From Litchfieldia sinesaloumensis (GTDB lineage: Bacteria; Bacillota; Bacilli; Bacillales; Bacillaceae_L): 64,000 nucleotides of DNA. A program made the position numbers and the translations under genes. The notes beneath the pieces are model-generated. The model ran no database searches. It was not told where the DNA came from and saw only the letters and a list, made by a program, of their open reading frames with translations. This document shows, piece after piece, positions 1-64,000 of the stretch; position 1 is the first letter of the stretch; each line of letters opens with the position of its first letter. Location: contig NZ_LT732529.1 of assembly GCF_900156865.1 (NCBI RefSeq), positions 1,143,784-1,207,783 of the forward strand, read 5' to 3'.

Positions 1-92
1 AGGTCAATTCGTCAACCATTGAAATTGATAGATTTGTTGAATTAATGAAGCTATTAATTTTAAAATCTTATAAAAACAACAAAATTTAATAA

Positions 93-120
93 TTGATTAT
101 CTAAAAAATAGTGTTACAAT
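93..120 (+). promoter_or_regulatory. Probable sigma-A promoter of ilvD
   Basis: TTGATT at 93-98 and TACAAT at 115-120 are separated by 16 bases. The -10 box covers the ATG at 119-121, so that ATG cannot be the translation start; the start must lie downstream, which agrees with the ribosome binding site near 202-207. Confidence 0.55.
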
Positions 121-214
121 GAGTAATAATTTAAATTTTTTGATTTTACTTTATTCATCAAAAAAGCATAATCTTTTGTCGAATAAACGTAATTATATAT
201 TGGAGGTAACTATT

Positions 215-1897
215 ATGTCTGAACAACAACGTAGTAATATGATTAAATCAGGAATTGATCGAGCGCCACACCGAAGTTTACTTCGTGCTGCAGGTGTTAA
301 GGAAGAAGATTTTAACAAACCATTTATCGCAGTCGTAAACTCATATATTGATATTGTACCAGGTCATATTCATTTACAAGAGTTTGGTAAAATTGTAAAA
401 GATGCAATTCGAGAAGCTGGTGGAGTTCCATTTGAAATGAACACAATTGGTGTTGATGATGGTATTGCTATGGGTCATATCGGAATGAGATATTCCCTGC
501 CAAGCCGTGAGATCATCGCTGATTCAATTGAAACAGTTGTTGCCGCTCACTGGTTCGACGGTATGGTTTGTATTCCCAACTGTGATAAAATCACACCAGG
601 AATGATGATGGCTGCAATGCGTCTAAATATCCCGACTATCTTTGTTAGTGGTGGACCGATGGCAGCTGGACGTGATGCTGCTGGAAATCCACTTAACCTA
701 AACTCAGTATTTGAAGGCGTTGGTGCTTATCAATCTGGAAAAATTGATGAAGCGAGATTAACAGAACTCGAGCAATTTGCTTGTCCTACCTGCGGTTCAT
801 GTTCTGGTATGTTTACTGCGAATTCTATGAACTGTTTAGCAGAAGGTCTTGGATTAGCCCTCCCAGGAAACGGTACAATCTTAGCGGTTGCTGAAGAAAG
901 AAAAGAATTTGTTAAAAAATCTGCGAAACAATTAATGAATTTAATTGAAAAAGATATTAAACCACGTGATATCGTTACGATTGAAACAATCGATAATGCA
1001 TTCGCATTAGATATGGCAATGGGTGGATCTACGAATACTGTACTTCACACTCTTGCAATTGCTCAAGAAGCTGAAATTGAGTATTCACTAGAACGTATCA
1101 ATGAAATTGCAGCACGTGTTCCACACTTAGCGAAAATTGCTCCTGCATCTGATCATCATATTGAGGATGTGCATAATGCGGGTGGCGTTAGCGCAATTAT
1201 CAATGAATTGCTTAAAAAGCCAGGTGCAATTGATGGAGATCGTATAACTGTTAGTGGTAAAACATTACGTGAAAATGTAGAAGGCTGTGAAATTACAGAT
1301 CATAACGTCATCCGTCCACTTGAAAACCCTCACTCTGAAAAAGGCGGACTAGCTATCCTATTTGGTAACTTAGCTCCTGAGGGTGCTGTCGTTAAGGTTG
1401 GTGCGGTTGACCCTGAAGTTGGTGGATATCATAGAGGTCCAGCAGTGTGCTTCGATTCTCAAGAAGATGCCCTATCAGCAATCATTGTAGGTAAAGTTAA
1501 GGAAGGCGACGTAGTCGTTATTCGTTATGAAGGTCCTAAAGGTGGTCCAGGTATGCCGGAAATGCTTGCACCAACCTCTCAAATCGTTGGTCGCGGTCTT
1601 GGAGCAAAAGTCGGCTTAATTACTGACGGACGTTTCTCTGGTGCATCAAGAGGTATCTCAATCGGACATATTTCTCCTGAAGCTGCTGAAGGTGGTCCAA
1701 TTGCATTTGTTGAAGATGGCGACTTCATTGAGCTTGATTTAAATAATCGTACAATCAAATTAGAAGTCTCTGATGAAGAATTCGAAAAACGCAAGGCTAA
1801 TTGGAAAGGCTTTGAGCCAAAAGTGAAAAAAGGCTACCTAGCTCGCTATTCAAAATTAGTTACAAATGCAAGTTCTGGTGGAGTAATGAAATACTAG
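215..1897 (+). CDS. ilvD: Dihydroxy-acid dehydratase
   Basis: A 560-residue dihydroxy-acid dehydratase, the iron-sulfur enzyme that converts 2,3-dihydroxy-isovalerate and 2,3-dihydroxy-methylvalerate to the 2-oxo acids of valine and isoleucine synthesis. The cluster motifs CIPNCDK (Cys119 and Cys123) and [10 protein letters not shown] are present, and the length fits the IlvD family. The start at 215 is preceded by GGAGG at 202-206. An upstream in-frame ATG at 119 would add 32 unconserved-looking residues and overlaps the promoter. It stands alone here: no ilvB, ilvC or leu genes are adjacent. The stop codon overlaps an inverted-repeat arm that begins at 1896. Confidence 0.96.
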
Positions 1898-2110
1898 GCT
1901 GTTCAGAGTGTAGACAAAGTCAATCTTGACTTTGTCTACACTCATTTTTCAAACAATACTAGTATGAATTACTTTCCCAGACTGTCTTGAAAACGCTTGT
2001 CATACAAGGCGCGCAGCCGATCGAAGACGCGAATAGAAGTTGCCTTCATGAGCGGACGAGAGAGGCAAGCAACGAAGTATGCGAGCGTTTGTCAACAGTC
2101 TGAACAGCCT
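1896..2110. repeat. Nested inverted-repeat element between ilvD and nadA
   Basis: The outer arms are about 26 bases: AGGCTGTTCAGA at 1896-1907, continuing TGT.GACAAA, is matched in reverse complement by 2085-2110. An inner inverted repeat starts CAGACTGT at 1978 and ends ACAGTCTG at 2102, enclosing a GC-richer core of about 125 bases. No protein is visible in it. It may be a small non-autonomous repeat of the kind scattered between Bacillus genes, but no second copy occurs in this window. Confidence 0.5.
1906..1949 (+). terminator. Rho-independent terminator of ilvD
   Basis: A perfect 18-base-pair stem, GAGTGTAGACAAAGTCAA at 1906-1923 with its complement at 1926-1943, has a 2-base loop and is followed by ATTTTT. 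It lies 9 bases after the ilvD stop. Confidence 0.85.
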
Positions 2111-2132
2111 GATATGATTCAGGCTGTTTTTT
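2103..2132 (+). terminator. Rho-independent terminator, plus orientation
   Basis: Stem AACAGCCTGA at 2103-2112 pairs with TCAGGCTGTT at 2119-2128, followed by TTTT. The T-run is on the plus strand, so it ends transcripts coming out of the repeat element or reading through from ilvD. It is not the terminator of nadA, which ends next to it on the other strand. Confidence 0.6.
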
Positions 2133-2137
2133 CGTAG

Positions 2138-3250
2138 TTATGCCCTTTGGAGCATTCTATTGAGTGCAAATATTGCATATTGAGCAATCTCATCAGGGAC
2201 CTTAATATGTTGGGTCAGCTCTCTTCTCTCAATCATCTCTAAAGACCAAGTTAAATGTGGTAAATCAATTCGATTCATCGTTAAACAAGCACATAGATGT
2301 GGATTAAGTGAAATGATTTCTTTATCAGGATGTTGTGTGATGATTCGTTGAACAAGATTCATCTCGGTTCCGATAGCCCATTTGCTACCTGATGGTGCCT
2401 TTTCAATCATTTCAATAATATAAGCAGTAGAACCTGCATAGTCCGCAAGAGCCACCGTTTCATAGGGGCACTCTGGATGAACGATAATATTCATTTCTGG
2501 TTTTGTTTTTCGGATATTCTCAACATTTGTTGGAGTGAAATTTTCATGGACGGAGCAATGTCCTTTCCAAAGAATGATTTTGATATCCTCTACTTTGCCT
2601 TTGTATCCTAAGGTATGATGAATTGGATCCCAAACAGCCATCTTATCTAGTGGAATTCCTAGCGTTTGTGCTGTGTTTCTTCCTAAATGCTGGTCAGGTA
2701 GGAATAAGATTCTTTCTTTTTGTGTAAACGCCCATTGGAGCATTTTCTTCGCGTTTGAAGATGTAACAGTTGCTCCCCCGTTTTTTCCGACGAATGCTTT
2801 AATCGCAGCGGTTGAATTAACATAAGTCAAAGGTAATATCGTATCACCGAAAATCTCTTGTAATTCGCTCCAGCACGTTTGTGTTTGGTTAATATCCGCC
2901 ATATCGGCCATTGAACACCCGGCTCTCATATCAGGTAAAAAAACTTTTTGTGACTCTGTCGTTAAAATGTCGGCTGTTTCTGCCATAAAGTGAACCCCAC
3001 AAAAAACAATAAACTCCGCATCTGTATTTTCAGCAGATAGTTGTGCAAGCTTTAAAGAATCTCCGGTTGCGTCTGCGAACTTTATCACTTCATCCTTTTG
3101 ATAATGATGACCCGGTATGAAAAGCCGCTTTCCTAAACGAGCCTTTATTTCAGAAACCCGTTCTTCCATTTCCTTTACGGATAAAGATTTATATTGTTCT
3201 GGAATGGTTGCTCCTGCTATATTCGTTTTCATCATTTCTAAAATGTTCAT
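2138..3250 (-). CDS. nadA: Quinolinate synthase
   Basis: A 370-residue quinolinate synthase, the 4Fe-4S enzyme that condenses iminoaspartate (from NadB) with dihydroxyacetone phosphate to give quinolinate in de novo NAD synthesis. The GHHYQKDEV segment near the N-terminus, the PDQHLGRN segment and conserved cysteines (HCSVH, HPECPYE, LCACL) are typical. The start at 3250 has an AGGAGG sequence 9 bases upstream; an ATG at 3256 is too close to that site. It lies 58 bases after nadB in the same orientation, and nadC, which separates them in B. subtilis, is absent. Confidence 0.95.
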
Positions 3251-3308
3251 AAACATTCTCCTCCTTATAAAGATGGATGTTCCATTGTACACACCTATAT
3301 TTCTGGCA

Positions 3309-4862
3309 TTATGAATAAACGATAGTTTCAAAGGTTTTCCCTTGAATAATCTCTTTTTTGTACCATGAATGATTGTCTTCTGCTGGATAGTCCTCACGGA
3401 AGTGACCACCCCTACTTTCAGTCCTCATGATTGCAGACCTTGCGATTAACCATCCCACAGTAATCATGTTTACTAACTCGAGCTGTTCAAGTGATAAGTG
3501 AATAGGTGCAATGCCTTCAAATTCCTGTTTGTACGTTTCGAACCATTCGATTGCATATTGAAGACGCGCATGATTCCGCACAATTCCAACATTGTCCATC
3601 ATCATTTCTTGAATTTGTGCTTTTGAAGGTAGTTTAAGAGTATCGTATCTGATATGTACTGAATTGCTTACGGAATTGTGAAACGAGCTATTTGGTGAAT
3701 AATCTTTAAGAATATCTCTAGCAACAATATTCCCAAATACAATTCCTTCAAGTAATGAGTTGCTAGCTAGCCGGTTGGCTCCATGTACGCCGGTACATGC
3801 GACTTCACCGACAGCATACAAACTAGGTATGGATGTAAGTCCTTTCACATCAGTTTTAACTCCTCCCATTGAAAAATGGGCTCCTGGTACTACTGGTAAC
3901 AGGGCTCTCTCCAGTGGAATCTCATTTTCGATACAAAGATTGGTGATCGTTGGAAAGCGTACTGTAAAATCATCTATCATGGAGATGTCTAAATAGACTT
4001 TATTACCACGACTGTTTTCATTGAAAATGGCACGAGCAACAACATCTCTTGGCGCTAAATCCAATAAGGGATGGATACCACTCATGATGGGTTTACAATC
4101 TTGATCTACAAGGATTGCCCCCTCTCCCCTTACTGCCTCTGAAACAAGTCCACAGGTTTTACCTTCTTTGTGTAATAAGGTCGGATGAAATTGAATAAAT
4201 TCCAAATCATATAACTTAGCGCCGGCTCGATAGGCCATTGCGAGACCATCCCCACAAATCGTTTTGTCATTCGAGGTAGACGAGTATAGGCCGCCACATC
4301 CCCCGGTTGCTAGAATTGTATAATCTGCAATATATTCCTCAATCGTATGGTCAGATGCTAATGCTTTAACTCCAATACAGCGGTTATTTTCAATCATAAA
4401 ATCAATCGCTGTTCGATCCTCTATAATTTGCACCCGCTCCTTGACCTTGCCTACCATATACATAACCAAGGCTTTCCCTGTAGCGTCACCCCCTGCATGG
4501 AGGATTCGTCTTGTCGAATGAGCCCCTTCTTTGCCCAACAAAAGATTTTCGTCCTCGTCTTTATCAAATTCCATTCCATTATTTATCAGATCGATTAGAT
4601 AATCTGGCCCCTTCTTAACTAAAATGTCAACTGCAGTTTCATCGTTGTGATAGCAACCAGCCGAAACAGTATCCTTAAAATGAGATTGCCAAGAATCATC
4701 TTTTCCGATGCTTGTAGCGACACCGCCTTGAGCCAAAATGGAGTTACTATTTGTCACTTTTGACTTTGTGATTATAATCACATTCTTATCCGCACTTAAT
4801 TGGTAAGCAGCGGTCAATGCTGATATTCCACTGCCAATAATAATGATGTTGCTTCTTGGCAT
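3309..4862 (-). CDS. nadB: L-aspartate oxidase
   Basis: A 517-residue FAD-dependent L-aspartate oxidase that makes iminoaspartate for NadA. The N-terminal [14 protein letters not shown] motif binds [12 protein letters not shown] and [13 protein letters not shown] are succinate dehydrogenase/NadB-family motifs. The start at 4862 follows an AGGGAGG site; eight extra in-frame codons upstream lack one. It is the first gene of the nadBA operon and is divergent from nadS across a 213-base control region likely bound by NiaR. Confidence 0.95.
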
Positions 4863-4930
4863 TCGATAAGCCTCCCTAAACACCATTTTTTAAGGTTTTT
4901 TCAACAAATGATGGATTGTTAATATACATC

Positions 4931-4976
4931 TGTCTTGACACCTATATTTACACAAATGTAGACTAATGACAAGATA
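4931..4976. promoter_or_regulatory. Divergent nadBA / nadS-niaR promoter with candidate NiaR operator
   Basis: TGTCTTGACA at 4931-4940 is itself palindromic. A partner, ATGACAAGATA at 4966-4976, lies downstream in inverted orientation. TTGACA at 4935-4940 with TAGACT 18 bases on is a possible plus promoter, and TTGTCA-17-AAATAT is a possible minus promoter, so a repressor bound here would block both. Its place between nadB and nadS-niaR is where Bacillus NiaR (NadR/YrxA) acts. The operator assignment is inference. Confidence 0.5.
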
Positions 4977-5075
4977 TTTTTTAATCAAATCACATCAATT
5001 TTGGTGGAAATATATAAAGTTATATTTGATAGTTTCATATACTTTTCTAGAGAGTTTGAAAGGATGGTAAAGACT

Positions 5076-6209
5076 ATGATTTATTTAGATTATGCAGCTA
5101 CGACCCCAATCCGCGAAGAAGTACTTCATGCTTATAATGAGGTGTCAAAAAATTATTATGGAAATCCAAGTAGTTTACATGACGTTGGCTCAAATGCGAA
5201 GCAATTGCTAGAATTGTGTCGTAAGGAGCTTGCTGATAAAATAAATGGAGATTCAGATGGCGTATTTTTTACTAGCGGAGGCACTGAATCAAATCAATTA
5301 GCGATTCGCTCACTTCTAGATGCACATAAAACAAAAGGAAACCATTTGATTACAAGTTCTACCGAACATTCATCCATTCATAATCTATGTAAGCAACTTG
5401 AAACAGAAGGATTTGATGTCACATACCTCCCCGCTGACCAATATGGGCAGGTTCGTTTGGAGGATTTACAATCGGTGGTTACGGATCAAACGATTTTAGT
5501 GTCGATTCAGTTTGCAAATCCTGAAATTGGTACAATCCAGCCAATTAAAGAAATCGGTGAATTCCTTCATGACCATAATATTCTGTTCCACAGTGATTGT
5601 GTACAGGCTTTTGGTAAGGTTCCAATTAATGTGAAGCAGCTACATATCGATAGCTTGTCAATTTCTAGCCATAAGATAAATGGACCAAAGGGTGTTGGTG
5701 CTTCCTATATAAGTCCTTCTGTGAGGTGGGTACAACAAATACCTGGAACCTCACATGAAAACGGATTTCGTCCTGGAACGGTGAATGTACCTGGAATCGC
5801 ATCCTTCATTACTGCTGTACAGCTTATATGTAGCGAAATGGAAGTGAATACTGTCAAGTATCAAGAATTGCGAAAGCGGCTTGTTACGGGGATTGAAACG
5901 ATAGGACACCCTATTCTAGTTGAAGGGCATGCAATAGACCAGCTTCCACATATTGTTGGTTTGTCCGTTGCAGGATTGCAAGGCCAATATGTCATGCTTG
6001 AATTCAACCGTCGTGGAATTGCAATTTCCACTGGGAGCGCGTGTCAAATTGGTTCTCAATCCCCTTCTAAGACGATGCTGGCAATCGGTAAATCAAAAGA
6101 TGAAGCAAAACAGCTAATTCGTCTATCCTTTGGACATATGACAAAGGAAGATGACATTGATAAAGCAGTAGACGTTTTAGGAAACATTACACAACAGCTT
6201 TATGTGTAA
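5076..6209 (+). CDS. nadS: Cysteine desulfurase of the NadS/NifS type
   Basis: A 377-residue PLP-dependent cysteine desulfurase. YLDYAATTP at the N-terminus, the cofactor lysine in SSHKINGPKG and the persulfide-forming cysteine in STGSACQIGS identify the family. Known Bacillus homologues in this position (nifS/nadS) supply sulfur for the NadA iron-sulfur cluster, and the context supports that. The start at 5076 follows AAAGGATGG; earlier in-frame starts are poorly placed. Its 3' end lies 16 bases before niaR. Confidence 0.92.
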   Translation: MIYLDYAATTPIREEVLHAYNEVSKNYYGNPSSLHDVGSNAKQLLELCRKELADKINGDSDGVFFTSGGTESNQLAIRSLLDAHKTKGNHLITSSTEHSSIHNLCKQLETEGFDVTYLPADQYGQVRLEDLQSVVTDQTILVSIQFANPEIGTIQPIKEIGEFLHDHNILFHSDCVQAFGKVPINVKQLHIDSLSISSHKINGPKGVGASYISPSVRWVQQIPGTSHENGFRPGTVNVPGIASFITAVQLICSEMEVNTVKYQELRKRLVTGIETIGHPILVEGHAIDQLPHIVGLSVAGLQGQYVMLEFNRRGIAISTGSACQIGSQSPSKTMLAIGKSKDEAKQLIRLSFGHMTKEDDIDKAVDVLGNITQQLYV

Positions 6210-6225
6210 TATTGGAGGGAAAAAA

Positions 6226-6768
6226 ATGAGTGGAGATAAAAAACTATTAGGGGAAAAACGAAGAGAAACAATCGTAAAATGGTTAAAAGACAGCCCCCAC
6301 CCCATAATTGGAGAGGAACTGTCAAAACGCGCAAATGTCAGTCGGCAGGTCATTGTGCAGGATATCTCATTATTAAAAGCTAAAAATGAACCAATTGTTG
6401 CAACCAGCCAGGGCTATATCTATTTAGGGGAACAATCAAAGCAGGAAAATTATTCACGGATTATAGCGTGTAAGCATTCATCAGAGGAAACGGAAAAAGA
6501 ACTCAATATTCTAGTTGATAATGGTGTAATTGTTCGAGATGTAATTGTAGAGCACCCTGTATATGGTGATCTTGCGGGTTCATTGATGATTAAAAATCGG
6601 TTTGAGGTAAAACGTTTTATTGAAAGAGTTTCAGAAACGAACGCCTCCCTCCTATCGTTATTAACGAATGGTGTGCATCTACATACCATTGAAGCAGATT
6701 CAGTTGAAAAAATAGATGCAGCCTGTAAGGCTCTACGTGAAGTGAATATTTTATTAAGTGATCAATAA
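6226..6768 (+). CDS. niaR: NAD biosynthesis repressor NiaR
   Basis: A 180-residue regulator with an N-terminal winged helix-turn-helix (about residues 10-60, HTH_11 type) and a C-terminal 3H domain, so called for three conserved histidines; candidates are in ACKHS, EHPVYGD and GVHLHT. Members (B. subtilis NadR/YrxA) bind nicotinate and repress NAD synthesis genes. The start follows GGAGGG at 6213-6218. It is cotranscribed with nadS and sits beside the nadBA operon it presumably represses. Confidence 0.92.
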   Translation: MSGDKKLLGEKRRETIVKWLKDSPHPIIGEELSKRANVSRQVIVQDISLLKAKNEPIVATSQGYIYLGEQSKQENYSRIIACKHSSEETEKELNILVDNGVIVRDVIVEHPVYGDLAGSLMIKNRFEVKRFIERVSETNASLLSLLTNGVHLHTIEADSVEKIDAACKALREVNILLSDQ

Positions 6769-6772
6769 AAAG

Positions 6773-6806
6773 AGAGCAACAGCTACGATTTGGCTGTTGC
6801 TCTTTT
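6773..6806. terminator. Terminator after niaR
   Basis: An 11-base-pair stem, AGAGCAACAGC with GCTGTTGCTCT, is followed by TTTT. It stands just after the niaR stop and before the convergent htpG end, so it could serve both strands. Confidence 0.85.
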
Positions 6807-6854
6807 GAGATTTTTCATTATTGGCTATCATCCAAAAATGGAAACACAAAATTA

Positions 6855-8735
6855 TCAAACCATAATTTTACAAATATCATTTGTAAATTCAACAGGATCT
6901 TGAATTGGTAATCCTTCAATAAGCAGTGCTTGATTATACAATAGATGAGTGTATAAATCTAATTTTGTTTTATCATTTTCAAATGCATTTTTTAAAGAAT
7001 GGAAAACTTCATGATTTATGTTAATCTCCAATACTTTATCAGCCTTAATGTTTTGATTATCAGGCATTGCATTTAACACTTTTTCCATTTCAATCGAAAT
7101 CTCGCCATCTGTTGATAAACAAACGGGATGTGTTTTTAGTCGTTTTGAAATTCTAACATCTTTTACCTTACCATCGAGTGTATTTTTCATATAATCAAAG
7201 AGTTCTTTGTTTTCGTTTTGTTCAGCTTCTGTCGACTTCTCATCTTCGTTTGGCTCAAAGCCTAGATCACTACTAGATACGGATTTGAATTCTTTTTCCT
7301 TATAACTCATAATCATTTTAATTGCAAACTCATCGATATCCTCAGTGAAATACAGAATTTCATAGCCTTTATCAGCCACAAGTTCAGTTTGAGGCAGTTT
7401 GCTGATACGTTCAACAGAATCACCGGTAGCATAATAAATATACTTCTGTTCTTCCGGCATTCTAGCTACATATTCATCTAGTGTAACAAGCGTATCCTCT
7501 TTGGAAGAATGGAAAAGTAATAAATCTTGTAAAGTCTCTTTATTGCTTCCAAAATCACTATACACACCAAATTTAAGTTGACGCCCAAAGCTATTATAGA
7601 ACTTTTCATATGTTTCACGATCATTTTTTAACATGCTTTGAAGTTCGCTTTTGATCTTTTTATTGATGTTTTTCGCAATTAGCTTTAATTGACGGTCCTG
7701 TTGAAGAATCTCACGTGAAATATTCAGGGATAAATCTTCTGAATCCACTAAACCTTTTACAAAGCTAAAATAATCCGGTAGCAAATCTGCGCATTTATTC
7801 ATAATTAAAACGCCGTTTGAATAGAGCTCCAGCCCTTTTTCATATTCCTTTGAGTAATAATCAAATGGGATATTCTCAGGGATATATAGAATTGCATTGT
7901 AGCGAATAGTTCCATCAACACTAATGTGAATATGCTTTAACGGCTTGTCAAAACCATAGTGCTTTTCATTATAGAATTTTTCATAGTCTTCATCTGTTAG
8001 CTCGCTTTTGTTCTTTCTCCAAATAGGAACCATACTGTTGATCGTCTCTTCTTCTGTAACCTGCTCATATTCGGAATCGCTGCCTTCTTTAAGCTTACTA
8101 GTCGTAACGTCCATCTTGATTGGATAGCGAATGAAATCAGAATACTTTTTAATAATAGATTTTAAGCGGTATTCCTCTAAAAACTCATCATATGATTCAT
8201 CTTCTGTGTTCTCTTTGATTTGTAAAATAATCTCTGTTCCGACAGTGTCCTTATCAACAGTTTCAATGGTATAGCCATCTGCACCCTTTGATTCCCACTT
8301 ATACGCTTCGTCGCTATCGAGGGCCTTACTAATAACGGTTACTACGTCAGCAACCATGAAGGCGGCATAAAATCCTACACCAAATTGTCCAATAATATCA
8401 TGGCCATCTTTGATTTCTGTTTCTTTCTTAAAAGCTAATGAACCACTTTTGGCAATTGTTCCAAGGTTAGTCTCGAGCTCTTCCTTTGTCATCCCAATTC
8501 CAGTATCTGAAATGGTGAGCGTTCGATTCTCTTTATCAGCTGTGATTTTGATGAAATAGTGTTCTTTATTAAATTCATAACGCTCATCAGTTAATGCCTT
8601 GTAATAGATTTTATCAATTGCATCACTTGAGTTCGAGATAAGCTCTCGTAAAAAGACTTCTTTCTGCGAATAAATAGAGTTGATCATCATTTCTAATAAC
8701 CTTTTAGACTCTGCTTTAAATTGTTTCTTTGCCAT
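6855..8735 (-). CDS. htpG: Molecular chaperone HtpG (Hsp90)
   Basis: A 626-residue cytosolic Hsp90 chaperone. The GHKL ATPase domain carries [12 protein letters not shown], the DTGIGM motif and [11 protein letters not shown]; the middle and C-terminal dimerisation domains follow, and the length is the usual one. A strong ribosome binding site (AAAGGAGAT) precedes the start. Upstream lie a sigma-A-like promoter and a perfect CIRCE operator, so HrcA heat-shock control is likely. This differs from B. subtilis, where htpG is not a CIRCE gene. Confidence 0.97.
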
Positions 8736-8782
8736 AGTAGATCTCCTTTCCGTTATATACGATGATTACAAAAGTAAATAGA

Positions 8783-8809
8783 TTAGCACTCGCGACAACG
8801 GAGTGCTAA
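8783..8809 (-). promoter_or_regulatory. CIRCE operator for HrcA upstream of htpG
   Basis: TTAGCACTC at 8783-8791, a 9-base spacer, and GAGTGCTAA at 8801-8809 form a perfect inverted repeat identical to the CIRCE consensus. It lies just downstream of the htpG -10 box, in the transcribed leader, where HrcA normally blocks transcription. Confidence 0.95.
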
Positions 8810-8820
8810 TGCCCAATTTT

Positions 8821-8849
8821 TTAATACCATATATTTTTTACTCTGTCAA
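8821..8849 (-). promoter_or_regulatory. htpG promoter
   Basis: On the minus strand TTGACA (8849-8844) and TATTAA (8826-8821) are separated by 17 bases. The transcript would start just before the CIRCE element. The -35 box directly abuts the stop codon of the upstream patatin gene. Confidence 0.7.
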
Positions 8850-9776
8850 TTAACTCGATATTTCTTTATTCAAAAAACTAGCTATTTCGTCTTTATGCTT
8901 TTGATAGGTTTGATTTCCAAGTTCGATAAGAAATTCGACATATTCAGGTGCGTCAAATGGAACCTCCTGTCCAAGGTCTTCGTTTATTCGCAAATAGTTC
9001 TCCTTAAGCAGATGCTGACAATGGTAAGTTACTGATTCAGATGATAAGTGTAGAGCGAGATCTAGTAGTTTAGGTTTCATTCTCATTGAAGGAAGATGAA
9101 ATGGTAACCATTTGTTTACGCCCCATTCCTTCTTTGTTTCAATTGAAAAGTCAATCCTTTGCAGACCAGTCCCTATCGACATAATTTGAATAGAAGCTAA
9201 GTCCATTTCAAAATGGTTTTGGGCTTCTGTAATACAGACGAGTGATGGGTTATTTGCCCAAAGTCCTCCATCAATCGCTAAGTAGTGATTATTAACATTA
9301 TTAGGTGGAAAAAAGACGGGTGCCGAACATGAAGACAGAACAGCGTCCCAAAGCTTTATGGAATGGTCGTTCTGTTTTTTTGCTTCCCCATAATTTGTTC
9401 GATGGACAAATGGGTTTCCATGTGTTACGTCAACGGTTGGAATTAGTAAGGGTTTTTCTATATCGTGAAGAGTTATGTCACCAAACGCCTCTTGGATGTA
9501 ATGACGTAAATACCGATCACTGTAGACACTTTTCAAAAAGCCAAATGGTGATTGTTTTTTAAAAATCTTCCCGCCATATTTAATATAACTATCTTGAACA
9601 TCTTCCATATCAATGTTTACAACTGCAGAAGCCGCTACAATTGAACCTGTGCTTGTCCCTGCTAACATATCAAACAAATTTGAGATAGGTTGCTTATATT
9701 CTTTTTCGATGGCTTGTAATATGGCAACAGCAAAGACTCCGCGAATTCCGCCCCCATCAATGCATAGGATTTTCAT
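8850..9776 (-). CDS. Patatin-like phospholipase
   Basis: A 308-residue patatin-family lipid acyl hydrolase. The oxyanion-hole motif DGGGIRG (residues 7-13), the nucleophile motif GTSTG (Ser in GxSxG) and the catalytic aspartate in DGGLWANNPS are all present, so the Ser-Asp dyad is intact. No signal peptide or membrane helix is seen, so it should be cytosolic. CBASS-type effectors share this fold, but no nucleotide cyclase lies nearby, so a stand-alone lipase is the safer call. AAGGGGAAG precedes the start. Confidence 0.88.
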   Translation of the reverse strand: MKILCIDGGGIRGVFAVAILQAIEKEYKQPISNLFDMLAGTSTGSIVAASAVVNIDMEDVQDSYIKYGGKIFKKQSPFGFLKSVYSDRYLRHYIQEAFGDITLHDIEKPLLIPTVDVTHGNPFVHRTNYGEAKKQNDHSIKLWDAVLSSCSAPVFFPPNNVNNHYLAIDGGLWANNPSLVCITEAQNHFEMDLASIQIMSIGTGLQRIDFSIETKKEWGVNKWLPFHLPSMRMKPKLLDLALHLSSESVTYHCQHLLKENYLRINEDLGQEVPFDAPEYVEFLIELGNQTYQKHKDEIASFLNKEISS

Positions 9777-9842
9777 ATTCTTCCCCTTTTAAAAATGTTT
9801 TTCTTATTAGTATTCCCTTGGGGGAATGTAGGTATAAGCAGT

Positions 9843-9869
9843 AAAAAAGATGCCCAAAAAGGACATCTT
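9843..9869 (-). terminator. Terminator of the selB-selW operon
   Basis: On the minus strand AAGATGTCC, a TTTTT loop and GGGCATCTT are followed by a T-run (9848-9843). It begins 2 bases after the stop of the SelW-like gene, which supports reading that gene through its UGA to 9871. Confidence 0.8.
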
Positions 9870-9870
9870 A

Positions 9871-10104
9871 TTATGCTTGTTCCATCGATGAAATGATTTC
9901 TTCCGGTGTTGGGAATCTCCCAAGTTCTTTCTTTGAGAAAATCTTCTCCCCATTTACAGTTACTTCAAACACTCCGCCTGAGGCAGGGATAAGCTCGAAG
10001 GTAGTGATAGTTTGTCTGTAATGAGTTAATAGTTGTTCCGCAAGACCTGCGGCTTTAGGTGCATAGTTTCACTGCATGCAAAACTCGATTGATACGTTGT
10101 ACAT
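9871..10104 (-). CDS. SelW/SelT-type Rdx selenoprotein with in-frame UGA
   Basis: Reading through a UGA at 10069-10071 gives a 77-residue protein starting MYNVSIEFCMQU, with Sec at residue 12 in a C-x-x-U redox motif. The fold and the following NYAPKAAGLAEQLL segment match the Rdx family (SelW/SelT/SelH), thioredoxin-like proteins; GGVFEVTVNGEKIFSKKELGRFP is the typical second half. The ATG follows AGGAGG, which overlaps the selB stop 13 bases upstream. A SECIS-like hairpin lies 16 bases after the UGA. A frameshift-free reading on both sides of the UGA, translational coupling to selB and a terminator right after the stop make a pseudogene unlikely. Confidence 0.9.
10038..10052 (-). promoter_or_regulatory. 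Bacterial SECIS hairpin of the SelW-like gene
   Basis: On the minus strand CCGCA-GGTCT-TGCGG forms a 5-base-pair stem with loop GGTCT, 16 bases after the UGA (21 to the loop). This resembles the E. coli fdhF SECIS apical region GCAGGTCTGC, where SelB binds, and fits the known spacing and the rule of a guanine at the start of the loop. Confidence 0.8.
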
Positions 10105-10117
10105 TTGTTAAAACCTC

Positions 10118-11989
10118 CTAATGTTTTATCCACACTCGATTCCCTTCTTCCCGTTTCGTTAATTTTAGATAATCAAGTAACTCTAAGAAAGGAATGAGGT
10201 ATTTACGAGAAAGTCCTAGTATTTCTTTTGCCTCTGATACGCTAAAACGATTATTTGTTGTCTTTTTTAACTTGTTAATCGCATGATCAAAGGCTTCTTT
10301 ATGTATCAACGTTTCTTCATTAAGTAAGTATGCTTGATTCGTTTTTAATAAATACGTTTTAAGCTCATTTGATGCTTGGTTCGAAATGGATGCTTCTTTT
10401 ATATAATCTCCCCATTTTTGGGGTTGTATGCCGTCATTTATAAGTGATGAAACAATGGTCTTCATTTGTCCATCTAGAAGGCTTGGGATAAAGTTGTATA
10501 GCGATAAATACTGTTCTTCTTTCTTCATATCGTTATTTTGTAATCGTTCATTGATGCAATATTCAATCAGACCTTTCGGGTGACCAAGTACTTGAAGAAG
10601 TTCGGCTTTACTGATACCTATTCGTAATGGAAATTTGTTGTGATAATTCTGTACGGTTTTCAGGATATCCTCATTTACTTCAGAGATAGAGCGTTTTGAA
10701 CTATAGGTATTCTCTTGAATATGGATATAATCACCCGTTGTTAAAATCTCTAGAACTTCATCCTCCTGAAGTGATGAAAGCTGGGTAAGTTGCAGCTTGG
10801 ATAATAGCTGATGGGTTTCTAGCAAATCATCAATAATCTCGGATGGTGAACGTTCCATTTGTTTTTTGAGCCTATTAATAGTTTCGACACCGAAACGGTA
10901 TTTTCCTGCAAGTGGCTGAATAATCCAGCCCCCACCTAGTGTTTCTACAGGTGTAGGCCTTCGTAAAATAAATCTGTCTCCTCGTCGAACGACAATTTCG
11001 TCTTCTAACTGAATCTGACAGACTATTTCCTCAGTAGTTTCTTGTACTTCATTCCGATCAAAGAAGACAATTTTACCGAAAGCCTCTGTGGTGCCAACAT
11101 GTAACTTGACTGGTGAACGCTGTTTAAGCGGCATTGATAGTGGCGAAACAAGTTGAAGCGAAATATCAATGGTGCGAGTAACTTGAAAATTTTTGGAATC
11201 AACTAGCACGTCCCCTCTTTTTATTTCCTCTTTTGCAACTCCCGTAATATTTAGAGCAGTTCGCTGTCCTGCCTGCGCTTTTTCAGTGTCTTGATTATGT
11301 ACCTGAATTTGTCTGACTTTCACCCTTTTACCTAATGGTAAGATTGTCAACTGACTTTCTTTAGAAACCCTACCCTCAAAAATCGTTCCCCTGACAATCG
11401 TTCCATGCCCCTGAACGGTAAAGGCCTGGTCAATTGGTAGGCGAAACGAGCCGTTAGTATCTTTTTGTGTTAGGTCCTCTATCTCCTTTTGAATAGCTAG
11501 TTTAAGTTCTGGTATACCTATTCCTGTTAGACTGTCTATAAATAGAATAGGTGCCTCCTTAAAGTCTGATTCAGCTAGTAGCTCTTTAATTTCTTCGACT
11601 GCAAGTTGTAGTAACTCATCCTCAACTCTTTCAATCTTTGAAACGACTACGAGACATTTTTTGATACCTAAGAAATTCAATATTTGGAGGTGTTCTTTTG
11701 TTTGTGGCATAACCCCTTCATCTCCTGCAATGACAAGCATGACAAGGTCAATACCGGCGACACCTGCAATCATTTGCCTAATAAAACGCTCATGTCCAGG
11801 CACATCGACAATGGAAGCATGAACCCCATTGTCTAGTAGTAGTGGTGCAAAACCAGGCTCAATCGAGATGTTTCGTTCCTTCTCTTCCTTTAACCGGTCG
11901 GTATCAACCCCTGTTAACGCCTTCGTAAGTGTCGTTTTACCATGATCAATATGTCCGGCCATTCCAATCGTATAAAAAACATCAGCCAT
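10118..11989 (-). CDS. selB: Selenocysteine-specific elongation factor SelB
   Basis: A 623-residue translation factor that brings Sec-tRNA to UGA codons by binding the SECIS hairpin. The N-terminal GTPase domain has GHIDHGKTTL (P-loop), DVPGHERF (G3) and VSKIE in place of NKxD; EF-Tu-like beta-barrel domains follow, and the C-terminal ~200 residues form the winged helices that bind RNA. It forms an operon with the downstream selenoprotein (13-base gap) and is divergent from selC-selD. Confidence 0.96.
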   Translation of the reverse strand: MADVFYTIGMAGHIDHGKTTLTKALTGVDTDRLKEEKERNISIEPGFAPLLLDNGVHASIVDVPGHERFIRQMIAGVAGIDLVMLVIAGDEGVMPQTKEHLQILNFLGIKKCLVVVSKIERVEDELLQLAVEEIKELLAESDFKEAPILFIDSLTGIGIPELKLAIQKEIEDLTQKDTNGSFRLPIDQAFTVQGHGTIVRGTIFEGRVSKESQLTILPLGKRVKVRQIQVHNQDTEKAQAGQRTALNITGVAKEEIKRGDVLVDSKNFQVTRTIDISLQLVSPLSMPLKQRSPVKLHVGTTEAFGKIVFFDRNEVQETTEEIVCQIQLEDEIVVRRGDRFILRRPTPVETLGGGWIIQPLAGKYRFGVETINRLKKQMERSPSEIIDDLLETHQLLSKLQLTQLSSLQEDEVLEILTTGDYIHIQENTYSSKRSISEVNEDILKTVQNYHNKFPLRIGISKAELLQVLGHPKGLIEYCINERLQNNDMKKEEQYLSLYNFIPSLLDGQMKTIVSSLINDGIQPQKWGDYIKEASISNQASNELKTYLLKTNQAYLLNEETLIHKEAFDHAINKLKKTTNNRFSVSEAKEILGLSRKYLIPFLELLDYLKLTKREEGNRVWIKH

Positions 11990-12077
11990 AGTCTTCCCCC
12001 TCTCCTTTTCATTCCGTTATGTATATCTTCTACTTTACTAGGTAGCTTGAGATGAATTCAAGTTTGATGATAATTAT

Positions 12078-12107
12078 TTGCCTATAAAAGAGATTCCTGT
12101 ATATAAT
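12078..12107 (+). promoter_or_regulatory. Promoter of selC-selD
   Basis: TTGCCT at 12078-12083 and a perfect TATAAT at 12102-12107 are separated by 18 bases. The mature tRNA would begin 13 bases after the -10 box, leaving a very short leader. Confidence 0.7.
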
Positions 12108-12119
12108 GATAGGTAGTTT

Positions 12120-12216
12120 GGGGTTGGCTGGGTGACTGGTGTCCCCCTGGGTCTTCAAAACCCTGAGGGAGGCGCGTGTCGTCTCCGGTGGGTTCGATTC
12201 CCACACAGTCCCGCCA
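12120..12216 (+). tRNA. selC: tRNA-Sec (anticodon UCA)
   Basis: A 97-base type II tRNA. The anticodon loop CTTCAAA carries TCA at 12155-12157. GTGGG-TTCGATT-CCCAC is the T arm, and ACAGTCCC-G-CCA forms the 3' acceptor strand with encoded CCA. A long variable arm (GGAGGC with GTCTCC) and an 8-base acceptor strand are Sec-tRNA hallmarks. The 5' strand GGGGTTGG pairs with two wobbles and a terminal mismatch, and the D stem (GGTGAC with GTCCCC) has one mismatch. It sits between selB and selD. Confidence 0.92.
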
Positions 12217-12270
12217 ATTAGTACTAAAGAACATACTGAACTGAAATCTAGTATGGAAGGAATGAAGTCG

Positions 12271-13323
12271 ATGTCTAAAAAGGAAGAAATCATTAAATTG
12301 ACCTCCCTTTCTACAAAAGCTGGCTGAGGATGCAAAATCGGTCCTGAGGACCTGACGCAGGTTCTGCGTCATTTACCAAAAGCTACGCCAAATCCAAATT
12401 TATTAGTTGGTCTTGATACGCCTGATGATGCGGGTGTTTATAAAATTAATGATGAAATTGCGCTTGTACAAACATTGGACTTTTTCACCCCAATCGTTGA
12501 TGACCCGTATATGTTCGGTCAGATTGCGGCTGCTAATGCTTTGAGTGATGTCTATGCTATGGGCGGAAAACCGATTACGGTAATGAACATCGTCGCCTTC
12601 CCTATTAATACATTAGACAAAAGTATTTTAGCCGAAATTCTAGCGGGTGCTGCTGAAAAAGTAAGTGAATCAGGTGCTTCACTAGTTGGTGGTCACTCCA
12701 TCGATGACAAAGAACCAAAATTCGGGTTATCTGTAACCGGTACGGTTCATCCATCACGAATTAGGGCTAATGCGGGAGCGAAGCCTGGTGATCGTCTCAT
12801 TCTCACAAAACCTATCGGAGTTGGGATTTTGACAACTGCGATTAAAAGAGATCTTCTAGATCAAGAGGATATCAAGAAAGTAACTGACGTTATGGCAACA
12901 TTGAATAAAAAAGCAGCTGAGGTAATGGAACATTATCATGTTCATGCCTGTACAGATGTAACGGGGTTCGGTCTCCTTGGGCATGCAATGGAGATGGCTG
13001 AAGGTAGTCATGTCGGAATCACGATTCATTATGAAAATGTCCCAGTTCTCCCAAAAACAAAAGAACTGGCTGAACAAAAGGTAGTTCCCGGTGGTACAAA
13101 GAAAAATCATGCATGGTTAGCAGATCGAGTGGAGTATAGTTCCAATTTAGATGAATTGGATCAACTCATTCTATGTGATGCGATCACATCTGGTGGACTT
13201 CTACTATCAATTCCGGAAAATGAAGTTGAGAAAATGCTACAAGAGCTACATAAAAACAATGTAGACGCTCGTATAATTGGTGAAGTAACTAGTGAAAATC
13301 CTGGATTCATTATGGTTATTTAA
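12271..13323 (+). CDS. selD: Selenide, water dikinase (selenophosphate synthase), itself a selenoprotein
   Basis: A 350-residue SelD that uses ATP and selenide to make selenophosphate, the selenium donor for Sec-tRNA. The catalytic position is an in-frame UGA at 12325-12327 (Sec19) in KAG-U-GCKIGP; E. coli has cysteine there. The downstream part carries LVGGHSIDD and DVTGFGLLGH. The ATG at 12271 has GGAAGGA 9 bases upstream. Without Sec decoding the gene looks like a 62-codon ORF followed by a truncated SelD starting at 12475. It follows tRNA-Sec by 54 bases and is probably cotranscribed with it. Confidence 0.95.
12353..12371 (+). promoter_or_regulatory. Bacterial SECIS hairpin of selD
   Basis: TGACGCAG-GTT-CTGCGTCA forms an 8-base-pair stem 25 bases after the UGA (33 to the loop). 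Its core CGCAGGTTCTGCG differs from the SelW-like gene's CGCAGGTCTTGCG by only two pyrimidines. A second small hairpin, GGTCC-TGA-GGACC at 12340-12352, lies between it and the UGA and is the alternative candidate. Confidence 0.7.
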
Positions 13324-13346
13324 GGACTCTCGTTTGAGTCCTTTTT
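13322..13346 (+). terminator. Terminator after selD
   Basis: AAGGACTC, a 6-base loop and GAGTCCTT are followed by TTT, immediately at the selD stop. It may separate selD transcription from the ABC transporter downstream, or act as partial attenuation. Confidence 0.75.
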
Positions 13347-13397
13347 AGATTGTTGGGAAATAATAACTTTTATAAAATAAACAAACGAGGTGTTTTT

Positions 13398-14285
13398 TTG
13401 ATTACTAGAAATATACGTTCACTCTTATTCGTTCTTATCCTAGTTCTTGCGGGATGTGGTTCGAATACTACTGACGAGAATAATGAGAGTGAAACTTTTA
13501 CAATTGGAGTCATTCCTGTGCAAACTGTCGGCGAAATGGAGACAGCTATGGATAAACTTCAATCCCTCTTAACAACTGAATTAGAACGTGAAGTTTCTGT
13601 CGATGTCTACCCTGATTATAACGGTGTAGTAGAGGCAATGAATTATGACAAGATTGATATGGCATACTTTGGTCCATTAACGTATGTCGTGGCTAATGAA
13701 AAAAGTGGCGCAAAAGCCATTATAACGCAATTGATTGATGGTGAACCCTTTTATCATTCGTATATCATTACACATAAAGATAGTCCTTTAGATTCACTAG
13801 AAGATCTGGTAGCACATTCAGGTGAAATTGACTTTGCTTTTGGAGATATCAATTCAACATCAGGCTCCCTCATCCCAGCTATTGAATTACAGGATCAGGG
13901 TGTTTTTACATCCGAGGATGAACATGAGTTTAAATCTGTTCGGTATACCGGATCTCATGATGCAACTGCATTGGCAGTTCAGAATCAACAAGTAAGTGCT
14001 GGTGCCATCGATAGTGCAATCTATAATCAGCTAGTTGAAGCTGGAAAAGTAGACGGTACCCTCTTTAAAACAATCTGGCAATCGGAAAAATTATTCCAAT
14101 ATCCATGGGCAGTACATAAGAATACAGACGATGAAACCATCCAAAAACTAAAAAGTGCTTTCTTAGCGATTGATGATGAAGAAATACTATCGGCATTTGG
14201 AGCAAATGGCTTCACAGAAGCAAGTGATAAGGATTACGAAAGCATTAGACAAGCGGCAATCAAACAAGGAATTATCAATGAATAG
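13398..14285 (+). CDS. PhnD-type substrate-binding lipoprotein, candidate selenium-oxyanion binder
   Basis: A 295-residue lipoprotein. The signal peptide ends in the lipobox LAGC (around residues 18-21), then a PhnD-family binding fold (FTIGVIPVQTVGEMETAMDKL, MAYFGPLTYVVA, INSTSGSLIPAIEL). The family binds phosphonate, phosphite and similar anions. A PhnD subfamily found beside selenium genes has been named a putative selenate binding protein in NCBI/TIGRFAM (recalled, not checked). Its place 75 bases after selD suits that. TTG at 13398 is the start, with GAGGTG 7 bases upstream. Confidence 0.8.
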   Translation: MITRNIRSLLFVLILVLAGCGSNTTDENNESETFTIGVIPVQTVGEMETAMDKLQSLLTTELEREVSVDVYPDYNGVVEAMNYDKIDMAYFGPLTYVVANEKSGAKAIITQLIDGEPFYHSYIITHKDSPLDSLEDLVAHSGEIDFAFGDINSTSGSLIPAIELQDQGVFTSEDEHEFKSVRYTGSHDATALAVQNQQVSAGAIDSAIYNQLVEAGKVDGTLFKTIWQSEKLFQYPWAVHKNTDDETIQKLKSAFLAIDDEEILSAFGANGFTEASDKDYESIRQAAIKQGIINE

Positions 14286-14296
14286 AGCTGATTTTC

Positions 14297-15052
14297 ATGT
14301 GGTTTAAACGAACTACCCTAACAATTGTAGTTCTATTAGGTATTGCGATTTACTTTAGTATGAGATTAACTGAATTTGATTTATCAAAATTCCGTGATTT
14401 TCGAAATATGATTGATTTTCTATCCCAATGGTTTCCTATGGATTTTTCAGCATTGCCCCGGATGCTTATAGATAGTGCTGAAACACTTGCGATGGCGTTT
14501 TTAGGAAGCTTATTTGGATTAATCATTGCATTACCAATCAGCTTTCTTGCTGCAAAAAACACATCGCCATCTCGCATTATTTTTAATGTAGTTCGTATTA
14601 TTATGAGCTTTGTTCGGTCAATTCCGGAAATTGTATTCGGATTAATTTTATTAACGGCTCTAGGGTTAGGCCCTTTCCCTGCTGTCTTAGCCATTATGTT
14701 TCATAATATTGGGGTACTAGGAAAACTCATTTCTGAACTGATTGAATCAGCTGATTCTGGTCCACATGAAGCAATGAAAGCGGTCGGTTCAAAGAATTGG
14801 TTGGCATCCTTGTTTAGCATCCTTCCACAGATATGGCCTAATGTGTTATCCCAATATTTTTATCGTTTTGAGGTTGCCATTCGAACCTCCCTCATTCTTG
14901 GTTTTATTGGTGGCGGTGGAATTGGACAGCGTCTATTTAATGATTTTAAAAGCTTTCAATACTCATCTGTTTCATTGGACGTTTTACTGATTATGTTGAT
15001 AGTCATCATAGTAGACTCGTTTGGAAGCTTTGTTCGGAATAAAGTGATTTAA
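14297..15052 (+). CDS. PhnE-type ABC transporter permease
   Basis: A 251-residue inner-membrane permease with about six hydrophobic segments and the EAA-like loop EAMKAVGSKNWLASLFSILPQIWP that contacts the ATPase. It belongs to the phosphonate/phosphite PhnE family. It lies 11 bases after the binding-protein gene and 13 bases before the ATPase gene, so the three form one transporter. Substrate is unproven; selenium oxyanion is inferred from the neighbouring sel genes. Confidence 0.85.
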   Translation: MWFKRTTLTIVVLLGIAIYFSMRLTEFDLSKFRDFRNMIDFLSQWFPMDFSALPRMLIDSAETLAMAFLGSLFGLIIALPISFLAAKNTSPSRIIFNVVRIIMSFVRSIPEIVFGLILLTALGLGPFPAVLAIMFHNIGVLGKLISELIESADSGPHEAMKAVGSKNWLASLFSILPQIWPNVLSQYFYRFEVAIRTSLILGFIGGGGIGQRLFNDFKSFQYSSVSLDVLLIMLIVIIVDSFGSFVRNKVI

Positions 15053-15065
15053 TGGGGGTTGTTTC

Positions 15066-15803
15066 ATGATTCAATTAAAGGATGTTTCGGTCTATTATCC
15101 GAATACAGAAATTCCGGCTCTACATTCAATAAATCTCAGCTTTGATGAGGGTGAATTTATTTGTGTACTAGGCAAAAGTGGTGCCGGTAAATCCACTCTT
15201 ATTAGATGTATGAATGGCCTACAACAACCATCAACAGGCGAAGTGTATTGGGATGGTCAACCATTGGCCCAAAAAAATAATGAACAACAGCGTCTTGTTC
15301 GAAGAGAAATCGGAATGATTTTTCAGCATTTTAACCTTATCCCCCGCTTGACGGTTTTACAGAACGCATTAACAGGCATGTTTGGCTATCGGAGTTCCCT
15401 GAAAAATCTCCTTGGGATATTTTCTAGAGAGGAAATTGAAACCGCCAAACGTATTTTGGGTGTGGTCGGTCTTACAGAATTAGAGCATCGTCGAGTTGAA
15501 TATTTAAGTGGTGGTCAAAAGCAACGTGTTGGAATTGCACGTGCTTTATTGCAAAGGCCTCGTGTTTTCTTAGGCGATGAACCTGTTGCAAGCTTAGATC
15601 CAGGCACTTCAAATCGCATCATATCATTATTAAAGGAATTACATGAACGTCATAACCTCTTATCTGTGATGAATCTGCATGATGTGGAACTTGCGAAACG
15701 ATTTGCCTCAAGAATCATTGCATTAAAAGATGGGGTCGTTATCTTTGACGGGAATCCGCAGGAGTTTACAACAGATTTGTTTGAAGAAACGTATAACAAA
15801 TGA
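15066..15803 (+). CDS. PhnC-type ABC transporter ATP-binding protein
   Basis: A 245-residue ATPase with Walker A GKSGAGKST, Q-loop region IFQHFNLIPRLTVLQNALTG, signature LSGGQKQR, Walker B FLGDEP and the switch histidine in MNLHDVELAK. It is closest in form to PhnC and powers the PhnD/PhnE-type transporter encoded directly upstream. The gene order binding protein, permease, ATPase differs from the phnCDE order. Confidence 0.9.
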   Translation: MIQLKDVSVYYPNTEIPALHSINLSFDEGEFICVLGKSGAGKSTLIRCMNGLQQPSTGEVYWDGQPLAQKNNEQQRLVRREIGMIFQHFNLIPRLTVLQNALTGMFGYRSSLKNLLGIFSREEIETAKRILGVVGLTELEHRRVEYLSGGQKQRVGIARALLQRPRVFLGDEPVASLDPGTSNRIISLLKELHERHNLLSVMNLHDVELAKRFASRIIALKDGVVIFDGNPQEFTTDLFEETYNK

Positions 15804-15889
15804 AATAAATCCCTAACAAGGAAGGAATTGTTTTCTTTTTATGGAATTGTTATACTTCTTGTATATTAATAGAAAAGAAGGTACATGCT

Positions 15890-16990
15890 TTGTCGAAAAA
15901 GAAATTACAATATTGGCTCATTCAAATCCTTTTAATTTTAACAATTATCTATGTTTCAACGAAAATTACCTTTTTGTTTCAACCAATCGGCGTATTTTTC
16001 TCGACGATCTTCTTTCCGATTTTGATTACTGGATTTCTGTTTTTTCTTTTGAATCCAATCGTCAAATTCCTCCAACGTCGGAAAGTGCCTAAAATCCTAG
16101 GCATAATCATCATTTATGTTTTATTTATAGGGTTGATTGTATTAGCGGTTGGTAATTTAGTTCCTATGATCACGAAACAATTTACAGCTCTTGGAAATGC
16201 TCTGCCTGGTTATGCGAATCAAGCGATGGATTTCTTCGAGGAGTTCTCCAAATCCTCCGAATTTAAATGGATTCAGGATGAACAACAAGATCTTTTGAAT
16301 ACAATCGAAGAAAAACTAATTGCTTTTGCAAATACACTACCTAATCGTATAACCGGTGGGATTACTCAAATCATTAGTGTTGTAACTAGTATTGCAATTA
16401 TATTAGTGACTGTCCCCTTCCTATTGTTTTATTTACTAAAGGATGGTCATCGCTTCCCACAAGCAATAGTTCGGTTTTTCCCAAGCGCATACCGAGATGA
16501 AGCTCTTACTATTTTAAAAGAAACCGGGGAAACACTTTCGGCTTATATTCAAGGACAGTTTACTGTAGCATTAGCCGTCGGAACCCTTTCTTTTATTGGG
16601 TATTTAATCATTGATTTACCGTTTGCGCTTGTTATGGCATTGATTGTAGCGGTCACGAATATTATTCCATACGTTGGACCTATTCTTGGAGGTGCTCCAG
16701 CGGTTATTGTTGGTTTATTCGACTCTCCTTTTAAAGCCTTACTAGTCGTAGTCGTAATAGTTATTGCCCAACAGTTAGAGGGTAATGTTCTCTCCCCTCT
16801 TATTCTTGGGAAGTCACTTGATACTCATCCAGCAACAATTATTATTCTATTACTTGCAGCGGGTAATCTTGCAGGAGTGTTGGGGATGATATTAGCCATC
16901 CCAACCTATGCGGTTGTCAAAACGATTGTTATTAATATCGTAAAGTTTCTTAAAGCAAAGAAAAAGGTCGAACTTACAGCAGATGGTTGA
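15890..16990 (+). CDS. AI-2E family transporter
   Basis: A 366-residue membrane protein of the AI-2E exporter/PerM family (B. subtilis YdbI, YueF and YtvI belong here). Eight or so hydrophobic helices, a large loop near residues 70-150 and the C-terminal DLPFALVMALIVAVTNIIPYVGPILG segment are typical. The substrate is not known for most members; some act as sodium/proton exchangers. TTG at 15890 is the start, 7 bases after AAGAAGGT. A terminator follows. Confidence 0.9.
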   Translation: MSKKKLQYWLIQILLILTIIYVSTKITFLFQPIGVFFSTIFFPILITGFLFFLLNPIVKFLQRRKVPKILGIIIIYVLFIGLIVLAVGNLVPMITKQFTALGNALPGYANQAMDFFEEFSKSSEFKWIQDEQQDLLNTIEEKLIAFANTLPNRITGGITQIISVVTSIAIILVTVPFLLFYLLKDGHRFPQAIVRFFPSAYRDEALTILKETGETLSAYIQGQFTVALAVGTLSFIGYLIIDLPFALVMALIVAVTNIIPYVGPILGGAPAVIVGLFDSPFKALLVVVVIVIAQQLEGNVLSPLILGKSLDTHPATIIILLLAAGNLAGVLGMILAIPTYAVVKTIVINIVKFLKAKKKVELTADG

Positions 16991-17008
16991 TTAGTTAAAC
17001 CATCACAG

Positions 17009-17038
17009 AAGGCGCAGATCCTGAATCTGCGCCTTTTT
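17009..17038 (+). terminator. Terminator after the AI-2E family gene
   Basis: GGCGCAGAT-CCTGA-ATCTGCGCC is a perfect 9-base-pair hairpin followed by TTTTT. Confidence 0.9.
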
Positions 17039-17068
17039 CTTCATCAAAAGAATTTTGTTGTTAAATAG

Positions 17069-17097
17069 TTGCAAATTGCAAGTATATATAGTATAAA
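17069..17097 (+). promoter_or_regulatory. Promoter and operator of the MarR-family gene
   Basis: TTGCAA at 17069-17074 and TATAAA at 17092-17097 are 17 bases apart. The -35 box is embedded in the palindrome TTGCAA-A-TTGCAA (17069-17081). The same palindrome recurs upstream of the permease, so autorepression is likely. Confidence 0.75.
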
Positions 17098-17117
17098 TAA
17101 ACCAAGAGGTGAAAATA

Positions 17118-17573
17118 GTGGAAAATAATAACGTAAGAAGTATGTTTCAAATTCTTGTTAGACGATTTGGTTTCTTAAATGAACAATGCTGTGAAAACTG
17201 TTGTGGTGAAAATATTAGCCTTCTTCAAAGTCATATCTTATACGAAATAAAGAGACAAAATTCTCCTTCTATGCAGGAGGTGGCCGGTGCTCTAGGTATT
17301 GATATTACGACATTTAGTAGACAAATAAAAACACTAGTTGATAAAGATATTGTCAAGAAAACACCTCATCCAAACGATAACAGAGTTAATATTCTTTCAC
17401 TCACTGAAAAAGGTAAAACGATGGAAAACAATATTGATGAAGAAATGAATCATTATTTACAACAGATCCTGTCCCACCTTAGTGAATATGAAAGAGAATC
17501 CGTGATTAGGTCCATAAATTTACTAAATGACGCCATGAAAAAATCAGAAAGTTACTGTTGTCCTCCTAAATAG
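17118..17573 (+). CDS. MarR-family regulator rich in cysteine pairs
   Basis: A 151-residue winged-helix regulator of the MarR family; the recognition region is MQEVAGALGIDITTFSRQIKTLVDKDIVKKTPHPNDNR. Unusually it has CC-ENCC near residue 25 and a CC pair near the C-terminus (SYCCPPK). Paired cysteines suggest sensing of a thiol-reactive metal, metalloid or oxidant; this is inference. GTG at 17118 is favoured because AGAGG lies 8 bases upstream. Palindromes precede both this gene and the permease. Confidence 0.88.
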   Translation: MENNNVRSMFQILVRRFGFLNEQCCENCCGENISLLQSHILYEIKRQNSPSMQEVAGALGIDITTFSRQIKTLVDKDIVKKTPHPNDNRVNILSLTEKGKTMENNIDEEMNHYLQQILSHLSEYERESVIRSINLLNDAMKKSESYCCPPK

Positions 17574-17580
17574 GAGGACA
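17559..17580 (+). other. Perfect hairpin over the marR stop codon
   Basis: TGTCCTCCT-AAAT-AGGAGGACA is a 9-base-pair hairpin containing the stop codon. No T-run follows, so it is not an intrinsic terminator. It could affect mRNA processing or expression of the permease downstream. Confidence 0.5.
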
Positions 17581-17596
17581 TAGTTCGAACTAATAC

Positions 17597-17609
17597 TTGC
17601 ATATTGCAA
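17597..17609 (+). promoter_or_regulatory. Second operator, upstream of the permease
   Basis: TTGCA-TAT-TGCAA matches the palindrome at 17069-17081 in both half-sites, 21 bases before the permease start. This indicates that the MarR-type protein also controls the permease directly. Confidence 0.7.
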
Positions 17610-17629
17610 ATAATAAAGGAGTGTTCATG

Positions 17630-18499
17630 ATGTGGAGGGATGTGTTACTAGATTTTTTATCAATTGCCCTTGAATTGACTTTATTATTTTTTATCATTTC
17701 ATTTGTTATAAGTATTGTTCAAGGATTAATCCCTTATGAGAAGCTTGAGAAGTATTTATTTAACTCAAATAGAGTGACAGGTGCAACTGTTGCTATATTA
17801 CTAGCGTTCATAACACCCTTTTGTTCCTGTTCGACTATTCCGATTGTTTTGGGGATGCTTCAGAAAAAAATGAGATTCGGTTTTGTAATGGTATTTTTAT
17901 TTGCATCGCCAGTTCTTGACCCAACCATCCTTACACTTATGGGTGCGCTTTTAGGCTGGAAGGTTGCGATTCTTTATACAATTCTTACCACTGTCCTATC
18001 AATTGTGATTGGATTCACGATTGAAGCACTAGGGTTTGAAAGTGCTGTTAAAAACGTAATAGTCAAAGGCTTGAACGAGGAGAAATCAAATAAATTTAAT
18101 ATGAAAAAAGCATGGGCTGAGACAGTTTCCCTTATGAAGACAGTCTATCCATACCTTATAGTTGGAGCATTAATTGGTTCTTTAATTCACGGGGCTGTGC
18201 CAACAGAATTTATTTCAAGCTATTTTGGTGGAAATGAATGGTGGTTAATACCCTTGGCAGCCATTATCGGTATTCCACTCTATGTTCGACTTTCAACGAT
18301 GATTCCAATTGCTCACATTATGATTGCAAAAGGTATGGCATTAGCCCCCGTTATGGCGATTATGATTAGTTCGACAGGTGCTAGTTTGCCAGAAGTGGCT
18401 TTACTAAATTCAATCTTTCATAAACGTTTGGTTATAGCCTTCTTAATTTCAGTTTTCACGATGGCAACATTATCTGGAACACTTTTCTACTTTATTTAG
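17630..18499 (+). CDS. Permease of the UPF0718/ArsP type
   Basis: A 289-residue permease with about eight transmembrane segments and the conserved TPFCSCSTIPI motif of the UPF0718 (YraQ/ArsP/SO_0444) family. Relatives export trivalent organoarsenicals (ArsP) or have been linked to metal efflux. A cysteine-pair MarR upstream and a CC peptide downstream point to a soft metal or metalloid as ligand; the exact substrate is unknown. The start at 17630 has GGAG 8 bases upstream; ATG at 17627 is also possible. Confidence 0.85.
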   Translation: MWRDVLLDFLSIALELTLLFFIISFVISIVQGLIPYEKLEKYLFNSNRVTGATVAILLAFITPFCSCSTIPIVLGMLQKKMRFGFVMVFLFASPVLDPTILTLMGALLGWKVAILYTILTTVLSIVIGFTIEALGFESAVKNVIVKGLNEEKSNKFNMKKAWAETVSLMKTVYPYLIVGALIGSLIHGAVPTEFISSYFGGNEWWLIPLAAIIGIPLYVRLSTMIPIAHIMIAKGMALAPVMAIMISSTGASLPEVALLNSIFHKRLVIAFLISVFTMATLSGTLFYFI

Positions 18500-18554
18500 G
18501 TATTTACCTTTTTAAGAGGTTTATATAATGATAGAAACTTAGGAGGAGATTTTG

Positions 18555-18689
18555 ATGTTTAGAATGTTCAAATTAGGTAATTCAAAAAAGGATTGTTGCT
18601 TGATTACAATTGAAGAGGTTAAAGACGAGAAAAAGCAGAATGAAGAAACAGCTTCACCCCTTCAAAATCATAAATCATGTTGTAGTTAA
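18555..18689 (+). CDS. 44-residue CC-motif peptide
   Basis: A small ORF with a near-perfect AGGAGGAG site at 18541-18548 encodes 44 residues beginning MFRMFKLGNSKKDCCLITIEE and ending HKSCCS. Two CC pairs flank a charged middle. It follows the permease by 55 bases and precedes a terminator, so it is the last gene of the MarR-permease unit. It may bind the metal or metalloid that the system handles, as a carrier or sink. I do not recognise a named family. Confidence 0.75.
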   Translation: MFRMFKLGNSKKDCCLITIEEVKDEKKQNEETASPLQNHKSCCS

Positions 18690-18698
18690 GTAAAAGAA

Positions 18699-18723
18699 TG
18701 CCCCACTTCTGTAGAATGGGGCA
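18699..18723. terminator. Bidirectional terminator between the CC peptide and the monooxygenase
   Basis: TGCCCCA at 18699 pairs with TGGGGCA ending 18723, with a further inner TTCT/AGAA. A-rich and T-rich flanks suit both strands. Confidence 0.8.
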
Positions 18724-18734
18724 CTATTTTATTC

Positions 18735-19757
18735 TTATATTACATCAAGGACATTCCCATTTAACCCTACTTCTCTAGCGATTAATTCATAGGATTTGAT
18801 TCGGTCCTCAGGTGAGTGTGTGATTGTGACAATCATAATCTCATCAGCTTGGTATGCCTTTTCCAGTTCGAATAGTTGAGCCTTTACTTCCTTTGGACAT
18901 CCAATCAAAACCTTTTGTTTCATTTTTTTAAAGTCCTCTTGGAGATTTTCTTTTTGTACGTATTCTTTTGCATCTGAAATCGAGGGAACACCTATCTTCC
19001 CCTCCCTCTTCTCTCTTTGCTTACCCCATACATAAGAACTTAAGGCAATCTCTTCTGCTTGCTCCTTGGAGTCAGCACAAATAGCAGAAACCGTTAAAAT
19101 CACTTGAGGCTTGTCCTCTTTATTACGTGAGGTATACTTTTTTCTATATTCCTTAACGATTTCTTCCCCATCATTGTCGCTCATAAATAGACCAAATGTG
19201 TAGGCTAAACCTTTTTCCGCAGCAAGAATCGCACTCTTCTTACTCGTTCCCAGTAACCATGGGATTGGAGGTGTTTCGGGAATTGGTGCTGCCTTGACTT
19301 TGAAAAATTCATGATTATCTGGAAAATCATTATAAATAAAGTGAAGCAATGTATCAATGGATTCAGGCATTTTCCAAACCTGTTGTAAGAAGTTATCGGA
19401 TAATGCATTGGTAGCTTCGGCAGATCCTCCAGGTGCTCTACCGATTCCTATGTCAATCCGATTTGGAAATAAGGTTGCAAGCATGTTATAGACTTCTGCG
19501 ACCTTATACGGTTTATAATGTGGCAATAATACGGCCCCCGCACCGATACGGATCGAGTTGGTTTGTGCCCCAATATAACCAAGCATGACTTCAGGTGCCG
19601 GACAGGCCAATCCCGCTAAATCATGATGTTCTGCAATCCAATATCTTGTGTAGCCTAACCGCTCTCCTGCTTGAGCGAGTTTCATTGACTCTATTAATGC
19701 TTCTTGTGGGGTTTGGTGATCAGAAATAGGCGCTTGATCTAAAATACTTAATCGCAT
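18735..19757 (-). CDS. Luciferase-like flavin monooxygenase (LLM class)
   Basis: A 340-residue flavin-dependent oxidoreductase of the bacterial luciferase-like family. The family-typical [42 protein letters not shown] and IDIGIGRAPGG segments are present. Substrate is unknown. A paralogue lies at 37338-38339. It is followed by the DUF3219 gene's reading frame in the same direction, 14 bases upstream, so the two may be cotranscribed. Confidence 0.9.
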   Translation of the reverse strand: MRLSILDQAPISDHQTPQEALIESMKLAQAGERLGYTRYWIAEHHDLAGLACPAPEVMLGYIGAQTNSIRIGAGAVLLPHYKPYKVAEVYNMLATLFPNRIDIGIGRAPGGSAEATNALSDNFLQQVWKMPESIDTLLHFIYNDFPDNHEFFKVKAAPIPETPPIPWLLGTSKKSAILAAEKGLAYTFGLFMSDNDGEEIVKEYRKKYTSRNKEDKPQVILTVSAICADSKEQAEEIALSSYVWGKQREKREGKIGVPSISDAKEYVQKENLQEDFKKMKQKVLIGCPKEVKAQLFELEKAYQADEIMIVTITHSPEDRIKSYELIAREVGLNGNVLDVI

Positions 19758-19771
19758 CCGCTATACTCCTT

Positions 19772-20056
19772 TTAATCTTTAATTTCACGAAGTGTAAGTG
19801 TAAAATCCCCAACCTGGTCTTTTTTATAAAGATTCGTAATTGAGGTTGAGTATTCCTTGATCATTACTTTACATTCAATGTTCCGCTCAGGAACCACTAA
19901 ACTAAATTTGCCTTTATATAATTGAGTCGTAACATCATGATATTCTTCACTTGTTACTTTAAAACGGACAGTAATGACTAATAAGTCGTCTACTTGCTTT
20001 TCTTGGTATTCTGTAACCTTCAGCGAATAATTGTCTAAGATTATTTCATGTACCAT
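19772..20056 (-). CDS. DUF3219 family protein (YkvR-like)
   Basis: A 94-residue small protein rich in beta strands (MVHEIILDNYSLKVTEYQEK...DFTLTLREIKD), resembling B. subtilis YkvR of the DUF3219 family, function unknown. The start at 20056 has GAGG 10 bases upstream; longer in-frame extensions lack a ribosome site. It lies 14 bases before the monooxygenase gene. Confidence 0.75.
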   Translation of the reverse strand: MVHEIILDNYSLKVTEYQEKQVDDLLVITVRFKVTSEEYHDVTTQLYKGKFSLVVPERNIECKVMIKEYSTSITNLYKKDQVGDFTLTLREIKD

Positions 20057-20254
20057 ATTTAACATTCCTCTTTTCGTATTATGTATGATCATCCTAATCG
20101 TTGTCAGTTTATTAATTATATAACAGTTATGTAGAGGATTTCGAACGATTGATTTGCAGCAGGAACTTGTCATGCTAAAATGGGTAAGATAATAGAAGTA
20201 TTTTTTTCGCTTTTTAATGATTGAGAAATTCAGTAACGCAAGGAGTTGTCTATT

Positions 20255-20578
20255 TTGAGGTTCCAGTGGAATTTAATTTTAGGACTTTTGTTTGCCCTAA
20301 TTGTAGCTATTTTCGCCGTAGTCAATGTAGATTCTGTAAGAGTTAATTATGTATTTGGTAATTCGGATATCCCGTTAATTTTGATTATTTTAGGCTCTGC
20401 CCTACTTGGTGGATTAATTGTGGGGATGTTCGGGATTCTCCGTCAATACAAGCAACAAAGACAAATTAAAAGGTTGGAAAAAGAGATCGCTACTCTTAAA
20501 AACGAAAAGGCAGAACCATTTGAAAGTGAAACCAAAACGGATGTAGAAAAAACTGAAACAGTAGAAAGTGAAAAATAA
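20255..20578 (+). CDS. LapA-domain membrane protein
   Basis: A 107-residue protein of the LapA/DUF1049 family (B. subtilis YrvD is similar). Two membrane segments (LILGLLFALIVAIFAVVNV and IPLILIILGSALLGGLIVGM) are followed by a coiled-coil tail of lysine and glutamate. TTG at 20255 is the start, with AGGAG 9 bases upstream. Function in Gram-positives is unclear. Confidence 0.85.
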   Translation: MRFQWNLILGLLFALIVAIFAVVNVDSVRVNYVFGNSDIPLILIILGSALLGGLIVGMFGILRQYKQQRQIKRLEKEIATLKNEKAEPFESETKTDVEKTETVESEK

Positions 20579-20604
20579 GGAAAGGTCTTTTTCCCTTTCC
20601 TTAT
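20575..20604. terminator. Terminator between the LapA gene and the helicase
   Basis: ATAAGGAAAGG at 20575 pairs with CCTTTCCTTAT ending 20604. It overlaps the LapA-family stop codon and lies before the convergent helicase end. Confidence 0.75.
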
Positions 20605-20610
20605 TTATAA

Positions 20611-22809
20611 TTATGTTACCACTACCCCATCTACCGGTTCTAATAACCCCATTTCCAAACATGTCTCAAGTAGCAAAGCCTTTTTTTCTTTTTGAAATTG
20701 AATTTCGATTTTATCTTCAGTGACTGAAACAATGGACCCATGACCAAAAACACGATGCTTTACAAGTTGTCCTATTTGAATCTCTTTTTCATGCTTAATG
20801 GCATTAGGATTATATGGAACTGCTGGCTTTCTTGCTAATTGCTTCTTCTCTGGATCGGCAGTCTGAATTCGAATCGGTGGCGAGATAAGATTTTTTACAT
20901 TGGTCATAAACCGGGACTGGACAAGATCTTTTCCATTTTGTTTTTTATATGATAAAAGTTCTAACTCTTGTTCAGCTCGAGTCATTCCAACATAGAATAA
21001 CCGAACTGCCTCTTCCATCAAGTCACGATTGCCCTCTTTGTATTTTTGAATCTCATCGTGCGTGGGAATAACTCCTTCAATCAAATCAATCATATATACT
21101 TTTCTAAACTCAAGTCCCTTTGAACTATGAAAAGTGGTTAGTGTGATTGCATCTTGATTCTTATTGTGTCTTGAGTTTTTTAGCAATTGTTCAAGATGCT
21201 TTAGTCGGTTTGCGAATTGTTCCATCGAATCAAGTGTATCTGCGATTTCCTCAAGTGTTTGAAGTACACCGAAAAGGTAATCCGTTTTAAATCCTAATCT
21301 CTTGCTCATTTCCTTAATGGTTTTGTCATAGCCTAGTTGATCTCTGATTAACTGAATAACCTTAAGTGGCTTAGCTCCCTTCATCTGTTGAAAGGTTTCC
21401 TGACAATGTTTAATTTGCTTAATTTGATAGTCCTTTAAATTCTTATTTTGAAGAAGTCTATCAAAAATAGACTGTGTTGGCTGCTTTTTTGCCACATCGA
21501 ACAATTGTTCTTTTGATAGATAAAAGCCACATTTCGTATAAACTTGTTCAAATATATCAAAACGTTTGTCCGTAAAGGTCATTCTCATAAAGTTCAACAC
21601 ATCTTTAACAACCCAATGTGAGAAAAAGCGGTTATCAGAATCCTTGATATAAAATGGGATTTGATTCCGGTCAAGTTCATTAATTAACAAAATAGAAGAA
21701 GAGTTATTTCGATATAAAATAGCAACATCTTTTTTCTTTTCTACCCTATTAATCTCTTGGACAAGGTATTTTGCTTGAAAACGAAAATCTTCAAATTGTT
21801 TAGTTTGTATAGGTTTGTGATTAGGGTTTTCAGTGAACATATTTTTAGCATAACGGTCTTTGTTCCGCTTAATGAATCGATTCGCGATGTCGACAATATC
21901 ATTTGACGACCGGTAATTCTGTTCCATCTTAAGAATGACTGCGTCCGAATAAACTTGTTTAAAATCTAACAAATACTTTGGCTCTGCCCCTCGCCAGGAG
22001 TAAATGGATTGATCATCATCCGCGACAACATAAAGATTTTGATTAGGCTTAACAAGTTTTTCAATGATCATATGCTGCACGAGTGATGTATCTTGGCTTT
22101 CATCGGTAAGGACAAAATCATAGCGGTTTTGATACTTACGGAGAATACTCTCATCTTGACTAAATACATCATTTGCAATCGTAAGCATATCATCATAATC
22201 AAGTAACAGAATGTTAGGATTGGCATTTTTTATATTCTCATATTCTTCTACAATCGACTCGATATGTGGGATATCACTTTCAATTTTCTTCCACTCATTA
22301 CGAGGAAGTAGTTTGTTTTTGATGTAACTAATATAGGTTGATACCTCTTCAAGTTGCTCTTCTGTAATATTCTCACCATTTAATGATTTGAAAATTTTTC
22401 GTAATAGCAACTTTTTATTGGGGCCCCCATCTTGATTTCCTTCAATTAATTGGTAGGTGGCACCTTGCTTATTATAATAATCTCGTACAATTTGGAATGC
22501 CAAACTGTGAATAGTTGAAAAATCAACGCAATCTATTGGATAAGCCGGAAAGAATCGGACAAATCTTTCTTTCATATCAGCAGCTGAAGCACGACTAAAT
22601 GTAACGGCCTTAATGCGTGAAGGGTCAACCCCTTCTTCTTCTATTAAATAACCAATTCTCATAATTGTAGTTGTAGTCTTTCCCGAACCGGGTGAAGCTA
22701 ATAAGAGTAGAGGTCCTTTTGTGTGGAGAACGGCTTTTTTCTGGACGCTATTTAATTGCACACCAAGCTGTTCTTTCTTACGAGTAAAGAAGCTATTCCC
22801 TTTATCCAT
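20611..22809 (-). CDS. UvrD/PcrA-like superfamily 1 DNA helicase
   Basis: A 732-residue superfamily 1A helicase. SPGSGKTTTTIMRIGYL is the Walker A motif, LTDESQDTSLVQ motif II, DDDQSIYSWRGAEP motif III, QNYRSS motif IV, and TTFHSSKGLEFRKVYMIDL with RLFYVGMTRA motifs V and VI. It resembles B. subtilis YjcD rather than PcrA, which is normally in an operon with ligA. It probably works in repair or replication-fork restart. AAGGAGGTGG precedes the start. Confidence 0.9.
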   Translation of the reverse strand: MDKGNSFFTRKKEQLGVQLNSVQKKAVLHTKGPLLLLASPGSGKTTTTIMRIGYLIEEEGVDPSRIKAVTFSRASAADMKERFVRFFPAYPIDCVDFSTIHSLAFQIVRDYYNKQGATYQLIEGNQDGGPNKKLLLRKIFKSLNGENITEEQLEEVSTYISYIKNKLLPRNEWKKIESDIPHIESIVEEYENIKNANPNILLLDYDDMLTIANDVFSQDESILRKYQNRYDFVLTDESQDTSLVQHMIIEKLVKPNQNLYVVADDDQSIYSWRGAEPKYLLDFKQVYSDAVILKMEQNYRSSNDIVDIANRFIKRNKDRYAKNMFTENPNHKPIQTKQFEDFRFQAKYLVQEINRVEKKKDVAILYRNNSSSILLINELDRNQIPFYIKDSDNRFFSHWVVKDVLNFMRMTFTDKRFDIFEQVYTKCGFYLSKEQLFDVAKKQPTQSIFDRLLQNKNLKDYQIKQIKHCQETFQQMKGAKPLKVIQLIRDQLGYDKTIKEMSKRLGFKTDYLFGVLQTLEEIADTLDSMEQFANRLKHLEQLLKNSRHNKNQDAITLTTFHSSKGLEFRKVYMIDLIEGVIPTHDEIQKYKEGNRDLMEEAVRLFYVGMTRAEQELELLSYKKQNGKDLVQSRFMTNVKNLISPPIRIQTADPEKKQLARKPAVPYNPNAIKHEKEIQIGQLVKHRVFGHGSIVSVTEDKIEIQFQKEKKALLLETCLEMGLLEPVDGVVVT

Positions 22810-22955
22810 GTTAGCCCACCTCCTTTTTCGTTCAAATATCCATTATAAATTCTTTTTTTTTGAATAACAAGGAAGATAATCTTCCAACTTAATCTAACAT
22901 AAATCAAGGTAATTACTGGTAGGTTATATAGAGAAGAAAAGTTGAGGTGATCATT

Positions 22956-24344
22956 TTGGACTTTCGAATTGAGAAAGATACGATGGGTGAGGTTAAAGTT
23001 CCAGCAGATGCGTACTGGGGGGCACAAACACAACGAAGTAAGGAAAATTTCGCAATTGGTACGGAAAAGATGCCTCTGGAAGTGATTGAGGCTTTTGCCA
23101 TTTTAAAAAGAAGCGCTGCTATCACAAACAAAAAACTAGGTAAACTGAATGCAATTAAAGCTAAAGCAATAATCCATGCATGTGATGGAATAGGATCAGG
23201 AAGATTGTATGATCATTTTCCCCTTGTCGTGTGGCAAACGGGCAGCGGTACACAAACCAACATGAATGTAAATGAAGTCATCGCAACCATCGCTAACCAA
23301 TTCTTACAAGATAATGAGAGTGCAGAATCAATACATCCGAATGACGATGTCAATATGAGTCAAAGCTCAAATGATACATTTCCAACTGCGATGCATCTTG
23401 CTGCTGTAAAAGCTGTAAACGAACGACTTCTTCCTGCAATTCAGCGTTTGCAGACTACTCTAGAGAAAAAGGAAGATGAATTTGCCAACATCGTGAAAAT
23501 TGGAAGAACGCATCTACAGGATGCCACACCACTAACACTCGGTCAGGAAATCAGTGGCTGGGTTCATATGTTAAGGCGCTCTAGAGAGATGATTAAGGAG
23601 TCAATTGAAAAAATGCTTTCTCTTGCGATTGGTGGCACGGCAGTTGGTACAGGCATAAATGCTCATCCGAAATTTGGGGAGAGTGTATCAAAGGAAATCT
23701 CAGCGTATATGCATTATCCCTTCTATTCATCCGAAAATAAATTTCATGCATTAACGAGTCATGATGAAATCGTTTTTGCCCACGGGGCGATAAAAGGACT
23801 GGCTGCTGATTTAATGAAGATGGCCAATGACGTAAGATGGCTAGCGAGTGGACCACGTTGTGGCATTGGAGAGATTAAGATACCGGAAAATGAACCAGGA
23901 AGCTCCATTATGCCAGGGAAAGTAAACCCAACCCAAAGTGAGGCACTTACGATGGTCGCGGTACAGGTGATGGGAAATGATGCGACAATCGGCTTTGCTG
24001 CGAGCCAAGGAAATTTTGAGCTTAATGTGTTCAAGCCAGTTATCATTTATAATTTTCTACAGTCTGTTCGACTTCTAACTGATTCAATAGACTCTTTCAA
24101 CAAACACTGTGCGGTAGGAATCCAGGCAAACGAAGCGGTAATTTCCAAGTACCTACAAGAGTCCTTAATGCTGGTAACGGCATTGAACCCGTATATTGGC
24201 TATGAGAAAGCGGCTACTATCGCAAAGCATGCTCATAAAAATAATCTGTCATTAAAAGAGGCTGCTCTTCTACTAGGTATATTAACTGAAGCTGAATTTG
24301 AACGATATGTAAAGCCTGAGGACATGGTACATCCTAAGGAATAG
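22956..24344 (+). CDS. fumC: Fumarate hydratase class II
   Basis: A 462-residue class II fumarase that interconverts fumarate and malate in the TCA cycle. The signature [11 protein letters not shown] and the [13 protein letters not shown] and [13 protein letters not shown] segments are intact. TTG at 22956 is the start: GAGG lies 8 bases upstream and the length then equals that of B. subtilis FumC. A GTG at 22947 is inside the ribosome site. Confidence 0.97.
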
Positions 24345-24346
24345 AA

Positions 24347-24374
24347 AAAAGCCTTCCATTACAGGAAGGCTTTT
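24347..24374. terminator. Bidirectional terminator between fumC and pepF
   Basis: AAAAGCCTTCC and GGAAGGCTTTT form an 11-base-pair hairpin with a 6-base loop and A/T-rich flanks, between two convergent genes. Confidence 0.9.
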
Positions 24375-24378
24375 GTCA

Positions 24379-26169
24379 TTAGAGTTTAGAAAACTCCTCT
24401 ACCAATTCATTAAATTTCTTCATTGAGTTTTCAATGGGGTATGGTGTTGTAAGGTCTACCCCTGTCTTTTTCAACAGTTCAAGCGGGTAGTCTGCACTAC
24501 CACTTTTTAAGAATTCAAGATAGGACTCAAGTGTTGATTCGTCCCCGTCTAAAATCTTGGTTGCGATATGAATCGCTGATGCGAATCCAGTGGCATACTT
24601 ATAAACGTAGAATGGGCGGTAGAAATGTGGAATCCGTGCCCAACCATATTTTACTTCATCATCAAATACGAGTTCCTCACCATGATATTCTCTAAACAAC
24701 CCTTCATACACTTCACTAAAGGATTCGACATTTAACGGCTGACCTTGTTCAGCCATTTCATGTGTTTTCTTCTCAAATTCAGCAAACATCACTTGTGTAA
24801 AGAAAGTGCCCTTAAATTTATCAATGAAATGATTAATTAAAAACTTCTTCACATTTTCATTTTCTTCATTATTCAATAAATAATTAATAAGAAGTACTTC
24901 ATTTACCGTAGATGCAACTTCAGCAACAAAAATGCTGTAACGAGCAGTGATTTGTGGCTGATGTTCGGAACTCAATTTACTGTGAACACCATGACCACAT
25001 TCATGAACTAAAGTAAAGAGACTATCTAGGTCATCCTGATGATTTAATAGTATGTATGGATGAACACCATATACACCTAAATTATAAGCACCGGAACGTT
25101 TTCCTGGCGTCTCCCTTACATCAAAATAGCGTGCTTTCCGAAATTCCTTTAGTGTCTCAATATAGTCATTACCTAATGGAGCAAGCGCTTTACACATGAT
25201 TTCGAACGCTTCATCATACGAAATATCTTTCTTCGCTCCACTTACTAGCGGAACACTCAAATCATATTGGCGCAACTCATCAAGACCTAATTTCTCTTTT
25301 CGAATACTTGTGTATTTGTGCATCGCACTAATATTCTTCTTAGTTGTCTCAATTAAATTTTCATAGACGTCTTTTGGAACATTGTCCCCAAATAATGCTT
25401 TTTCAAGTGCAGATGGATAATGACGTAATTTCGAAATGGTAACATTATTCTTAATTGCTGCCGACAAAGTAGATGCGATTGAATTCTTTAAGTGAACATA
25501 AGGTTCGTAATAGGCCTTATAAGCTTCCCTACGCTTTTCACGATCCTCATCTTCAATCAGTTTCGCATACATCCCTCTTGTTAATTCTACCTTTTCACCA
25601 TTTTCCTTCGTAACTTTTCCAAAACGAATATCTGCGTTATTGATCATCCCATATGTCGTACTCGGTGCAGAAAGGGCTTCACCAAGTCGAGATAGTATTT
25701 CTTCTTGGTCCTTATTTAGAACATGTGGTTTATATCGAAAAGATTCCAATAGGTCCTTTTCAAAGTATTGAAGTCCTTTCTCTTCGGCAATATACCCTTT
25801 TAATGTAGCTTCATCTAAACTTAATAAAAAAGGCATGAAAAAAGAATTAGCAGAGCTTACCTTAACACTTAACTGTTTGGCTCGATCCATGTAAGATTGT
25901 GAGTTCGTTACTCGTGTATCTTCATCGACCTTTAACATGGCATAAGCAAAGAGTTTGTTAAAATGAAACGAAAGCTTTTCACTCAATGTTAAATATTCAC
26001 ATAACGAATGACCGTCATGAATATTTCCATCAAATCTAGCGAGCTCCTCCCCCATTTTGTCAATGAGCTTATAATCTTCCTCCCATTTCGTGAGATCTGA
26101 ATAGAGATCATCCAAGTTCCATTTTTCTTGCTCAGGCACTTCATTTCGAGACTTATACGTAGTGGTCAT
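24379..26169 (-). CDS. pepF: Oligoendopeptidase F
   Basis: A 596-residue M3-family zinc metallopeptidase that hydrolyses peptides of roughly 7-17 residues in the cytosol. The zinc motif HECGH (in LVHECGHGVHSKLSSEHQP) is intact, with a downstream VASTVNEV glutamate as the third ligand. Length and N-terminal EKWNLDDLYSD match PepF. AAAGGAG precedes the start. Monocistronic, convergent with fumC. Confidence 0.95.
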   Translation of the reverse strand: MTTTYKSRNEVPEQEKWNLDDLYSDLTKWEEDYKLIDKMGEELARFDGNIHDGHSLCEYLTLSEKLSFHFNKLFAYAMLKVDEDTRVTNSQSYMDRAKQLSVKVSSANSFFMPFLLSLDEATLKGYIAEEKGLQYFEKDLLESFRYKPHVLNKDQEEILSRLGEALSAPSTTYGMINNADIRFGKVTKENGEKVELTRGMYAKLIEDEDREKRREAYKAYYEPYVHLKNSIASTLSAAIKNNVTISKLRHYPSALEKALFGDNVPKDVYENLIETTKKNISAMHKYTSIRKEKLGLDELRQYDLSVPLVSGAKKDISYDEAFEIMCKALAPLGNDYIETLKEFRKARYFDVRETPGKRSGAYNLGVYGVHPYILLNHQDDLDSLFTLVHECGHGVHSKLSSEHQPQITARYSIFVAEVASTVNEVLLINYLLNNEENENVKKFLINHFIDKFKGTFFTQVMFAEFEKKTHEMAEQGQPLNVESFSEVYEGLFREYHGEELVFDDEVKYGWARIPHFYRPFYVYKYATGFASAIHIATKILDGDESTLESYLEFLKSGSADYPLELLKKTGVDLTTPYPIENSMKKFNELVEEFSKL

Positions 26170-26305
26170 AAGTGATTCTCCTTTGTTCTTAAATTAAAAG
26201 CCTTTTATTATGTAAGAAATAAATATATGATATGGAATATAGAACTATTTCATTTCATTGTATATGAATTACATAAATTTGTAAAAAACGAAAGGATGTT
26301 CATAC

Positions 26306-27091
26306 ATGGTGAACAAATTGCCTCATGTAGAGGACTCAGTCGGGACAATGTATCTACCTCCAAAAGGAGAGTATGAACGATTTGTTGATGACGCTCATTA
26401 TGAAGAGAAGATACGAGAATGGGGTCTTTCTGTTAAAAAGGAATACTGGTACAAAGAAAGAACTCATCAACGAGCTGTGACGATAAAAGGATTTGAGGTC
26501 TACGGCAAAACGCAAGAACACAATACAATTGTACTCGAATTTCAAGATGGCAGTCTTACTTGTATTCACCCTGCCTATTTAAAAGAAATGCAATCGCCAA
26601 ACTTCACAAAATCAGCTATATCAGATACATCGGTCACACCAGCAAAGAAAAAGGAAAAACCGAGTGAGGTTCCAGTACAAAAAACGGAGCCAACTGAATC
26701 AAAACCAGCTGTGAAGGCGGAACAACCTGAGAAAAAGACGAAGAATACAAGAGCACCAAAAATAGAGTTACCAACCGATAAGGTCCATTTTACAGCAACA
26801 GTTAAACAAATGGCGTTAACATGGAACCATTTTAACGAGGATAACGATGAAGTTGTTGTACTTGAGAATGTGGTTATTCAACAAGAAGAACCTGTTGAAA
26901 TCGGACTGGCTTGGTGCTCCCATTCAAAGACACTCAAAAAACTAGAGCTTGAACCTGGGAATTCCCTCGAGTTTGACGCAAAGATTGTAAAAAAGAAACT
27001 CGCAAAAGGCAAAGATGTTGACGAGGAATTCCTTATTGAGGAACCCGTTCACTTTAAAATCAATAACCCATCAAAGCTACAGAAGAGCTAA
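26306..27091 (+). CDS. Hypothetical protein with lysine/proline-rich linker
   Basis: A 261-residue protein I do not recognise. Residues 1-95 form one compact-looking domain (ending CIHPAYLKEM); residues 105-155 are a low-complexity linker rich in K, E, P and T; residues 158-261 form a second beta-rich domain (VHFTATVKQMALTWNHFNED...FKINNPSKL). No signal peptide or membrane helix. The layout suggests two folded domains tethered by a disordered linker. AAAGGATG precedes the start, and a terminator follows. Confidence 0.7.
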   Translation: MVNKLPHVEDSVGTMYLPPKGEYERFVDDAHYEEKIREWGLSVKKEYWYKERTHQRAVTIKGFEVYGKTQEHNTIVLEFQDGSLTCIHPAYLKEMQSPNFTKSAISDTSVTPAKKKEKPSEVPVQKTEPTESKPAVKAEQPEKKTKNTRAPKIELPTDKVHFTATVKQMALTWNHFNEDNDEVVVLENVVIQQEEPVEIGLAWCSHSKTLKKLELEPGNSLEFDAKIVKKKLAKGKDVDEEFLIEEPVHFKINNPSKLQKS

Positions 27092-27120
27092 AAGAGCAGA
27101 TTTGTTCTTTTAGCTCTTTT
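27085..27120. terminator. Bidirectional terminator
   Basis: GAGCTAAAAGA at 27085-27095 pairs with TCTTTTAGCTC at 27106-27116, followed by TTTT. It lies between convergent genes and overlaps the stop of the upstream one. Confidence 0.85.
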
Positions 27121-28999
27121 ATTTAGTGAACTTCCTTTTGTAGTGTGCGAGTGCTACTAGCGGGAAAATATACCGATAACTGTGGTAATGAATGTAGAAG
27201 TCTCCTGCCATCCCTTGCCCCTTTGGATAGTCTGTTGTCCAGTCATCTCGATCTATGTTAGAAACGAGAAACCTAATTCCATGCTCTATCGCGTTTGTGG
27301 GTATTTCACTAGCTGCGATAAGGGCATCTAGTGCCCATGCGGTATGTGTTATAGTACTTGTTTTTAATGGTACGTATTGATCCTCACTGTCACTTTTATT
27401 TGATTCTCCCCAACCTCCATCTGGATTTTGAATAGATTCGAGCCAGTTGACAGCATTTTTTATGGATGAATGTGTTGACAACACCCCAACTGCCTTTAAG
27501 CCTGTAACAGCTCCCCACGTTCCATAGATATAACAAATACCCCAACGTCCATACCATGAACCATCGTCTTTTTGATTTTTAATAAGCCATTTTATTGCTG
27601 CTTTAACAGAATCATGTTTATTTGGAAGTTTCGTATAGTGACCTAGATATTCAAGCGTTCGCCCTGTTACATCTGCTGAGGATGGATCAGTTAAAATAAA
27701 ATCTGCTTTTTCAATAGGTAAGTAGCTTAGTAGTTTACTATCCGTATTTTTTTCAAATGCTGGCCAACCGCCATCATCGTTTTGCATGGTAAGGAGCCAG
27801 TGTAATCCTCTATCCCAAGCTTGTCGATAGATGGGTTGTTGTTTCACCATTCGAGCAATCGCACGCAAGGAAGCAGTAGTGTCATCTACATCTGGATGTA
27901 TCGTATTCACATCTGCAAAGCCCCACCCACCCGGAAGCCCCGTTGGGTTTTGGACCGCCCAATCCCCGTATTTGATGTGCTGGCGTCTCAATAAATAGTG
28001 ATTTGCTTTTTTTATCATCGAGTCGGTTGTCGAAACTCCTGCTTCTTGTAATGCATAACTAAGTAAAGAAGTATTCCAAATAGCAGCAGTGGTGTACTGC
28101 ATATGTGGTTGTCCGTCTATTTCTGTTTTCATTGCTCTCAATCCGTTAATGGCATTAATAATAAATGGATCCCTCTTAGAATAGCCCAAAGAGAGCAAAG
28201 CAAATATCATTAAGAATGTCGAACTAAAATAACCTAGAAAGGTTCCGTCAGGTTCAATCCGACGTAACATATATTGTTTGGCTTGTTCGGTTGCTAATTG
28301 GTGGAGATACGTTGGTAGCCCAATTAGGTTATTAACGCTCTGTTTAATTTCTGAATAGAATGACCTCCATTCATTCGAATTTCGAAAGTCAAATAAATCT
28401 TCCGCCCTTTTGATATTTAGATTAGATAAATTAGGCCTATTTTTTGGTTTTAGACTAAATTTCTTATCAGCCAGAATCATAATTGGTACGAGATTTGCCC
28501 TTCCAAATTCTGAAAAACTATAAAAATGAATGGGGAATGAGGTAGGCAATAAAATTAATTCCAGTGGCAGCGGGAAAAAGGTCGGCCACTTCTGTTGTCC
28601 TGTTAAGGCAAGCATAAATTTTGTGAACATATGAGCTTTCTTAATTCCACCATTATTAACGACAAATGTTCTCGCCCGTTTCATCTTGTAATCTGTTTCT
28701 TTCATATATCCGGAATACAGCAGCGCATAGTAAGCCTCTAAAGTTGCTGTAACATTCCCTTCTCCTTCATCATAATAAAGCTTCCATGCCCCATTCTCTT
28801 CCTGCTTGCTTAATATTCTATCGGATAATTGTCGAATCAGTTTTTCATCATTTATTTCAAGGGTTCTTAATAAGATAATCATATAACAATCAGTGGAAAT
28901 CCCTGTTTCGAAGGGGTACTGCCATGATCCATTTGAAGATTGCCCTTTTCTAACGATATCAATGAGTTTGTGCATCCCGTCCTCAACCATATCTAACAT
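27119..28999 (-). CDS. sqhC: Squalene-hopene cyclase family, probable sporulenol synthase
   Basis: A 626-residue terpene cyclase. The protonating DxDD motif appears as PDVDDTTA, and several QW-type repeats are seen (QNDDGGWPAFE, QKDDGSWYGRWG, QNPDGGWGES). In B. subtilis the homologue SqhC cyclises tetraprenyl-curcumene to sporulenol, a spore lipid that protects against reactive oxygen; a hopene product cannot be excluded by sequence alone. GGAGGTGAC precedes the start. It is divergent from yppC across 76 bases. Confidence 0.9.
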   Translation of the reverse strand: MLDMVEDGMHKLIDIVRKGQSSNGSWQYPFETGISTDCYMIILLRTLEINDEKLIRQLSDRILSKQEENGAWKLYYDEGEGNVTATLEAYYALLYSGYMKETDYKMKRARTFVVNNGGIKKAHMFTKFMLALTGQQKWPTFFPLPLELILLPTSFPIHFYSFSEFGRANLVPIMILADKKFSLKPKNRPNLSNLNIKRAEDLFDFRNSNEWRSFYSEIKQSVNNLIGLPTYLHQLATEQAKQYMLRRIEPDGTFLGYFSSTFLMIFALLSLGYSKRDPFIINAINGLRAMKTEIDGQPHMQYTTAAIWNTSLLSYALQEAGVSTTDSMIKKANHYLLRRQHIKYGDWAVQNPTGLPGGWGFADVNTIHPDVDDTTASLRAIARMVKQQPIYRQAWDRGLHWLLTMQNDDGGWPAFEKNTDSKLLSYLPIEKADFILTDPSSADVTGRTLEYLGHYTKLPNKHDSVKAAIKWLIKNQKDDGSWYGRWGICYIYGTWGAVTGLKAVGVLSTHSSIKNAVNWLESIQNPDGGWGESNKSDSEDQYVPLKTSTITHTAWALDALIAASEIPTNAIEHGIRFLVSNIDRDDWTTDYPKGQGMAGDFYIHYHSYRYIFPLVALAHYKRKFTK

Positions 29000-29075
29000 A
29001 TGTCACCTCCAAGTAAGGCCTTCTTCTATACATATTCAAAATAAAGCATGAGCATTCATTGAGGAGGTCTTCTCG

Positions 29076-30218
29076 GTGTGCAAACTTTTAAAAAAGAAAA
29101 TCGTACCACTTCCTGAATCTCTTTTACAAATCAAAAGAGATCTTAAGAAAAGACAGAGAAGGCAGAAAGTAATGTCGCCCCTCTCTCCCGAAGAGAGGTT
29201 ACTCATTCAACACATTAATTGGATGACACAAAAGCTTAACAAAAACAATCTTACAAGGACAAAAGCTTATCTAGATTTCTACCAAGCTCACCCCGAAATT
29301 CATTGGGCATTACTCGGGCATATGGTATCGCGCAATGGTGGTTGGAATATGACAGATTTAAAAGGTGGGCAGCTTTCACGTTTATTAACAGAGCAAGAAG
29401 CTGAATTCTATTTTTCATTCTTAGAACGGGGGAATTGGCTGATTTTTCAAGATGCCTTTCCTCAATTTTTACTCTATGAAGCAAGTAAACAATATCGCAA
29501 GAATTTATTTTATCTACTTCCGTATTTTCATGTGTCCATCTTCATGGAGACCATCTGGAATTACTTTTGGGAAAAGCGGGATACATATATACTTACAGTT
29601 GGACAAATTATCAATGAACAGAAGTATCTTGAATTACGTATTCTTTCAAATCCGACCTATAAAAAGGAGGTTTTGAATACATTACAATTCAAGCTTCAGG
29701 ATTTATTTGACTTAAATCATATTCTATTTCCATTTGAAGATAAGGGAAAAGTTCATTTTATTGGTCAAACCCTCCATCACTTTAAACAAGTGCAGGAGAG
29801 GATATTGTTAGGTAAACGGTTGTATTTCATTTTATTCAGTGACATAACGAGGTTGAATTCAGTGGAAGCTTGGGCAATGAGGGTCCCGCATTCTGGATCT
29901 AGAAAGGATTACTGGCCGCATATATTTAATAATGTAGATGAAGGACTGCCAGGCACTTTACTAAAATCCCGTGTAAAATCATGTGAACTTACGAAAGGAT
30001 CACCTCGAATATATAGCCCCAGATTAGATATGGCCTGGAAAAACAGAAAACATAGGCCTCCTGAAACAGAGGATTGGTTCAAGGATTGGCAAGTAATTCG
30101 TTACCTTGTAGATGATATAGAAAATGTGGATGGTGAGATTCTTCATGAATATTGTAAAACTCTTGAAAAATTCGAGCTCGCAGCAATTGCAAAAAAAGCC
30201 ATTTCAATTCTGGACTAA
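29076..30218 (+). CDS. yppC: DUF2515 family protein (YppC-like)
   Basis: A 380-residue soluble protein matching the DUF2515 family, B. subtilis YppC, function unknown. The conserved central HPEIHWALLGHMVSRNGGWNMTDLKGG and the WAMRVPHSGSRKDYWPHIF segment are characteristic. GTG at 29076 is the start, 8 bases after GAGGAGG. Its last 74 bases overlap the next gene in another frame, so the two are translationally linked. It is divergent from sqhC. Confidence 0.85.
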   Translation: MCKLLKKKIVPLPESLLQIKRDLKKRQRRQKVMSPLSPEERLLIQHINWMTQKLNKNNLTRTKAYLDFYQAHPEIHWALLGHMVSRNGGWNMTDLKGGQLSRLLTEQEAEFYFSFLERGNWLIFQDAFPQFLLYEASKQYRKNLFYLLPYFHVSIFMETIWNYFWEKRDTYILTVGQIINEQKYLELRILSNPTYKKEVLNTLQFKLQDLFDLNHILFPFEDKGKVHFIGQTLHHFKQVQERILLGKRLYFILFSDITRLNSVEAWAMRVPHSGSRKDYWPHIFNNVDEGLPGTLLKSRVKSCELTKGSPRIYSPRLDMAWKNRKHRPPETEDWFKDWQVIRYLVDDIENVDGEILHEYCKTLEKFELAAIAKKAISILD

Positions 30219-30603
30219 TCCAGGTGTAATAGTTACGGTACTTGTAGCTACTCTTATTGGCACATATCTTGACTTATATTTTGTTGGAAAAGGCCTATAC
30301 TCGTTTCCAGCACGTCCGTTTTCTGATAGTTTTACCATTCATGTTGGGTTTACATTAATAGGTTTGCCACTTATGGTTATTGTATTTCTGTTGATCTGCC
30401 AAAAGTTAAACGTTATCGGGAAGTGTTTTGCTGTAATAGTACTTGCGGCGATTATGTCAGTATTCGAAAAACTATCAGAACTTTTTGGGTTGTTTGTTCA
30501 TGACCCATCATGGATGCATGTTTATTCATTTTTTGGCTATGCAATTTACTTATCTTTGATATTAATAGTTTATGAACTTACAAAAAAACCTGACTCTTGT
30601 TAA
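30145..30603 (+). CDS. Four-helix membrane protein, possibly CBO0543-like
   Basis: A 152-residue protein with about four membrane helices (NPGVIVTVLVATLIGTYLD, FTIHVGFTLIGLPLMVIVF, CFAVIVLAAIMSVFE, VYSFFGYAIYLSLILIVYE). It resembles the CBO0543 family common in Bacillus and Clostridium, function unknown; this match is from memory. The gene starts inside the end of yppC (about 74-base overlap), and its stop codon is part of the following terminator stem. Confidence 0.65.
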   Translation: MNIVKLLKNSSSQQLQKKPFQFWTNPGVIVTVLVATLIGTYLDLYFVGKGLYSFPARPFSDSFTIHVGFTLIGLPLMVIVFLLICQKLNVIGKCFAVIVLAAIMSVFEKLSELFGLFVHDPSWMHVYSFFGYAIYLSLILIVYELTKKPDSC

Positions 30604-30612
30604 GTCAGGTTT
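30583..30612. terminator. Bidirectional terminator
   Basis: AAACCTGACT and AGTCAGGTTT form the stem; an A-run on the left and T-run on the right serve both convergent genes. Confidence 0.85.
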
Positions 30613-30619
30613 CCTTTAT

Positions 30620-30775
30620 TTATGATCCTAATACAAGCTTGCTTCGTTTTTTACTTAGCGTTGCATTGACTCCTTGGCTTTGTAATTGCCTAAGAATTTG
30701 GTGAATTGTTTTTTTGGGACGTGCTTTTTGGGGACCTAACTCTTTTGGCTTTGCTTCGTAAATTGGTTGCTTCAT
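30620..30775 (-). CDS. 51-residue basic protein downstream of a Mn-riboswitch gene
   Basis: An ORF of 51 codons, MKQPIYEAKPKELGPQKARP..., strongly basic, ending KKRSKLVLGS. AAGGAG precedes the ATG and overlaps the end of the upstream yybP-like gene (15-base gap), so the two are cotranscribed under the manganese riboswitch. Not recognised as a named family. Small basic proteins of this type are common in Bacillus; a manganese-related role is inference. Confidence 0.65.
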   Translation of the reverse strand: MKQPIYEAKPKELGPQKARPKKTIHQILRQLQSQGVNATLSKKRSKLVLGS

Positions 30776-30790
30776 GATAAGAAAACTCCT

Positions 30791-31237
30791 TTAGGAATAA
30801 AGATTTCGTTGTTCTTTCTGTTTTTCCTCATTTAGAAATTCTATGAAAAAATGCAAAGCAAGTTTTGGTTGGCTTTTAAGACGTGTTATATAATCTTGCT
30901 GTCGCCCTTCCGTTACTACGTCACTCTTCGTAATTCGGTCGATGATATAAGTTGAAGAAATGCTCTCTATTTCCTTTTTCTTAAATCTAGCTTCTTTAGC
31001 TAAAGCAAAACCGATTGCACCAACAATTGAATAGATCACAAGTGAAGGAATCGACTCACTTGTAAATGGCATGAAAAATAGTAAAAAACCTAAGTTAAAA
31101 AGAGAAATCGTGATTAATGGAAAAGACCAAAATAGATACTTAGAGGTTTTCACCATAATCGGTCCTATTGTTTTATGTAGTTGTTCAAGTTCCTTTGTGA
31201 TAAATAATGGTAAATTCTTTGTTGTAAAAATATTCAT
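30791..31237 (-). CDS. YybP-like small membrane protein under Mn2+ riboswitch
   Basis: A 148-residue protein with two membrane helices (about residues 43-63 and 72-92) flanked by soluble ends (MNIFTTKNLPLFITKEL... and a charged C-terminus). In B. subtilis the gene behind one copy of this riboswitch, yybP, encodes an unknown protein of about this size; identity with it is likely but unproven. The start at 31237 has AGGAAGGGAG upstream. A role in manganese homeostasis follows from the riboswitch. Confidence 0.7.
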   Translation of the reverse strand: MNIFTTKNLPLFITKELEQLHKTIGPIMVKTSKYLFWSFPLITISLFNLGFLLFFMPFTSESIPSLVIYSIVGAIGFALAKEARFKKKEIESISSTYIIDRITKSDVVTEGRQQDYITRLKSQPKLALHFFIEFLNEEKQKEQRNLYS

Positions 31238-31272
31238 ATTGAACTCCCTTCCTAATTTAGTGGATGAGAAAA

Positions 31273-31298
31273 GGCCTATATCTTTTGTGATATAGGCC
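31273..31298 (-). terminator. Second hairpin in the yybP-like leader
   Basis: A perfect stem, GGCCTATATC with GATATAGGCC and a 6-base loop, lies between the riboswitch terminator and the gene. On the minus strand it is followed by TTTTC, so it may be an additional weak terminator. Confidence 0.55.
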
Positions 31299-31299
31299 G

Positions 31300-31341
31300 A
31301 AAAAAACAAAAGAGACCTATACCGTTTGCTGGTAAGGTCTT
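31300..31341 (-). terminator. Riboswitch expression-platform terminator
   Basis: On the minus strand AGACCTTACC and GGTATAGGTCT form the stem, then CTTTTGTTTTTTT. The left arm is also the 3' part of the Mn aptamer, so ligand binding should prevent termination. Confidence 0.8.
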
Positions 31342-31426
31342 GCTAACAACGTAATAGTTGCCAACAAAGCCGAGAGAATCCTTCTCTGTATTGACGACTT
31401 TGCTGTAAAAGCTACTCCCCTTAAGG
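31330..31426 (-). ncRNA. yybP-ykoY manganese riboswitch
   Basis: On the minus strand the aptamer has AAGGGGAGTAGC at its 5' end, AAAGTCGTCAAT, a variable hairpin, then CGGCTTTGTTGGC and TAGCAAGACCTT. These are the conserved blocks of the Mn2+-sensing yybP-ykoY class. It is followed by a terminator that shares sequence with the aptamer, giving an ON switch with manganese. Confidence 0.9.
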
Positions 31427-31489
31427 AAAAAACATCGTAAATAAAATTGTATGTATATTATATCACAAAGAAAAGTTACTCACAAGCGG

Positions 31490-32071
31490 TTAATGCAGTT
31501 GACTAGGATTATTCTGTTCATTTTTATTTTTTATTTCAGTAAATATGTTATGTTGATCTTTAGTAGTATTCTGTTCAGAGCCCTCTTGAATAAGCCCCAT
31601 CAGCCTTTTGAATTCACCCACTGTCAGTGGTTTTGCATCATCTTTTAACTCATAGCCAATTTGTCCATTGGGCTCTAATGTCACATATTTTACATTATTT
31701 ATGTTTGTAATTCCGTTTTGACGAAGTCGCATTTCTAATTGATCGACAGTAAATCTAAGTTTTTTCATATTCTTTAAATTAAGGTCACCGTTATCAATAA
31801 TAATTTTTGATTTGCCGGTAATGAATTTTTCAATAAAATTAAACTTTACCTGCAGGTACTCCATTAAAATGAGTGCTCCAACGAAAATAGCTGCGACTGC
31901 TATTGTCCTCCATACCCCATCGGTTATAATCGGCTGGATTATGACAGATCCAATTGAAATCATGACAACAGTCTGTGCTAATGTCATTTGAGAGATTGAC
32001 TTTCTACCGGCAACTCTTAATAATAAAATGCCAGCTAATACCATTAATATGGAGTTCCAAACAAATTCCAT
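31490..32071 (-). CDS. DUF421 membrane protein (YetF/YrbG type)
   Basis: A 193-residue protein with three N-terminal membrane helices (WNSILMVLAGILLLRVAG, VVMISIGSVIIQP, IAVAAIFVGALILMEYL) and a cytoplasmic domain with SKIIIDNGDLNLKNMKKLRFTVDQLEMRLRQNGI, the YetF/DUF421 signature. Some members stabilise spores or coat properties; function here is unknown. The start at 32071 follows AAAGG; an ATG at 32080 is too close to it. Confidence 0.88.
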   Translation of the reverse strand: MEFVWNSILMVLAGILLLRVAGRKSISQMTLAQTVVMISIGSVIIQPIITDGVWRTIAVAAIFVGALILMEYLQVKFNFIEKFITGKSKIIIDNGDLNLKNMKKLRFTVDQLEMRLRQNGITNINNVKYVTLEPNGQIGYELKDDAKPLTVGEFKRLMGLIQEGSEQNTTKDQHNIFTEIKNKNEQNNPSQLH

Positions 32072-32191
32072 AAAAAACATCCTTTCTATTGCTAATTGGG
32101 TTAGATATAAAAAGCAAGTGGTCCTTCTTATATATCTTTGCCCATACATTGAAAGGATGATTACAATATTAGCTGAAAAGGCGATAGTCGA

Positions 32192-32671
32192 TTAATCTTT
32201 AACGATGTCAAAAATCTTGCCATCAGTCGCATTTTGTAGATCATCTACCTTTAGTTCTACCTGCATACCAATCTTTCCAGCACTTACAATGATCGTTTCA
32301 AAATTAGTGGCTTGTTTCTCGATAAATGTTGGATATGCTTTTTTCATACCTATTGGAGAGCATCCGCCTCTTATGTAACCAGTGTGTTTTTGAATATCTT
32401 TTACAGGAATCATTTCGACTTTCTTAACTTCAGCAACTTTTGCGGCCTTTTTAAGATCAAGCTCTTCTTCCACTGGTATGACAAACACAAAGATATTCTT
32501 ATTGTTACCTTGGGCCACGAGTGTTTTGTAGACTTTCTTTGGATCTTTTCCGACCTTGTTTGCAACAGACACCCCGTCAATTTGCCCGTCATTGCTTTCG
32601 TACGTGTAGGTCTCATATGATATTTTTTTAGAATCTAAAATCCTTAGTGCATTTGTCTTGCCATTAGCCAT
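32192..32671 (-). CDS. ybaK: Cys-tRNA(Pro)/Cys-tRNA(Cys) deacylase YbaK
   Basis: A 159-residue YbaK/EbsC-family editing enzyme that removes cysteine wrongly attached to tRNA-Pro. KTNALRILDSKKISYETYTYE, the catalytic-region lysine in KVYKTLVAQG and GYIRGGCSPIGMKKAYPTFIE are typical. GGAGG precedes the start. It sits alone between DUF421 and the DinB-type gene, all on the minus strand. Confidence 0.92.
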   Translation of the reverse strand: MANGKTNALRILDSKKISYETYTYESNDGQIDGVSVANKVGKDPKKVYKTLVAQGNNKNIFVFVIPVEEELDLKKAAKVAEVKKVEMIPVKDIQKHTGYIRGGCSPIGMKKAYPTFIEKQATNFETIIVSAGKIGMQVELKVDDLQNATDGKIFDIVKD

Positions 32672-32716
32672 CGGAATCCTCCCTATTTACCTGAGATGCT
32701 TTTTACCAATTTCGCT

Positions 32717-33226
32717 TTATTTTTTTTCTAGAGAAGTGATATGTGCTAAATGGTGATTGCCATGCCATGCACAAAACCCTAGAAATACACCTAATTTCAT
32801 TTCTCCACCCTCTGGATGTACAAAGGTTAATTCAAAATCCTGCAATGAAAAGTTTTGTAAGAGTGTAACCCATCGTTTGTGAACGCCATCAATTATGGCT
32901 AGTGAGGCATCTACAGGTAGTGTCGAATCTGTTAGTTCAGCCCACTTCGATTCATCATATGGTTTAATTAATGGATTGTCTTCTGTTAATGCTAATTTAA
33001 AACGAATATATGAATTCATCGAGGCGTCTGCAATATGGTGAACAACTTGTCGAAGTGTCCATCCACCATTACGGTAAGGCGTGTCCAGTTGCTCATTTGT
33101 TAAACCTACGACAACATCTCTTACTAAAGATGGTAAAGCCTCAATCTCTTTTCTCCATTTAGTCACTACTTCCTCTGTCACTTCTCCCTCAAAATGAAAT
33201 TCTCCAATCGGATAACGTTCATCCAT
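32717..33226 (-). CDS. yfiT: DinB-fold protein of the YfiT type
   Basis: A 169-residue DinB/YfiT four-helix protein. Three histidines for metal binding are visible: VVHHIADA and HGNHHLAH. B. subtilis YfiT relatives include bacillithiol S-transferases (BstA), so a role in detoxification with bacillithiol is possible but not shown by sequence. The start follows GGAGGAGAA. Confidence 0.82.
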   Translation of the reverse strand: MDERYPIGEFHFEGEVTEEVVTKWRKEIEALPSLVRDVVVGLTNEQLDTPYRNGGWTLRQVVHHIADASMNSYIRFKLALTEDNPLIKPYDESKWAELTDSTLPVDASLAIIDGVHKRWVTLLQNFSLQDFELTFVHPEGGEMKLGVFLGFCAWHGNHHLAHITSLEKK

Positions 33227-33354
33227 CCTATTCTCCTCCTAAAATAAATCAGTGTTACTTTCATTTTAACAAAAGTTAGAAGAATTTTCTGTATACATAT
33301 TCCAGTTATATTTGATAGACATTAACGATATAAACGACAATTGGAGGTTTTAGG

Positions 33355-34602
33355 GTGTATCGATCAATCATAATAACGCTTATTTTATGCCTGCTATGTC
33401 CACCACTTACCTATTTTGCAGAAAAACAAGAAACTGTTAAAGCAAGCTTCTTACGGGCAGGAGACCTTTGGTTACTTCAAGGTGATAAAGAAATCCAAAT
33501 TACAAACTCAAAAAATGTATACGAAAAGCCTTTATGGTCCCATGATGGGAAATGGCTTGTATACCAGCTCTCAACTCCATCAGAGTTTACTCAGAATGAA
33601 AACCAATCAGAGGTCTGGGTTTATCATATTGAAACTCAAGAGAAGAAAAAGCTCTTCTATGATGGACATGCACCAACCTGGTCACCTACAAAAAATGTCG
33701 TCTCTTTTAACTCGAATGGCATCCTCAATATTTCTGATTTTACCAAGTTCTATAATATCGCTACTGGAGTCGATGGCTATACCTGGCTTCCTGATGGAAG
33801 TGGATTTCTCCTCTCCACTCCTGGAGTTTTGCGGCCGGATGGTTGGTCAAGTGCTACCATTTATACGAAAAAAGTGAATGAAAACTACAGTGATATCGTC
33901 TTGTTTGGTGGTGTTGAAGAGTTCTTCCAGCTTCCCCGTGAAATCGGCACAACAAAGGACAATCAATTAATAGCCGTTTATGCGGATGAATTTGAATATT
34001 CACCTAGTGAAAAGTGGATCTCATTCATTGTTTCTCCAACCGCTTCCTGGTCGATGGATAGTAATATGCTTTGTGTAATTGATCGCGATGGAAAAAACTT
34101 TGAGGTTTTGGATGAGGTTATTTTTGGTGTTGGAAAACCAAAATGGGCACCAAGTACAGATACACTTGCGTTTATTGCAGGTGGTGGGAGAATTGTTTTC
34201 GGCTTTAAAAACAAAGATATAAAGGTACGTGAAATGCCAGCTTCAGGCAGCTATACCCCAGCAAACTATGCAGATTTAGATTTCGATTGGTTGTCAAACG
34301 AGGAGATTGTTGCTTCACGAGTTCATGAGCAAGAATGGAATAATGATTTTGCTCAGCATCCACGCCCGTTTTTGGTTTTAATAAATCTAAAAGACAATAA
34401 ACAAACAAAAATAACAAGTCCGCCAGAAGGCTCTGGGGATTATAGTCCGCAATTTGTTCCTACCATCAATAAATTAGTATGGATTAGGGGGAAATCATTA
34501 CTTGAGCGTACAGGTTCCCTTTGGAAGTCAAATTTGGATGGGTCTAAAGCTGAGAAATGGATTGAAAATGTCGATGAAATTGTTTTTTACAATGAAAAAT
34601 AG
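33355..34602 (+). CDS. Secreted or membrane-anchored TolB-like beta-propeller protein
   Basis: A 415-residue protein with an N-terminal hydrophobic segment (residues 4-21, no lipobox) and repeats of TolB/WD40-like blades: PLWSHDGKWLVYQLS, PTWSPTKNVVSFNS, YTWLPDGSGFLLS, FEYSPSEKWISFIVS, PKWAPSTDTLAFIAG. It is probably an extracellular propeller with a binding role; ligand unknown. GTG at 33355 has GGAGG 7 bases upstream. Confidence 0.78.
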   Translation: MYRSIIITLILCLLCPPLTYFAEKQETVKASFLRAGDLWLLQGDKEIQITNSKNVYEKPLWSHDGKWLVYQLSTPSEFTQNENQSEVWVYHIETQEKKKLFYDGHAPTWSPTKNVVSFNSNGILNISDFTKFYNIATGVDGYTWLPDGSGFLLSTPGVLRPDGWSSATIYTKKVNENYSDIVLFGGVEEFFQLPREIGTTKDNQLIAVYADEFEYSPSEKWISFIVSPTASWSMDSNMLCVIDRDGKNFEVLDEVIFGVGKPKWAPSTDTLAFIAGGGRIVFGFKNKDIKVREMPASGSYTPANYADLDFDWLSNEEIVASRVHEQEWNNDFAQHPRPFLVLINLKDNKQTKITSPPEGSGDYSPQFVPTINKLVWIRGKSLLERTGSLWKSNLDGSKAEKWIENVDEIVFYNEK

Positions 34603-34626
34603 GCGAATAATAATCGGTATTCGCCT
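34596..34626 (-). terminator. Terminator of yjbQ
   Basis: AGGCGAATA and TATTCGCCT form the stem; on the minus strand it is followed by ATTTTTCATT. It also closes the convergent propeller gene. Confidence 0.65.
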
Positions 34627-35022
34627 CTAGATTATTTTTACATAAAAACTGCGTGTTCGAGGACCATCAAATTCACAGAAATAGATTCCCTGCCACGTAC
34701 CTAATAATAACCTGCCATCTGTGATGATAATATGTTGTGAAGAACCCACCGTACTAGCTTTCATATGTGCAGCCGTATTACCCTCTATATGAAGGTCTAG
34801 TTCGTGATGCCATGGATATACCTCATCAAATCGACGTAGCATATCACGTTTTACATCAGGATCTGCATTTTCGTTAATGGTAATCCCTGCTGTTGTATGG
34901 GGGCAGTACACAATTACGGCTCCGCCACTTGTTCCACTTTCATCAATAACTCGCTGTACTTTATCGGTTACATCAATCATTTGATCACGATTACTTGTGT
35001 GTATCGTAAATTGTTTCAACAT
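34627..35022 (-). CDS. yugU: YjbQ/UPF0047 family protein
   Basis: A 131-residue member of UPF0047 (E. coli YjbQ, B. subtilis YugU). The conserved [61 protein letters not shown] segments form a metal-coordinating pocket. Members have shown weak thiamine-phosphate synthase activity; the real role is unknown. It lies 23 bases after the zinc-ribbon gene, probably in one transcript. Confidence 0.88.
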
Positions 35023-35045
35023 GAAAGCTCTTCTCCTTTTTGCAA

Positions 35046-35249
35046 TTATCCAAAGAATAGGTCAAGAATGTTTGATGCAGTTGAAGAATTTTTATTATAA
35101 AATTCAGAGTACCCACAGTTCTTACAGAATACAACGGTAAAACGATTATTTTGAATATCCAACATTTTCGTTAGCCCAGATCCTGTCATCGAAACATCCT
35201 TAGTCCCAGCATTTGTACTTCCGCACTTCACACAGCCCTTATCTTTCAT
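35046..35249 (-). CDS. Small zinc-ribbon protein
   Basis: A 67-residue protein with two knuckles, [10 protein letters not shown] and [10 protein letters not shown], forming a zinc ribbon typical of small Bacillus nucleic-acid-binding-like proteins. The C-terminal tail [13 protein letters not shown] is hydrophobic. A GGAGGGAATG site precedes the start. Function unknown. Confidence 0.82.
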
Positions 35250-35309
35250 TTACATTCCCTCCAATTTTGTAAGTAATATTATTGTTTACGGATTTATAAG
35301 AAAATAGTT

Positions 35310-36206
35310 TCAAAAGTTTTTATTTGTAATTTGGGAAAGTGCCTGATCAATCGTAGGATACGTAAAAACAAAGCCCTCATTTACAAGGCGTTCTGGTAGT
35401 ACCCATCTACTTTTCAAGATTAATTCCGTTTCTGTCCTTATAAAAATAGCACCAAGTTTAAGTAACCATGATGGTGCAGGTAAATCTAATTTACGATTAT
35501 ACGCTTTTCGAAGACTAGCCATTAGTTCGCGATTCGTTAGTGGATTTGGTGTGGAACAGTTAAAAATCCCTGATAAATGCGGATGTTTATGAATGTACAT
35601 CACAATATCGAACAAATCCTCGATATGGATCCAGCTAAACATCTGAGTTCCTGGTCCTTGAATTCCACCAAGTCCAAAACGGACAAGGTTTTGGTATGGA
35701 ATCATCACACCACCATCAGCTCCGAGTACAATTGAAATCCGCAGTGCTACTTGTCTCACTTCTGGAAATTGAAATGAGAAAAAGGTTTCCTCCCACTTCT
35801 TCGCGACATCTACGGAAAAGCCGGTACCGATCTCCCCTGTTTCCTCGGTCATCGGTCTATCTTCGGCATGTCGATAGATGGTAGCAGTACTTGAGTTAAT
35901 CCACAACTTGGGTGGGTGCTGACATTCTTTGATTGCATCACCAAGTAGAGTAGTGGTCTCTATTCGAGAGTGTAAAATTTCATGCTTGTTCTTTTCATTA
36001 TATCTACAATTCACAGATTTTCCCGCAAGATTTATAAGCATCTCTGTACCTTCAAGTGCTTGAATAATACCCTCTGTATCTTCCCAAGTGATACTAGGTG
36101 CATTTCTCGAAATAACGATAACTTCATAACCTAATTCAGAAAACCGTTTCTTAAAATATGTACCAACAAAACCTGTCCCTCCCGCAAGGACGATCTTCTT
36201 TTTCAT
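35310..36206 (-). CDS. TIGR01777-family NAD(P)-dependent epimerase
   Basis: A 298-residue short-chain epimerase-like protein (B. subtilis YfhF type). The Rossmann motif GGTGFVGTYFKKRF is N-terminal, followed by INLAGKSVNCRYNEKNK and SSTATIYRHAEDRPMTEETGEIG. The C-terminal DUF1731-like region (ELILKSRWVLPERLVNEGFVFTYP) is typical of TIGR01777, which is linked to cell division in some bacteria; function here is unknown. Confidence 0.88.
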   Translation of the reverse strand: MKKKIVLAGGTGFVGTYFKKRFSELGYEVIVISRNAPSITWEDTEGIIQALEGTEMLINLAGKSVNCRYNEKNKHEILHSRIETTTLLGDAIKECQHPPKLWINSSTATIYRHAEDRPMTEETGEIGTGFSVDVAKKWEETFFSFQFPEVRQVALRISIVLGADGGVMIPYQNLVRFGLGGIQGPGTQMFSWIHIEDLFDIVMYIHKHPHLSGIFNCSTPNPLTNRELMASLRKAYNRKLDLPAPSWLLKLGAIFIRTETELILKSRWVLPERLVNEGFVFTYPTIDQALSQITNKNF

Positions 36207-36303
36207 CGTTCCATCCCCTTCGATAATTCTATTATCAGTTTACCATTTTGTGGATGGATTTGTGATGTTTCTTTGGGGTTAATGTATAATATAATGCCAA
36301 TTA

Positions 36304-36335
36304 ACCAAAACAGGCACCCACTACTGGGTGCCTGT
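36304..36335 (-). terminator. Terminator of ribU
   Basis: ACAGGCACCCA and TGGGTGCCTGT form an 11-base-pair hairpin; on the minus strand it is followed by TTTTGGTT. Confidence 0.85.
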
Positions 36336-36347
36336 CATTATAGATAT

Positions 36348-36923
36348 TTATATCGAAGAAGCTTGTTTATTAATCCACGGATGTAAACGAGCGTACAGTA
36401 ACATGAAGATGGTTGCGACAATCAATCCTTTTAATAAGTTAAATGGAAGGATTGCGTAAACTACCATTTTGAGTGTTTCCGGTGATGACATCGCTGGGAT
36501 GTTTAAGAAAAAGTTGAATGCCGGTAAGAAAACATAATAGTTAAGAACACTCATGATAATTGCCATCATAGCTGTGCCGCCAATTAGTCCGATGGTTAAG
36601 CCTAATTTCGTTTTTAATAGTTTAAAGATATAGTAGGTTGTTAGAACGAAAATAATCCCTGCTAAAAAGTTTGAGATATGTCCAATTGGAATTGGTGTCT
36701 CGCTGCCTGTTAATGCAAAGTCAATTAGGTTTTTAAACAACTCCACTAAGATTCCGGCTATCGGTCCAAAAATAAGTGCTGCAAGTAATGCTGGAACATC
36801 GCTAAAATCGACATTCAAAAAGCTTGGGAATGTTGGCAAGGGAAAGTTGAAAAACATTAGGATGTACGAAATCGTACTCAACATTGCAATTGCAACAAAC
36901 TGACGTAAAGGTATTTTCTTCAT
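36348..36923 (-). CDS. ribU: Riboflavin ECF transporter S component RibU
   Basis: A 191-residue membrane protein with about six helices, the substrate-binding component of the energy-coupling-factor riboflavin transporter (B. subtilis YpaA/RibU). Family segments VDFSDVPALLAALIFGPIAGILVELFKNLIDF and GHISNFLAG are present. It is preceded by an FMN riboswitch with terminator, so flavin shuts it off. Shared EcfA/T components lie elsewhere. Confidence 0.95.
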   Translation of the reverse strand: MKKIPLRQFVAIAMLSTISYILMFFNFPLPTFPSFLNVDFSDVPALLAALIFGPIAGILVELFKNLIDFALTGSETPIPIGHISNFLAGIIFVLTTYYIFKLLKTKLGLTIGLIGGTAMMAIIMSVLNYYVFLPAFNFFLNIPAMSSPETLKMVVYAILPFNLLKGLIVATIFMLLYARLHPWINKQASSI

Positions 36924-36992
36924 TTTCTTTTCTCTCCTCTTTTGCGATCTACTTCAAAAGAAGAAAGTTCAGCTTTCTTAAGGCATACCCAA

Positions 36993-37026
36993 ATAAAAAC
37001 CCCCAAGAATTAGCTTCTTGAGGGAG
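36993..37026 (-). terminator. FMN riboswitch expression-platform terminator
   Basis: On the minus strand CCCTCAAGAA pairs with TTCTTGGGGG (one wobble), followed by TTTTTATTT. It lies between the aptamer and ribU. Confidence 0.85.
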
Positions 37027-37087
37027 TTAATGTCAAAGGCATGCTTAATAAACGTCCAAGCAATATAAATTTTTTGAACGCGCAGAA

Positions 37088-37214
37088 CCTCCATCTTCTC
37101 CCATCCAGACTATACTGTCGGCTTTGGAATCGCACCAAATCCTGCCTTGCGGCTCGCGGGCTTAGAGAAATAATCTCATCACCGCCGGTCGGGATTTTCA
37201 CCCGGCCCCGAAGA
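37088..37214 (-). ncRNA. FMN riboswitch (RFN element)
   Basis: On the minus strand the conserved blocks are CTTCGGGGCCGGGTGAAA, CCCGACCGGCGGTGAT, AGCCCGCGAGCC, GATTTGGTGCGATTCC, AAGCCGACAGTATAGTC and GGATGGGAGAAGATGGAGG. With the terminator before ribU it turns transcription off when FMN is present. Confidence 0.96.
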
Positions 37215-37337
37215 TAGATCAATATTTAGTTTCACTTTATTTTATCAAGTTTAAGGGATATTGTGAAGTAATTTGTTTTAAATCGTCTAATCATCAAACA
37301 ATACCCCTACTAACCAATGAAAATGGGCAGCAAATAC

Positions 37338-38339
37338 TTATTTTCCATCGACTACTTCTTTTAGGATTTCGTATGAACGTTTTTGCTTTTCTTGATTATA
37401 AATATACGAAACGGCCATGAGTTCATCGACATTGTATTTTTCCTGGAAGCTCGTTAATTGACTACGAATGGAATCCTTACTTCCTAATAATGTAACACTC
37501 GACATGGAGTTTGCCATTTCCTTTTCAGCTTGTCTCCAAAGTTCGTCCATATTATCAACTGGTGGCTGTAAAGGATTTTGCGACCCACGAACAACGTTTA
37601 GGAAAAACTGCTGCATGGTTGTAATTTCCCTTTGTGCCTCTTCGTCTGTTTCAGTCGCGATGACATTCAAGCAAACCATCATGTATGGTGAGCTTAAATA
37701 TTCGGATGGCTCAAAACGATTTCTGTAAATCGAAATCGCTTCTTCCATGTATCTTGGCGCGAAATGCGAGGCGAAAACATAAGGAAGTCCAAGTTTTGCT
37801 GCTAAGTATGCAGAATCTGTTGAAGAACCAAGGATGTAGATTGGTATGTTCGTACCGACTCCTGGATATGCCTTTACATAGCCCTGGCTTTCCAGTGGCC
37901 CAAAATATGTGAGTAAAGCATCTACATCATTTGGAAATGTATACACAGAGTCATTTTTTGAACGTCGTAAGGCACTAGCTGTCATCATGTCAGTCCCTGG
38001 TGCCCGGCCAAGCCCTAAATCAAGACGATCTGGATAGATGGTAGCCATTGTTCCAAACTGTTCTGCAACAACAAGTGGTGAATGGTTCGGCAACATAATA
38101 CCACCGGAGCCTACTCTAATTTTTTCAGTGTGCTCCAAGGTGTGTTTAATTAAAATGGATGTGGCTGAACTAACTAGCGTTGGTGAATTATGGTGTTCAG
38201 CAATCCAATAACGTGTGTATCCCATTTTTTCAGTTGCTTGGGCTAAGTCAACCATAGCATCTATTGCGTCTTTCCCATTCTGTCCCATGCGGATTGGAGC
38301 AAGATTTAGAACGGAAACAGGTATATTTATATTTGTCAT
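37338..38339 (-). CDS. Luciferase-like flavin monooxygenase (LLM class)
   Basis: A 333-residue LLM-family oxidoreductase with [43 protein letters not shown] and [12 protein letters not shown]. It is related to the protein at 18735-19757 and to B. subtilis YceB-like proteins. Substrate unknown. GAAAGGAAAATAA precedes the start. Monocistronic. Confidence 0.9.
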
Positions 38340-38499
38340 ATTTATTTTCCTTTCTTTTCAAGTATCACAATACTATCTTATCAATTGAATGAAAAGAAAC
38401 AAACTTTCTTGCTTGAGTCATTTATCATGTATCAAATACTCCCCTACCGAATTGGTCATACTATCCAAATGAACTATTTTTATATTGGAGGATTTTAGT

Positions 38500-39915
38500 T
38501 TGGAACATTCATGGCTATCGCTTATCCCATTTATTATTGTGATTGGGATGGCGGTTTGGTTAAAGGATATTTTACCCGGACTTGTTTTAGGATTAGTAGT
38601 TGGTTCAATTCTAGTTACTTCCGATTTATTAGGCGGAATTCAGCAATCAATTACATACATTGTGACAACCTTATCAGATCCAACGAATATAAAAATCGTA
38701 AGTTTCCTATATGTTTTTGGTGGTTTAGTTGGGATGATGAATATAGCCGGGGGAATTAAAGGATTTACGGAATGGATAGAAAAGAAAATTAAAAGCGAAC
38801 GAGGATTACTTGGATTAATTTGGCTTACCCTGCCGTTTACTTTTATGATGCCGATGTTTCGGATTATGATGATTGGCCCCATCATTAAACAACTCATTAA
38901 AAAAATGAACCTTTCAAAGCAAAAGGTTGGCATGACACTTGATATTTCGACGGAGTCGGTTATTGTTCTATTACCCGTAGCAACTGCTTTCGTAGGGTTC
39001 ATGGTATCACTAGTTGAAGGCGGTATTAGGGGGCTTGATTTAGGAATGTCTGCCTACCAAGTGTTTTTATTAAGTATCTTATTTAATTTTTATGCAATTG
39101 TAATGTTGTTAATTGGTATCATTCAGACATTTTGGCCTTCAAAAAAAGGGGCCAAACCTGTAACGAATCATGAAAAAGAAGATCATGAACATGAATATCA
39201 TCGAATTGGCATTAAGAAAGAGCTTTCCCTTGTAAAAGCACAGCCTTGGCATTTAATTGTCCCAGTGTTTTTACTTTTAGGTTTATCTCTTTATCTATTA
39301 TGGGAAAATGGTCGTTCTCTGGGGGCTCGAACGGTATTTGAGGCGTTTTCAATGGCAGATGCTACTTTTGTTATGCTGTTGGCTGTATTTATAACGCTTA
39401 TTTTTACATTTGTTTTTTATGTAATTCGAAAGCAGAAGTTGCATGAAATTATGTATCATTTTTACGATGGTGGAAATCAAATGATGCAAGCGGTTAGCCT
39501 TCTTATTCTTATATGGGCACTTACTTTATCCGCTGAAGAGCTTGGGTTTTCCGCATTTATTAGTTCAACTCTTGGCTCATTTCTACCGGGCTTTTTAACA
39601 CCTGCGACGATCTTCTTGATTGGTTCTGTTGTTGGGTACTTCATCGGGTCTTCGTGGGGAACCTGGGGGTTATTTATGCCACTTGGAATCGCATTGGCCT
39701 TGTCAACCGGTGCCTCTATCCCACTTACAGTCGGCGCTGTATTTGCAAGCGGCGCATTCGGTGCGTTAACATCTCCACTGGGCGATACCACAATTACAAC
39801 AGCTTCTATTTTGGATTTAGAGCTTGTGGAGTATGCCCAATATAAATTAAAACTTTCAGCAGTTGGTGGTGTCATCGCAATTGCCCTCTACGTCGTCGGA
39901 GGTTTACTCATTTAA
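38500..39915 (+). CDS. NhaC-family Na+/H+ antiporter
   Basis: A 471-residue integral membrane protein of the NhaC/YuiF-type antiporter family, with about 11 helices. The GSSWGTWGLFMPLGIALA and ASGAFGALTSPLGDTTITTASI segments are typical. A histidine/glutamate-rich loop (HEKEDHEHEYHRIG) is cytoplasmic. The exported substrate could be Na+ or an amino acid-like cargo. TTG at 38500 is the start, 9 bases after GGAGG. Confidence 0.85.
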   Translation: MEHSWLSLIPFIIVIGMAVWLKDILPGLVLGLVVGSILVTSDLLGGIQQSITYIVTTLSDPTNIKIVSFLYVFGGLVGMMNIAGGIKGFTEWIEKKIKSERGLLGLIWLTLPFTFMMPMFRIMMIGPIIKQLIKKMNLSKQKVGMTLDISTESVIVLLPVATAFVGFMVSLVEGGIRGLDLGMSAYQVFLLSILFNFYAIVMLLIGIIQTFWPSKKGAKPVTNHEKEDHEHEYHRIGIKKELSLVKAQPWHLIVPVFLLLGLSLYLLWENGRSLGARTVFEAFSMADATFVMLLAVFITLIFTFVFYVIRKQKLHEIMYHFYDGGNQMMQAVSLLILIWALTLSAEELGFSAFISSTLGSFLPGFLTPATIFLIGSVVGYFIGSSWGTWGLFMPLGIALALSTGASIPLTVGAVFASGAFGALTSPLGDTTITTASILDLELVEYAQYKLKLSAVGGVIAIALYVVGGLLI

Positions 39916-39917
39916 GA

Positions 39918-39948
39918 AGAGACTAAACAGTTCTTGTTTAGTCTCTTT
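39918..39948. terminator. Bidirectional terminator
   Basis: AGAGACTAAACA and TGTTTAGTCTCT form a 12-base-pair hairpin between the antiporter gene and thiW, which converge. Confidence 0.85.
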
Positions 39949-39954
39949 AACATA

Positions 39955-40458
39955 CTAAAAGTTACGCTGTTGGAATGTTTTAAAGGCTGAGCTTTTTAAA
40001 ACGAAACCAACAATGATAAATCCGAACATGGATCCAGCAATGGAGCTGAAAATAAAGGAAGGTACGAATCCGAATAAAGCCACATCTTGACCAAGAATAA
40101 GCGTAGCAATCGGATAACAGGCCACTGCGCCCAAAATTCCTGTTCCGATAATTTCACCTGTCATTGCCATCGAAGCTTTCTTTGTTTTTGAATACAAATA
40201 TGCAGCTAAAAATGCTCCAATCATACTTCCTGGAAAGGCAAATAATGAGCCAGTTCCAATCATGTTTCGAAGAAGTGACACTGAAAAGGCTTGTAAAACG
40301 GCATATGCTGGCCCTAAGATTACGGCTGATAATACATTAATGAAATGCTGCATTGGAAAAACCCTAGTAAACCCCAGTGGAATCGAAAATAGATGGCTCG
40401 TAATTGTACCTATGGCTACGAACATTGCTGTCATTGTTAATTTTAGTGTTTTATTCAT
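39955..40458 (-). CDS. thiW: ThiW, ECF S component for a thiamine precursor
   Basis: A 167-residue membrane protein with about five helices matching ThiW (FPMQHFINVLSAVILGPAYAVLQAF, GSLFAFPGSMIGAFLAAYLY). ThiW is the S component predicted to import the thiazole precursor of thiamine. It lies 17 bases after an SDR gene in an operon led by a TPP riboswitch. AGAGGAG precedes the start. Confidence 0.92.
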   Translation of the reverse strand: MNKTLKLTMTAMFVAIGTITSHLFSIPLGFTRVFPMQHFINVLSAVILGPAYAVLQAFSVSLLRNMIGTGSLFAFPGSMIGAFLAAYLYSKTKKASMAMTGEIIGTGILGAVACYPIATLILGQDVALFGFVPSFIFSSIAGSMFGFIIVGFVLKSSAFKTFQQRNF

Positions 40459-40475
40459 GATGAATTCTCCTCTAT

Positions 40476-41237
40476 TTAGTCCATTACCAAACCGCCATCA
40501 ACAACAAGGTTCTGACCGGTCACTCCACTACTCCAAGGTGAAGCAAAGAAAAGAACAGCATTGGCTACGTCCTCTGGAGTCGTTACTTTTTGTAGTGGTG
40601 TAGAATCTTTTATCAATTGAAATACCTCTTCAGATGTCGCTGAGCTTGCATCAGTTGTTTGAAGTAAGCCACCTGAAATCATGTTCACGTTTATACCATA
40701 TGCCCCGAGGTCTTTAGCTATGTTTCGAGTGAATCCTAATAGTGCTGCTTTACTTGTGTTGTAATCATGATAAGCTACGACTGGATTTTGAACGAGATTT
40801 GTACCAATCATGATCATACGGCCAAATCCAATTTCCTTCATATCCGGAATAGCTGTTTGTGTTGTATGTAATGCACCTTTTATTGCACCTTCAAGCTGAT
40901 TGTGATAATCCTCCCACGAGATGTCTTCAGCGTTTTTACGTGCGACCGGGTCAAACCGGAAGTTGATTAATGCATTATTAACAACGGTAGTGATTGGTTG
41001 ATCAAAATGCTTCTTAGCCTCAACGAATAAGTTCTGTATTTGTCCCTTATCCCTTATATCTGCTTGAATTGCTATTGCTTTTTCACCAATCTCTTCTTTA
41101 AGTGAAAGTGCTTTTTCTTCACTTTGAAAGTAATTGATGACAACTCTTGCTCCTTCATTAGCAAATGCTTTTACAATTTCTTTTCCTAAACCGCGTGCAC
41201 CACCTGTTACAAGTACAACCTGATTTTCTAGCTTCAT
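40476..41237 (-). CDS. Short-chain dehydrogenase/reductase under TPP control
   Basis: A 253-residue classical SDR resembling FabG. The TGGARGLG cofactor motif is N-terminal; VVNNAL replaces the usual NNAG, and the catalytic YNTSK (YxxxK) is present, with IGT where SSx would carry the serine, so the catalytic serine is not obvious. It is the first gene after the TPP riboswitch and precedes thiW, so it probably acts on a thiamine precursor or degradation product rather than a fatty acid intermediate. This role is inferred from context. Confidence 0.85.
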   Translation of the reverse strand: MKLENQVVLVTGGARGLGKEIVKAFANEGARVVINYFQSEEKALSLKEEIGEKAIAIQADIRDKGQIQNLFVEAKKHFDQPITTVVNNALINFRFDPVARKNAEDISWEDYHNQLEGAIKGALHTTQTAIPDMKEIGFGRMIMIGTNLVQNPVVAYHDYNTSKAALLGFTRNIAKDLGAYGINVNMISGGLLQTTDASSATSEEVFQLIKDSTPLQKVTTPEDVANAVLFFASPWSSGVTGQNLVVDGGLVMD

Positions 41238-41273
41238 TCTAATAGCCTCCTAAAATAGTAATTGGAACAACGC

Positions 41274-41306
41274 AAAAAAGCCAAGTCCACAAAATGGACC
41301 TGGCTT
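41274..41306 (-). terminator. TPP riboswitch expression-platform terminator
   Basis: On the minus strand AAGCCAGGTCCA and TGGACTTGGCTT form a 12-base-pair stem followed by TTTT, between aptamer and SDR start. Confidence 0.85.
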
Positions 41307-41337
41307 AGGTATCAAGAAAAAATGGAAGGTTTCCACT

Positions 41338-41430
41338 CTACTTTCCTCCGCCGGTATTAGCCGGATCAGGTCCAAAGGGTTAAAAAACGTCCGTTTTTCT
41401 CTCAGCCCAATTGGGCACCCCTAGTAGTTT
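41338..41430 (-). ncRNA. TPP riboswitch (THI element)
   Basis: On the minus strand the conserved CTAGGGGTGCCC, GGGCTGAGA, ACCCTTTGGACCTGATCC and GGCTAATACCGGCGGAGGAA blocks are all present. With the downstream terminator, thiamine pyrophosphate should switch off the SDR-thiW operon. Confidence 0.96.
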
Positions 41431-41518
41431 GCGAATATTCTATTTATAAGCATAGTCTGTTCTTATCTAATTGTAAAGAAATTTAATTAGTAGACTTCTC
41501 ATATGTAGTGTCCTAGCC

Positions 41519-42181
41519 TCAAATATATTTACTACCCTCTCTTATACTGAGCTTTGGTAATGGTGTTTCATTAATAAAATCCCTGACTGAACTAGGGTTG
41601 GTCTTTGAGTATTCTCGTAAAGCCCAGCCGATTGCCTTTTGGATAAAAAACTCCTTACTTTCGGCATTAGCGATTATGTATTTATAGAGGATTGCCTCTT
41701 TGGTTTCTTCTTTATATTTTAATTGAAAAAGGATTGAAGAACGCTTTAACCATAAGTTGTCACTCTTTGCCCATTTTTCAATACTCTCTTCAATAACACT
41801 TGGTGTTTCTTTTGCAATTTTCCCAACGAGGTGGGGTGCAAGTACGTCCACTGTATCCCACCATGATTTTGTAGTGATGAGATTTTCAATGAATGGTAGG
41901 TGGTCTTTACTGATTTTTTTAATCGATTTTACCAAATAGTCCTGTGCTGCATATTGGTATTCTCGCTCATCCATCTCCCACAATTGAGTGACAAATTCAA
42001 GGTTTATTCCTTGTTTTAAAATCCCTGTTTCTTTATAAAAACTACTTGTTAGTTGTCTTCTTAAAGGTGTTTTGATTCCAAGGAATGCAAATTTATTTTT
42101 CATATATTTTTGCATAGGAACTGCATTCTCTTGATTCCTATTTTCTTCAAATAACGCTACGATATGGTTTAATTCCTTCAT
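41519..42181 (-). CDS. DNA alkylation repair protein (AlkD-like)
   Basis: A 220-residue HEAT-repeat DNA glycosylase of the AlkC/AlkD family. FLGIKTPLRRQL, YLVKSIKKISKDHLPFIENLITTKSWWDTVDVLAPHLVGKI and KAIGWALREYSKTNP match AlkD, where WDTVD includes the catalytic aspartate region. It removes alkylated bases. AGGGAGCAGG precedes the start. Length is normal. Confidence 0.9.
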   Translation of the reverse strand: MKELNHIVALFEENRNQENAVPMQKYMKNKFAFLGIKTPLRRQLTSSFYKETGILKQGINLEFVTQLWEMDEREYQYAAQDYLVKSIKKISKDHLPFIENLITTKSWWDTVDVLAPHLVGKIAKETPSVIEESIEKWAKSDNLWLKRSSILFQLKYKEETKEAILYKYIIANAESKEFFIQKAIGWALREYSKTNPSSVRDFINETPLPKLSIREGSKYI

Positions 42182-42237
42182 GTCCTGCTCCCTATAAAAA
42201 TCATTTCCTTTATTGTACCTATTTTCGTTACAAAATA

Positions 42238-42285
42238 AAAATACTATCTTTCCTATGTAAGATTACTACGAAAAGATAGTATTTT
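42238..42285. terminator. Long hairpin, probable terminator
   Basis: AAATACTATCTTT and AAAGATAGTATTT enclose about 21 bases, with a T-run on the plus side and an A-run on the minus side. It lies between a 43-codon ORF and the alkD-like gene promoter. Confidence 0.6.
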
Positions 42286-42293
42286 TGATTGAT

Positions 42294-42425
42294 TTATTGA
42301 TGTTTAATTGGAGTTACAACTGCAAAAAGGTTTTCTGTTGGGTTATTAAGGTTAACCTCAATGATTTTGTATCCTTCATAGTCCTTGTAGTCATTTGTAA
42401 CTGGTGTTTTAATCTCGTTGCTCAT
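42294..42425 (-). CDS. Putative 43-residue protein
   Basis: An ORF of 43 codons, MSNEIKTPVTNDYKDYEGYK... ending AVVTPIKHQ, with clean codon use and a hairpin terminator beyond its stop. The ribosome site (AAGGGAAG, about 12 bases up) is weaker than most here. No recognised family. Confidence 0.5.
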   Translation of the reverse strand: MSNEIKTPVTNDYKDYEGYKIIEVNLNNPTENLFAVVTPIKHQ

Positions 42426-42523
42426 TCTCTCGTACTTCCCTTCTACCTAATTAATTTCTCACACAATAAGTAGTATATGAGGAGGTTTTGAAAATGTGCT
42501 AACTTGTTAGAAATTTTTTTGTT

Positions 42524-42976
42524 TTACATTTTTAAGGCCTCGTTAGAAACGCGGTCCATAAATTCCTTTACTACGTCATGATTTGCATTTTTACTGCTTA
42601 ATTTTAGCATTGCTCTTCCGACAAAGTTTACCCCTTTATTCTGCCCCTCATAGATGAGCTTGGTGTGGGAATCATCTACTTTCAAAAGTGTATAAGTCGT
42701 TGTGATTTGGAATGCTTTCCCTAGTACAAAACTTGTTTCTTTCACCTTTTTATTTTCGGTATTCACATAATTTTTCGTTTCAACAATATAGGTTTCTACT
42801 CGTTTTCCTTCTCGATAGGTTTGCTGATGCTTAGCCCCAACCTCTTCTTCCGTTTTTTCTATTAAGGTATGTTCCTCGACTTTCGGCATAATTCTTTTTA
42901 TATTTTTATCAGAAAATAGTTCCCATACTTTTTCGATATTGGCCTCAATTATCGTTTCGTTCTTCCATTCAATCAT
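42524..42976 (-). CDS. SRPBCC-fold (START-like) protein
   Basis: A 150-residue single-domain SRPBCC protein: IEANIEKVWELFSDKNIKRIMPKVEEH at the N-terminus and VVKEFMDRVSNEALKM as the C-terminal helix. Such proteins bind hydrophobic ligands. Its ATG overlaps the stop of the MerR gene by one base (TAATG), so it is translationally coupled and is likely the regulator's partner or target. Confidence 0.85.
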   Translation of the reverse strand: MIEWKNETIIEANIEKVWELFSDKNIKRIMPKVEEHTLIEKTEEEVGAKHQQTYREGKRVETYIVETKNYVNTENKKVKETSFVLGKAFQITTTYTLLKVDDSHTKLIYEGQNKGVNFVGRAMLKLSSKNANHDVVKEFMDRVSNEALKM

Positions 42977-43317
42977 TATTTTTCCTCCTTACCAGATGCG
43001 AGAAATTCATCTATCTCCTCAATTTGAAGACGAAGTTCTGCAATTTGGTTCTCAATTTTAGTTCTTTTCTGGATCATTAATTGTTCTAGATTGCCAAAAG
43101 ATTCATCATTCATGATAGATTTCATTTCTTGGATTGAAAAGCCAAGGTTTCTAAGTTTAACAAGCAGCACTGCAAGAAAAAAACTACCGTCATCATAGTA
43201 TCGGTATTTGTTTTTAGGATTAATATAGGCAGGCTCCAGGAGTTTAACGTCCTCATAGTATCTTAACGTTTCCTTGCTTAGCCCTGTCATTTCAGCAAAT
43301 TCACTAATCTTGTACAT
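42976..43317 (-). CDS. MerR-family transcriptional regulator
   Basis: A 113-residue MerR-type regulator with the winged-helix N-terminus MYKISEFAEMTGLSKETLRYYEDVKLLEP and a C-terminal coiled coil (MIQKRTKIENQIAELRLQIEEIDEFL). No obvious cysteine metal site, so it is probably of the drug or small-molecule class. The start at 43317 is 6 bases after GGAGG; ATG at 43323 abuts it. First gene of a pair with the SRPBCC protein. Confidence 0.88.
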   Translation of the reverse strand: MYKISEFAEMTGLSKETLRYYEDVKLLEPAYINPKNKYRYYDDGSFFLAVLLVKLRNLGFSIQEMKSIMNDESFGNLEQLMIQKRTKIENQIAELRLQIEEIDEFLASGKEEK

Positions 43318-43514
43318 TCTCATCCTCCGATAATATCTTAAAGTATGGGGTACACCACAGAGTCAATACATATGAAGAATTTAATTATAGGGTTGTCCAA
43401 TGTTTTGTAAGAGTTAAATCTAGATGGATTTTTTTGTTAATAATCATGTGTAAAATAACGCCTATATAGCCATATTATTAGAAACATAATCAATAAGAAA
43501 GGACGTGTTAGCGT

Positions 43515-43649
43515 ATGGAAAAGCAAGAACATCTGAAAAACCAGGTTCTTTATATTACAAATCCCGCTTACGATGTATTACATTCAGAAAAACTAGTAGA
43601 TACAAGCGACCAACAAAATCAAGAGGAACAGTCGGAAACAGACCAATAA
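43515..43649 (+). CDS. Putative 44-residue acidic protein
   Basis: An ORF of 44 codons, MEKQEHLKNQVLYITNPAYD..., ending in a glutamine/glutamate-rich tail (DQQNQEEQSETDQ). AAAGGA lies 12 bases upstream and a strong hairpin terminator follows, so it looks like a real small gene. Not recognised. Confidence 0.55.
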   Translation: MEKQEHLKNQVLYITNPAYDVLHSEKLVDTSDQQNQEEQSETDQ

Positions 43650-43651
43650 AA

Positions 43652-43683
43652 AAAGGAGGACAATTTGAGCATTGTTCTCCTTT
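43652..43683. terminator. Terminator after the 44-codon ORF
   Basis: AAAGGAGGACAAT and ATTGTTCTCCTTT form the stem (one wobble) around a 6-base loop; it lies between convergent genes. Confidence 0.8.
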
Positions 43684-43689
43684 GGTCTT

Positions 43690-44139
43690 TTAATCGATTG
43701 GTGTAATTTCTACATTTAACACGCCAACGCTAGGTGCTGCCCCTAAGGCTTCAAAAGCTTTACGATGAAGATTGATGCGATTAGCTGGAAATTTCTTTAC
43801 TTCGTCGACTACAGTTACAATAATGTCTTGGTTCGGTACAAATGAAACATTTCGAATTCGTAATCGTTGCCCACATTTAAATGGGCTATTCTCTCCAACA
43901 GCCACAGTCATGTTATTATCGTAGGACCATCCAATCTCACACTTCGTTGGCGTTCCGCCCCAAGTCCAAGTGGCTTTTCCTAGGATTGTATCTGGATTTC
44001 GATTCCAATTCCAATCCCATTCGTAATATGGCCCAGTGTACTGTGGCGCATATTGTTGGAAATAATAATCATAATTCATATTCCGTGGTTCTAAGTATCC
44101 GTGACAGTAAGGGCAATAAAAACCAGACGTATGTCTCAT
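43690..44139 (-). CDS. Double-psi beta-barrel protein, RlpA/expansin-like
   Basis: A 149-residue protein. An N-terminal CPYCHGYLEP knuckle and an aromatic stretch rich in Tyr and Trp precede a C-terminal beta-barrel region GKATWTWGG...CGQRLRIRNVSF...DIIVTVVDEVKKFPANRINLHRKAFEALG, which resembles RlpA/expansin double-psi barrels (the family's key aspartate is not certain). No signal peptide is seen, so a surface role, perhaps spore-related, is speculation. Confidence 0.65.
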   Translation of the reverse strand: MRHTSGFYCPYCHGYLEPRNMNYDYYFQQYAPQYTGPYYEWDWNWNRNPDTILGKATWTWGGTPTKCEIGWSYDNNMTVAVGENSPFKCGQRLRIRNVSFVPNQDIIVTVVDEVKKFPANRINLHRKAFEALGAAPSVGVLNVEITPID

Positions 44140-44254
44140 AATCTCACTTCTTCTCCTTTGAAACCAATATTTTCTAATTACATCGTCTATTTAAATGTAT
44201 GTTAAACGACTAGTATTGGTTCCTATAGGTTATTTACATGAAGTTGAGAGTTTT

Positions 44255-44716
44255 TTATTTGCCCTGTTCTAGTTCCTGTTCCTGCATACGAAATAAATCA
44301 ATCAAGTCTGATTTATTCGTAACAAGATCTTCGAGTGTATAGCCATTTAATACATTGATGAACGCCTTTAAAGCTTCATTTAGGGCGTGTTTTAGTTTGC
44401 ATGATGGTGAAATTGAGCAATAGCCCCCACCTTCCTTAAAACATTCAACGATATTGAAATCGTCTTCCGTATTCGAAACTACTTCCCCGATATTAATATC
44501 TTTTGGTTGCTTAGCAAGTTTAAAGCCTCCATTACGACCACGAATCGTTTTGATATATTCCAATTTCCCTAGGTGATGAATAATCTTCATCAAATGATTT
44601 TTTGAAATATGATAAGCATCTGCAATTTCTTGAATCGTTGTTAATTCATCTTCCTTTTTTAGGGCTAGGTACATTAATACTCGTAGAGCATAATCTGTGT
44701 AATTTGTTAATTTCAT
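44255..44716 (-). CDS. nsrR: Nitric oxide-sensing repressor NsrR (Rrf2 family)
   Basis: A 153-residue Rrf2-family repressor. Winged helix-turn-helix (TIQEIADAYHISKNHLMKIIHHLGKLEYI) is N-terminal, and the cluster cysteines are in ECFKEGGGYCSISPSCKL, which fits the 4Fe-4S sensor NsrR. It is divergent from hmp, its classical target, across about 170 bases with candidate operators. Confidence 0.93.
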   Translation of the reverse strand: MKLTNYTDYALRVLMYLALKKEDELTTIQEIADAYHISKNHLMKIIHHLGKLEYIKTIRGRNGGFKLAKQPKDINIGEVVSNTEDDFNIVECFKEGGGYCSISPSCKLKHALNEALKAFINVLNGYTLEDLVTNKSDLIDLFRMQEQELEQGK

Positions 44717-44800
44717 ACGTATAAAACTCCTCGCATTATGAGTTCAAACTAAGTATAGCATGGAAGTCTTTGTTTTTTCGTAAATGTGACAACTTTTCAA

Positions 44801-44868
44801 AAGATGTATTATAAAGGTATCTTTTATTTGCACTGTTATTATATTATAAACATGTATTTAAACTATTT
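44801..44868 (+). promoter_or_regulatory. hmp control region with two candidate NsrR sites
   Basis: AAGATGTATTATAAAGGTAT with following CTT (44801-44823) and ATGTATTTAAACTATTT (44852-44868) are dyad-like and resemble the Bacillus NsrR consensus ATGTATTTTAAATACAT. They flank the probable hmp promoter. Confidence 0.5.
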
Positions 44869-44889
44869 GTTTTAGAAAGGACGTTATAA

Positions 44890-46110
44890 ATGCTAAGTCA
44901 AAAAACAATTGATATCGTGAAAAGTACAGTCCCAGTTCTAGAAAAATACGGAAAAGACATTACATCTCATTTCTACAAGCGTATGTTTACGAATAACCCA
45001 GAATTATTAAATATTTTTAACCACGCTAACCAAAGACAAGGTCGACAACAAACTGCTTTAGCTAATGCGGTTTACGCTGCAGCAGCTAATATCGACAATC
45101 TAGGAGCGATTATTCCTGTTGTTAAACAAATTGGTCAAAAACACCGTGCACTTGGTATTCAGCCAGAGCATTATCCAATCGTTGGTGAGAATCTTTTAGG
45201 TGCCATTAAAGAAGTTTTAGGCGATGCGGCTACAGACGATATTATTAATGCATGGGCGGAAAGCTATGGTGTCATTGCTGACGCATTTATCGGTGTCGAA
45301 AAAGAAATGTATAAGGAAGCAAAAGAACAGCCTGGTGGCTGGGAAGGCTTCAGAAACTTTGTTGTTGAACGAAAAGTAAAAGAAAGTGATGTCATTACAT
45401 CCTTCTACTTAAAACCAGAGGATGGTAAAGAAATTGCGTCTTATCGAGCTGGTCAATACTTAACAGTTAAAGTTCAGCCTGAAGGTGATGAATATACACA
45501 TATCCGCCACTATAGTCTTTCAGATGCACCTGGAAAAGATTATTATCGCATCAGTGTAAAACGTGAAGAACATGGTGTTGTCTCAAATTACTTACATCAA
45601 GAAATTAGCGAAGGTGATGTGATTACAGTTAGTGCGCCTGCTGGTGACTTTGTGCTAGAAGAAAAAGCAACACCTGCTATTTTAATTAGCGGAGGTGTTG
45701 GTTTAACTCCTATGGTGAGTATGTTAAACACGATTGTTGAGCAACAGCCTGAGCGTGAAGTTATGTTTATCCACGGTGCTCTTAACAGTGAGGTGCATGC
45801 GTTAAAGGATGAGGTAGCAGCTCTTGCGGCGAAACATGAGAATGTGAAGAATTTCGTTGCGTACTCTGCCCCAACTGACAAGGACCGACAAGAAATGAAT
45901 TTTGACAGAGAAGGATTTATTGACCTTGATTGGTTAAAATCAACGATCAATACAAAAGATGCAGACTTCTACTTCTGTGGCCCAGTACCATTTATGAAAA
46001 TGATGTATCGCTCATTAAAAGAATGGGGAATTGTATCCGAGAATATCCACTTTGAGTTCTTTGGACCAGCCGATGAATTAGAAGAGCCAACTGAAGTAGT
46101 AACTGCATAA
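44890..46110 (+). CDS. hmp: Flavohemoprotein Hmp (nitric oxide dioxygenase)
   Basis: A 406-residue nitric oxide dioxygenase that turns NO into nitrate using NADPH, FAD and heme. The globin domain (about residues 1-138) has the proximal histidine in QKHRALGIQPEHYPIVGE; the FAD domain follows with YRAGQYLTVKV and HIRHYSLSDAP; GGVGLTPMVSML and YFCGPVPFMKMM form the NAD domain. The ATG follows AGAAAGGACG. Likely repressed by NsrR next door. Confidence 0.97.
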   Translation: MLSQKTIDIVKSTVPVLEKYGKDITSHFYKRMFTNNPELLNIFNHANQRQGRQQTALANAVYAAAANIDNLGAIIPVVKQIGQKHRALGIQPEHYPIVGENLLGAIKEVLGDAATDDIINAWAESYGVIADAFIGVEKEMYKEAKEQPGGWEGFRNFVVERKVKESDVITSFYLKPEDGKEIASYRAGQYLTVKVQPEGDEYTHIRHYSLSDAPGKDYYRISVKREEHGVVSNYLHQEISEGDVITVSAPAGDFVLEEKATPAILISGGVGLTPMVSMLNTIVEQQPEREVMFIHGALNSEVHALKDEVAALAAKHENVKNFVAYSAPTDKDRQEMNFDREGFIDLDWLKSTINTKDADFYFCGPVPFMKMMYRSLKEWGIVSENIHFEFFGPADELEEPTEVVTA

Positions 46111-46119
46111 GATTAATAG

Positions 46120-46149
46120 AGCCATCTAGTTAAATACTAGATGGCTTTT
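46120..46149. terminator. Bidirectional terminator between hmp and the purine permease
   Basis: AGCCATCTAG-TTAAATA-CTAGATGGCT followed by TTT; convergent genes on either side. Confidence 0.88.
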
Positions 46150-46154
46150 CTTTG

Positions 46155-47489
46155 TTAGGATAAGGAAGCTGGTTTTGAATTATTTTTAACTTCTGGAATA
46201 ATCAAGTTTAGTACCAATACTGCGATTGCCCCGACAGCAGTACCAGAAGAAAGAATGTAGTTTGCGAAATCAGGGACACTGTAAAGTATCTCTTTAGGTA
46301 AAACAATTGTTCCAACAGTTAATAGGATGGGAACGCCGACAACAATCATGTTGCGGTCATCAATCGTTATACGTTGAATAACTTTAAGACCATTCATTAC
46401 GATTGCCACACAGACAACACCAAAAATACCTTGGATTACAGGTTGAGGAATACAAGTAATAATTGCGGAGAGCTTTGGAATCAAGCCTAAAACAATCAAG
46501 ATAATCCCCGCTGCAATTATAGCCATACGACTTGCAACCCCAGTAATTGCAAGAATACCAGCATTAGAAGAATAACCAGTCACCGGTGTTCCGCCAACTA
46601 AAGATCCTACAAAACAGCCAATCCCCTCGCCTACTGACCCACGATTTAGACGTTTATCATCCAACTCTTCACCTGTAACTGTCGATACAACAAACCAAGT
46701 TCCTGTTGTTTCAATTAGTATAATCATATAAATAAATACCATTGTTAAGATTGCTTGAAGATCAAAAACAGGTTTTCCAAATGGGAAGAAGCTTGGTAAT
46801 GAAATCCACTTTGCATCCTTAACAACTGAAAAATCTACGGTTCCAAAAAATGATGCTGTAATTGTACCAATTACAATCGCTAGAATAACAGATACTAAAC
46901 GGAAAAATGTGCCATATCCATTTTTCTTACGACCAAGTAGCATAAATACCAATAAAACTCCTGCAGAGATAGCAGCGACAATTACATTATGACCAACGTT
47001 TCCTGGTGACGTGTAAATACTGTTGAAGGCACTTGGCATTAATGAAATTCCAACTATTACAATTACTGTTCCACCAACTAATGGAGGGATTATTTTCCTG
47101 ACAGTTTTTGCAAATATTTTTAGCGGATATCCTAAAATCGCAATTAACAGCGCACCAGGTATTAAACTACCGAAGACAGCCCCTAGACCTAGTTTACCGC
47201 CGATGGCTGCAAGGGCACCGATTGGTACATACGATGGACCTTGAACAACAGGTAATTTTAACCCCCCGATTGTTTGCAGGAGTGTAGCAATACCAGCTGC
47301 TAGGAAGCACATTTGAATAAAGTAAGTTGTGTCCATAGTGTTTAATGCGAGTAGTCCCGCAATAATAATGGGTGCAATATAAAGATCCATTGCAAGTACA
47401 TGTTGAAATCCTAAGAGAAGAGATTTACCAATACTAATTTTGTCATTAACTCCGATGGATAAGTTCGGATTTTGTGAATTTTGTTCCAC
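46155..47489 (-). CDS. NCS2 purine/xanthine/urate permease
   Basis: A 444-residue transporter with about 12-14 helices, NCS2 (xanthine/uracil permease) family, near PbuX and PucJ/PucK. The signature area GLKLPVVQGPSYVPIGALAAIGG and the GTPVTGYSSNAGILAITGVASR motif are typical of proton-coupled purine permeases. PurR-like boxes precede it, supporting a purine substrate, though xanthine or urate cannot be chosen by sequence. Confidence 0.9.
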   Translation of the reverse strand: MEQNSQNPNLSIGVNDKISIGKSLLLGFQHVLAMDLYIAPIIIAGLLALNTMDTTYFIQMCFLAAGIATLLQTIGGLKLPVVQGPSYVPIGALAAIGGKLGLGAVFGSLIPGALLIAILGYPLKIFAKTVRKIIPPLVGGTVIVIVGISLMPSAFNSIYTSPGNVGHNVIVAAISAGVLLVFMLLGRKKNGYGTFFRLVSVILAIVIGTITASFFGTVDFSVVKDAKWISLPSFFPFGKPVFDLQAILTMVFIYMIILIETTGTWFVVSTVTGEELDDKRLNRGSVGEGIGCFVGSLVGGTPVTGYSSNAGILAITGVASRMAIIAAGIILIVLGLIPKLSAIITCIPQPVIQGIFGVVCVAIVMNGLKVIQRITIDDRNMIVVGVPILLTVGTIVLPKEILYSVPDFANYILSSGTAVGAIAVLVLNLIIPEVKNNSKPASLS

Positions 47490-47641
47490 TTTTATTCCCC
47501 CAATATTATGAAATAAGTAATGAATAAATGGATGTTTCTTCAGAGTGTGAACTCCTGATAATTAACATTGGTTAAAATACACTACTATCGTGTTCTTTAA
47601 TATATTTGAATTATAAAGAAGGTTTTTAAAAATGTAAACAA

Positions 47642-47687
47642 AAAATACGAATATTTTACATTGATTACTTTTTATTGTTCGGTTTTT
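47642..47687. promoter_or_regulatory. Candidate PurR box pair between permease and Rieske gene
   Basis: ATTGTTCGGTTTT at 47674-47686 equals the inverted PurBox (consensus AWWWCCGAACWWT read in reverse). AAATACGAATATT at 47643-47655 is a weaker partner in the opposite orientation. The cores CGAA and TTCG are 26 bases apart, close to the spacing in known PurR sites. It could regulate both divergent genes. Confidence 0.5.
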
Positions 47688-47751
47688 GTTGACTAACTAG
47701 CTTGATATAATTAAAATGTAAGGAGGAATAATGAATTAAGGAGGATTGGTC

Positions 47752-48729
47752 ATGTTAGTTGAGGACCAGGTTTTGAGAAATCAATGGGTTGTTGCAGCTA
47801 GAGCTGAAGATATTAAAGATGACCCACAACAAGTAATCGTATTAGGTGAAAGAATCGTTTTATTTAGAACTGAAGAAGGTATTCATGCTTTTAAAGATCT
47901 TTGTATTCACCGAGGTGCTGCCCTTTCACAAGGTTGTGTAAAAGACGGACAATTGGTTTGTCCTTATCATGGGTGGGAATATGATTCAGAAGGTACATGT
48001 ACCAAAATTCCTCAATTGCCTGAAGGAAGAAAAATCCCTTTAAAAGCGAAGGCAATTAAATTTTCATGTAGAGAAGAATATGGTTATGTGTGGGTTAATC
48101 TAAATAACAATAATCCTGAGATGTTTACATATCAGCCATTTATTGATAAAAGCTATCACAATGTTTTATGGGGACAAACTGAGGTTAATGCAAATCCCCC
48201 AAGAATTGTTGAGAATTTTCTAGATGTTGGCCACCTTGCATTTGTCCATGAGGGATTCTTAGGAGTTCAAGAAAAACCGGTGATTAGTGATTATCAAGTT
48301 CATCAAGTTGAAGAGCGTATTTATTCAGATGAGATCGCAATCTTCCAACCCGACCCTGATGGTACTGGAGTATCAAAGGATGTATATTATACGTACGAAG
48401 TCTTCAACCCGCTGGTTGTTCAATTTACAAAGAGAGATCCTGATTCTGATAATAAGATGACAATAGTCCTTATGATACAACCTATCACAGAAGGAAAATC
48501 CATTGCTCATGGAATCATCTCCTTTAACTATGAAACTGGTACAACTGATGAAGAAACGATTCAGTTCCAAGACATGATTTTTGCACAGGACAAGCCAATT
48601 GTTGAAAATCAAAAGCCTGAAGATCTGCCATTAGATTTACAAGTTGAGCTTTCATTAAAATCAGACCGTATGAGTATTGCATATCGTCAATACTTGAAAA
48701 AATTAGGTGTTACATTAGGAACTGCTTAA
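47752..48729 (+). CDS. Rieske-type aromatic ring-hydroxylating oxygenase
   Basis: A 325-residue oxygenase alpha-type protein. The Rieske 2Fe-2S motif is CIHRG...CPYHGW, and the catalytic iron site is in ENFLDVGHLAFVHE (Asp-x2-His-x4-His). One-component length suggests a terminal oxygenase needing a separate reductase, which is not adjacent. It resembles HpxD and N-demethylase-like families that act on purines. The start at 47752 is 7 bases after GGAGG. Divergent from a purine permease. Confidence 0.85.
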   Translation: MLVEDQVLRNQWVVAARAEDIKDDPQQVIVLGERIVLFRTEEGIHAFKDLCIHRGAALSQGCVKDGQLVCPYHGWEYDSEGTCTKIPQLPEGRKIPLKAKAIKFSCREEYGYVWVNLNNNNPEMFTYQPFIDKSYHNVLWGQTEVNANPPRIVENFLDVGHLAFVHEGFLGVQEKPVISDYQVHQVEERIYSDEIAIFQPDPDGTGVSKDVYYTYEVFNPLVVQFTKRDPDSDNKMTIVLMIQPITEGKSIAHGIISFNYETGTTDEETIQFQDMIFAQDKPIVENQKPEDLPLDLQVELSLKSDRMSIAYRQYLKKLGVTLGTA

Positions 48730-48768
48730 TAAACATAGATTCAGGAAGCCTGTAGCCGCAACATACAC

Positions 48769-48817
48769 AAAGAGTGCCAATCAAATCCAATCTAACAGAT
48801 TTGACTGGCACTCTTTT
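48769..48817. terminator. Bidirectional terminator
   Basis: AAAGAGTGCCA with TCAAATC pairs with GATTTGA and TGGCACTCTTT, a stem of about 18 base pairs, between convergent genes. Confidence 0.9.
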
Positions 48818-49082
48818 ATAGTCGAAAAATATTCCTAAGTCTCATTACATTATAAAAAAGTGCTGCATCTCTTCCCTCTTTTGAGTACCGATTCCTTTGT
48901 TGCCGTAAACACTCCATGAAAGCTAAATCACACTCTCGTGATGGGCCAAAACGTTGATAGCATAAATCATGCCTCATACAACATGAATCAACACGATTTG
49001 TTGGTGGACCAGTACCTCCACATCCTGGTCCACACCACCTATAGCCAGGCATGCAAAATCCCAATCCTCTTCTCCCGCTCAT
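48816..49082 (-). CDS. Small phospholipase A2-like protein
   Basis: An 88-residue cysteine-rich protein. GYRWCGPGCGG resembles the calcium-binding loop and CCMRHDLCY the catalytic His-Asp motif of secreted phospholipase A2; the compact size is like the PLA2 domain of parvovirus VP1. No signal peptide is seen, so how it leaves the cell, or whether it does, is unclear. AGGAGGGAG precedes the start. Similar proteins are known in some Bacillus genomes. Confidence 0.8.
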   Translation of the reverse strand: MSGRRGLGFCMPGYRWCGPGCGGTGPPTNRVDSCCMRHDLCYQRFGPSRECDLAFMECLRQQRNRYSKEGRDAALFYNVMRLRNIFRL

Positions 49083-49273
49083 CTACTCCCTCCTTTTTAC
49101 CGAACTATACTACTAAAATATGTTTTTATTCCTTGAAAGGAAGGGCAATTGTCTTATTACTCTAGTAGGTCAATAAATAATGATTGAAAAATCTGATAAA
49201 CATTTGGTACCATTACTCTAATGTATTAACGTACTACAGGGTTATTTCACTCATCAGGAAGAAGGAGATTAAT

Positions 49274-50521
49274 TTGAAGGGTAAACTTCATTATGCGTGG
49301 ATGATTGTATTTGTTACATTCCTCGCCTTTTTAGCGGTTCAAGGAGGCAGACTTGCATTCGGGGCTTTCGTCGAACCTTGGGAAAATGATTTACATATGG
49401 ATAGGGCAACAACTTCCCTTATTTCGACTTTAAGTTTTGTCATTTATGGTGTATCTCAGCCATTTATAGGTAGTTTGATAGATAGGTATGGTGCTCGATT
49501 TATATTGTCGGTTAGTACATTCATAGTTGGGATAAGCTTCCTATTAATCAGCTTTGTAACTCAACCTTGGCAACTGTTCCTCCTCTATTCATTTGTTTCG
49601 ATTGGTGTCGGTGGGGCTTCTAACGTTGCAGGGACGGTTCTTATTACGAACTGGTTTAATAAAAAACGCGGACTTGCACTAGGTATTATGGAAGCAGGCT
49701 TTGGGTTTGGACAAATGCTTCTTGTTCCTGGATCATTAATATTGATTCATTGGTTTGATTGGAGAATAACTATTTTAATTCTTGGGGCATTGTTAATTGT
49801 TATTGTGTTCCCTGTCATTCTATTCTTTTTACGAAATCATCCAAATGACAAGGCAATGGAACCTCTTGGTGGGAACGTAATCGAGGAAGGTGCAACAAAC
49901 AAATCTGTAAAGAAATCCGTTTCCTTAAAAGCCCTTTTTAAAATGCGCCAATTTTGGTTCTTAATGCTACCTTTCGCCATTTGTGGGTTCACCACGACGG
50001 GATTGATGGATACTCACCTTATTCCTTTATCCCACCATCATGGTTTTTCCGTTACTGTGACCGGTACAGCAGTCAGCATTTTAGCGGCTTGTAATATCGT
50101 AGGAATCTTACTATCTGGAATTATTATCGATTATTGGAGTAGCCGTAAGTTATTAGTATTTATCTATTTTACACGTGCATTATCAATTGTGATTCTTGTA
50201 TATTCGCACGATACATTGTTACTGTTACTCTTTGCGGCCGTTTTTGGATTTGTAGATTTCGCAACAGTTGCACCTACTTCATTACTGTTAACTCAATATT
50301 TTAAAGAGTATTCACTTGGGGTAATAGTGGGTTGCCTGTCTTTAAGTCATCAAATCGGCTCTGCATTGGGTGCATATATCCCTGGTTTTTTATTTAGTCA
50401 ATTCGGCAATTACAATTTTTCTCTTTATATTTCCATAGTTATCGTACTCGCTGCAGCAATAATGAACCTATTATTACCGGAACCAAATCGGAACAAAATG
50501 ACCGAAAAAAGGGCTAGCTAG
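49274..50521 (+). CDS. MFS transporter (OFA/monocarboxylate-like)
   Basis: A 415-residue, 12-helix major facilitator. [17 protein letters not shown] between helices 2 and 3 and [22 protein letters not shown] between 4 and 5 are typical of the OFA/monocarboxylate group. Substrate unknown. TTG at 49274 has AAGGAG 7 bases upstream. Downstream of the Rieske gene but separated by the PLA2-like gene on the other strand. Confidence 0.85.
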
Positions 50522-50545
50522 GATTTTATAGCTACCCCTTTTTTG
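50511..50545 (+). terminator. Terminator of the MFS gene
   Basis: GGGCTAGCT and AGCTACCCC form the stem (one bulge), followed by TTTTTTG. Confidence 0.65.
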
Positions 50546-50713
50546 TTTATGCTAATTAATAATTTAGGACAAAGTTTACATAATATCATTATGCTCAACT
50601 TATTGAGTTTTTTCCAACAAAAATGTTGTATTATTATGGACCATTTTAATTTTCATACATATAGTATTTAGTGATATTTGGGCTCTTATCATTACATTAT
50701 TGAGGTGATCCGT

Positions 50714-50929
50714 ATGTATGTTGTTCATTACTTTGAGAATAAAAATCTATTGTTAACTCGACTGGTCGAGAGTCTACCTGCGGTTGATGAAGCAATTAAA
50801 GTTAAAGGACGTAAAGGCAAGGTTATAAAGATTACAGAAGTTGATGAAAAAAATGTTCATATTCAAGTTGAAGTAGATCGGATTGTGAAGAAAAAGGTAA
50901 TAGATGACTCGAAAAAACGAAGAAGATAA
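50714..50929 (+). CDS. Small basic protein, unknown
   Basis: A 71-residue protein with a beta-rich body (KVIKITEVDEKNVHIQVEVDRIV) and a basic tail ending KKRRR, suggesting nucleic-acid contact. TGAGGTGATC precedes the ATG. I do not recognise a named family; codon use fits the neighbours. Confidence 0.7.
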   Translation: MYVVHYFENKNLLLTRLVESLPAVDEAIKVKGRKGKVIKITEVDEKNVHIQVEVDRIVKKKVIDDSKKRRR

Positions 50930-50960
50930 TCGTTATTGAGGTTATTTTCTATAAATAAGA

Positions 50961-51004
50961 AGGCCTACTTCTAATGCTTAAATACATAAGAAGTAGGCCC
51001 TATT
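50961..51004. terminator. Bidirectional terminator
   Basis: AGGCCTACTTCT and AGAAGTAGGCC form a strong stem around about 16 bases between convergent genes; T-rich flanks follow on both strands. Confidence 0.85.
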
Positions 51005-51823
51005 TTATTTCCACCAACTATCAAACATACTTGCTGGTACATGGCGTTTATGTTGGGAAATGATATATCGTTTTTCTATTTTTTCAGCTTCATCCGCTGG
51101 TATTTGTTTACCTTCTAAATAGTCATCAAGAAGGTCGTATGTGATTCCAAGCTCGGTTTCATCAGCTTGCTGAGGAGTATTGTCTAATAAATCTGCAGTA
51201 GGTACTTTCAAATACAAACGTTCATCAGCGCCTAATTCTTTTAGTAGCAAACGGCCTTGGCGCTTTGTTAACCCGGTTAAAGGGAGTACGTCTGCTCCTC
51301 CATCACCATACTTCGTAAAGAAACCAGTGACTGCTTCAGCGGCGTGATCTGTTCCAACCACTAATAAATTGTGCATGCCACCAACCGCATATTGAGCAAT
51401 CATTCTTGCTCGAGCTTTCACATTCCCTTTATTAAAATCGCTTAATTCTTGTGATGTCGAATCTTTATACTCATTTGCAAATGCATCAACAGTGCTAGCA
51501 ATATCAAATGTAAGAGAACGGTCTGGTTTGATAAAGGATAGTGCAGTCTGAGCATCATCCTCATCCTTCTGTATACGATATGGCAAGCGAATTGCGACAA
51601 AGGATGCTTTGTGCCCTTCATTGCGTAACTCCTCAACCGCCAGTTGACAAAGCCTTCCTGCTAATGTTGAGTCTTGACCGCCACTAATTCCTAACACAAA
51701 GCCTTCTGTCCTACTTTTCAAAAGATATTCTTTGAGAAAATCGACCCTTAATTTGATTTCCTCTTTCGGATTTATAGTTGGCTTTACATTTAGGTCTTTC
51801 ATGATTTGTTGCTGAATACTCAT
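51005..51823 (-). CDS. nadE: NH3-dependent NAD+ synthetase
   Basis: A 272-residue NAD synthetase that amidates nicotinate adenine dinucleotide. The ATP-pyrophosphatase P-loop GISGGQDST and the [23 protein letters not shown] segment are present, and there is no glutaminase domain, so it uses ammonia. The start at 51823 follows GGGAGGG. It is the third gene of a pncA-pncB-nadE salvage operon; 36 bases separate it from pncB. Confidence 0.96.
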
Positions 51824-51859
51824 GAAAATATCCCTCCCAGGTTTGTTTCGCAATAAACA

Positions 51860-53335
51860 TTATTCGTTTATTTTGCCTATCATTTCCTCGATATTCAATT
51901 TTACCTCTTCAATGCGTTTCATTTTGTTATCCCAGCATGCTTGACTGAGATCAACAGGATATTCTTCTGGCATTTGAGTACGCTTGTACTCGTCCCAAAG
52001 AAGCTCTAGGTTTTCATTTAAATATTCACGAATTTCCTGTAAGCTTGGAATCTCGTATACGAGTTTTCCGTTTTCGAAAATTGTATGTTGCAATTCTCTA
52101 GCTTCGAAATTGGTAACAAACTTGCTTATAAACGTATGAACTGGATGGAACATTTTAATTCGTTTTTCGTTTTGAGGGTCTTCATGCTCAAGCGTGATAT
52201 AATCCCCTTCAGATTTTTGACTGCTTTTATTAATGATTCTATACACTTTCTTTAATCCTGGTGTTGAAACTTTTTCAGGGTTACCGCTTATTTTGATAGT
52301 GTCTACCATATTTCCGTTTTTATCTTCAATTGACACTAACTTATAAACAGCCCCCAGTGCCGGTTGGTCATATGCAGTAATAAGCTTTGTTCCAATACCC
52401 CATGAATCAATTTTTGCTCCTTGGGATTTCAAGTTGATAATCGTATGTTCATCTAGGTCGTTGGATGCTACGATTTTAGCGTCTTTAAATCCTGCGTCAT
52501 CGAGCATTTTTCGGGCTTCTTTAGATAGATAGGACAAATCACCACTATCTAAGCGAATTCCGATAAAGTTAATATTGTCTCCTTCTTCCTTTGCAACTCT
52601 AATTGCATTTGGAACTCCAGATTTCAACGTATCATATGTATCAACGAGGAACACACAATTTTTGTGAGTCTTTGCATAGTGCTTGAAAGCTCGATATTCA
52701 TCTCGAAAAGCTTGTATCATCGAGTGTGCATGTGTACCTGAAATTGGTATGTCAAATAATTTACCTGCTCTAACATTAGAGGTAGAATCAAACCCAGCAA
52801 TATAGGCTGCTCTTGTTCCCCAAATGGCTGCATCAAGTTCGTGAGCTCGTCTTGTCCCGAATTCCATTGCAATTTGATCCCCAACAACTTGTTTAATCCG
52901 TGATGCTTTAGTTGCGATTAGAGTCTGGTAATTGATTATATTTAGGATTGGAGTCTCTAAGAGCACTACCTCACAAATCGGTCCCTCAATACGAAGGAGT
53001 GGTTCATTTGCAAATACCACTTCCCCTTCTTTTACTGAACGAAGAGTTCCAGTAAAGCGAAGGTCTTTCAGGTAATTTAAAAAGTCATCATCATAGCCTT
53101 CTTCCCTCAAATAGGCAATATCAGTTTCGCTGAATGAGAAATTTTCTAGGAAGTGAATAATTCTCTCAAGTCCAGCGAAAACTGCATAGCCATTGCCAAA
53201 GGGTAGTTTACGGAAATTCACTTCAAATACAGCTCTCTGGTTATGTAATCCATCCCTCCAATATGTTTCTGTCATATTTATTTGATAAAGATCTGTATGT
53301 AATGCAAAGCTGTCGTCCTTACTATATTTGTTCAT
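51860..53335 (-). CDS. pncB: Nicotinate phosphoribosyltransferase
   Basis: A 491-residue nicotinate phosphoribosyltransferase making nicotinate mononucleotide in the Preiss-Handler salvage route. LHTDLYQINMTETYW at the N-terminus, GTRRAHELDAA, SGTHAHSMIQAF and IRLDSGDLSYLS are characteristic. Middle gene of the salvage operon, 37 bases after pncA. GGAGG precedes the ATG. Confidence 0.96.
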   Translation of the reverse strand: MNKYSKDDSFALHTDLYQINMTETYWRDGLHNQRAVFEVNFRKLPFGNGYAVFAGLERIIHFLENFSFSETDIAYLREEGYDDDFLNYLKDLRFTGTLRSVKEGEVVFANEPLLRIEGPICEVVLLETPILNIINYQTLIATKASRIKQVVGDQIAMEFGTRRAHELDAAIWGTRAAYIAGFDSTSNVRAGKLFDIPISGTHAHSMIQAFRDEYRAFKHYAKTHKNCVFLVDTYDTLKSGVPNAIRVAKEEGDNINFIGIRLDSGDLSYLSKEARKMLDDAGFKDAKIVASNDLDEHTIINLKSQGAKIDSWGIGTKLITAYDQPALGAVYKLVSIEDKNGNMVDTIKISGNPEKVSTPGLKKVYRIINKSSQKSEGDYITLEHEDPQNEKRIKMFHPVHTFISKFVTNFEARELQHTIFENGKLVYEIPSLQEIREYLNENLELLWDEYKRTQMPEEYPVDLSQACWDNKMKRIEEVKLNIEEMIGKINE

Positions 53336-53372
53336 TAAAATAAACCTCCAATAATATAAACCGTGTCTGTCA

Positions 53373-53921
53373 TTAAATTACTTCTGCGCCTATTGAATCT
53401 TTAAAATGCCCTAGTGCCCAATCATGCCCCGCCGGATTAAAGCTTGCAACGGCCGAACTATGAATGACAATTTTGAATCCACGGTTGTACGCATCTACAG
53501 CAGTGTGAAGTACACAGATATCTGTACATACTCCAACGATATGGACCTCTGTGATCCCACGCTCGCGTAATTTGATATCTAGATCAGTTCCTGCAAATGC
53601 AGAGTATCTTGTTTTATCCAACCAATAAACATTCGAATTTGTTTGTTGCTCGTTGAACACTCTTTGTAAATCTCCATAGAGTAATCTTCCCGACGTATCC
53701 TCTAGATTATGAGGAGGGAATAATTTTGTTTCAGGATGTAATTCATCGCCTTCTTTGTGAAGGTCAATTGCGAATACGACAAAGTCCCCATTTTTTATAA
53801 ATTCTTCAGTGATACGTACAATTTCTTTTTCAATTTGTTGACCTGGTTCTCCACAAGTCAGTGCCCCATCACTAGCTACAAAATCATTTGTATAATCTAC
53901 ATTTAGTAAAGCCTTTTTCAT
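53373..53921 (-). CDS. pncA: Nicotinamidase
   Basis: A 182-residue isochorismatase-fold amidase converting nicotinamide to nicotinate. The catalytic triad can be placed at Asp8 or Asp11 (NVDYTNDF), a central lysine (DKTRYSAF) and the cysteine in GVCTDICVLHTA; metal ligands lie in FAIDLHKEGDELHPET. First gene of the operon; GAGGAGGAAA precedes the ATG. No NiaR-like TGTCTTGACA site is obvious upstream. Confidence 0.95.
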   Translation of the reverse strand: MKKALLNVDYTNDFVASDGALTCGEPGQQIEKEIVRITEEFIKNGDFVVFAIDLHKEGDELHPETKLFPPHNLEDTSGRLLYGDLQRVFNEQQTNSNVYWLDKTRYSAFAGTDLDIKLRERGITEVHIVGVCTDICVLHTAVDAYNRGFKIVIHSSAVASFNPAGHDWALGHFKDSIGAEVI

Positions 53922-54119
53922 AGCATTTCCTCCTCTTTAAGATGATTATTCTGTAAAGAATTCATATCCATAACGACTAGCTTAATTTAAACTGATTTTA
54001 TGTAGAGTGAAACATTTTAGGCTATAACGTCCATTTTATATGAAATTTGACTGTTTTTGAATAGAATTGAATTTTTTTGTTAAATCTTAAGGATGCAAAA
54101 TAGATGTGGAGTTGTGTAA

Positions 54120-54404
54120 ATGTTTAAAACTGTAACTGAGCAGGATTGGGTTGATGAATACATAAAAAGTAAGAAAAACCCGTCCCCTGTCGTTTTAGGT
54201 ACAAGAGGTACTTGGACTGGAAACAGGAAGCCAATGATTATATTAGGATTTTCAATGGTGGATGTTTTAGTCCTTGGAGATATATATGGGGTATCCCATC
54301 ATCCAGTCAGGAAAATGAAAAGTAAAAACATTACCTACTATGCAATTAACATCATTGAAAAAAAGAAGGTAAAAGAAATTATTGAAGAGTGGAAGGTTAA
54401 ATAA
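54120..54404 (+). CDS. Hypothetical protein
   Basis: A 94-residue basic protein (TVTEQDWVDEYIKSKKNPSP..., ending EWKVK), single compact domain, no membrane helix or motif I can name. GGAG lies upstream and a terminator-like hairpin follows. Codon use resembles neighbours. Confidence 0.6.
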   Translation: MFKTVTEQDWVDEYIKSKKNPSPVVLGTRGTWTGNRKPMIILGFSMVDVLVLGDIYGVSHHPVRKMKSKNITYYAINIIEKKKVKEIIEEWKVK

Positions 54405-54407
54405 TGA

Positions 54408-54447
54408 TAAGAACCCCAACGTAGGTTACGTGGGGGCTCCTTATTTG
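54408..54447 (-). terminator. Terminator of the DUF1292 gene
   Basis: On the minus strand AGCCCCCACGT and ACGTTGGGGTTCT form an imperfect stem, followed by TTATCATTATTT. It may serve the convergent gene too. Confidence 0.5.
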
Positions 54448-54452
54448 GGAAA

Positions 54453-54731
54453 TTATTCGTCTTCTAACTCTTCATCAAAGATTTCATCAAATGCAGCTGA
54501 TACCTTGTCGAACTCCTCATCGCTTTCAATTGCCGAGAAATCCCCTTCTTCATCAATTTTCAAGAAGAAAATATCAATATCATCTTCAGATTCCTCATCC
54601 AAATCTTCGATAAAGCTTACTGCTGCATATTCAATCCCTTCAATTGATACAACGCCAAGCACTTCAACTTCTTGTTCTTCACCTGTCTCATCACTAATCG
54701 AAAAAACTTCACCGACTTTTACGGACTCCAT
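54453..54731 (-). CDS. DUF1292 family acidic protein
   Basis: A 92-residue, very acidic protein (tail ...FDEIFDEELEDE) with the DUF1292 core VFSISDETGEEQEVEVLGVVSIEGIEYAAVSF. Related to B. subtilis YrzB; function unknown. GGGGAGGGA precedes the start. Stand-alone copy, not next to the yrrK-yrzL genes where the family is often found. Confidence 0.8.
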   Translation of the reverse strand: MESVKVGEVFSISDETGEEQEVEVLGVVSIEGIEYAAVSFIEDLDEESEDDIDIFFLKIDEEGDFSAIESDEEFDKVSAAFDEIFDEELEDE

Positions 54732-54880
54732 GCTTTTCCCTCCCCAAAAGATATGTACGATTTTATCTTTCCAATGTTTGGATTAAAACATACCTTTTAC
54801 ACATTAATAATTCGCCGTTTGGACAACATAATCCTGTGAAAGAATATACTTTCACTAAAATCAATGTGGAGGGATATACA

Positions 54881-55000
54881 TTGAATATTCTATTTCGCTT
54901 ATTTCCTGAGTTGTTTTATCCATTCGTAAAGATCACGTTGTTCATAAGAAGACTTGTTTTTAGACTTCAGTATTTGTTACGAAACCCAGCTCTTGCGTAA
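54881..55000 (+). CDS. Putative 39-residue hydrophobic/basic peptide
   Basis: A TTG-started ORF of 39 codons, MNILFRLFPELFYPFVKITL..., with a good GGAGGG site 7-8 bases upstream and a terminator after it. It is amphipathic, with aromatic residues and several arginines. Coding is plausible but unproven. Confidence 0.4.
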   Translation: MNILFRLFPELFYPFVKITLFIRRLVFRLQYLLRNPALA

Positions 55001-55037
55001 ATGAATATTCAAGTGGAGATGTCAATTCTCATTGATG

Positions 55038-55071
55038 AAAAAAAGGCGAGCATTAGGTTGCTTGCCTTTTT
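55038..55071. terminator. Bidirectional terminator
   Basis: AAAAAGGCGAGCA and TGCTTGCCTTTTT form the stem with one wobble; it lies just after the acyl-CoA synthetase end. Confidence 0.8.
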
Positions 55072-55089
55072 CATTGGTACTAATCCTTA

Positions 55090-56679
55090 TTAGTTTATAA
55101 ACTTTTCTTTTGCTTGCCAGTATTCTTTACGAAGATGTACTTTTTGAATTTTGCCGGATGCTGTTTTGGGTAATTCATTTTTAAAGACAACCTTAGTGGG
55201 TGCTTTAAAATGAGCTAGGCGACTACGTGCAAAGGTGATCAATTCTTCTTCTGTTATCTCAAATCCCTCTCGTTTTACTACGATTGCCTGAGGTGTTTCG
55301 CCCCATTTTTCATGTGGAATGGAAATCACTGCTACCTCTAAAACGGCAGGATGATCGTATAATACACTTTCAACCTCAATGGAGGATATATTCTCTCCAC
55401 CACTGATGATAATATCTTTTTTCCGATCTGCAACTTCGATATTGCCCTGTTCATCCACAACCGCCATATCGCCAGTATGGTAAAAACCATTTCGAATTAC
55501 TTCGTCAGTTCCCTCTTGATTGTTTAAATAACCATCCATTACAGTGTTACTTCGGACGATGACCTCACCAATTTCTTTTCCATTTTGAGCGACATCCTCC
55601 CCAAATTCATTAACTACACGAACCTCTGCCCCTATAAATTCATAGCCAGCTTTTGCCTTAACGCGATATTTCTCTTCATTTGAGAGTGCACTCTGAGTAT
55701 CACGAAGAATGGAAGTCGTAATGAGTGGTGCAGCTTCTGTCATACCATAAACTTGGATAAACTCCCATTGTAGCTCCTCTTCTACACGTTTTACAAATGC
55801 TGGTGGAGGTGCTGAGCCGGCGACGACGATACGAATGTCTTGGTCTTGTTTCTTATAGCCAGAGGATGCTGCGTATTGTAGTAAAGAGTTAAGTACAGTT
55901 GGTGCCATATGCATGACGGAGACATTATACATGTTAATTTTTCTAAAGATTTCTTCAGGTTTTACGTGTCGTAAACAAACCTGTGTTGCTCCGTTAGCTG
56001 TATAGTAGAAAGGTGAACCCCAGCCATTTACATGGAACATGGGAAGGATATGTAGAAGTGTATCACGGTCTGATACCCTTAGATGATGCATAGTTGTTAA
56101 CGCATGGAGGTAATTGCTTCGATGTGACAGCATAACCCCCTTTGGTTTACCAGTTGTTCCACTCGTATATAAAAGAGTTGCAATATCTGTTTCATCCATT
56201 TCTGGTCGGGAAATCGGTGCCTTTTCAAAACGTTCGAGCCACTCCTCATAGGAAATCGCCCATTCGATGTCCCCTTTTTGCCCATGGACAATGATTTTTT
56301 CAACCGTATGTAGTTTTTCGCGAATTGGCTCTATGTGACCAATAAGTTCATAATCGACAAATAAAGTCTTTGTTTCACTATGATTAAGAATGTATTCATA
56401 GTCAGTGGGAATCAATCTTGTATTCAATGGAACTATGATAGCTCCAATTTGAAATACCCCGTAAAAGCCCTCAAACATCTCAGACGTATTCGGTGCTAAA
56501 TATGCGACACGGTCTCCTTTTTTCACACCAAGATGGGTTAAGCCTCGTGACAACTGATTTACGCGTTCATTTACTTGGGCATACGTAAAACGTTTGTGTT
56601 CATCAATTAGAGCTATTTTTTCTCCGTAAAGCTTGACCGCTCGATCTAAAAATTGTGATAAAATCATTGGTACGTACAA
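55090..56679 (-). CDS. Long-chain acyl-CoA synthetase family protein
   Basis: A 529-residue AMP-forming ligase. The P-loop-like LYTSGTTGKPKGVMLSH, the GMTEAAPL motif, YHTGDMAVVDEQGNIEVADRKKDIIISGGENIS hinge and the C-terminal catalytic lysine in PKTASGKIQK are intact. It activates fatty acids or related acids with CoA. TTG at 56679 has AAGGGG 7 bases upstream; ATG at 56667 is an alternative. Monocistronic. Confidence 0.9.
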   Translation of the reverse strand: MYVPMILSQFLDRAVKLYGEKIALIDEHKRFTYAQVNERVNQLSRGLTHLGVKKGDRVAYLAPNTSEMFEGFYGVFQIGAIIVPLNTRLIPTDYEYILNHSETKTLFVDYELIGHIEPIREKLHTVEKIIVHGQKGDIEWAISYEEWLERFEKAPISRPEMDETDIATLLYTSGTTGKPKGVMLSHRSNYLHALTTMHHLRVSDRDTLLHILPMFHVNGWGSPFYYTANGATQVCLRHVKPEEIFRKINMYNVSVMHMAPTVLNSLLQYAASSGYKKQDQDIRIVVAGSAPPPAFVKRVEEELQWEFIQVYGMTEAAPLITTSILRDTQSALSNEEKYRVKAKAGYEFIGAEVRVVNEFGEDVAQNGKEIGEVIVRSNTVMDGYLNNQEGTDEVIRNGFYHTGDMAVVDEQGNIEVADRKKDIIISGGENISSIEVESVLYDHPAVLEVAVISIPHEKWGETPQAIVVKREGFEITEEELITFARSRLAHFKAPTKVVFKNELPKTASGKIQKVHLRKEYWQAKEKFIN

Positions 56680-56775
56680 GTAGATTCCCCCTTTATAAGA
56701 ATAAAGAAAAATTCGTGTATACGTTTTCATTATAAGTAAAATTATCATATTTTTCAAACTATTTCAAAATAGAAA

Positions 56776-56823
56776 AAAACATCTACCTATTATAGGAGGC
56801 CTTCCTAAATAGTAGATGTTTTT
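56776..56823. terminator. Long hairpin terminator
   Basis: AACATCTA, CTATT and TAGGA on the left match TCCTA, AATAG and TAGATGTT on the right, an almost continuous stem with small bulges, followed by TTTTTG. On the minus strand it ends with AAA-flank complement, so it separates the amidase and ligase units. Confidence 0.7.
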
Positions 56824-56824
56824 G

Positions 56825-57493
56825 TTAATAGCCGATTCGTTTCCAATCAAAAAGTGATCCAGGATCTGTTTTTCGTCCGGGTGCATACTCATCATGACCT
56901 ATGATATGTTGCCTGTCATTTTTAATGGTTGGATTTCTTTGGATAATATTTGTTATCAATCGATGGAGTGACTCATATTGAGCATCCGTGTACCCTGTCA
57001 ATGAGGTATCAATTTCGTTATATGTATCTTCCGGTATCATTGATAACATTTCTTCTTTTGTTCCGATTGCAAGTAGTTCAATCCCAATCGAAAACTCATT
57101 CAGTTTGTTTTCATACCCAGGAAGATTTGGTAAACTCCCTTTTCCTGCATGATAGGCTACCCTGTTCTCTGGAACGAGATTAAAGATTTGTCCATCTCGG
57201 TCAATGATATAATGCACAGACAGACCATATTCCTTAAAGATGAAATAAACATCGTCTAAGTTATACGGATCTTTTGGATTCACTGCTGCATTACTAGTAA
57301 AATGAATCATTAAATGCGTGATATCTTCCGTCCGCTCCTTTGAATTCTCAGGCGGCAAGGCTTTCTCGATAGTCGGGATTACTTCTACTTCTGCGACTCC
57401 TTTTACCTCAACTGTTTCGACTTTATCCTGTTTTGAACATCCAAATAATAGGCCTAATGCGAGTAGGTATATCGTACCATTTCTCCATTTCAT
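56825..57493 (-). CDS. Lipoprotein N-acetylmuramoyl-L-alanine amidase (Amidase_2)
   Basis: A 222-residue cell-wall amidase. The signal peptide ends with the lipobox LLFGC (Cys19), so it is a lipoprotein. Zinc-ligand histidines occur in LMIHFTS, and in IIGHDEYAPGRKTDPG, with YHAGKG between; this is the Amidase_2/T7 lysozyme fold that cleaves between MurNAc and L-alanine. It could act in wall turnover or spore germination. Confidence 0.92.
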   Translation of the reverse strand: MKWRNGTIYLLALGLLFGCSKQDKVETVEVKGVAEVEVIPTIEKALPPENSKERTEDITHLMIHFTSNAAVNPKDPYNLDDVYFIFKEYGLSVHYIIDRDGQIFNLVPENRVAYHAGKGSLPNLPGYENKLNEFSIGIELLAIGTKEEMLSMIPEDTYNEIDTSLTGYTDAQYESLHRLITNIIQRNPTIKNDRQHIIGHDEYAPGRKTDPGSLFDWKRIGY

Positions 57494-57595
57494 TTTACAA
57501 TCTCCTAATTAAGATCTAACACACCATATATTGCTTGTCTAATACGATATTTATTATACATTTGTTTATATAGAATGTCAGTCTAAAGTAGGGGA

Positions 57596-58402
57596 TTATA
57601 GTTCGAATTCCCATTCATCTTTTAGAATCAAATATAGGACTAATAGCTCATTTTCTAATTGTTGATAGGTTTTTCCTGTAACTTCTAGTCCGATCTTTGG
57701 TAGCAATATTTCTGCAATCTGTTTTGTTCGTCTATCCTTCACCTCATCCTTTAAGTGTAAAAAACGATTGCAATACGTTTGTAGTAGCTTCCATTCCTTA
57801 TTCCCAATCGATTTTAAAGACCACTGGTCGATTGGAAGGGAGTCACTTGAAAGGCCACGCATTTGAATTTCTTTTTCAAGGGGACTCGACTTTTTAGTGT
57901 TTTTTGCTCGCCTTTCATGAATAACAATGGTCCCTGCAACTAAGTCTCCCACACGCTTATGTTTTGAATGAAAAAAGACCATTATGATACCTAAGAAATA
58001 GGATGCTGGTAAGGAATCGATAATCCTTAGGAAATTACGGATAAAGCTAGATAGCAAAGTGATACTATGACCGTTTTCTTGAATTACTCGAATCCCTACC
58101 ACTTTTTTACCAATTGTCCTCCCCCCGGCAAAAAACTCCATAAGGAAGAAATAGCACCAGTTTAATAAAAACAAGAGAACAATGGTGATTGCGACTGGAC
58201 CGGAGGACAACGTATCTGATAAAAACCAAAATTCGGAACCTGCGTATAGAATGAGAAATAACGTAAGTAAAATTAGGAAACTAGCCGTCGTTAAGATCAA
58301 AGTATCGAGAAAAAAAGCAGCGGCCCTACTACCTACCCCTGCTAGCTGAAACTGGATCGAGACAAACTCCGGAGTTTTAATATTTGTTTGTTCTTGATTC
58401 AA
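57596..58402 (-). CDS. RDD family membrane protein
   Basis: A 268-residue protein with an RDD domain: the opening GVGSRAAAFFLDTLIL carries the R and D residues, and three helices follow. The C-terminal 100 residues are soluble. Function unknown; RDD genes are often beside SpoIIM and MoxR-DUF58 genes, as here. TTG at 58402 has AAGGGGGAT upstream. Divergent from the SpoIIM-like gene. Confidence 0.88.
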   Translation of the reverse strand: MNQEQTNIKTPEFVSIQFQLAGVGSRAAAFFLDTLILTTASFLILLTLFLILYAGSEFWFLSDTLSSGPVAITIVLLFLLNWCYFFLMEFFAGGRTIGKKVVGIRVIQENGHSITLLSSFIRNFLRIIDSLPASYFLGIIMVFFHSKHKRVGDLVAGTIVIHERRAKNTKKSSPLEKEIQMRGLSSDSLPIDQWSLKSIGNKEWKLLQTYCNRFLHLKDEVKDRRTKQIAEILLPKIGLEVTGKTYQQLENELLVLYLILKDEWEFEL

Positions 58403-58554
58403 AAGGATCCCCCTTTTCTTCGTTGTTCGCTTTGTTGAGTTTATGCTCACTAAATTGGGTATTCATACCACCCGGCGAATTTTATAATATGCTATTTCTA
58501 TTTTTCTCTAAAATTACTATAATAAGGATATTGCGAGTGTTAGAGGTGATGAGA

Positions 58555-59535
58555 TTGAATATAAAACAATTTGTAAAACAGCATCGAGACGAATGGAAGC
58601 AACTTGAGCAGTTGATTTCCAGTCTACATAAACGAAAAAAATTACGTAGCGCTTCTGATATAAATGAGTTTCATAGCCTTTATCAAAAGTGCGCACAGCA
58701 TCTTTCCTATAGTCAGACGTATTTTCCAGACGAAGAAATTACTCCCTATTTGAACGGCCTAGTTTCTAAGGCTCATAATCTCCTTTACAAAGATCAAGTG
58801 TCGAGTTTTCAGCAAATCCGTTACTTTTTTAGCACAAAATTTATTGGACTCTTGCTTGAACAATGGAAGTTTGTGGTTATCGCTATGATTTTGTTTACAT
58901 TAGGTGGAGTAGGGAGCTTTTTCTCAGTCGTTCAGGATCCTCTCCATATGTTTTCCATTCTACCTGCCGATATCGCACAAGGCGTAGACCCTGATTATTT
59001 AGGTAGTTCAGATGGTGCAGTCGATTCTTCCCTTATGTCTGCGACAATCATGACCAACAATATTCAAGTTGCCATTCTTGCATTTGCAAGCGGAATAACC
59101 TTTGGACTCTTAACCGTATATATCTTAATTTATAACGGTATTATTATTGGTGCGTTAGCAGGGTTGTTTTGGCATTCTGGAAAAACATATGATTTTTGGG
59201 CATACATTGTCCCACATGGGATGATTGAGCTTACTGCGATCTTCATAGCAGGTGGAGCCGGACTCTTAATGGGATATAAACTTCTTGTACCAGGTTCTTA
59301 TACAAGAGGCTACCAGCTAAAATACCAGGCGAAACGCTCTGTGCAGCTTTTATTAGGTACAATTCCACTATTTATTATTGCTGGTATTATTGAGGGCTTC
59401 ATTACCCCTGCTACCATTTCACTTGAAGCCAAATACGCAGTCGCATTCATTACAGTCATTGGATTAGTGCTTTATGTTGTTACAGGGAAATTATTCTTAA
59501 ATAAAAAAGAAGCTACAGCAAATTCCGATTCATAA
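58555..59535 (+). CDS. SpoIIM/DUF95-family membrane protein
   Basis: A 326-residue protein with a soluble N-terminus (about 95 residues) and five or six membrane helices of the stage II sporulation M family. IVPHGMIELTAIFIAGGAGLLMGYKLL is the family signature. It is longer than SpoIIM itself and belongs to the wider group coupled to RDD and MoxR/DUF58 genes. TTG at 58555 has GAGG 8 bases upstream. Its 3' end overlaps the convergent DUF58 gene by 23 bases. Confidence 0.85.
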   Translation: MNIKQFVKQHRDEWKQLEQLISSLHKRKKLRSASDINEFHSLYQKCAQHLSYSQTYFPDEEITPYLNGLVSKAHNLLYKDQVSSFQQIRYFFSTKFIGLLLEQWKFVVIAMILFTLGGVGSFFSVVQDPLHMFSILPADIAQGVDPDYLGSSDGAVDSSLMSATIMTNNIQVAILAFASGITFGLLTVYILIYNGIIIGALAGLFWHSGKTYDFWAYIVPHGMIELTAIFIAGGAGLLMGYKLLVPGSYTRGYQLKYQAKRSVQLLLGTIPLFIIAGIIEGFITPATISLEAKYAVAFITVIGLVLYVVTGKLFLNKKEATANSDS

Positions 59536-60871
59536 TATCAATGTAATAAGATACTGCCGTGACGGCTAATTTATCCTCTTTGGCCTCTATCATCAGGAGG
59601 CCTTGTTTTTCCCATTTACGTTTCCTACTGTTTTTCATCATCATTTGCTGCTGTGCCATACTTTTTAACATAGCACTTTGAACATTTGAAGGATTATCAT
59701 TTATTCGTTTATGCAGTGTCTCATCCTCTACGCCAATCATTAGGAAGTAATGTCGTTGTCTAAGTTTTCGTAAATAAATCAGTGCACTCTCTTCCCTTAC
59801 AAATGTATGTACATCACTGAACAATAAAAGAAGGCTTCGTTTTTTCTGTATCGTTTCCAAATAAGAGAAAACCGCTCCATAATTGGACTCCGCTGCATCA
59901 ACCTTAAGATTATAAATGGCATGCAAAATCGTTTGAAGGTGAGCCATCCCTTTACCGGCAGGCACAAACACTTTTACATCCGTAGAAAATGCTAAAATCG
60001 AAACATAATCTCCATTTTCAAGGGCTGCGGTTGCCACAGTAATAGCGGACTCAATCGCTCTTTCAAGGCGATTCCCTTTTTCTAATTCAGCACCCATCAT
60101 TCTCCCACAATCTAGTAAAATCGTAATGTATTTTCCATGCTCTGGTTCATACTCATTTGTCATTACTTCATGGAGTTTCGCAGTCTGTCTCCAATTTATC
60201 GTACGTGGGTCATCACCCACTACATAGCTTCTAATTTTAGAAAATTCCCCAGCACCTGTTTGTTGCTTTCGGATTTTGACACCTTCATATAATAAAAACT
60301 TTTGGGCGTTCTCTAGATACTGTCTTGTTTCGGATAAGTCGGGTATAACCCTTACCTTGCTACTCATTTGAAATGTCAGTTGTTTTTCCCATAGCCCAAG
60401 AAAACTTTTGTACCGAAAATAGAGCTTGGTAATTTGAAAATCTCCCCGCTCCAACGGTTCGGTTAGATACGTAATACTTGAGGTGGTCTCTTTGTGAATC
60501 CTCCCCTTGATTGGAAAAGAGTTAGTGAAAGAACTTGGAATGTCGTCCACTAAACGGTAATTTAAACCATATTCTGAATGATTTGTTACTTCAATTACAA
60601 TTGAAGATGAGACCCCTCTTTCCATTTCATCCTGAGCGATGCGTTTTACAGAAAGATGTTTCTTTCGTGGTGAAAACATAAGGTCTAGTAAACTACCAGC
60701 GATAACAATTACATTTAAGCCAATAATCATTGGCCACGAAAGTTCTAACAAGAGGCCAATAACTAAACCAATCGAAAGGATGAATAAACAAAAAATCAAA
60801 CGTGTTGTGGGTAGAATTCCTCTATCTAGGAACAGGAACCGATCCCACAAGCTCTTCAATGATTTCGTCAA
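59513..60871 (-). CDS. DUF58 domain protein (YeaD-like)
   Basis: A 452-residue protein with two N-terminal membrane helices (LIFCLFILSIGLVIGLLLEL, MIIGLNVIVIAGSLLDLM) and a C-terminal DUF58/VWA-like domain with GEFSKIRSYVVGDDPRTINWRQTAKLHEVMTNEYEPE and LLDCGRMMG. These work with MoxR ATPases. TTG at 60871 has GGAGG 9 bases upstream; that start lies inside moxR, giving an overlap of about 50 bases. Confidence 0.88.
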   Translation of the reverse strand: MTKSLKSLWDRFLFLDRGILPTTRLIFCLFILSIGLVIGLLLELSWPMIIGLNVIVIAGSLLDLMFSPRKKHLSVKRIAQDEMERGVSSSIVIEVTNHSEYGLNYRLVDDIPSSFTNSFPIKGRIHKETTSSITYLTEPLERGDFQITKLYFRYKSFLGLWEKQLTFQMSSKVRVIPDLSETRQYLENAQKFLLYEGVKIRKQQTGAGEFSKIRSYVVGDDPRTINWRQTAKLHEVMTNEYEPEHGKYITILLDCGRMMGAELEKGNRLERAIESAITVATAALENGDYVSILAFSTDVKVFVPAGKGMAHLQTILHAIYNLKVDAAESNYGAVFSYLETIQKKRSLLLLFSDVHTFVREESALIYLRKLRQRHYFLMIGVEDETLHKRINDNPSNVQSAMLKSMAQQQMMMKNSRKRKWEKQGLLMIEAKEDKLAVTAVSYYIDIMNRNLL

Positions 60872-61751
60872 CGGTGATACCCTCCAATTCTGCATGTGGG
60901 GATAGCTGGATTCTGTGTCTAAGTGCAGGCTTTGATACCATTTTTACATCATCAGGAGTTACATAGTCTCGGCCGGCTAAATATGCCCAAGCTTGTGCTG
61001 CCTTAGCTATAGAGATACCTGCTCTTGTGCTTGCCCCAAAACGAATGGTTTCCGATTCTCTCGATTTTCTAATAATTTGCATGATATAATCAAGTACCCC
61101 ATCTCCCACTGTAACTTGTTCAATCTCCTTTCGGATTGTTAAAAAAGTCGTAAGATCAAGTACACTTGAATGATCCTCTGAAGAAAAGCTTTGCTCAATT
61201 ACATGTTTTACAACATTCTTCTCTTCATCGAAACTAGGAAAATCAATCTGAAGCTTGAATAAAAAACGGTCCTGCTGTGCTTCCGGTAAGCGATAGGTAC
61301 CCTCAAATTCAATCGGATTCTGAGTGGCAACAACAAAAAATACCTCTGGTAGGCTGTAAGTCTCACCTTGAATAGTAACCTGTTTTTCCTCCATCGCTTC
61401 TAGTAAAGCAGCTTGTGTCTTTGCCGGTGTTCGGTTTATTTCATCAGCCAGTAGGATGTTGGTGAAAACAGGACCTTTTAATGTTTCAAAGCTCCCTTCC
61501 TTCATGTTGTATATCATACTTCCAGTTATGTCGCTTGGTAATAGGTCGGGAGTGAACTGAATTCTAGTAAAATCTCCGCCAAGCAACGTTGCAAGTGTGC
61601 GTACAGTCTGTGTTTTTCCGGTTCCTGGTACACCTTCAATTAATACATGACCACCTGCCAGAATAGCAGATAATAGAAGCCGTAAATTTGTATGTTGACC
61701 TAAGATTCGTTGTTCGTATTTTTCAAGTAAGGATGCTAGTTCTTGTCTCAT
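60822..61751 (-). CDS. MoxR-family AAA+ ATPase
   Basis: A 309-residue AAA+ ATPase (YeaC-like). GVPGTGKT is Walker A, LLADEINRTPAKTQAALLEAMEE contains Walker B and the sensor region, and VVATQNPIEFEGTYRLPEAQQDRF is the sensor 1 area of MoxR. It acts as a chaperone-like assembly factor for DUF58/VWA proteins. Its ATG overlaps the upstream stop (ATGA). Confidence 0.93.
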   Translation of the reverse strand: MRQELASLLEKYEQRILGQHTNLRLLLSAILAGGHVLIEGVPGTGKTQTVRTLATLLGGDFTRIQFTPDLLPSDITGSMIYNMKEGSFETLKGPVFTNILLADEINRTPAKTQAALLEAMEEKQVTIQGETYSLPEVFFVVATQNPIEFEGTYRLPEAQQDRFLFKLQIDFPSFDEEKNVVKHVIEQSFSSEDHSSVLDLTTFLTIRKEIEQVTVGDGVLDYIMQIIRKSRESETIRFGASTRAGISIAKAAQAWAYLAGRDYVTPDDVKMVSKPALRHRIQLSPHAELEGITVDEIIEELVGSVPVPR

Positions 61752-62875
61752 CCTTTCTCCACCTCTTTTCGTAATTCATCTAAGTTCTTCGACCATTGTA
61801 AATAATCTCGTTTTGAAATCTGCTCATTTTGCAAAGCATTTGTAAGATTACGTAAGTATCTCTTTATATCATCATCTCTTTGGCCAGACCATCGTCCGGC
61901 AAGCTTTTTTGATAGCACGGTCCAATCTTTATGAGAAGGTGTCCCCCATTTTTCCTGTATCACCTGCTTAACAAAGTCGGCTTGGATATTTAATGATTCA
62001 TGATAATACCTTCCTTTTATATACCAAGCACTTAATGCACGTATACCCTCATCGCTAAAACGAACTGTTTCCTCACGGAGTACACTAACAGGGCCAAACC
62101 GTTTTCCTTTGTACCAAAGCCACAATAGAACTAATAAACCACTTTGCAAAAGGAGAAGTAGAAACCAACTAGGATACAATGTAGTGAATCCAGAAGCGTT
62201 TTTAGTACTATGGACATATTCATCAAAATAATAAATGGACGCTTCGTTATTTGTGATTAACGATAGCACAAGCGATAGATGATCATAGTTTAAGAGATTA
62301 TGATTTGTGAGCCACTCTGGTGTAAGTGCAATTATTAATTCCCCTTCACCGATCTTTCGACTGGTTGCAATAACACCTGCATCATCTTCAAGTAAGATGG
62401 TCTCGTTTTCAGTTGGAATGATTCGATTTGGTGTTTGTACATTTGCATCATATACTGTTCCCTGATTATCTTTTAGTGAAGTTGTTTCTTCTATGAAGGG
62501 TTCGGTGTAAGCAGGAAGTGTTTTCGCTTCAAACATTCCCCTTGGGTTTTCTTTAAATAGTATAAGCTTGTTACCAGCTTGTATAAAATCAAGATATCCA
62601 CGCGCTTCTTCTTGTTCTGGTGTAAAATAAGGCTCCACCATAATTAGAACTTGATTATCTTCTTTATTAGTAAGAAGGTTAGGTGAATGCGACCATCTTT
62701 TCGCCTTATTTTCATCGTTTAAGTAGGTATATAAAGCCTTAACACCAGTTGGTGCAGGAGATTCAGAAACGTATCGCGGATACACTTTTGGATTATGTGA
62801 TTCAATAAAATACGTTAAAAATAGGAGGAGTGTAATCAGTCCAATTAAAATCATCCATACTTTAGGTTTGCGCAT
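61748..62875 (-). CDS. DUF4350 domain membrane protein
   Basis: A 375-residue protein with an N-terminal helix (VWMILIGLITLLLFLTYFI), a DUF4350 region (ARGYLDFIQAGNKLILFKEN) and a second helix (WFLLLLLQSGLLVLLWLWYKG). Middle gene of the MoxR/DUF58/DUF4129 cluster; it overlaps its neighbours by 4 and 14 bases. Function unknown, perhaps envelope or protease regulation. Confidence 0.82.
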   Translation of the reverse strand: MRKPKVWMILIGLITLLLFLTYFIESHNPKVYPRYVSESPAPTGVKALYTYLNDENKAKRWSHSPNLLTNKEDNQVLIMVEPYFTPEQEEARGYLDFIQAGNKLILFKENPRGMFEAKTLPAYTEPFIEETTSLKDNQGTVYDANVQTPNRIIPTENETILLEDDAGVIATSRKIGEGELIIALTPEWLTNHNLLNYDHLSLVLSLITNNEASIYYFDEYVHSTKNASGFTTLYPSWFLLLLLQSGLLVLLWLWYKGKRFGPVSVLREETVRFSDEGIRALSAWYIKGRYYHESLNIQADFVKQVIQEKWGTPSHKDWTVLSKKLAGRWSGQRDDDIKRYLRNLTNALQNEQISKRDYLQWSKNLDELRKEVEKG

Positions 62876-63521
62876 GTTCGTTCACCACTCCCCCTTTTAT
62901 GTCACTTAGCCACGTAAAGGCTTTATCCCGAAATTGTAAGTATTCAAGCTTATCAATCTCATATTCTCCATATGTTACTTCATCAAACACCAATGCTAAG
63001 TCATAAAACTCATGTGCCCAAGACTGATTGACCTTACGAAGCTCATCATAATATTCCCAGTTTGTTTTCCATGCTCTTGCTTCCAACCATTCTTTTTCGT
63101 GAAAGTAGAGGAGGAGTGCAAGGAATAGATGTCTCGTAGCAGCAGTAAAATCCTGATTTTCTTCTTGCTTTTTAGCTTCTCGCAAGTGTTTTTGATAGGT
63201 CCAGCTTAATTCCTTATCCGAATGAAGAGGTTTCTGTTTGCTAAGCTTTTTACTTCTTGTATTTCGTACTAGGTAAAATACTGCAATCCCTAATAGCAGA
63301 AGAGCACCAAAAATAATCAAAAGAAGTACTAGTTCAGCAGCACCATTTGCAGAGCCGATTGATGGAAATAAATTCTCCAATAAGTCAGCTAACCATTTCT
63401 TTAATTGATTCCACCATTCTTCAAACAAATTCCGAGATTCATCATAGTAAATCCGATATTCTTTTTCGTTTAAAATGTCTTCTATTCGGTCCCTCGCATC
63501 ATTCATTTGTCCCATTGTCAT
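62862..63521 (-). CDS. DUF4129 domain membrane protein
   Basis: A 219-residue protein with a membrane helix at about 65-90 (GAAELVLLLIIFGALLLLGIAV) and a C-terminal DUF4129-like region (ATRHLFLALLLYFHEKEWLEARAWKTNWEYYDEL...LVFDEVTYGEYEI). Part of the same cluster; overlaps the DUF4350 gene by 14 bases. GTG codons at 63527 and 63524 are alternative starts. Confidence 0.82.
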   Translation of the reverse strand: MTMGQMNDARDRIEDILNEKEYRIYYDESRNLFEEWWNQLKKWLADLLENLFPSIGSANGAAELVLLLIIFGALLLLGIAVFYLVRNTRSKKLSKQKPLHSDKELSWTYQKHLREAKKQEENQDFTAATRHLFLALLLYFHEKEWLEARAWKTNWEYYDELRKVNQSWAHEFYDLALVFDEVTYGEYEIDKLEYLQFRDKAFTWLSDIKGGVVNEHAQT

Positions 63522-63531
63522 CACCACTTAT

Positions 63532-64000
63532 CTATCTTGGTTCATTGAACCCCTCAATCATTTCATCTAAATCCTCTGCATCATGCCTTACTTTTGCGTC
63601 AAGATACATAACCCCATAGCCTACAGCAAACAACAAGGTCGTAAAAATTGTTGTAAGGTTTACAATTAAAGTTAGTAAAACACTGTTTCCTAAAAAGATT
63701 CCGAAGGTTGCTTCAACAGCAAAACTAATCGCACTTATTATTAAAAAGAAAATAACATAAAGGCTAAAAAGAACCCAACCACGTTGTTTAGTTAATTGCC
63801 AACTACGAGAAAATCCAGGAGATTCATAGTCTAATACAACTGAACCAAAATAAAAGCCCCAACGTGTTAATAAATAACCGACTCCAACAAATAAGCCAAG
63901 AGCTAACCCAATGATAAAAAGTATTCCGACAAGTGGCATACCAATGGCACCAACTATTCCTACTGGAACCAATATCATAACCGCCACAAAGAAGAAACCA
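63532..64000 (-). CDS. Membrane protein, truncated at the window edge
   Basis: The reading frame is open to the end of the window, so the N-terminus is missing. At least 151 residues with three or more hydrophobic helices (IGLALGLFVGVGYLL, VLFSLYVIFFLIISAI, LLTLIVNLTTIFTTLL) and an acidic tail. It resembles the glycerophosphodiester phosphodiesterase membrane-domain or YeaB-like proteins found upstream of such clusters. It lies 10 bases before the DUF4129 gene. Confidence 0.7.
   Translation of the reverse strand, partial: GFFFVAVMILVPVGIVGAIGMPLVGILFIIGLALGLFVGVGYLLTRWGFYFGSVVLDYESPGFSRSWQLTKQRGWVLFSLYVIFFLIISAISFAVEATFGIFLGNSVLLTLIVNLTTIFTTLLFAVGYGVMYLDAKVRHDAEDLDEMIEGFNEPR

Follow-up and report, generated by a model that had tools for sequence, protein, structure and literature searches.

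Directly behind selB, in the 64,000-nucleotide stretch of DNA analysed here (the window), lies a gene, designated selW, which we hold with very little doubt to encode a SelW-like selenoprotein of the Rdx family (PF10262), in which selenocysteine (Sec) would be inserted at a UGA at codon 12 by means of SelB, tRNA-Sec, and a downstream hairpin, giving a redox protein of 77 residues. The basis of this reading is family membership, conservation of the UGA, a constrained hairpin, purifying selection, and a complete Sec apparatus. selW belongs to an already known selenoprotein family, of which it is a genuine and well-conserved representative, and is not a novelty.

The selW reading frame and conservation of its UGA

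The frame occupies positions 9871..10104 of the window (stop codon included) on the minus strand, running from 10104 to 9871; the strand was left unstated in the earlier note on this DNA. Translation with TGA as U yields 77 residues (MYNVSIEFCMQUNYAPKAAGLAEQ...MEQA) with Sec at residue 12, followed by TAA; after MYNVSIEFCMQU the product continues NYAPKAAGLAEQ... The in-frame UGA, part of a C-x-x-U motif, lies at 10069..10071 (minus strand). An AGGAGG ribosome-binding site at 10114..10119 (minus strand, read 10119..10114) overlaps the TAG stop codon of selB, with 13 bases between this stop codon and the selW ATG, or 16 when counted from the first base of the stop. Behind selW, a terminator-like hairpin with a T run is present at 9847..9869 (minus strand, read 9869..9847), a call that is a consensus match only, with four such sites in 2551 bases compared to 2.3 in shuffled sequences. 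The earlier note had proposed a 77-residue Rdx-family frame with an in-frame UGA at CMQU, an AGGAGG at its start overlapping the selB stop, a frame intact on both sides of the UGA, and a terminator after the real stop; translation with TGA as U and the family profiles bear out the frame, the sequence confirms the AGGAGG, coding constraint is seen on both sides of the UGA (the upstream side comprising 11 codons only), and the terminator stands as a consensus match. A patatin-like phospholipase gene (PF01734; 8850-9776, minus strand) directly follows selW.

The selW product matches PF10262 (Rdx) with an E-value of 1.6e-23 and 83.1 bits (cut-off 22.6), covering positions 1-71 of 74. Its best NCBIfam match is NF041051 (SelTWH_Campy; 95.3 bits, cut-off 88), and TIGR02174 (CXXU_selWTH) is likewise exceeded (72.7 bits, cut-off 34.2). 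The N-terminal CxxC/CxxU redox motif of the Rdx/SelW family is present, and in the three printed alignments to Cys homologues of solved structure (PDB 3dex, 2fa8, and 2obk), C9-M-Q-U12 aligns to CTQC. The Cys homologues thus place their CxxC on C9 and U12, the alignment across the UGA that the earlier note had predicted. Based on homology to these structures and on the family fold, which we take to be thioredoxin-like, the selW product is itself presumably thioredoxin-like, and the C9-U12 pair most likely carries out thiol/selenol redox chemistry.

Matches to selW were found in 5 of 9 genomes of the genus and 13 of 17 genomes of the family; at the level of the order, an even sample of 397 genomes gave matches in 165, spread over 61 of 135 genera. 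An in-frame TGA lies within every one of these 165 matches, this total being two listings joined by sort order, the first ending at 5.2e-31 and the second comprising 15 genomes whose best E-values are weaker. In 120 of these genomes the TGA is known as lying inside the match, with its position unplaced, except for those also found among the named loci. The TGA sits at CxxU in all 80 named loci (the best 80 of 242 confirmed places, some of them from the same genomes as the order sample) and in all 56 unnamed selW loci examined, from 45 genomes (54 by pattern and 2 by eye). No Cys form of selW was seen among the 165 matches of the order; because the searches read through stops, Cys forms would also have turned up. 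One match (G230) additionally contains a TAA inside the aligned stretch.

Four pairwise comparisons within the genus gave dN/dS values of 0.06-0.16 after the UGA, and the coding sequence beyond this codon is therefore under purifying selection. Values before the UGA were 0.02-0.12 in four genus pairs, which is weak evidence because there are fewer than five synonymous sites there (about 4.5-4.8). A conserved stop at the codon, or homologues failing to align across it, had been named in advance as grounds for abandoning the proposal; instead, family profiles span the UGA and all 165 matches retain the TGA. Taken together, the UGA in selW is almost certainly read as Sec.

The hairpin downstream of the UGA

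A bacterial SECIS-type hairpin with a stem of five pairs and the loop GGUCU (CCGCA-GGUCU-UGCGG; 10038..10052, minus strand) starts 16 bases after the UGA, where the earlier note had placed a SECIS-like hairpin; it is present and constrained across 98 distinct sequences. Taken by itself, the fold of this one sequence lacks significance (z -0.47, equalled by 63 of 200 shuffles) and could not carry the case for the hairpin; single-sequence folding was dropped as proof of a SECIS in favour of covariation. A total of 112 loci were tried, of which 110 rows, together with the window, gave the 98 distinct sequences; the hairpins of two loci missed by the text pattern (L128 and L156, both with TGA at CxxU) are outside this count.

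Stem pairs are formed in all 490 cells (five pairs in 98 distinct sequences), and shifting the partner by 1-3 columns reduces pairing to 20-59%. Double-sided changes occupy 46 of the 490 cells compared to a shuffled mean of 9.7, with none of 500 shuffles as high, and the covariation score is 0.312 versus a shuffled mean of 0.162. Two of the five covariation measures do not beat shuffles: three pairs show a double change, a number reached in 161 of 500 shuffles, and four pair types occur, a number reached in 500 of 500. The shuffles ignore relatedness. RNAalifold predicted this stem as well, extended by one closing pair.

Of the three variable pairs, two connect third codon positions at which the changes are synonymous (GCC/GCT with GCG/GCA, and GCG/GCA with TTC/TTT or CTC/CTT) and account for 41 of the 46 double-change cells. 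The remaining pair (5 double-sided and 3 single-sided cells) alters residues, from Ala to Val on one side and from Ala to Thr on the other. The loop has an invariant G, followed by U in 97 of 98 sequences; where Ser is encoded there (60 sequences), its codon is AGT in 60 of 60, and at other sites of the gene Ser is encoded by a mixture of codons. The hairpin is thus constrained across relatives and would represent a bacterial SECIS, with SelB as its putative binding partner. Like fdhF-type bacterial SECIS elements, it lies just 3' of the UGA within the coding sequence and has a small loop with an invariant G; it differs in its five-pair stem starting 16 bases after the UGA. Its GCAGGUCU-type loop resembles, we presume, that of E. 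coli fdhF.

The Sec apparatus and the reading of the UGA

Directly upstream of selW and on the same strand, selB (10118..11989, minus strand) encodes a Sec-specific elongation factor of 623 aa (TIGR00475, 380.9 bits, cut-off 242.25). It is accompanied by a tRNA-Sec with anticodon TCA (12120..12216, plus strand; Rfam RF01852, 62.6 bits, gathering score 47) and by selD (12271..13323, plus strand), which by translation and profile encodes a selenophosphate synthase with an in-frame UGA of its own at residue 19. SelA is encoded outside the window in the same genome (G000:C3:1081251-1082339), and the Sec apparatus (SelA, SelB, tRNA-Sec, and SelD) is consequently complete. SelB and SelA were found in all nine genomes of the genus, and a SelD match with one TGA inside in all 17 genomes of the family.

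SelB exceeds the family cut-off in 179 of 397 genomes of the order, at odds with the expectation of the earlier note that Sec use would be uncommon in Bacillaceae. Of these 397 genomes, 164 have SelB and SelW, 15 SelB only, 1 SelW only, and 217 neither; Fisher's test on this co-occurrence ignores shared ancestry. The lone genome with SelW and no SelB (G213) comprises 480 contigs according to its listing. All 80 named loci (best 80 of 242) have at least one of selA, selB, and selD within a flank of up to 6 kb, with selA in 75 and selD in 71 of these 80. At one locus (L110), selW is preceded by two successive selB-like matches (-3270..-1393 and -1134..-49, counted from selW), which may reflect a duplication of selB.

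Two other readings of the codon were weighed against Sec insertion. If the UGA were a true stop, as it is under table 11, selW would be an 11-residue leader behind selB followed by a dead or separately started coding sequence, and the unremarkable single-sequence fold of the hairpin agrees with this; purifying selection after the UGA (dN/dS 0.06-0.16 in four comparisons), family profiles that extend across it, retention of the in-frame TGA in 165 of 165 matches, and double changes maintaining three hairpin pairs, two of them at synonymous third positions, all speak against it, and we consider it highly improbable. Equally improbable is selenium-free decoding of the UGA as an ordinary residue (Trp or Cys) through suppression or an altered code. 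With UGA taken as a sense codon the frame is open, and homologues of known structure have Cys at that position, yet the genome encodes a dedicated tRNA-Sec, SelA, SelB, and a UGA-containing selD, SelB accompanies SelW in 164 of 165 SelW genomes, the hairpin downstream is constrained, and there is no TGA-less match among the 165 in the order. Both readings were rejected on this evidence of conservation, selection, hairpin, and apparatus, and the status of selW as a selenoprotein gene is settled as far as sequence can settle it.

For the preferred reading, insertion of Sec, we envisage that translation of selB leads to a coupled start on selW, and that at codon 12 the ribosome would insert Sec with the aid of SelB, tRNA-Sec, and the hairpin starting 16 bases downstream, yielding, as expected of the family, a 77-residue CxxU thiol-selenol redox protein. 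Co-transcription of selW with selB is probable, as is translational coupling between the two. The coupling claimed in the earlier note agrees with gene order in the family, where 12 of 13 loci have selB ending no more than 150 bases before selW; more widely the claim holds less well, selB ending no more than 250 bases upstream in only 17 of the 80 named loci (best 80 of 242). The tight selB-selW succession is thus mainly a habit of the family, found in some lineages only.

Relation to known SelW proteins and loss of selW

Published work already describes SelW-like selenoproteins of bacteria, notes their Sec-only habit, and, for Epsilonproteobacteria, reports that they are missing from annotation. 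In the excerpts of the sources consulted, 'Selenoprotein W like' is given for 35 organisms (PMC5029168), SelW-like proteins are listed in 10, with Cys homologues very rare or absent in organisms that contain Sec (PMC1794560), and SelW-like is tabulated as CxxU, PF10262, predicted (PMC9312934 and PMC13188914). For Epsilonproteobacteria, an excerpt of PMC4607533 states that SelW genes were missed completely by annotation and that a SECIS was predicted in all sequences but one putative SelW. The selW product shares with the SelW-like/SELENOW-like bacterial selenoproteins the Rdx family (PF10262), the CxxU motif, and the Sec-only habit, and differs in that selW stands directly behind selB in the present lineage; SelW of Campylobacter and relatives (NF041051) is its best NCBIfam match, above cut-off, and belongs to another phylum. 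Our count of 165 of 397 genomes of the order is not directly comparable to the published counts, which derive from other, earlier genome sets. A literature search combining selenocysteine, selenoproteins, and selB with Bacillaceae returned nothing. Among Bacillus relatives, both Sec decoding and SelW are widespread (in 179 and 165 of 397 genomes, respectively), and because these relatives include many named strains, the function of SelW could be tested in tractable hosts.

Four of the nine genomes of the genus (G001, G002, G004, and G006) are without selW, and selW is therefore dispensable. In G001, G002, and G006 (loci L019, L020, and L021), the patatin gene remains behind an intact selB and the interval between them has shrunk to a short spacer with terminator-like sequence, in which G001 and G002 retain what appear to be a few codons from the end of selW; G004 has selD behind selB, in opposite orientation. 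These natural deletions beside intact selB provide ready-made comparisons.

SelA, SelB, and a TGA-containing selD are kept in all four selW-less genomes. The search for other clients of the apparatus covered three selenoprotein types (formate dehydrogenase, peroxiredoxin, and HesB) in the nine genomes of the genus. Sec formate dehydrogenase and a peroxiredoxin-type (PF00578) selenoprotein were rejected as clients, with no TGA among the matches listed for the nine genomes, as was, for the window's genome, the HesB type (PF01521), for which the matches listed contain a TGA in two of the nine genomes, the window's genome not being one of them. In the four selW-less genomes, the matches listed for these three types contain no TGA. 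The HesB-like frames at loci L186 and L187 (G005 and G008) contain an in-frame UGA (GIGUGGPQLRLTLEES) that is followed by a predicted hairpin, and are probably members of the known HesB-like selenoprotein family.

A broader proposal, which we think rather unlikely, is that the Sec apparatus of the order is a small self-supporting module with SelD and SelW as core clients, persisting where SelW has been deleted mainly for the Sec in SelD, the selenophosphate going to 2-selenouridine in tRNA by way of MnmH (selenouridine synthase). MnmH is present in 14 of 15 SelB-only genomes versus 114 of 164 with SelW, a difference that is not significant (Fisher p = 0.07, ancestry ignored), and it occurs without SelB in 40 of 397 genomes of the order, so MnmH needs no Sec apparatus in general. 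On account of this p value and these 40 genomes, upkeep of the apparatus for SelD and hence for selenouridine is offered as a suggestion only. If true, the 21st amino acid would be kept alive for one enzyme serving tRNA modification; maintenance of the Sec trait by FdhA or SelD has already been proposed (PMC1794560, in excerpt).

Directly behind selD lies a phnD-phnE-phnC-type ABC transporter (13350-15803, plus strand), a candidate selenium-oxyanion importer. phnD and phnE adjoin selD in 14 of 17 genomes of the family, and phnD with at least 54% identity is found in 13 of the 80 named selW loci (best 80 of 242), with varying gene order. The PhnD-like protein scores below cut-off against both TIGR04553 (putative selenate ABC transporter substrate-binding protein; 162.7 bits, cut-off 250) and PhnD TIGR03431 (201.8, cut-off 261.1), and its closest solved structure by sequence is the phosphite-binding PtxB; no mention of phosphonate or a phosphonate ABC transporter was found among the papers listed by the literature searches. 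Elsewhere in the window, FMN and TPP riboswitches score above their gathering scores (37089-37219 and 41326-41432, respectively, both on the minus strand) and are ordinary.
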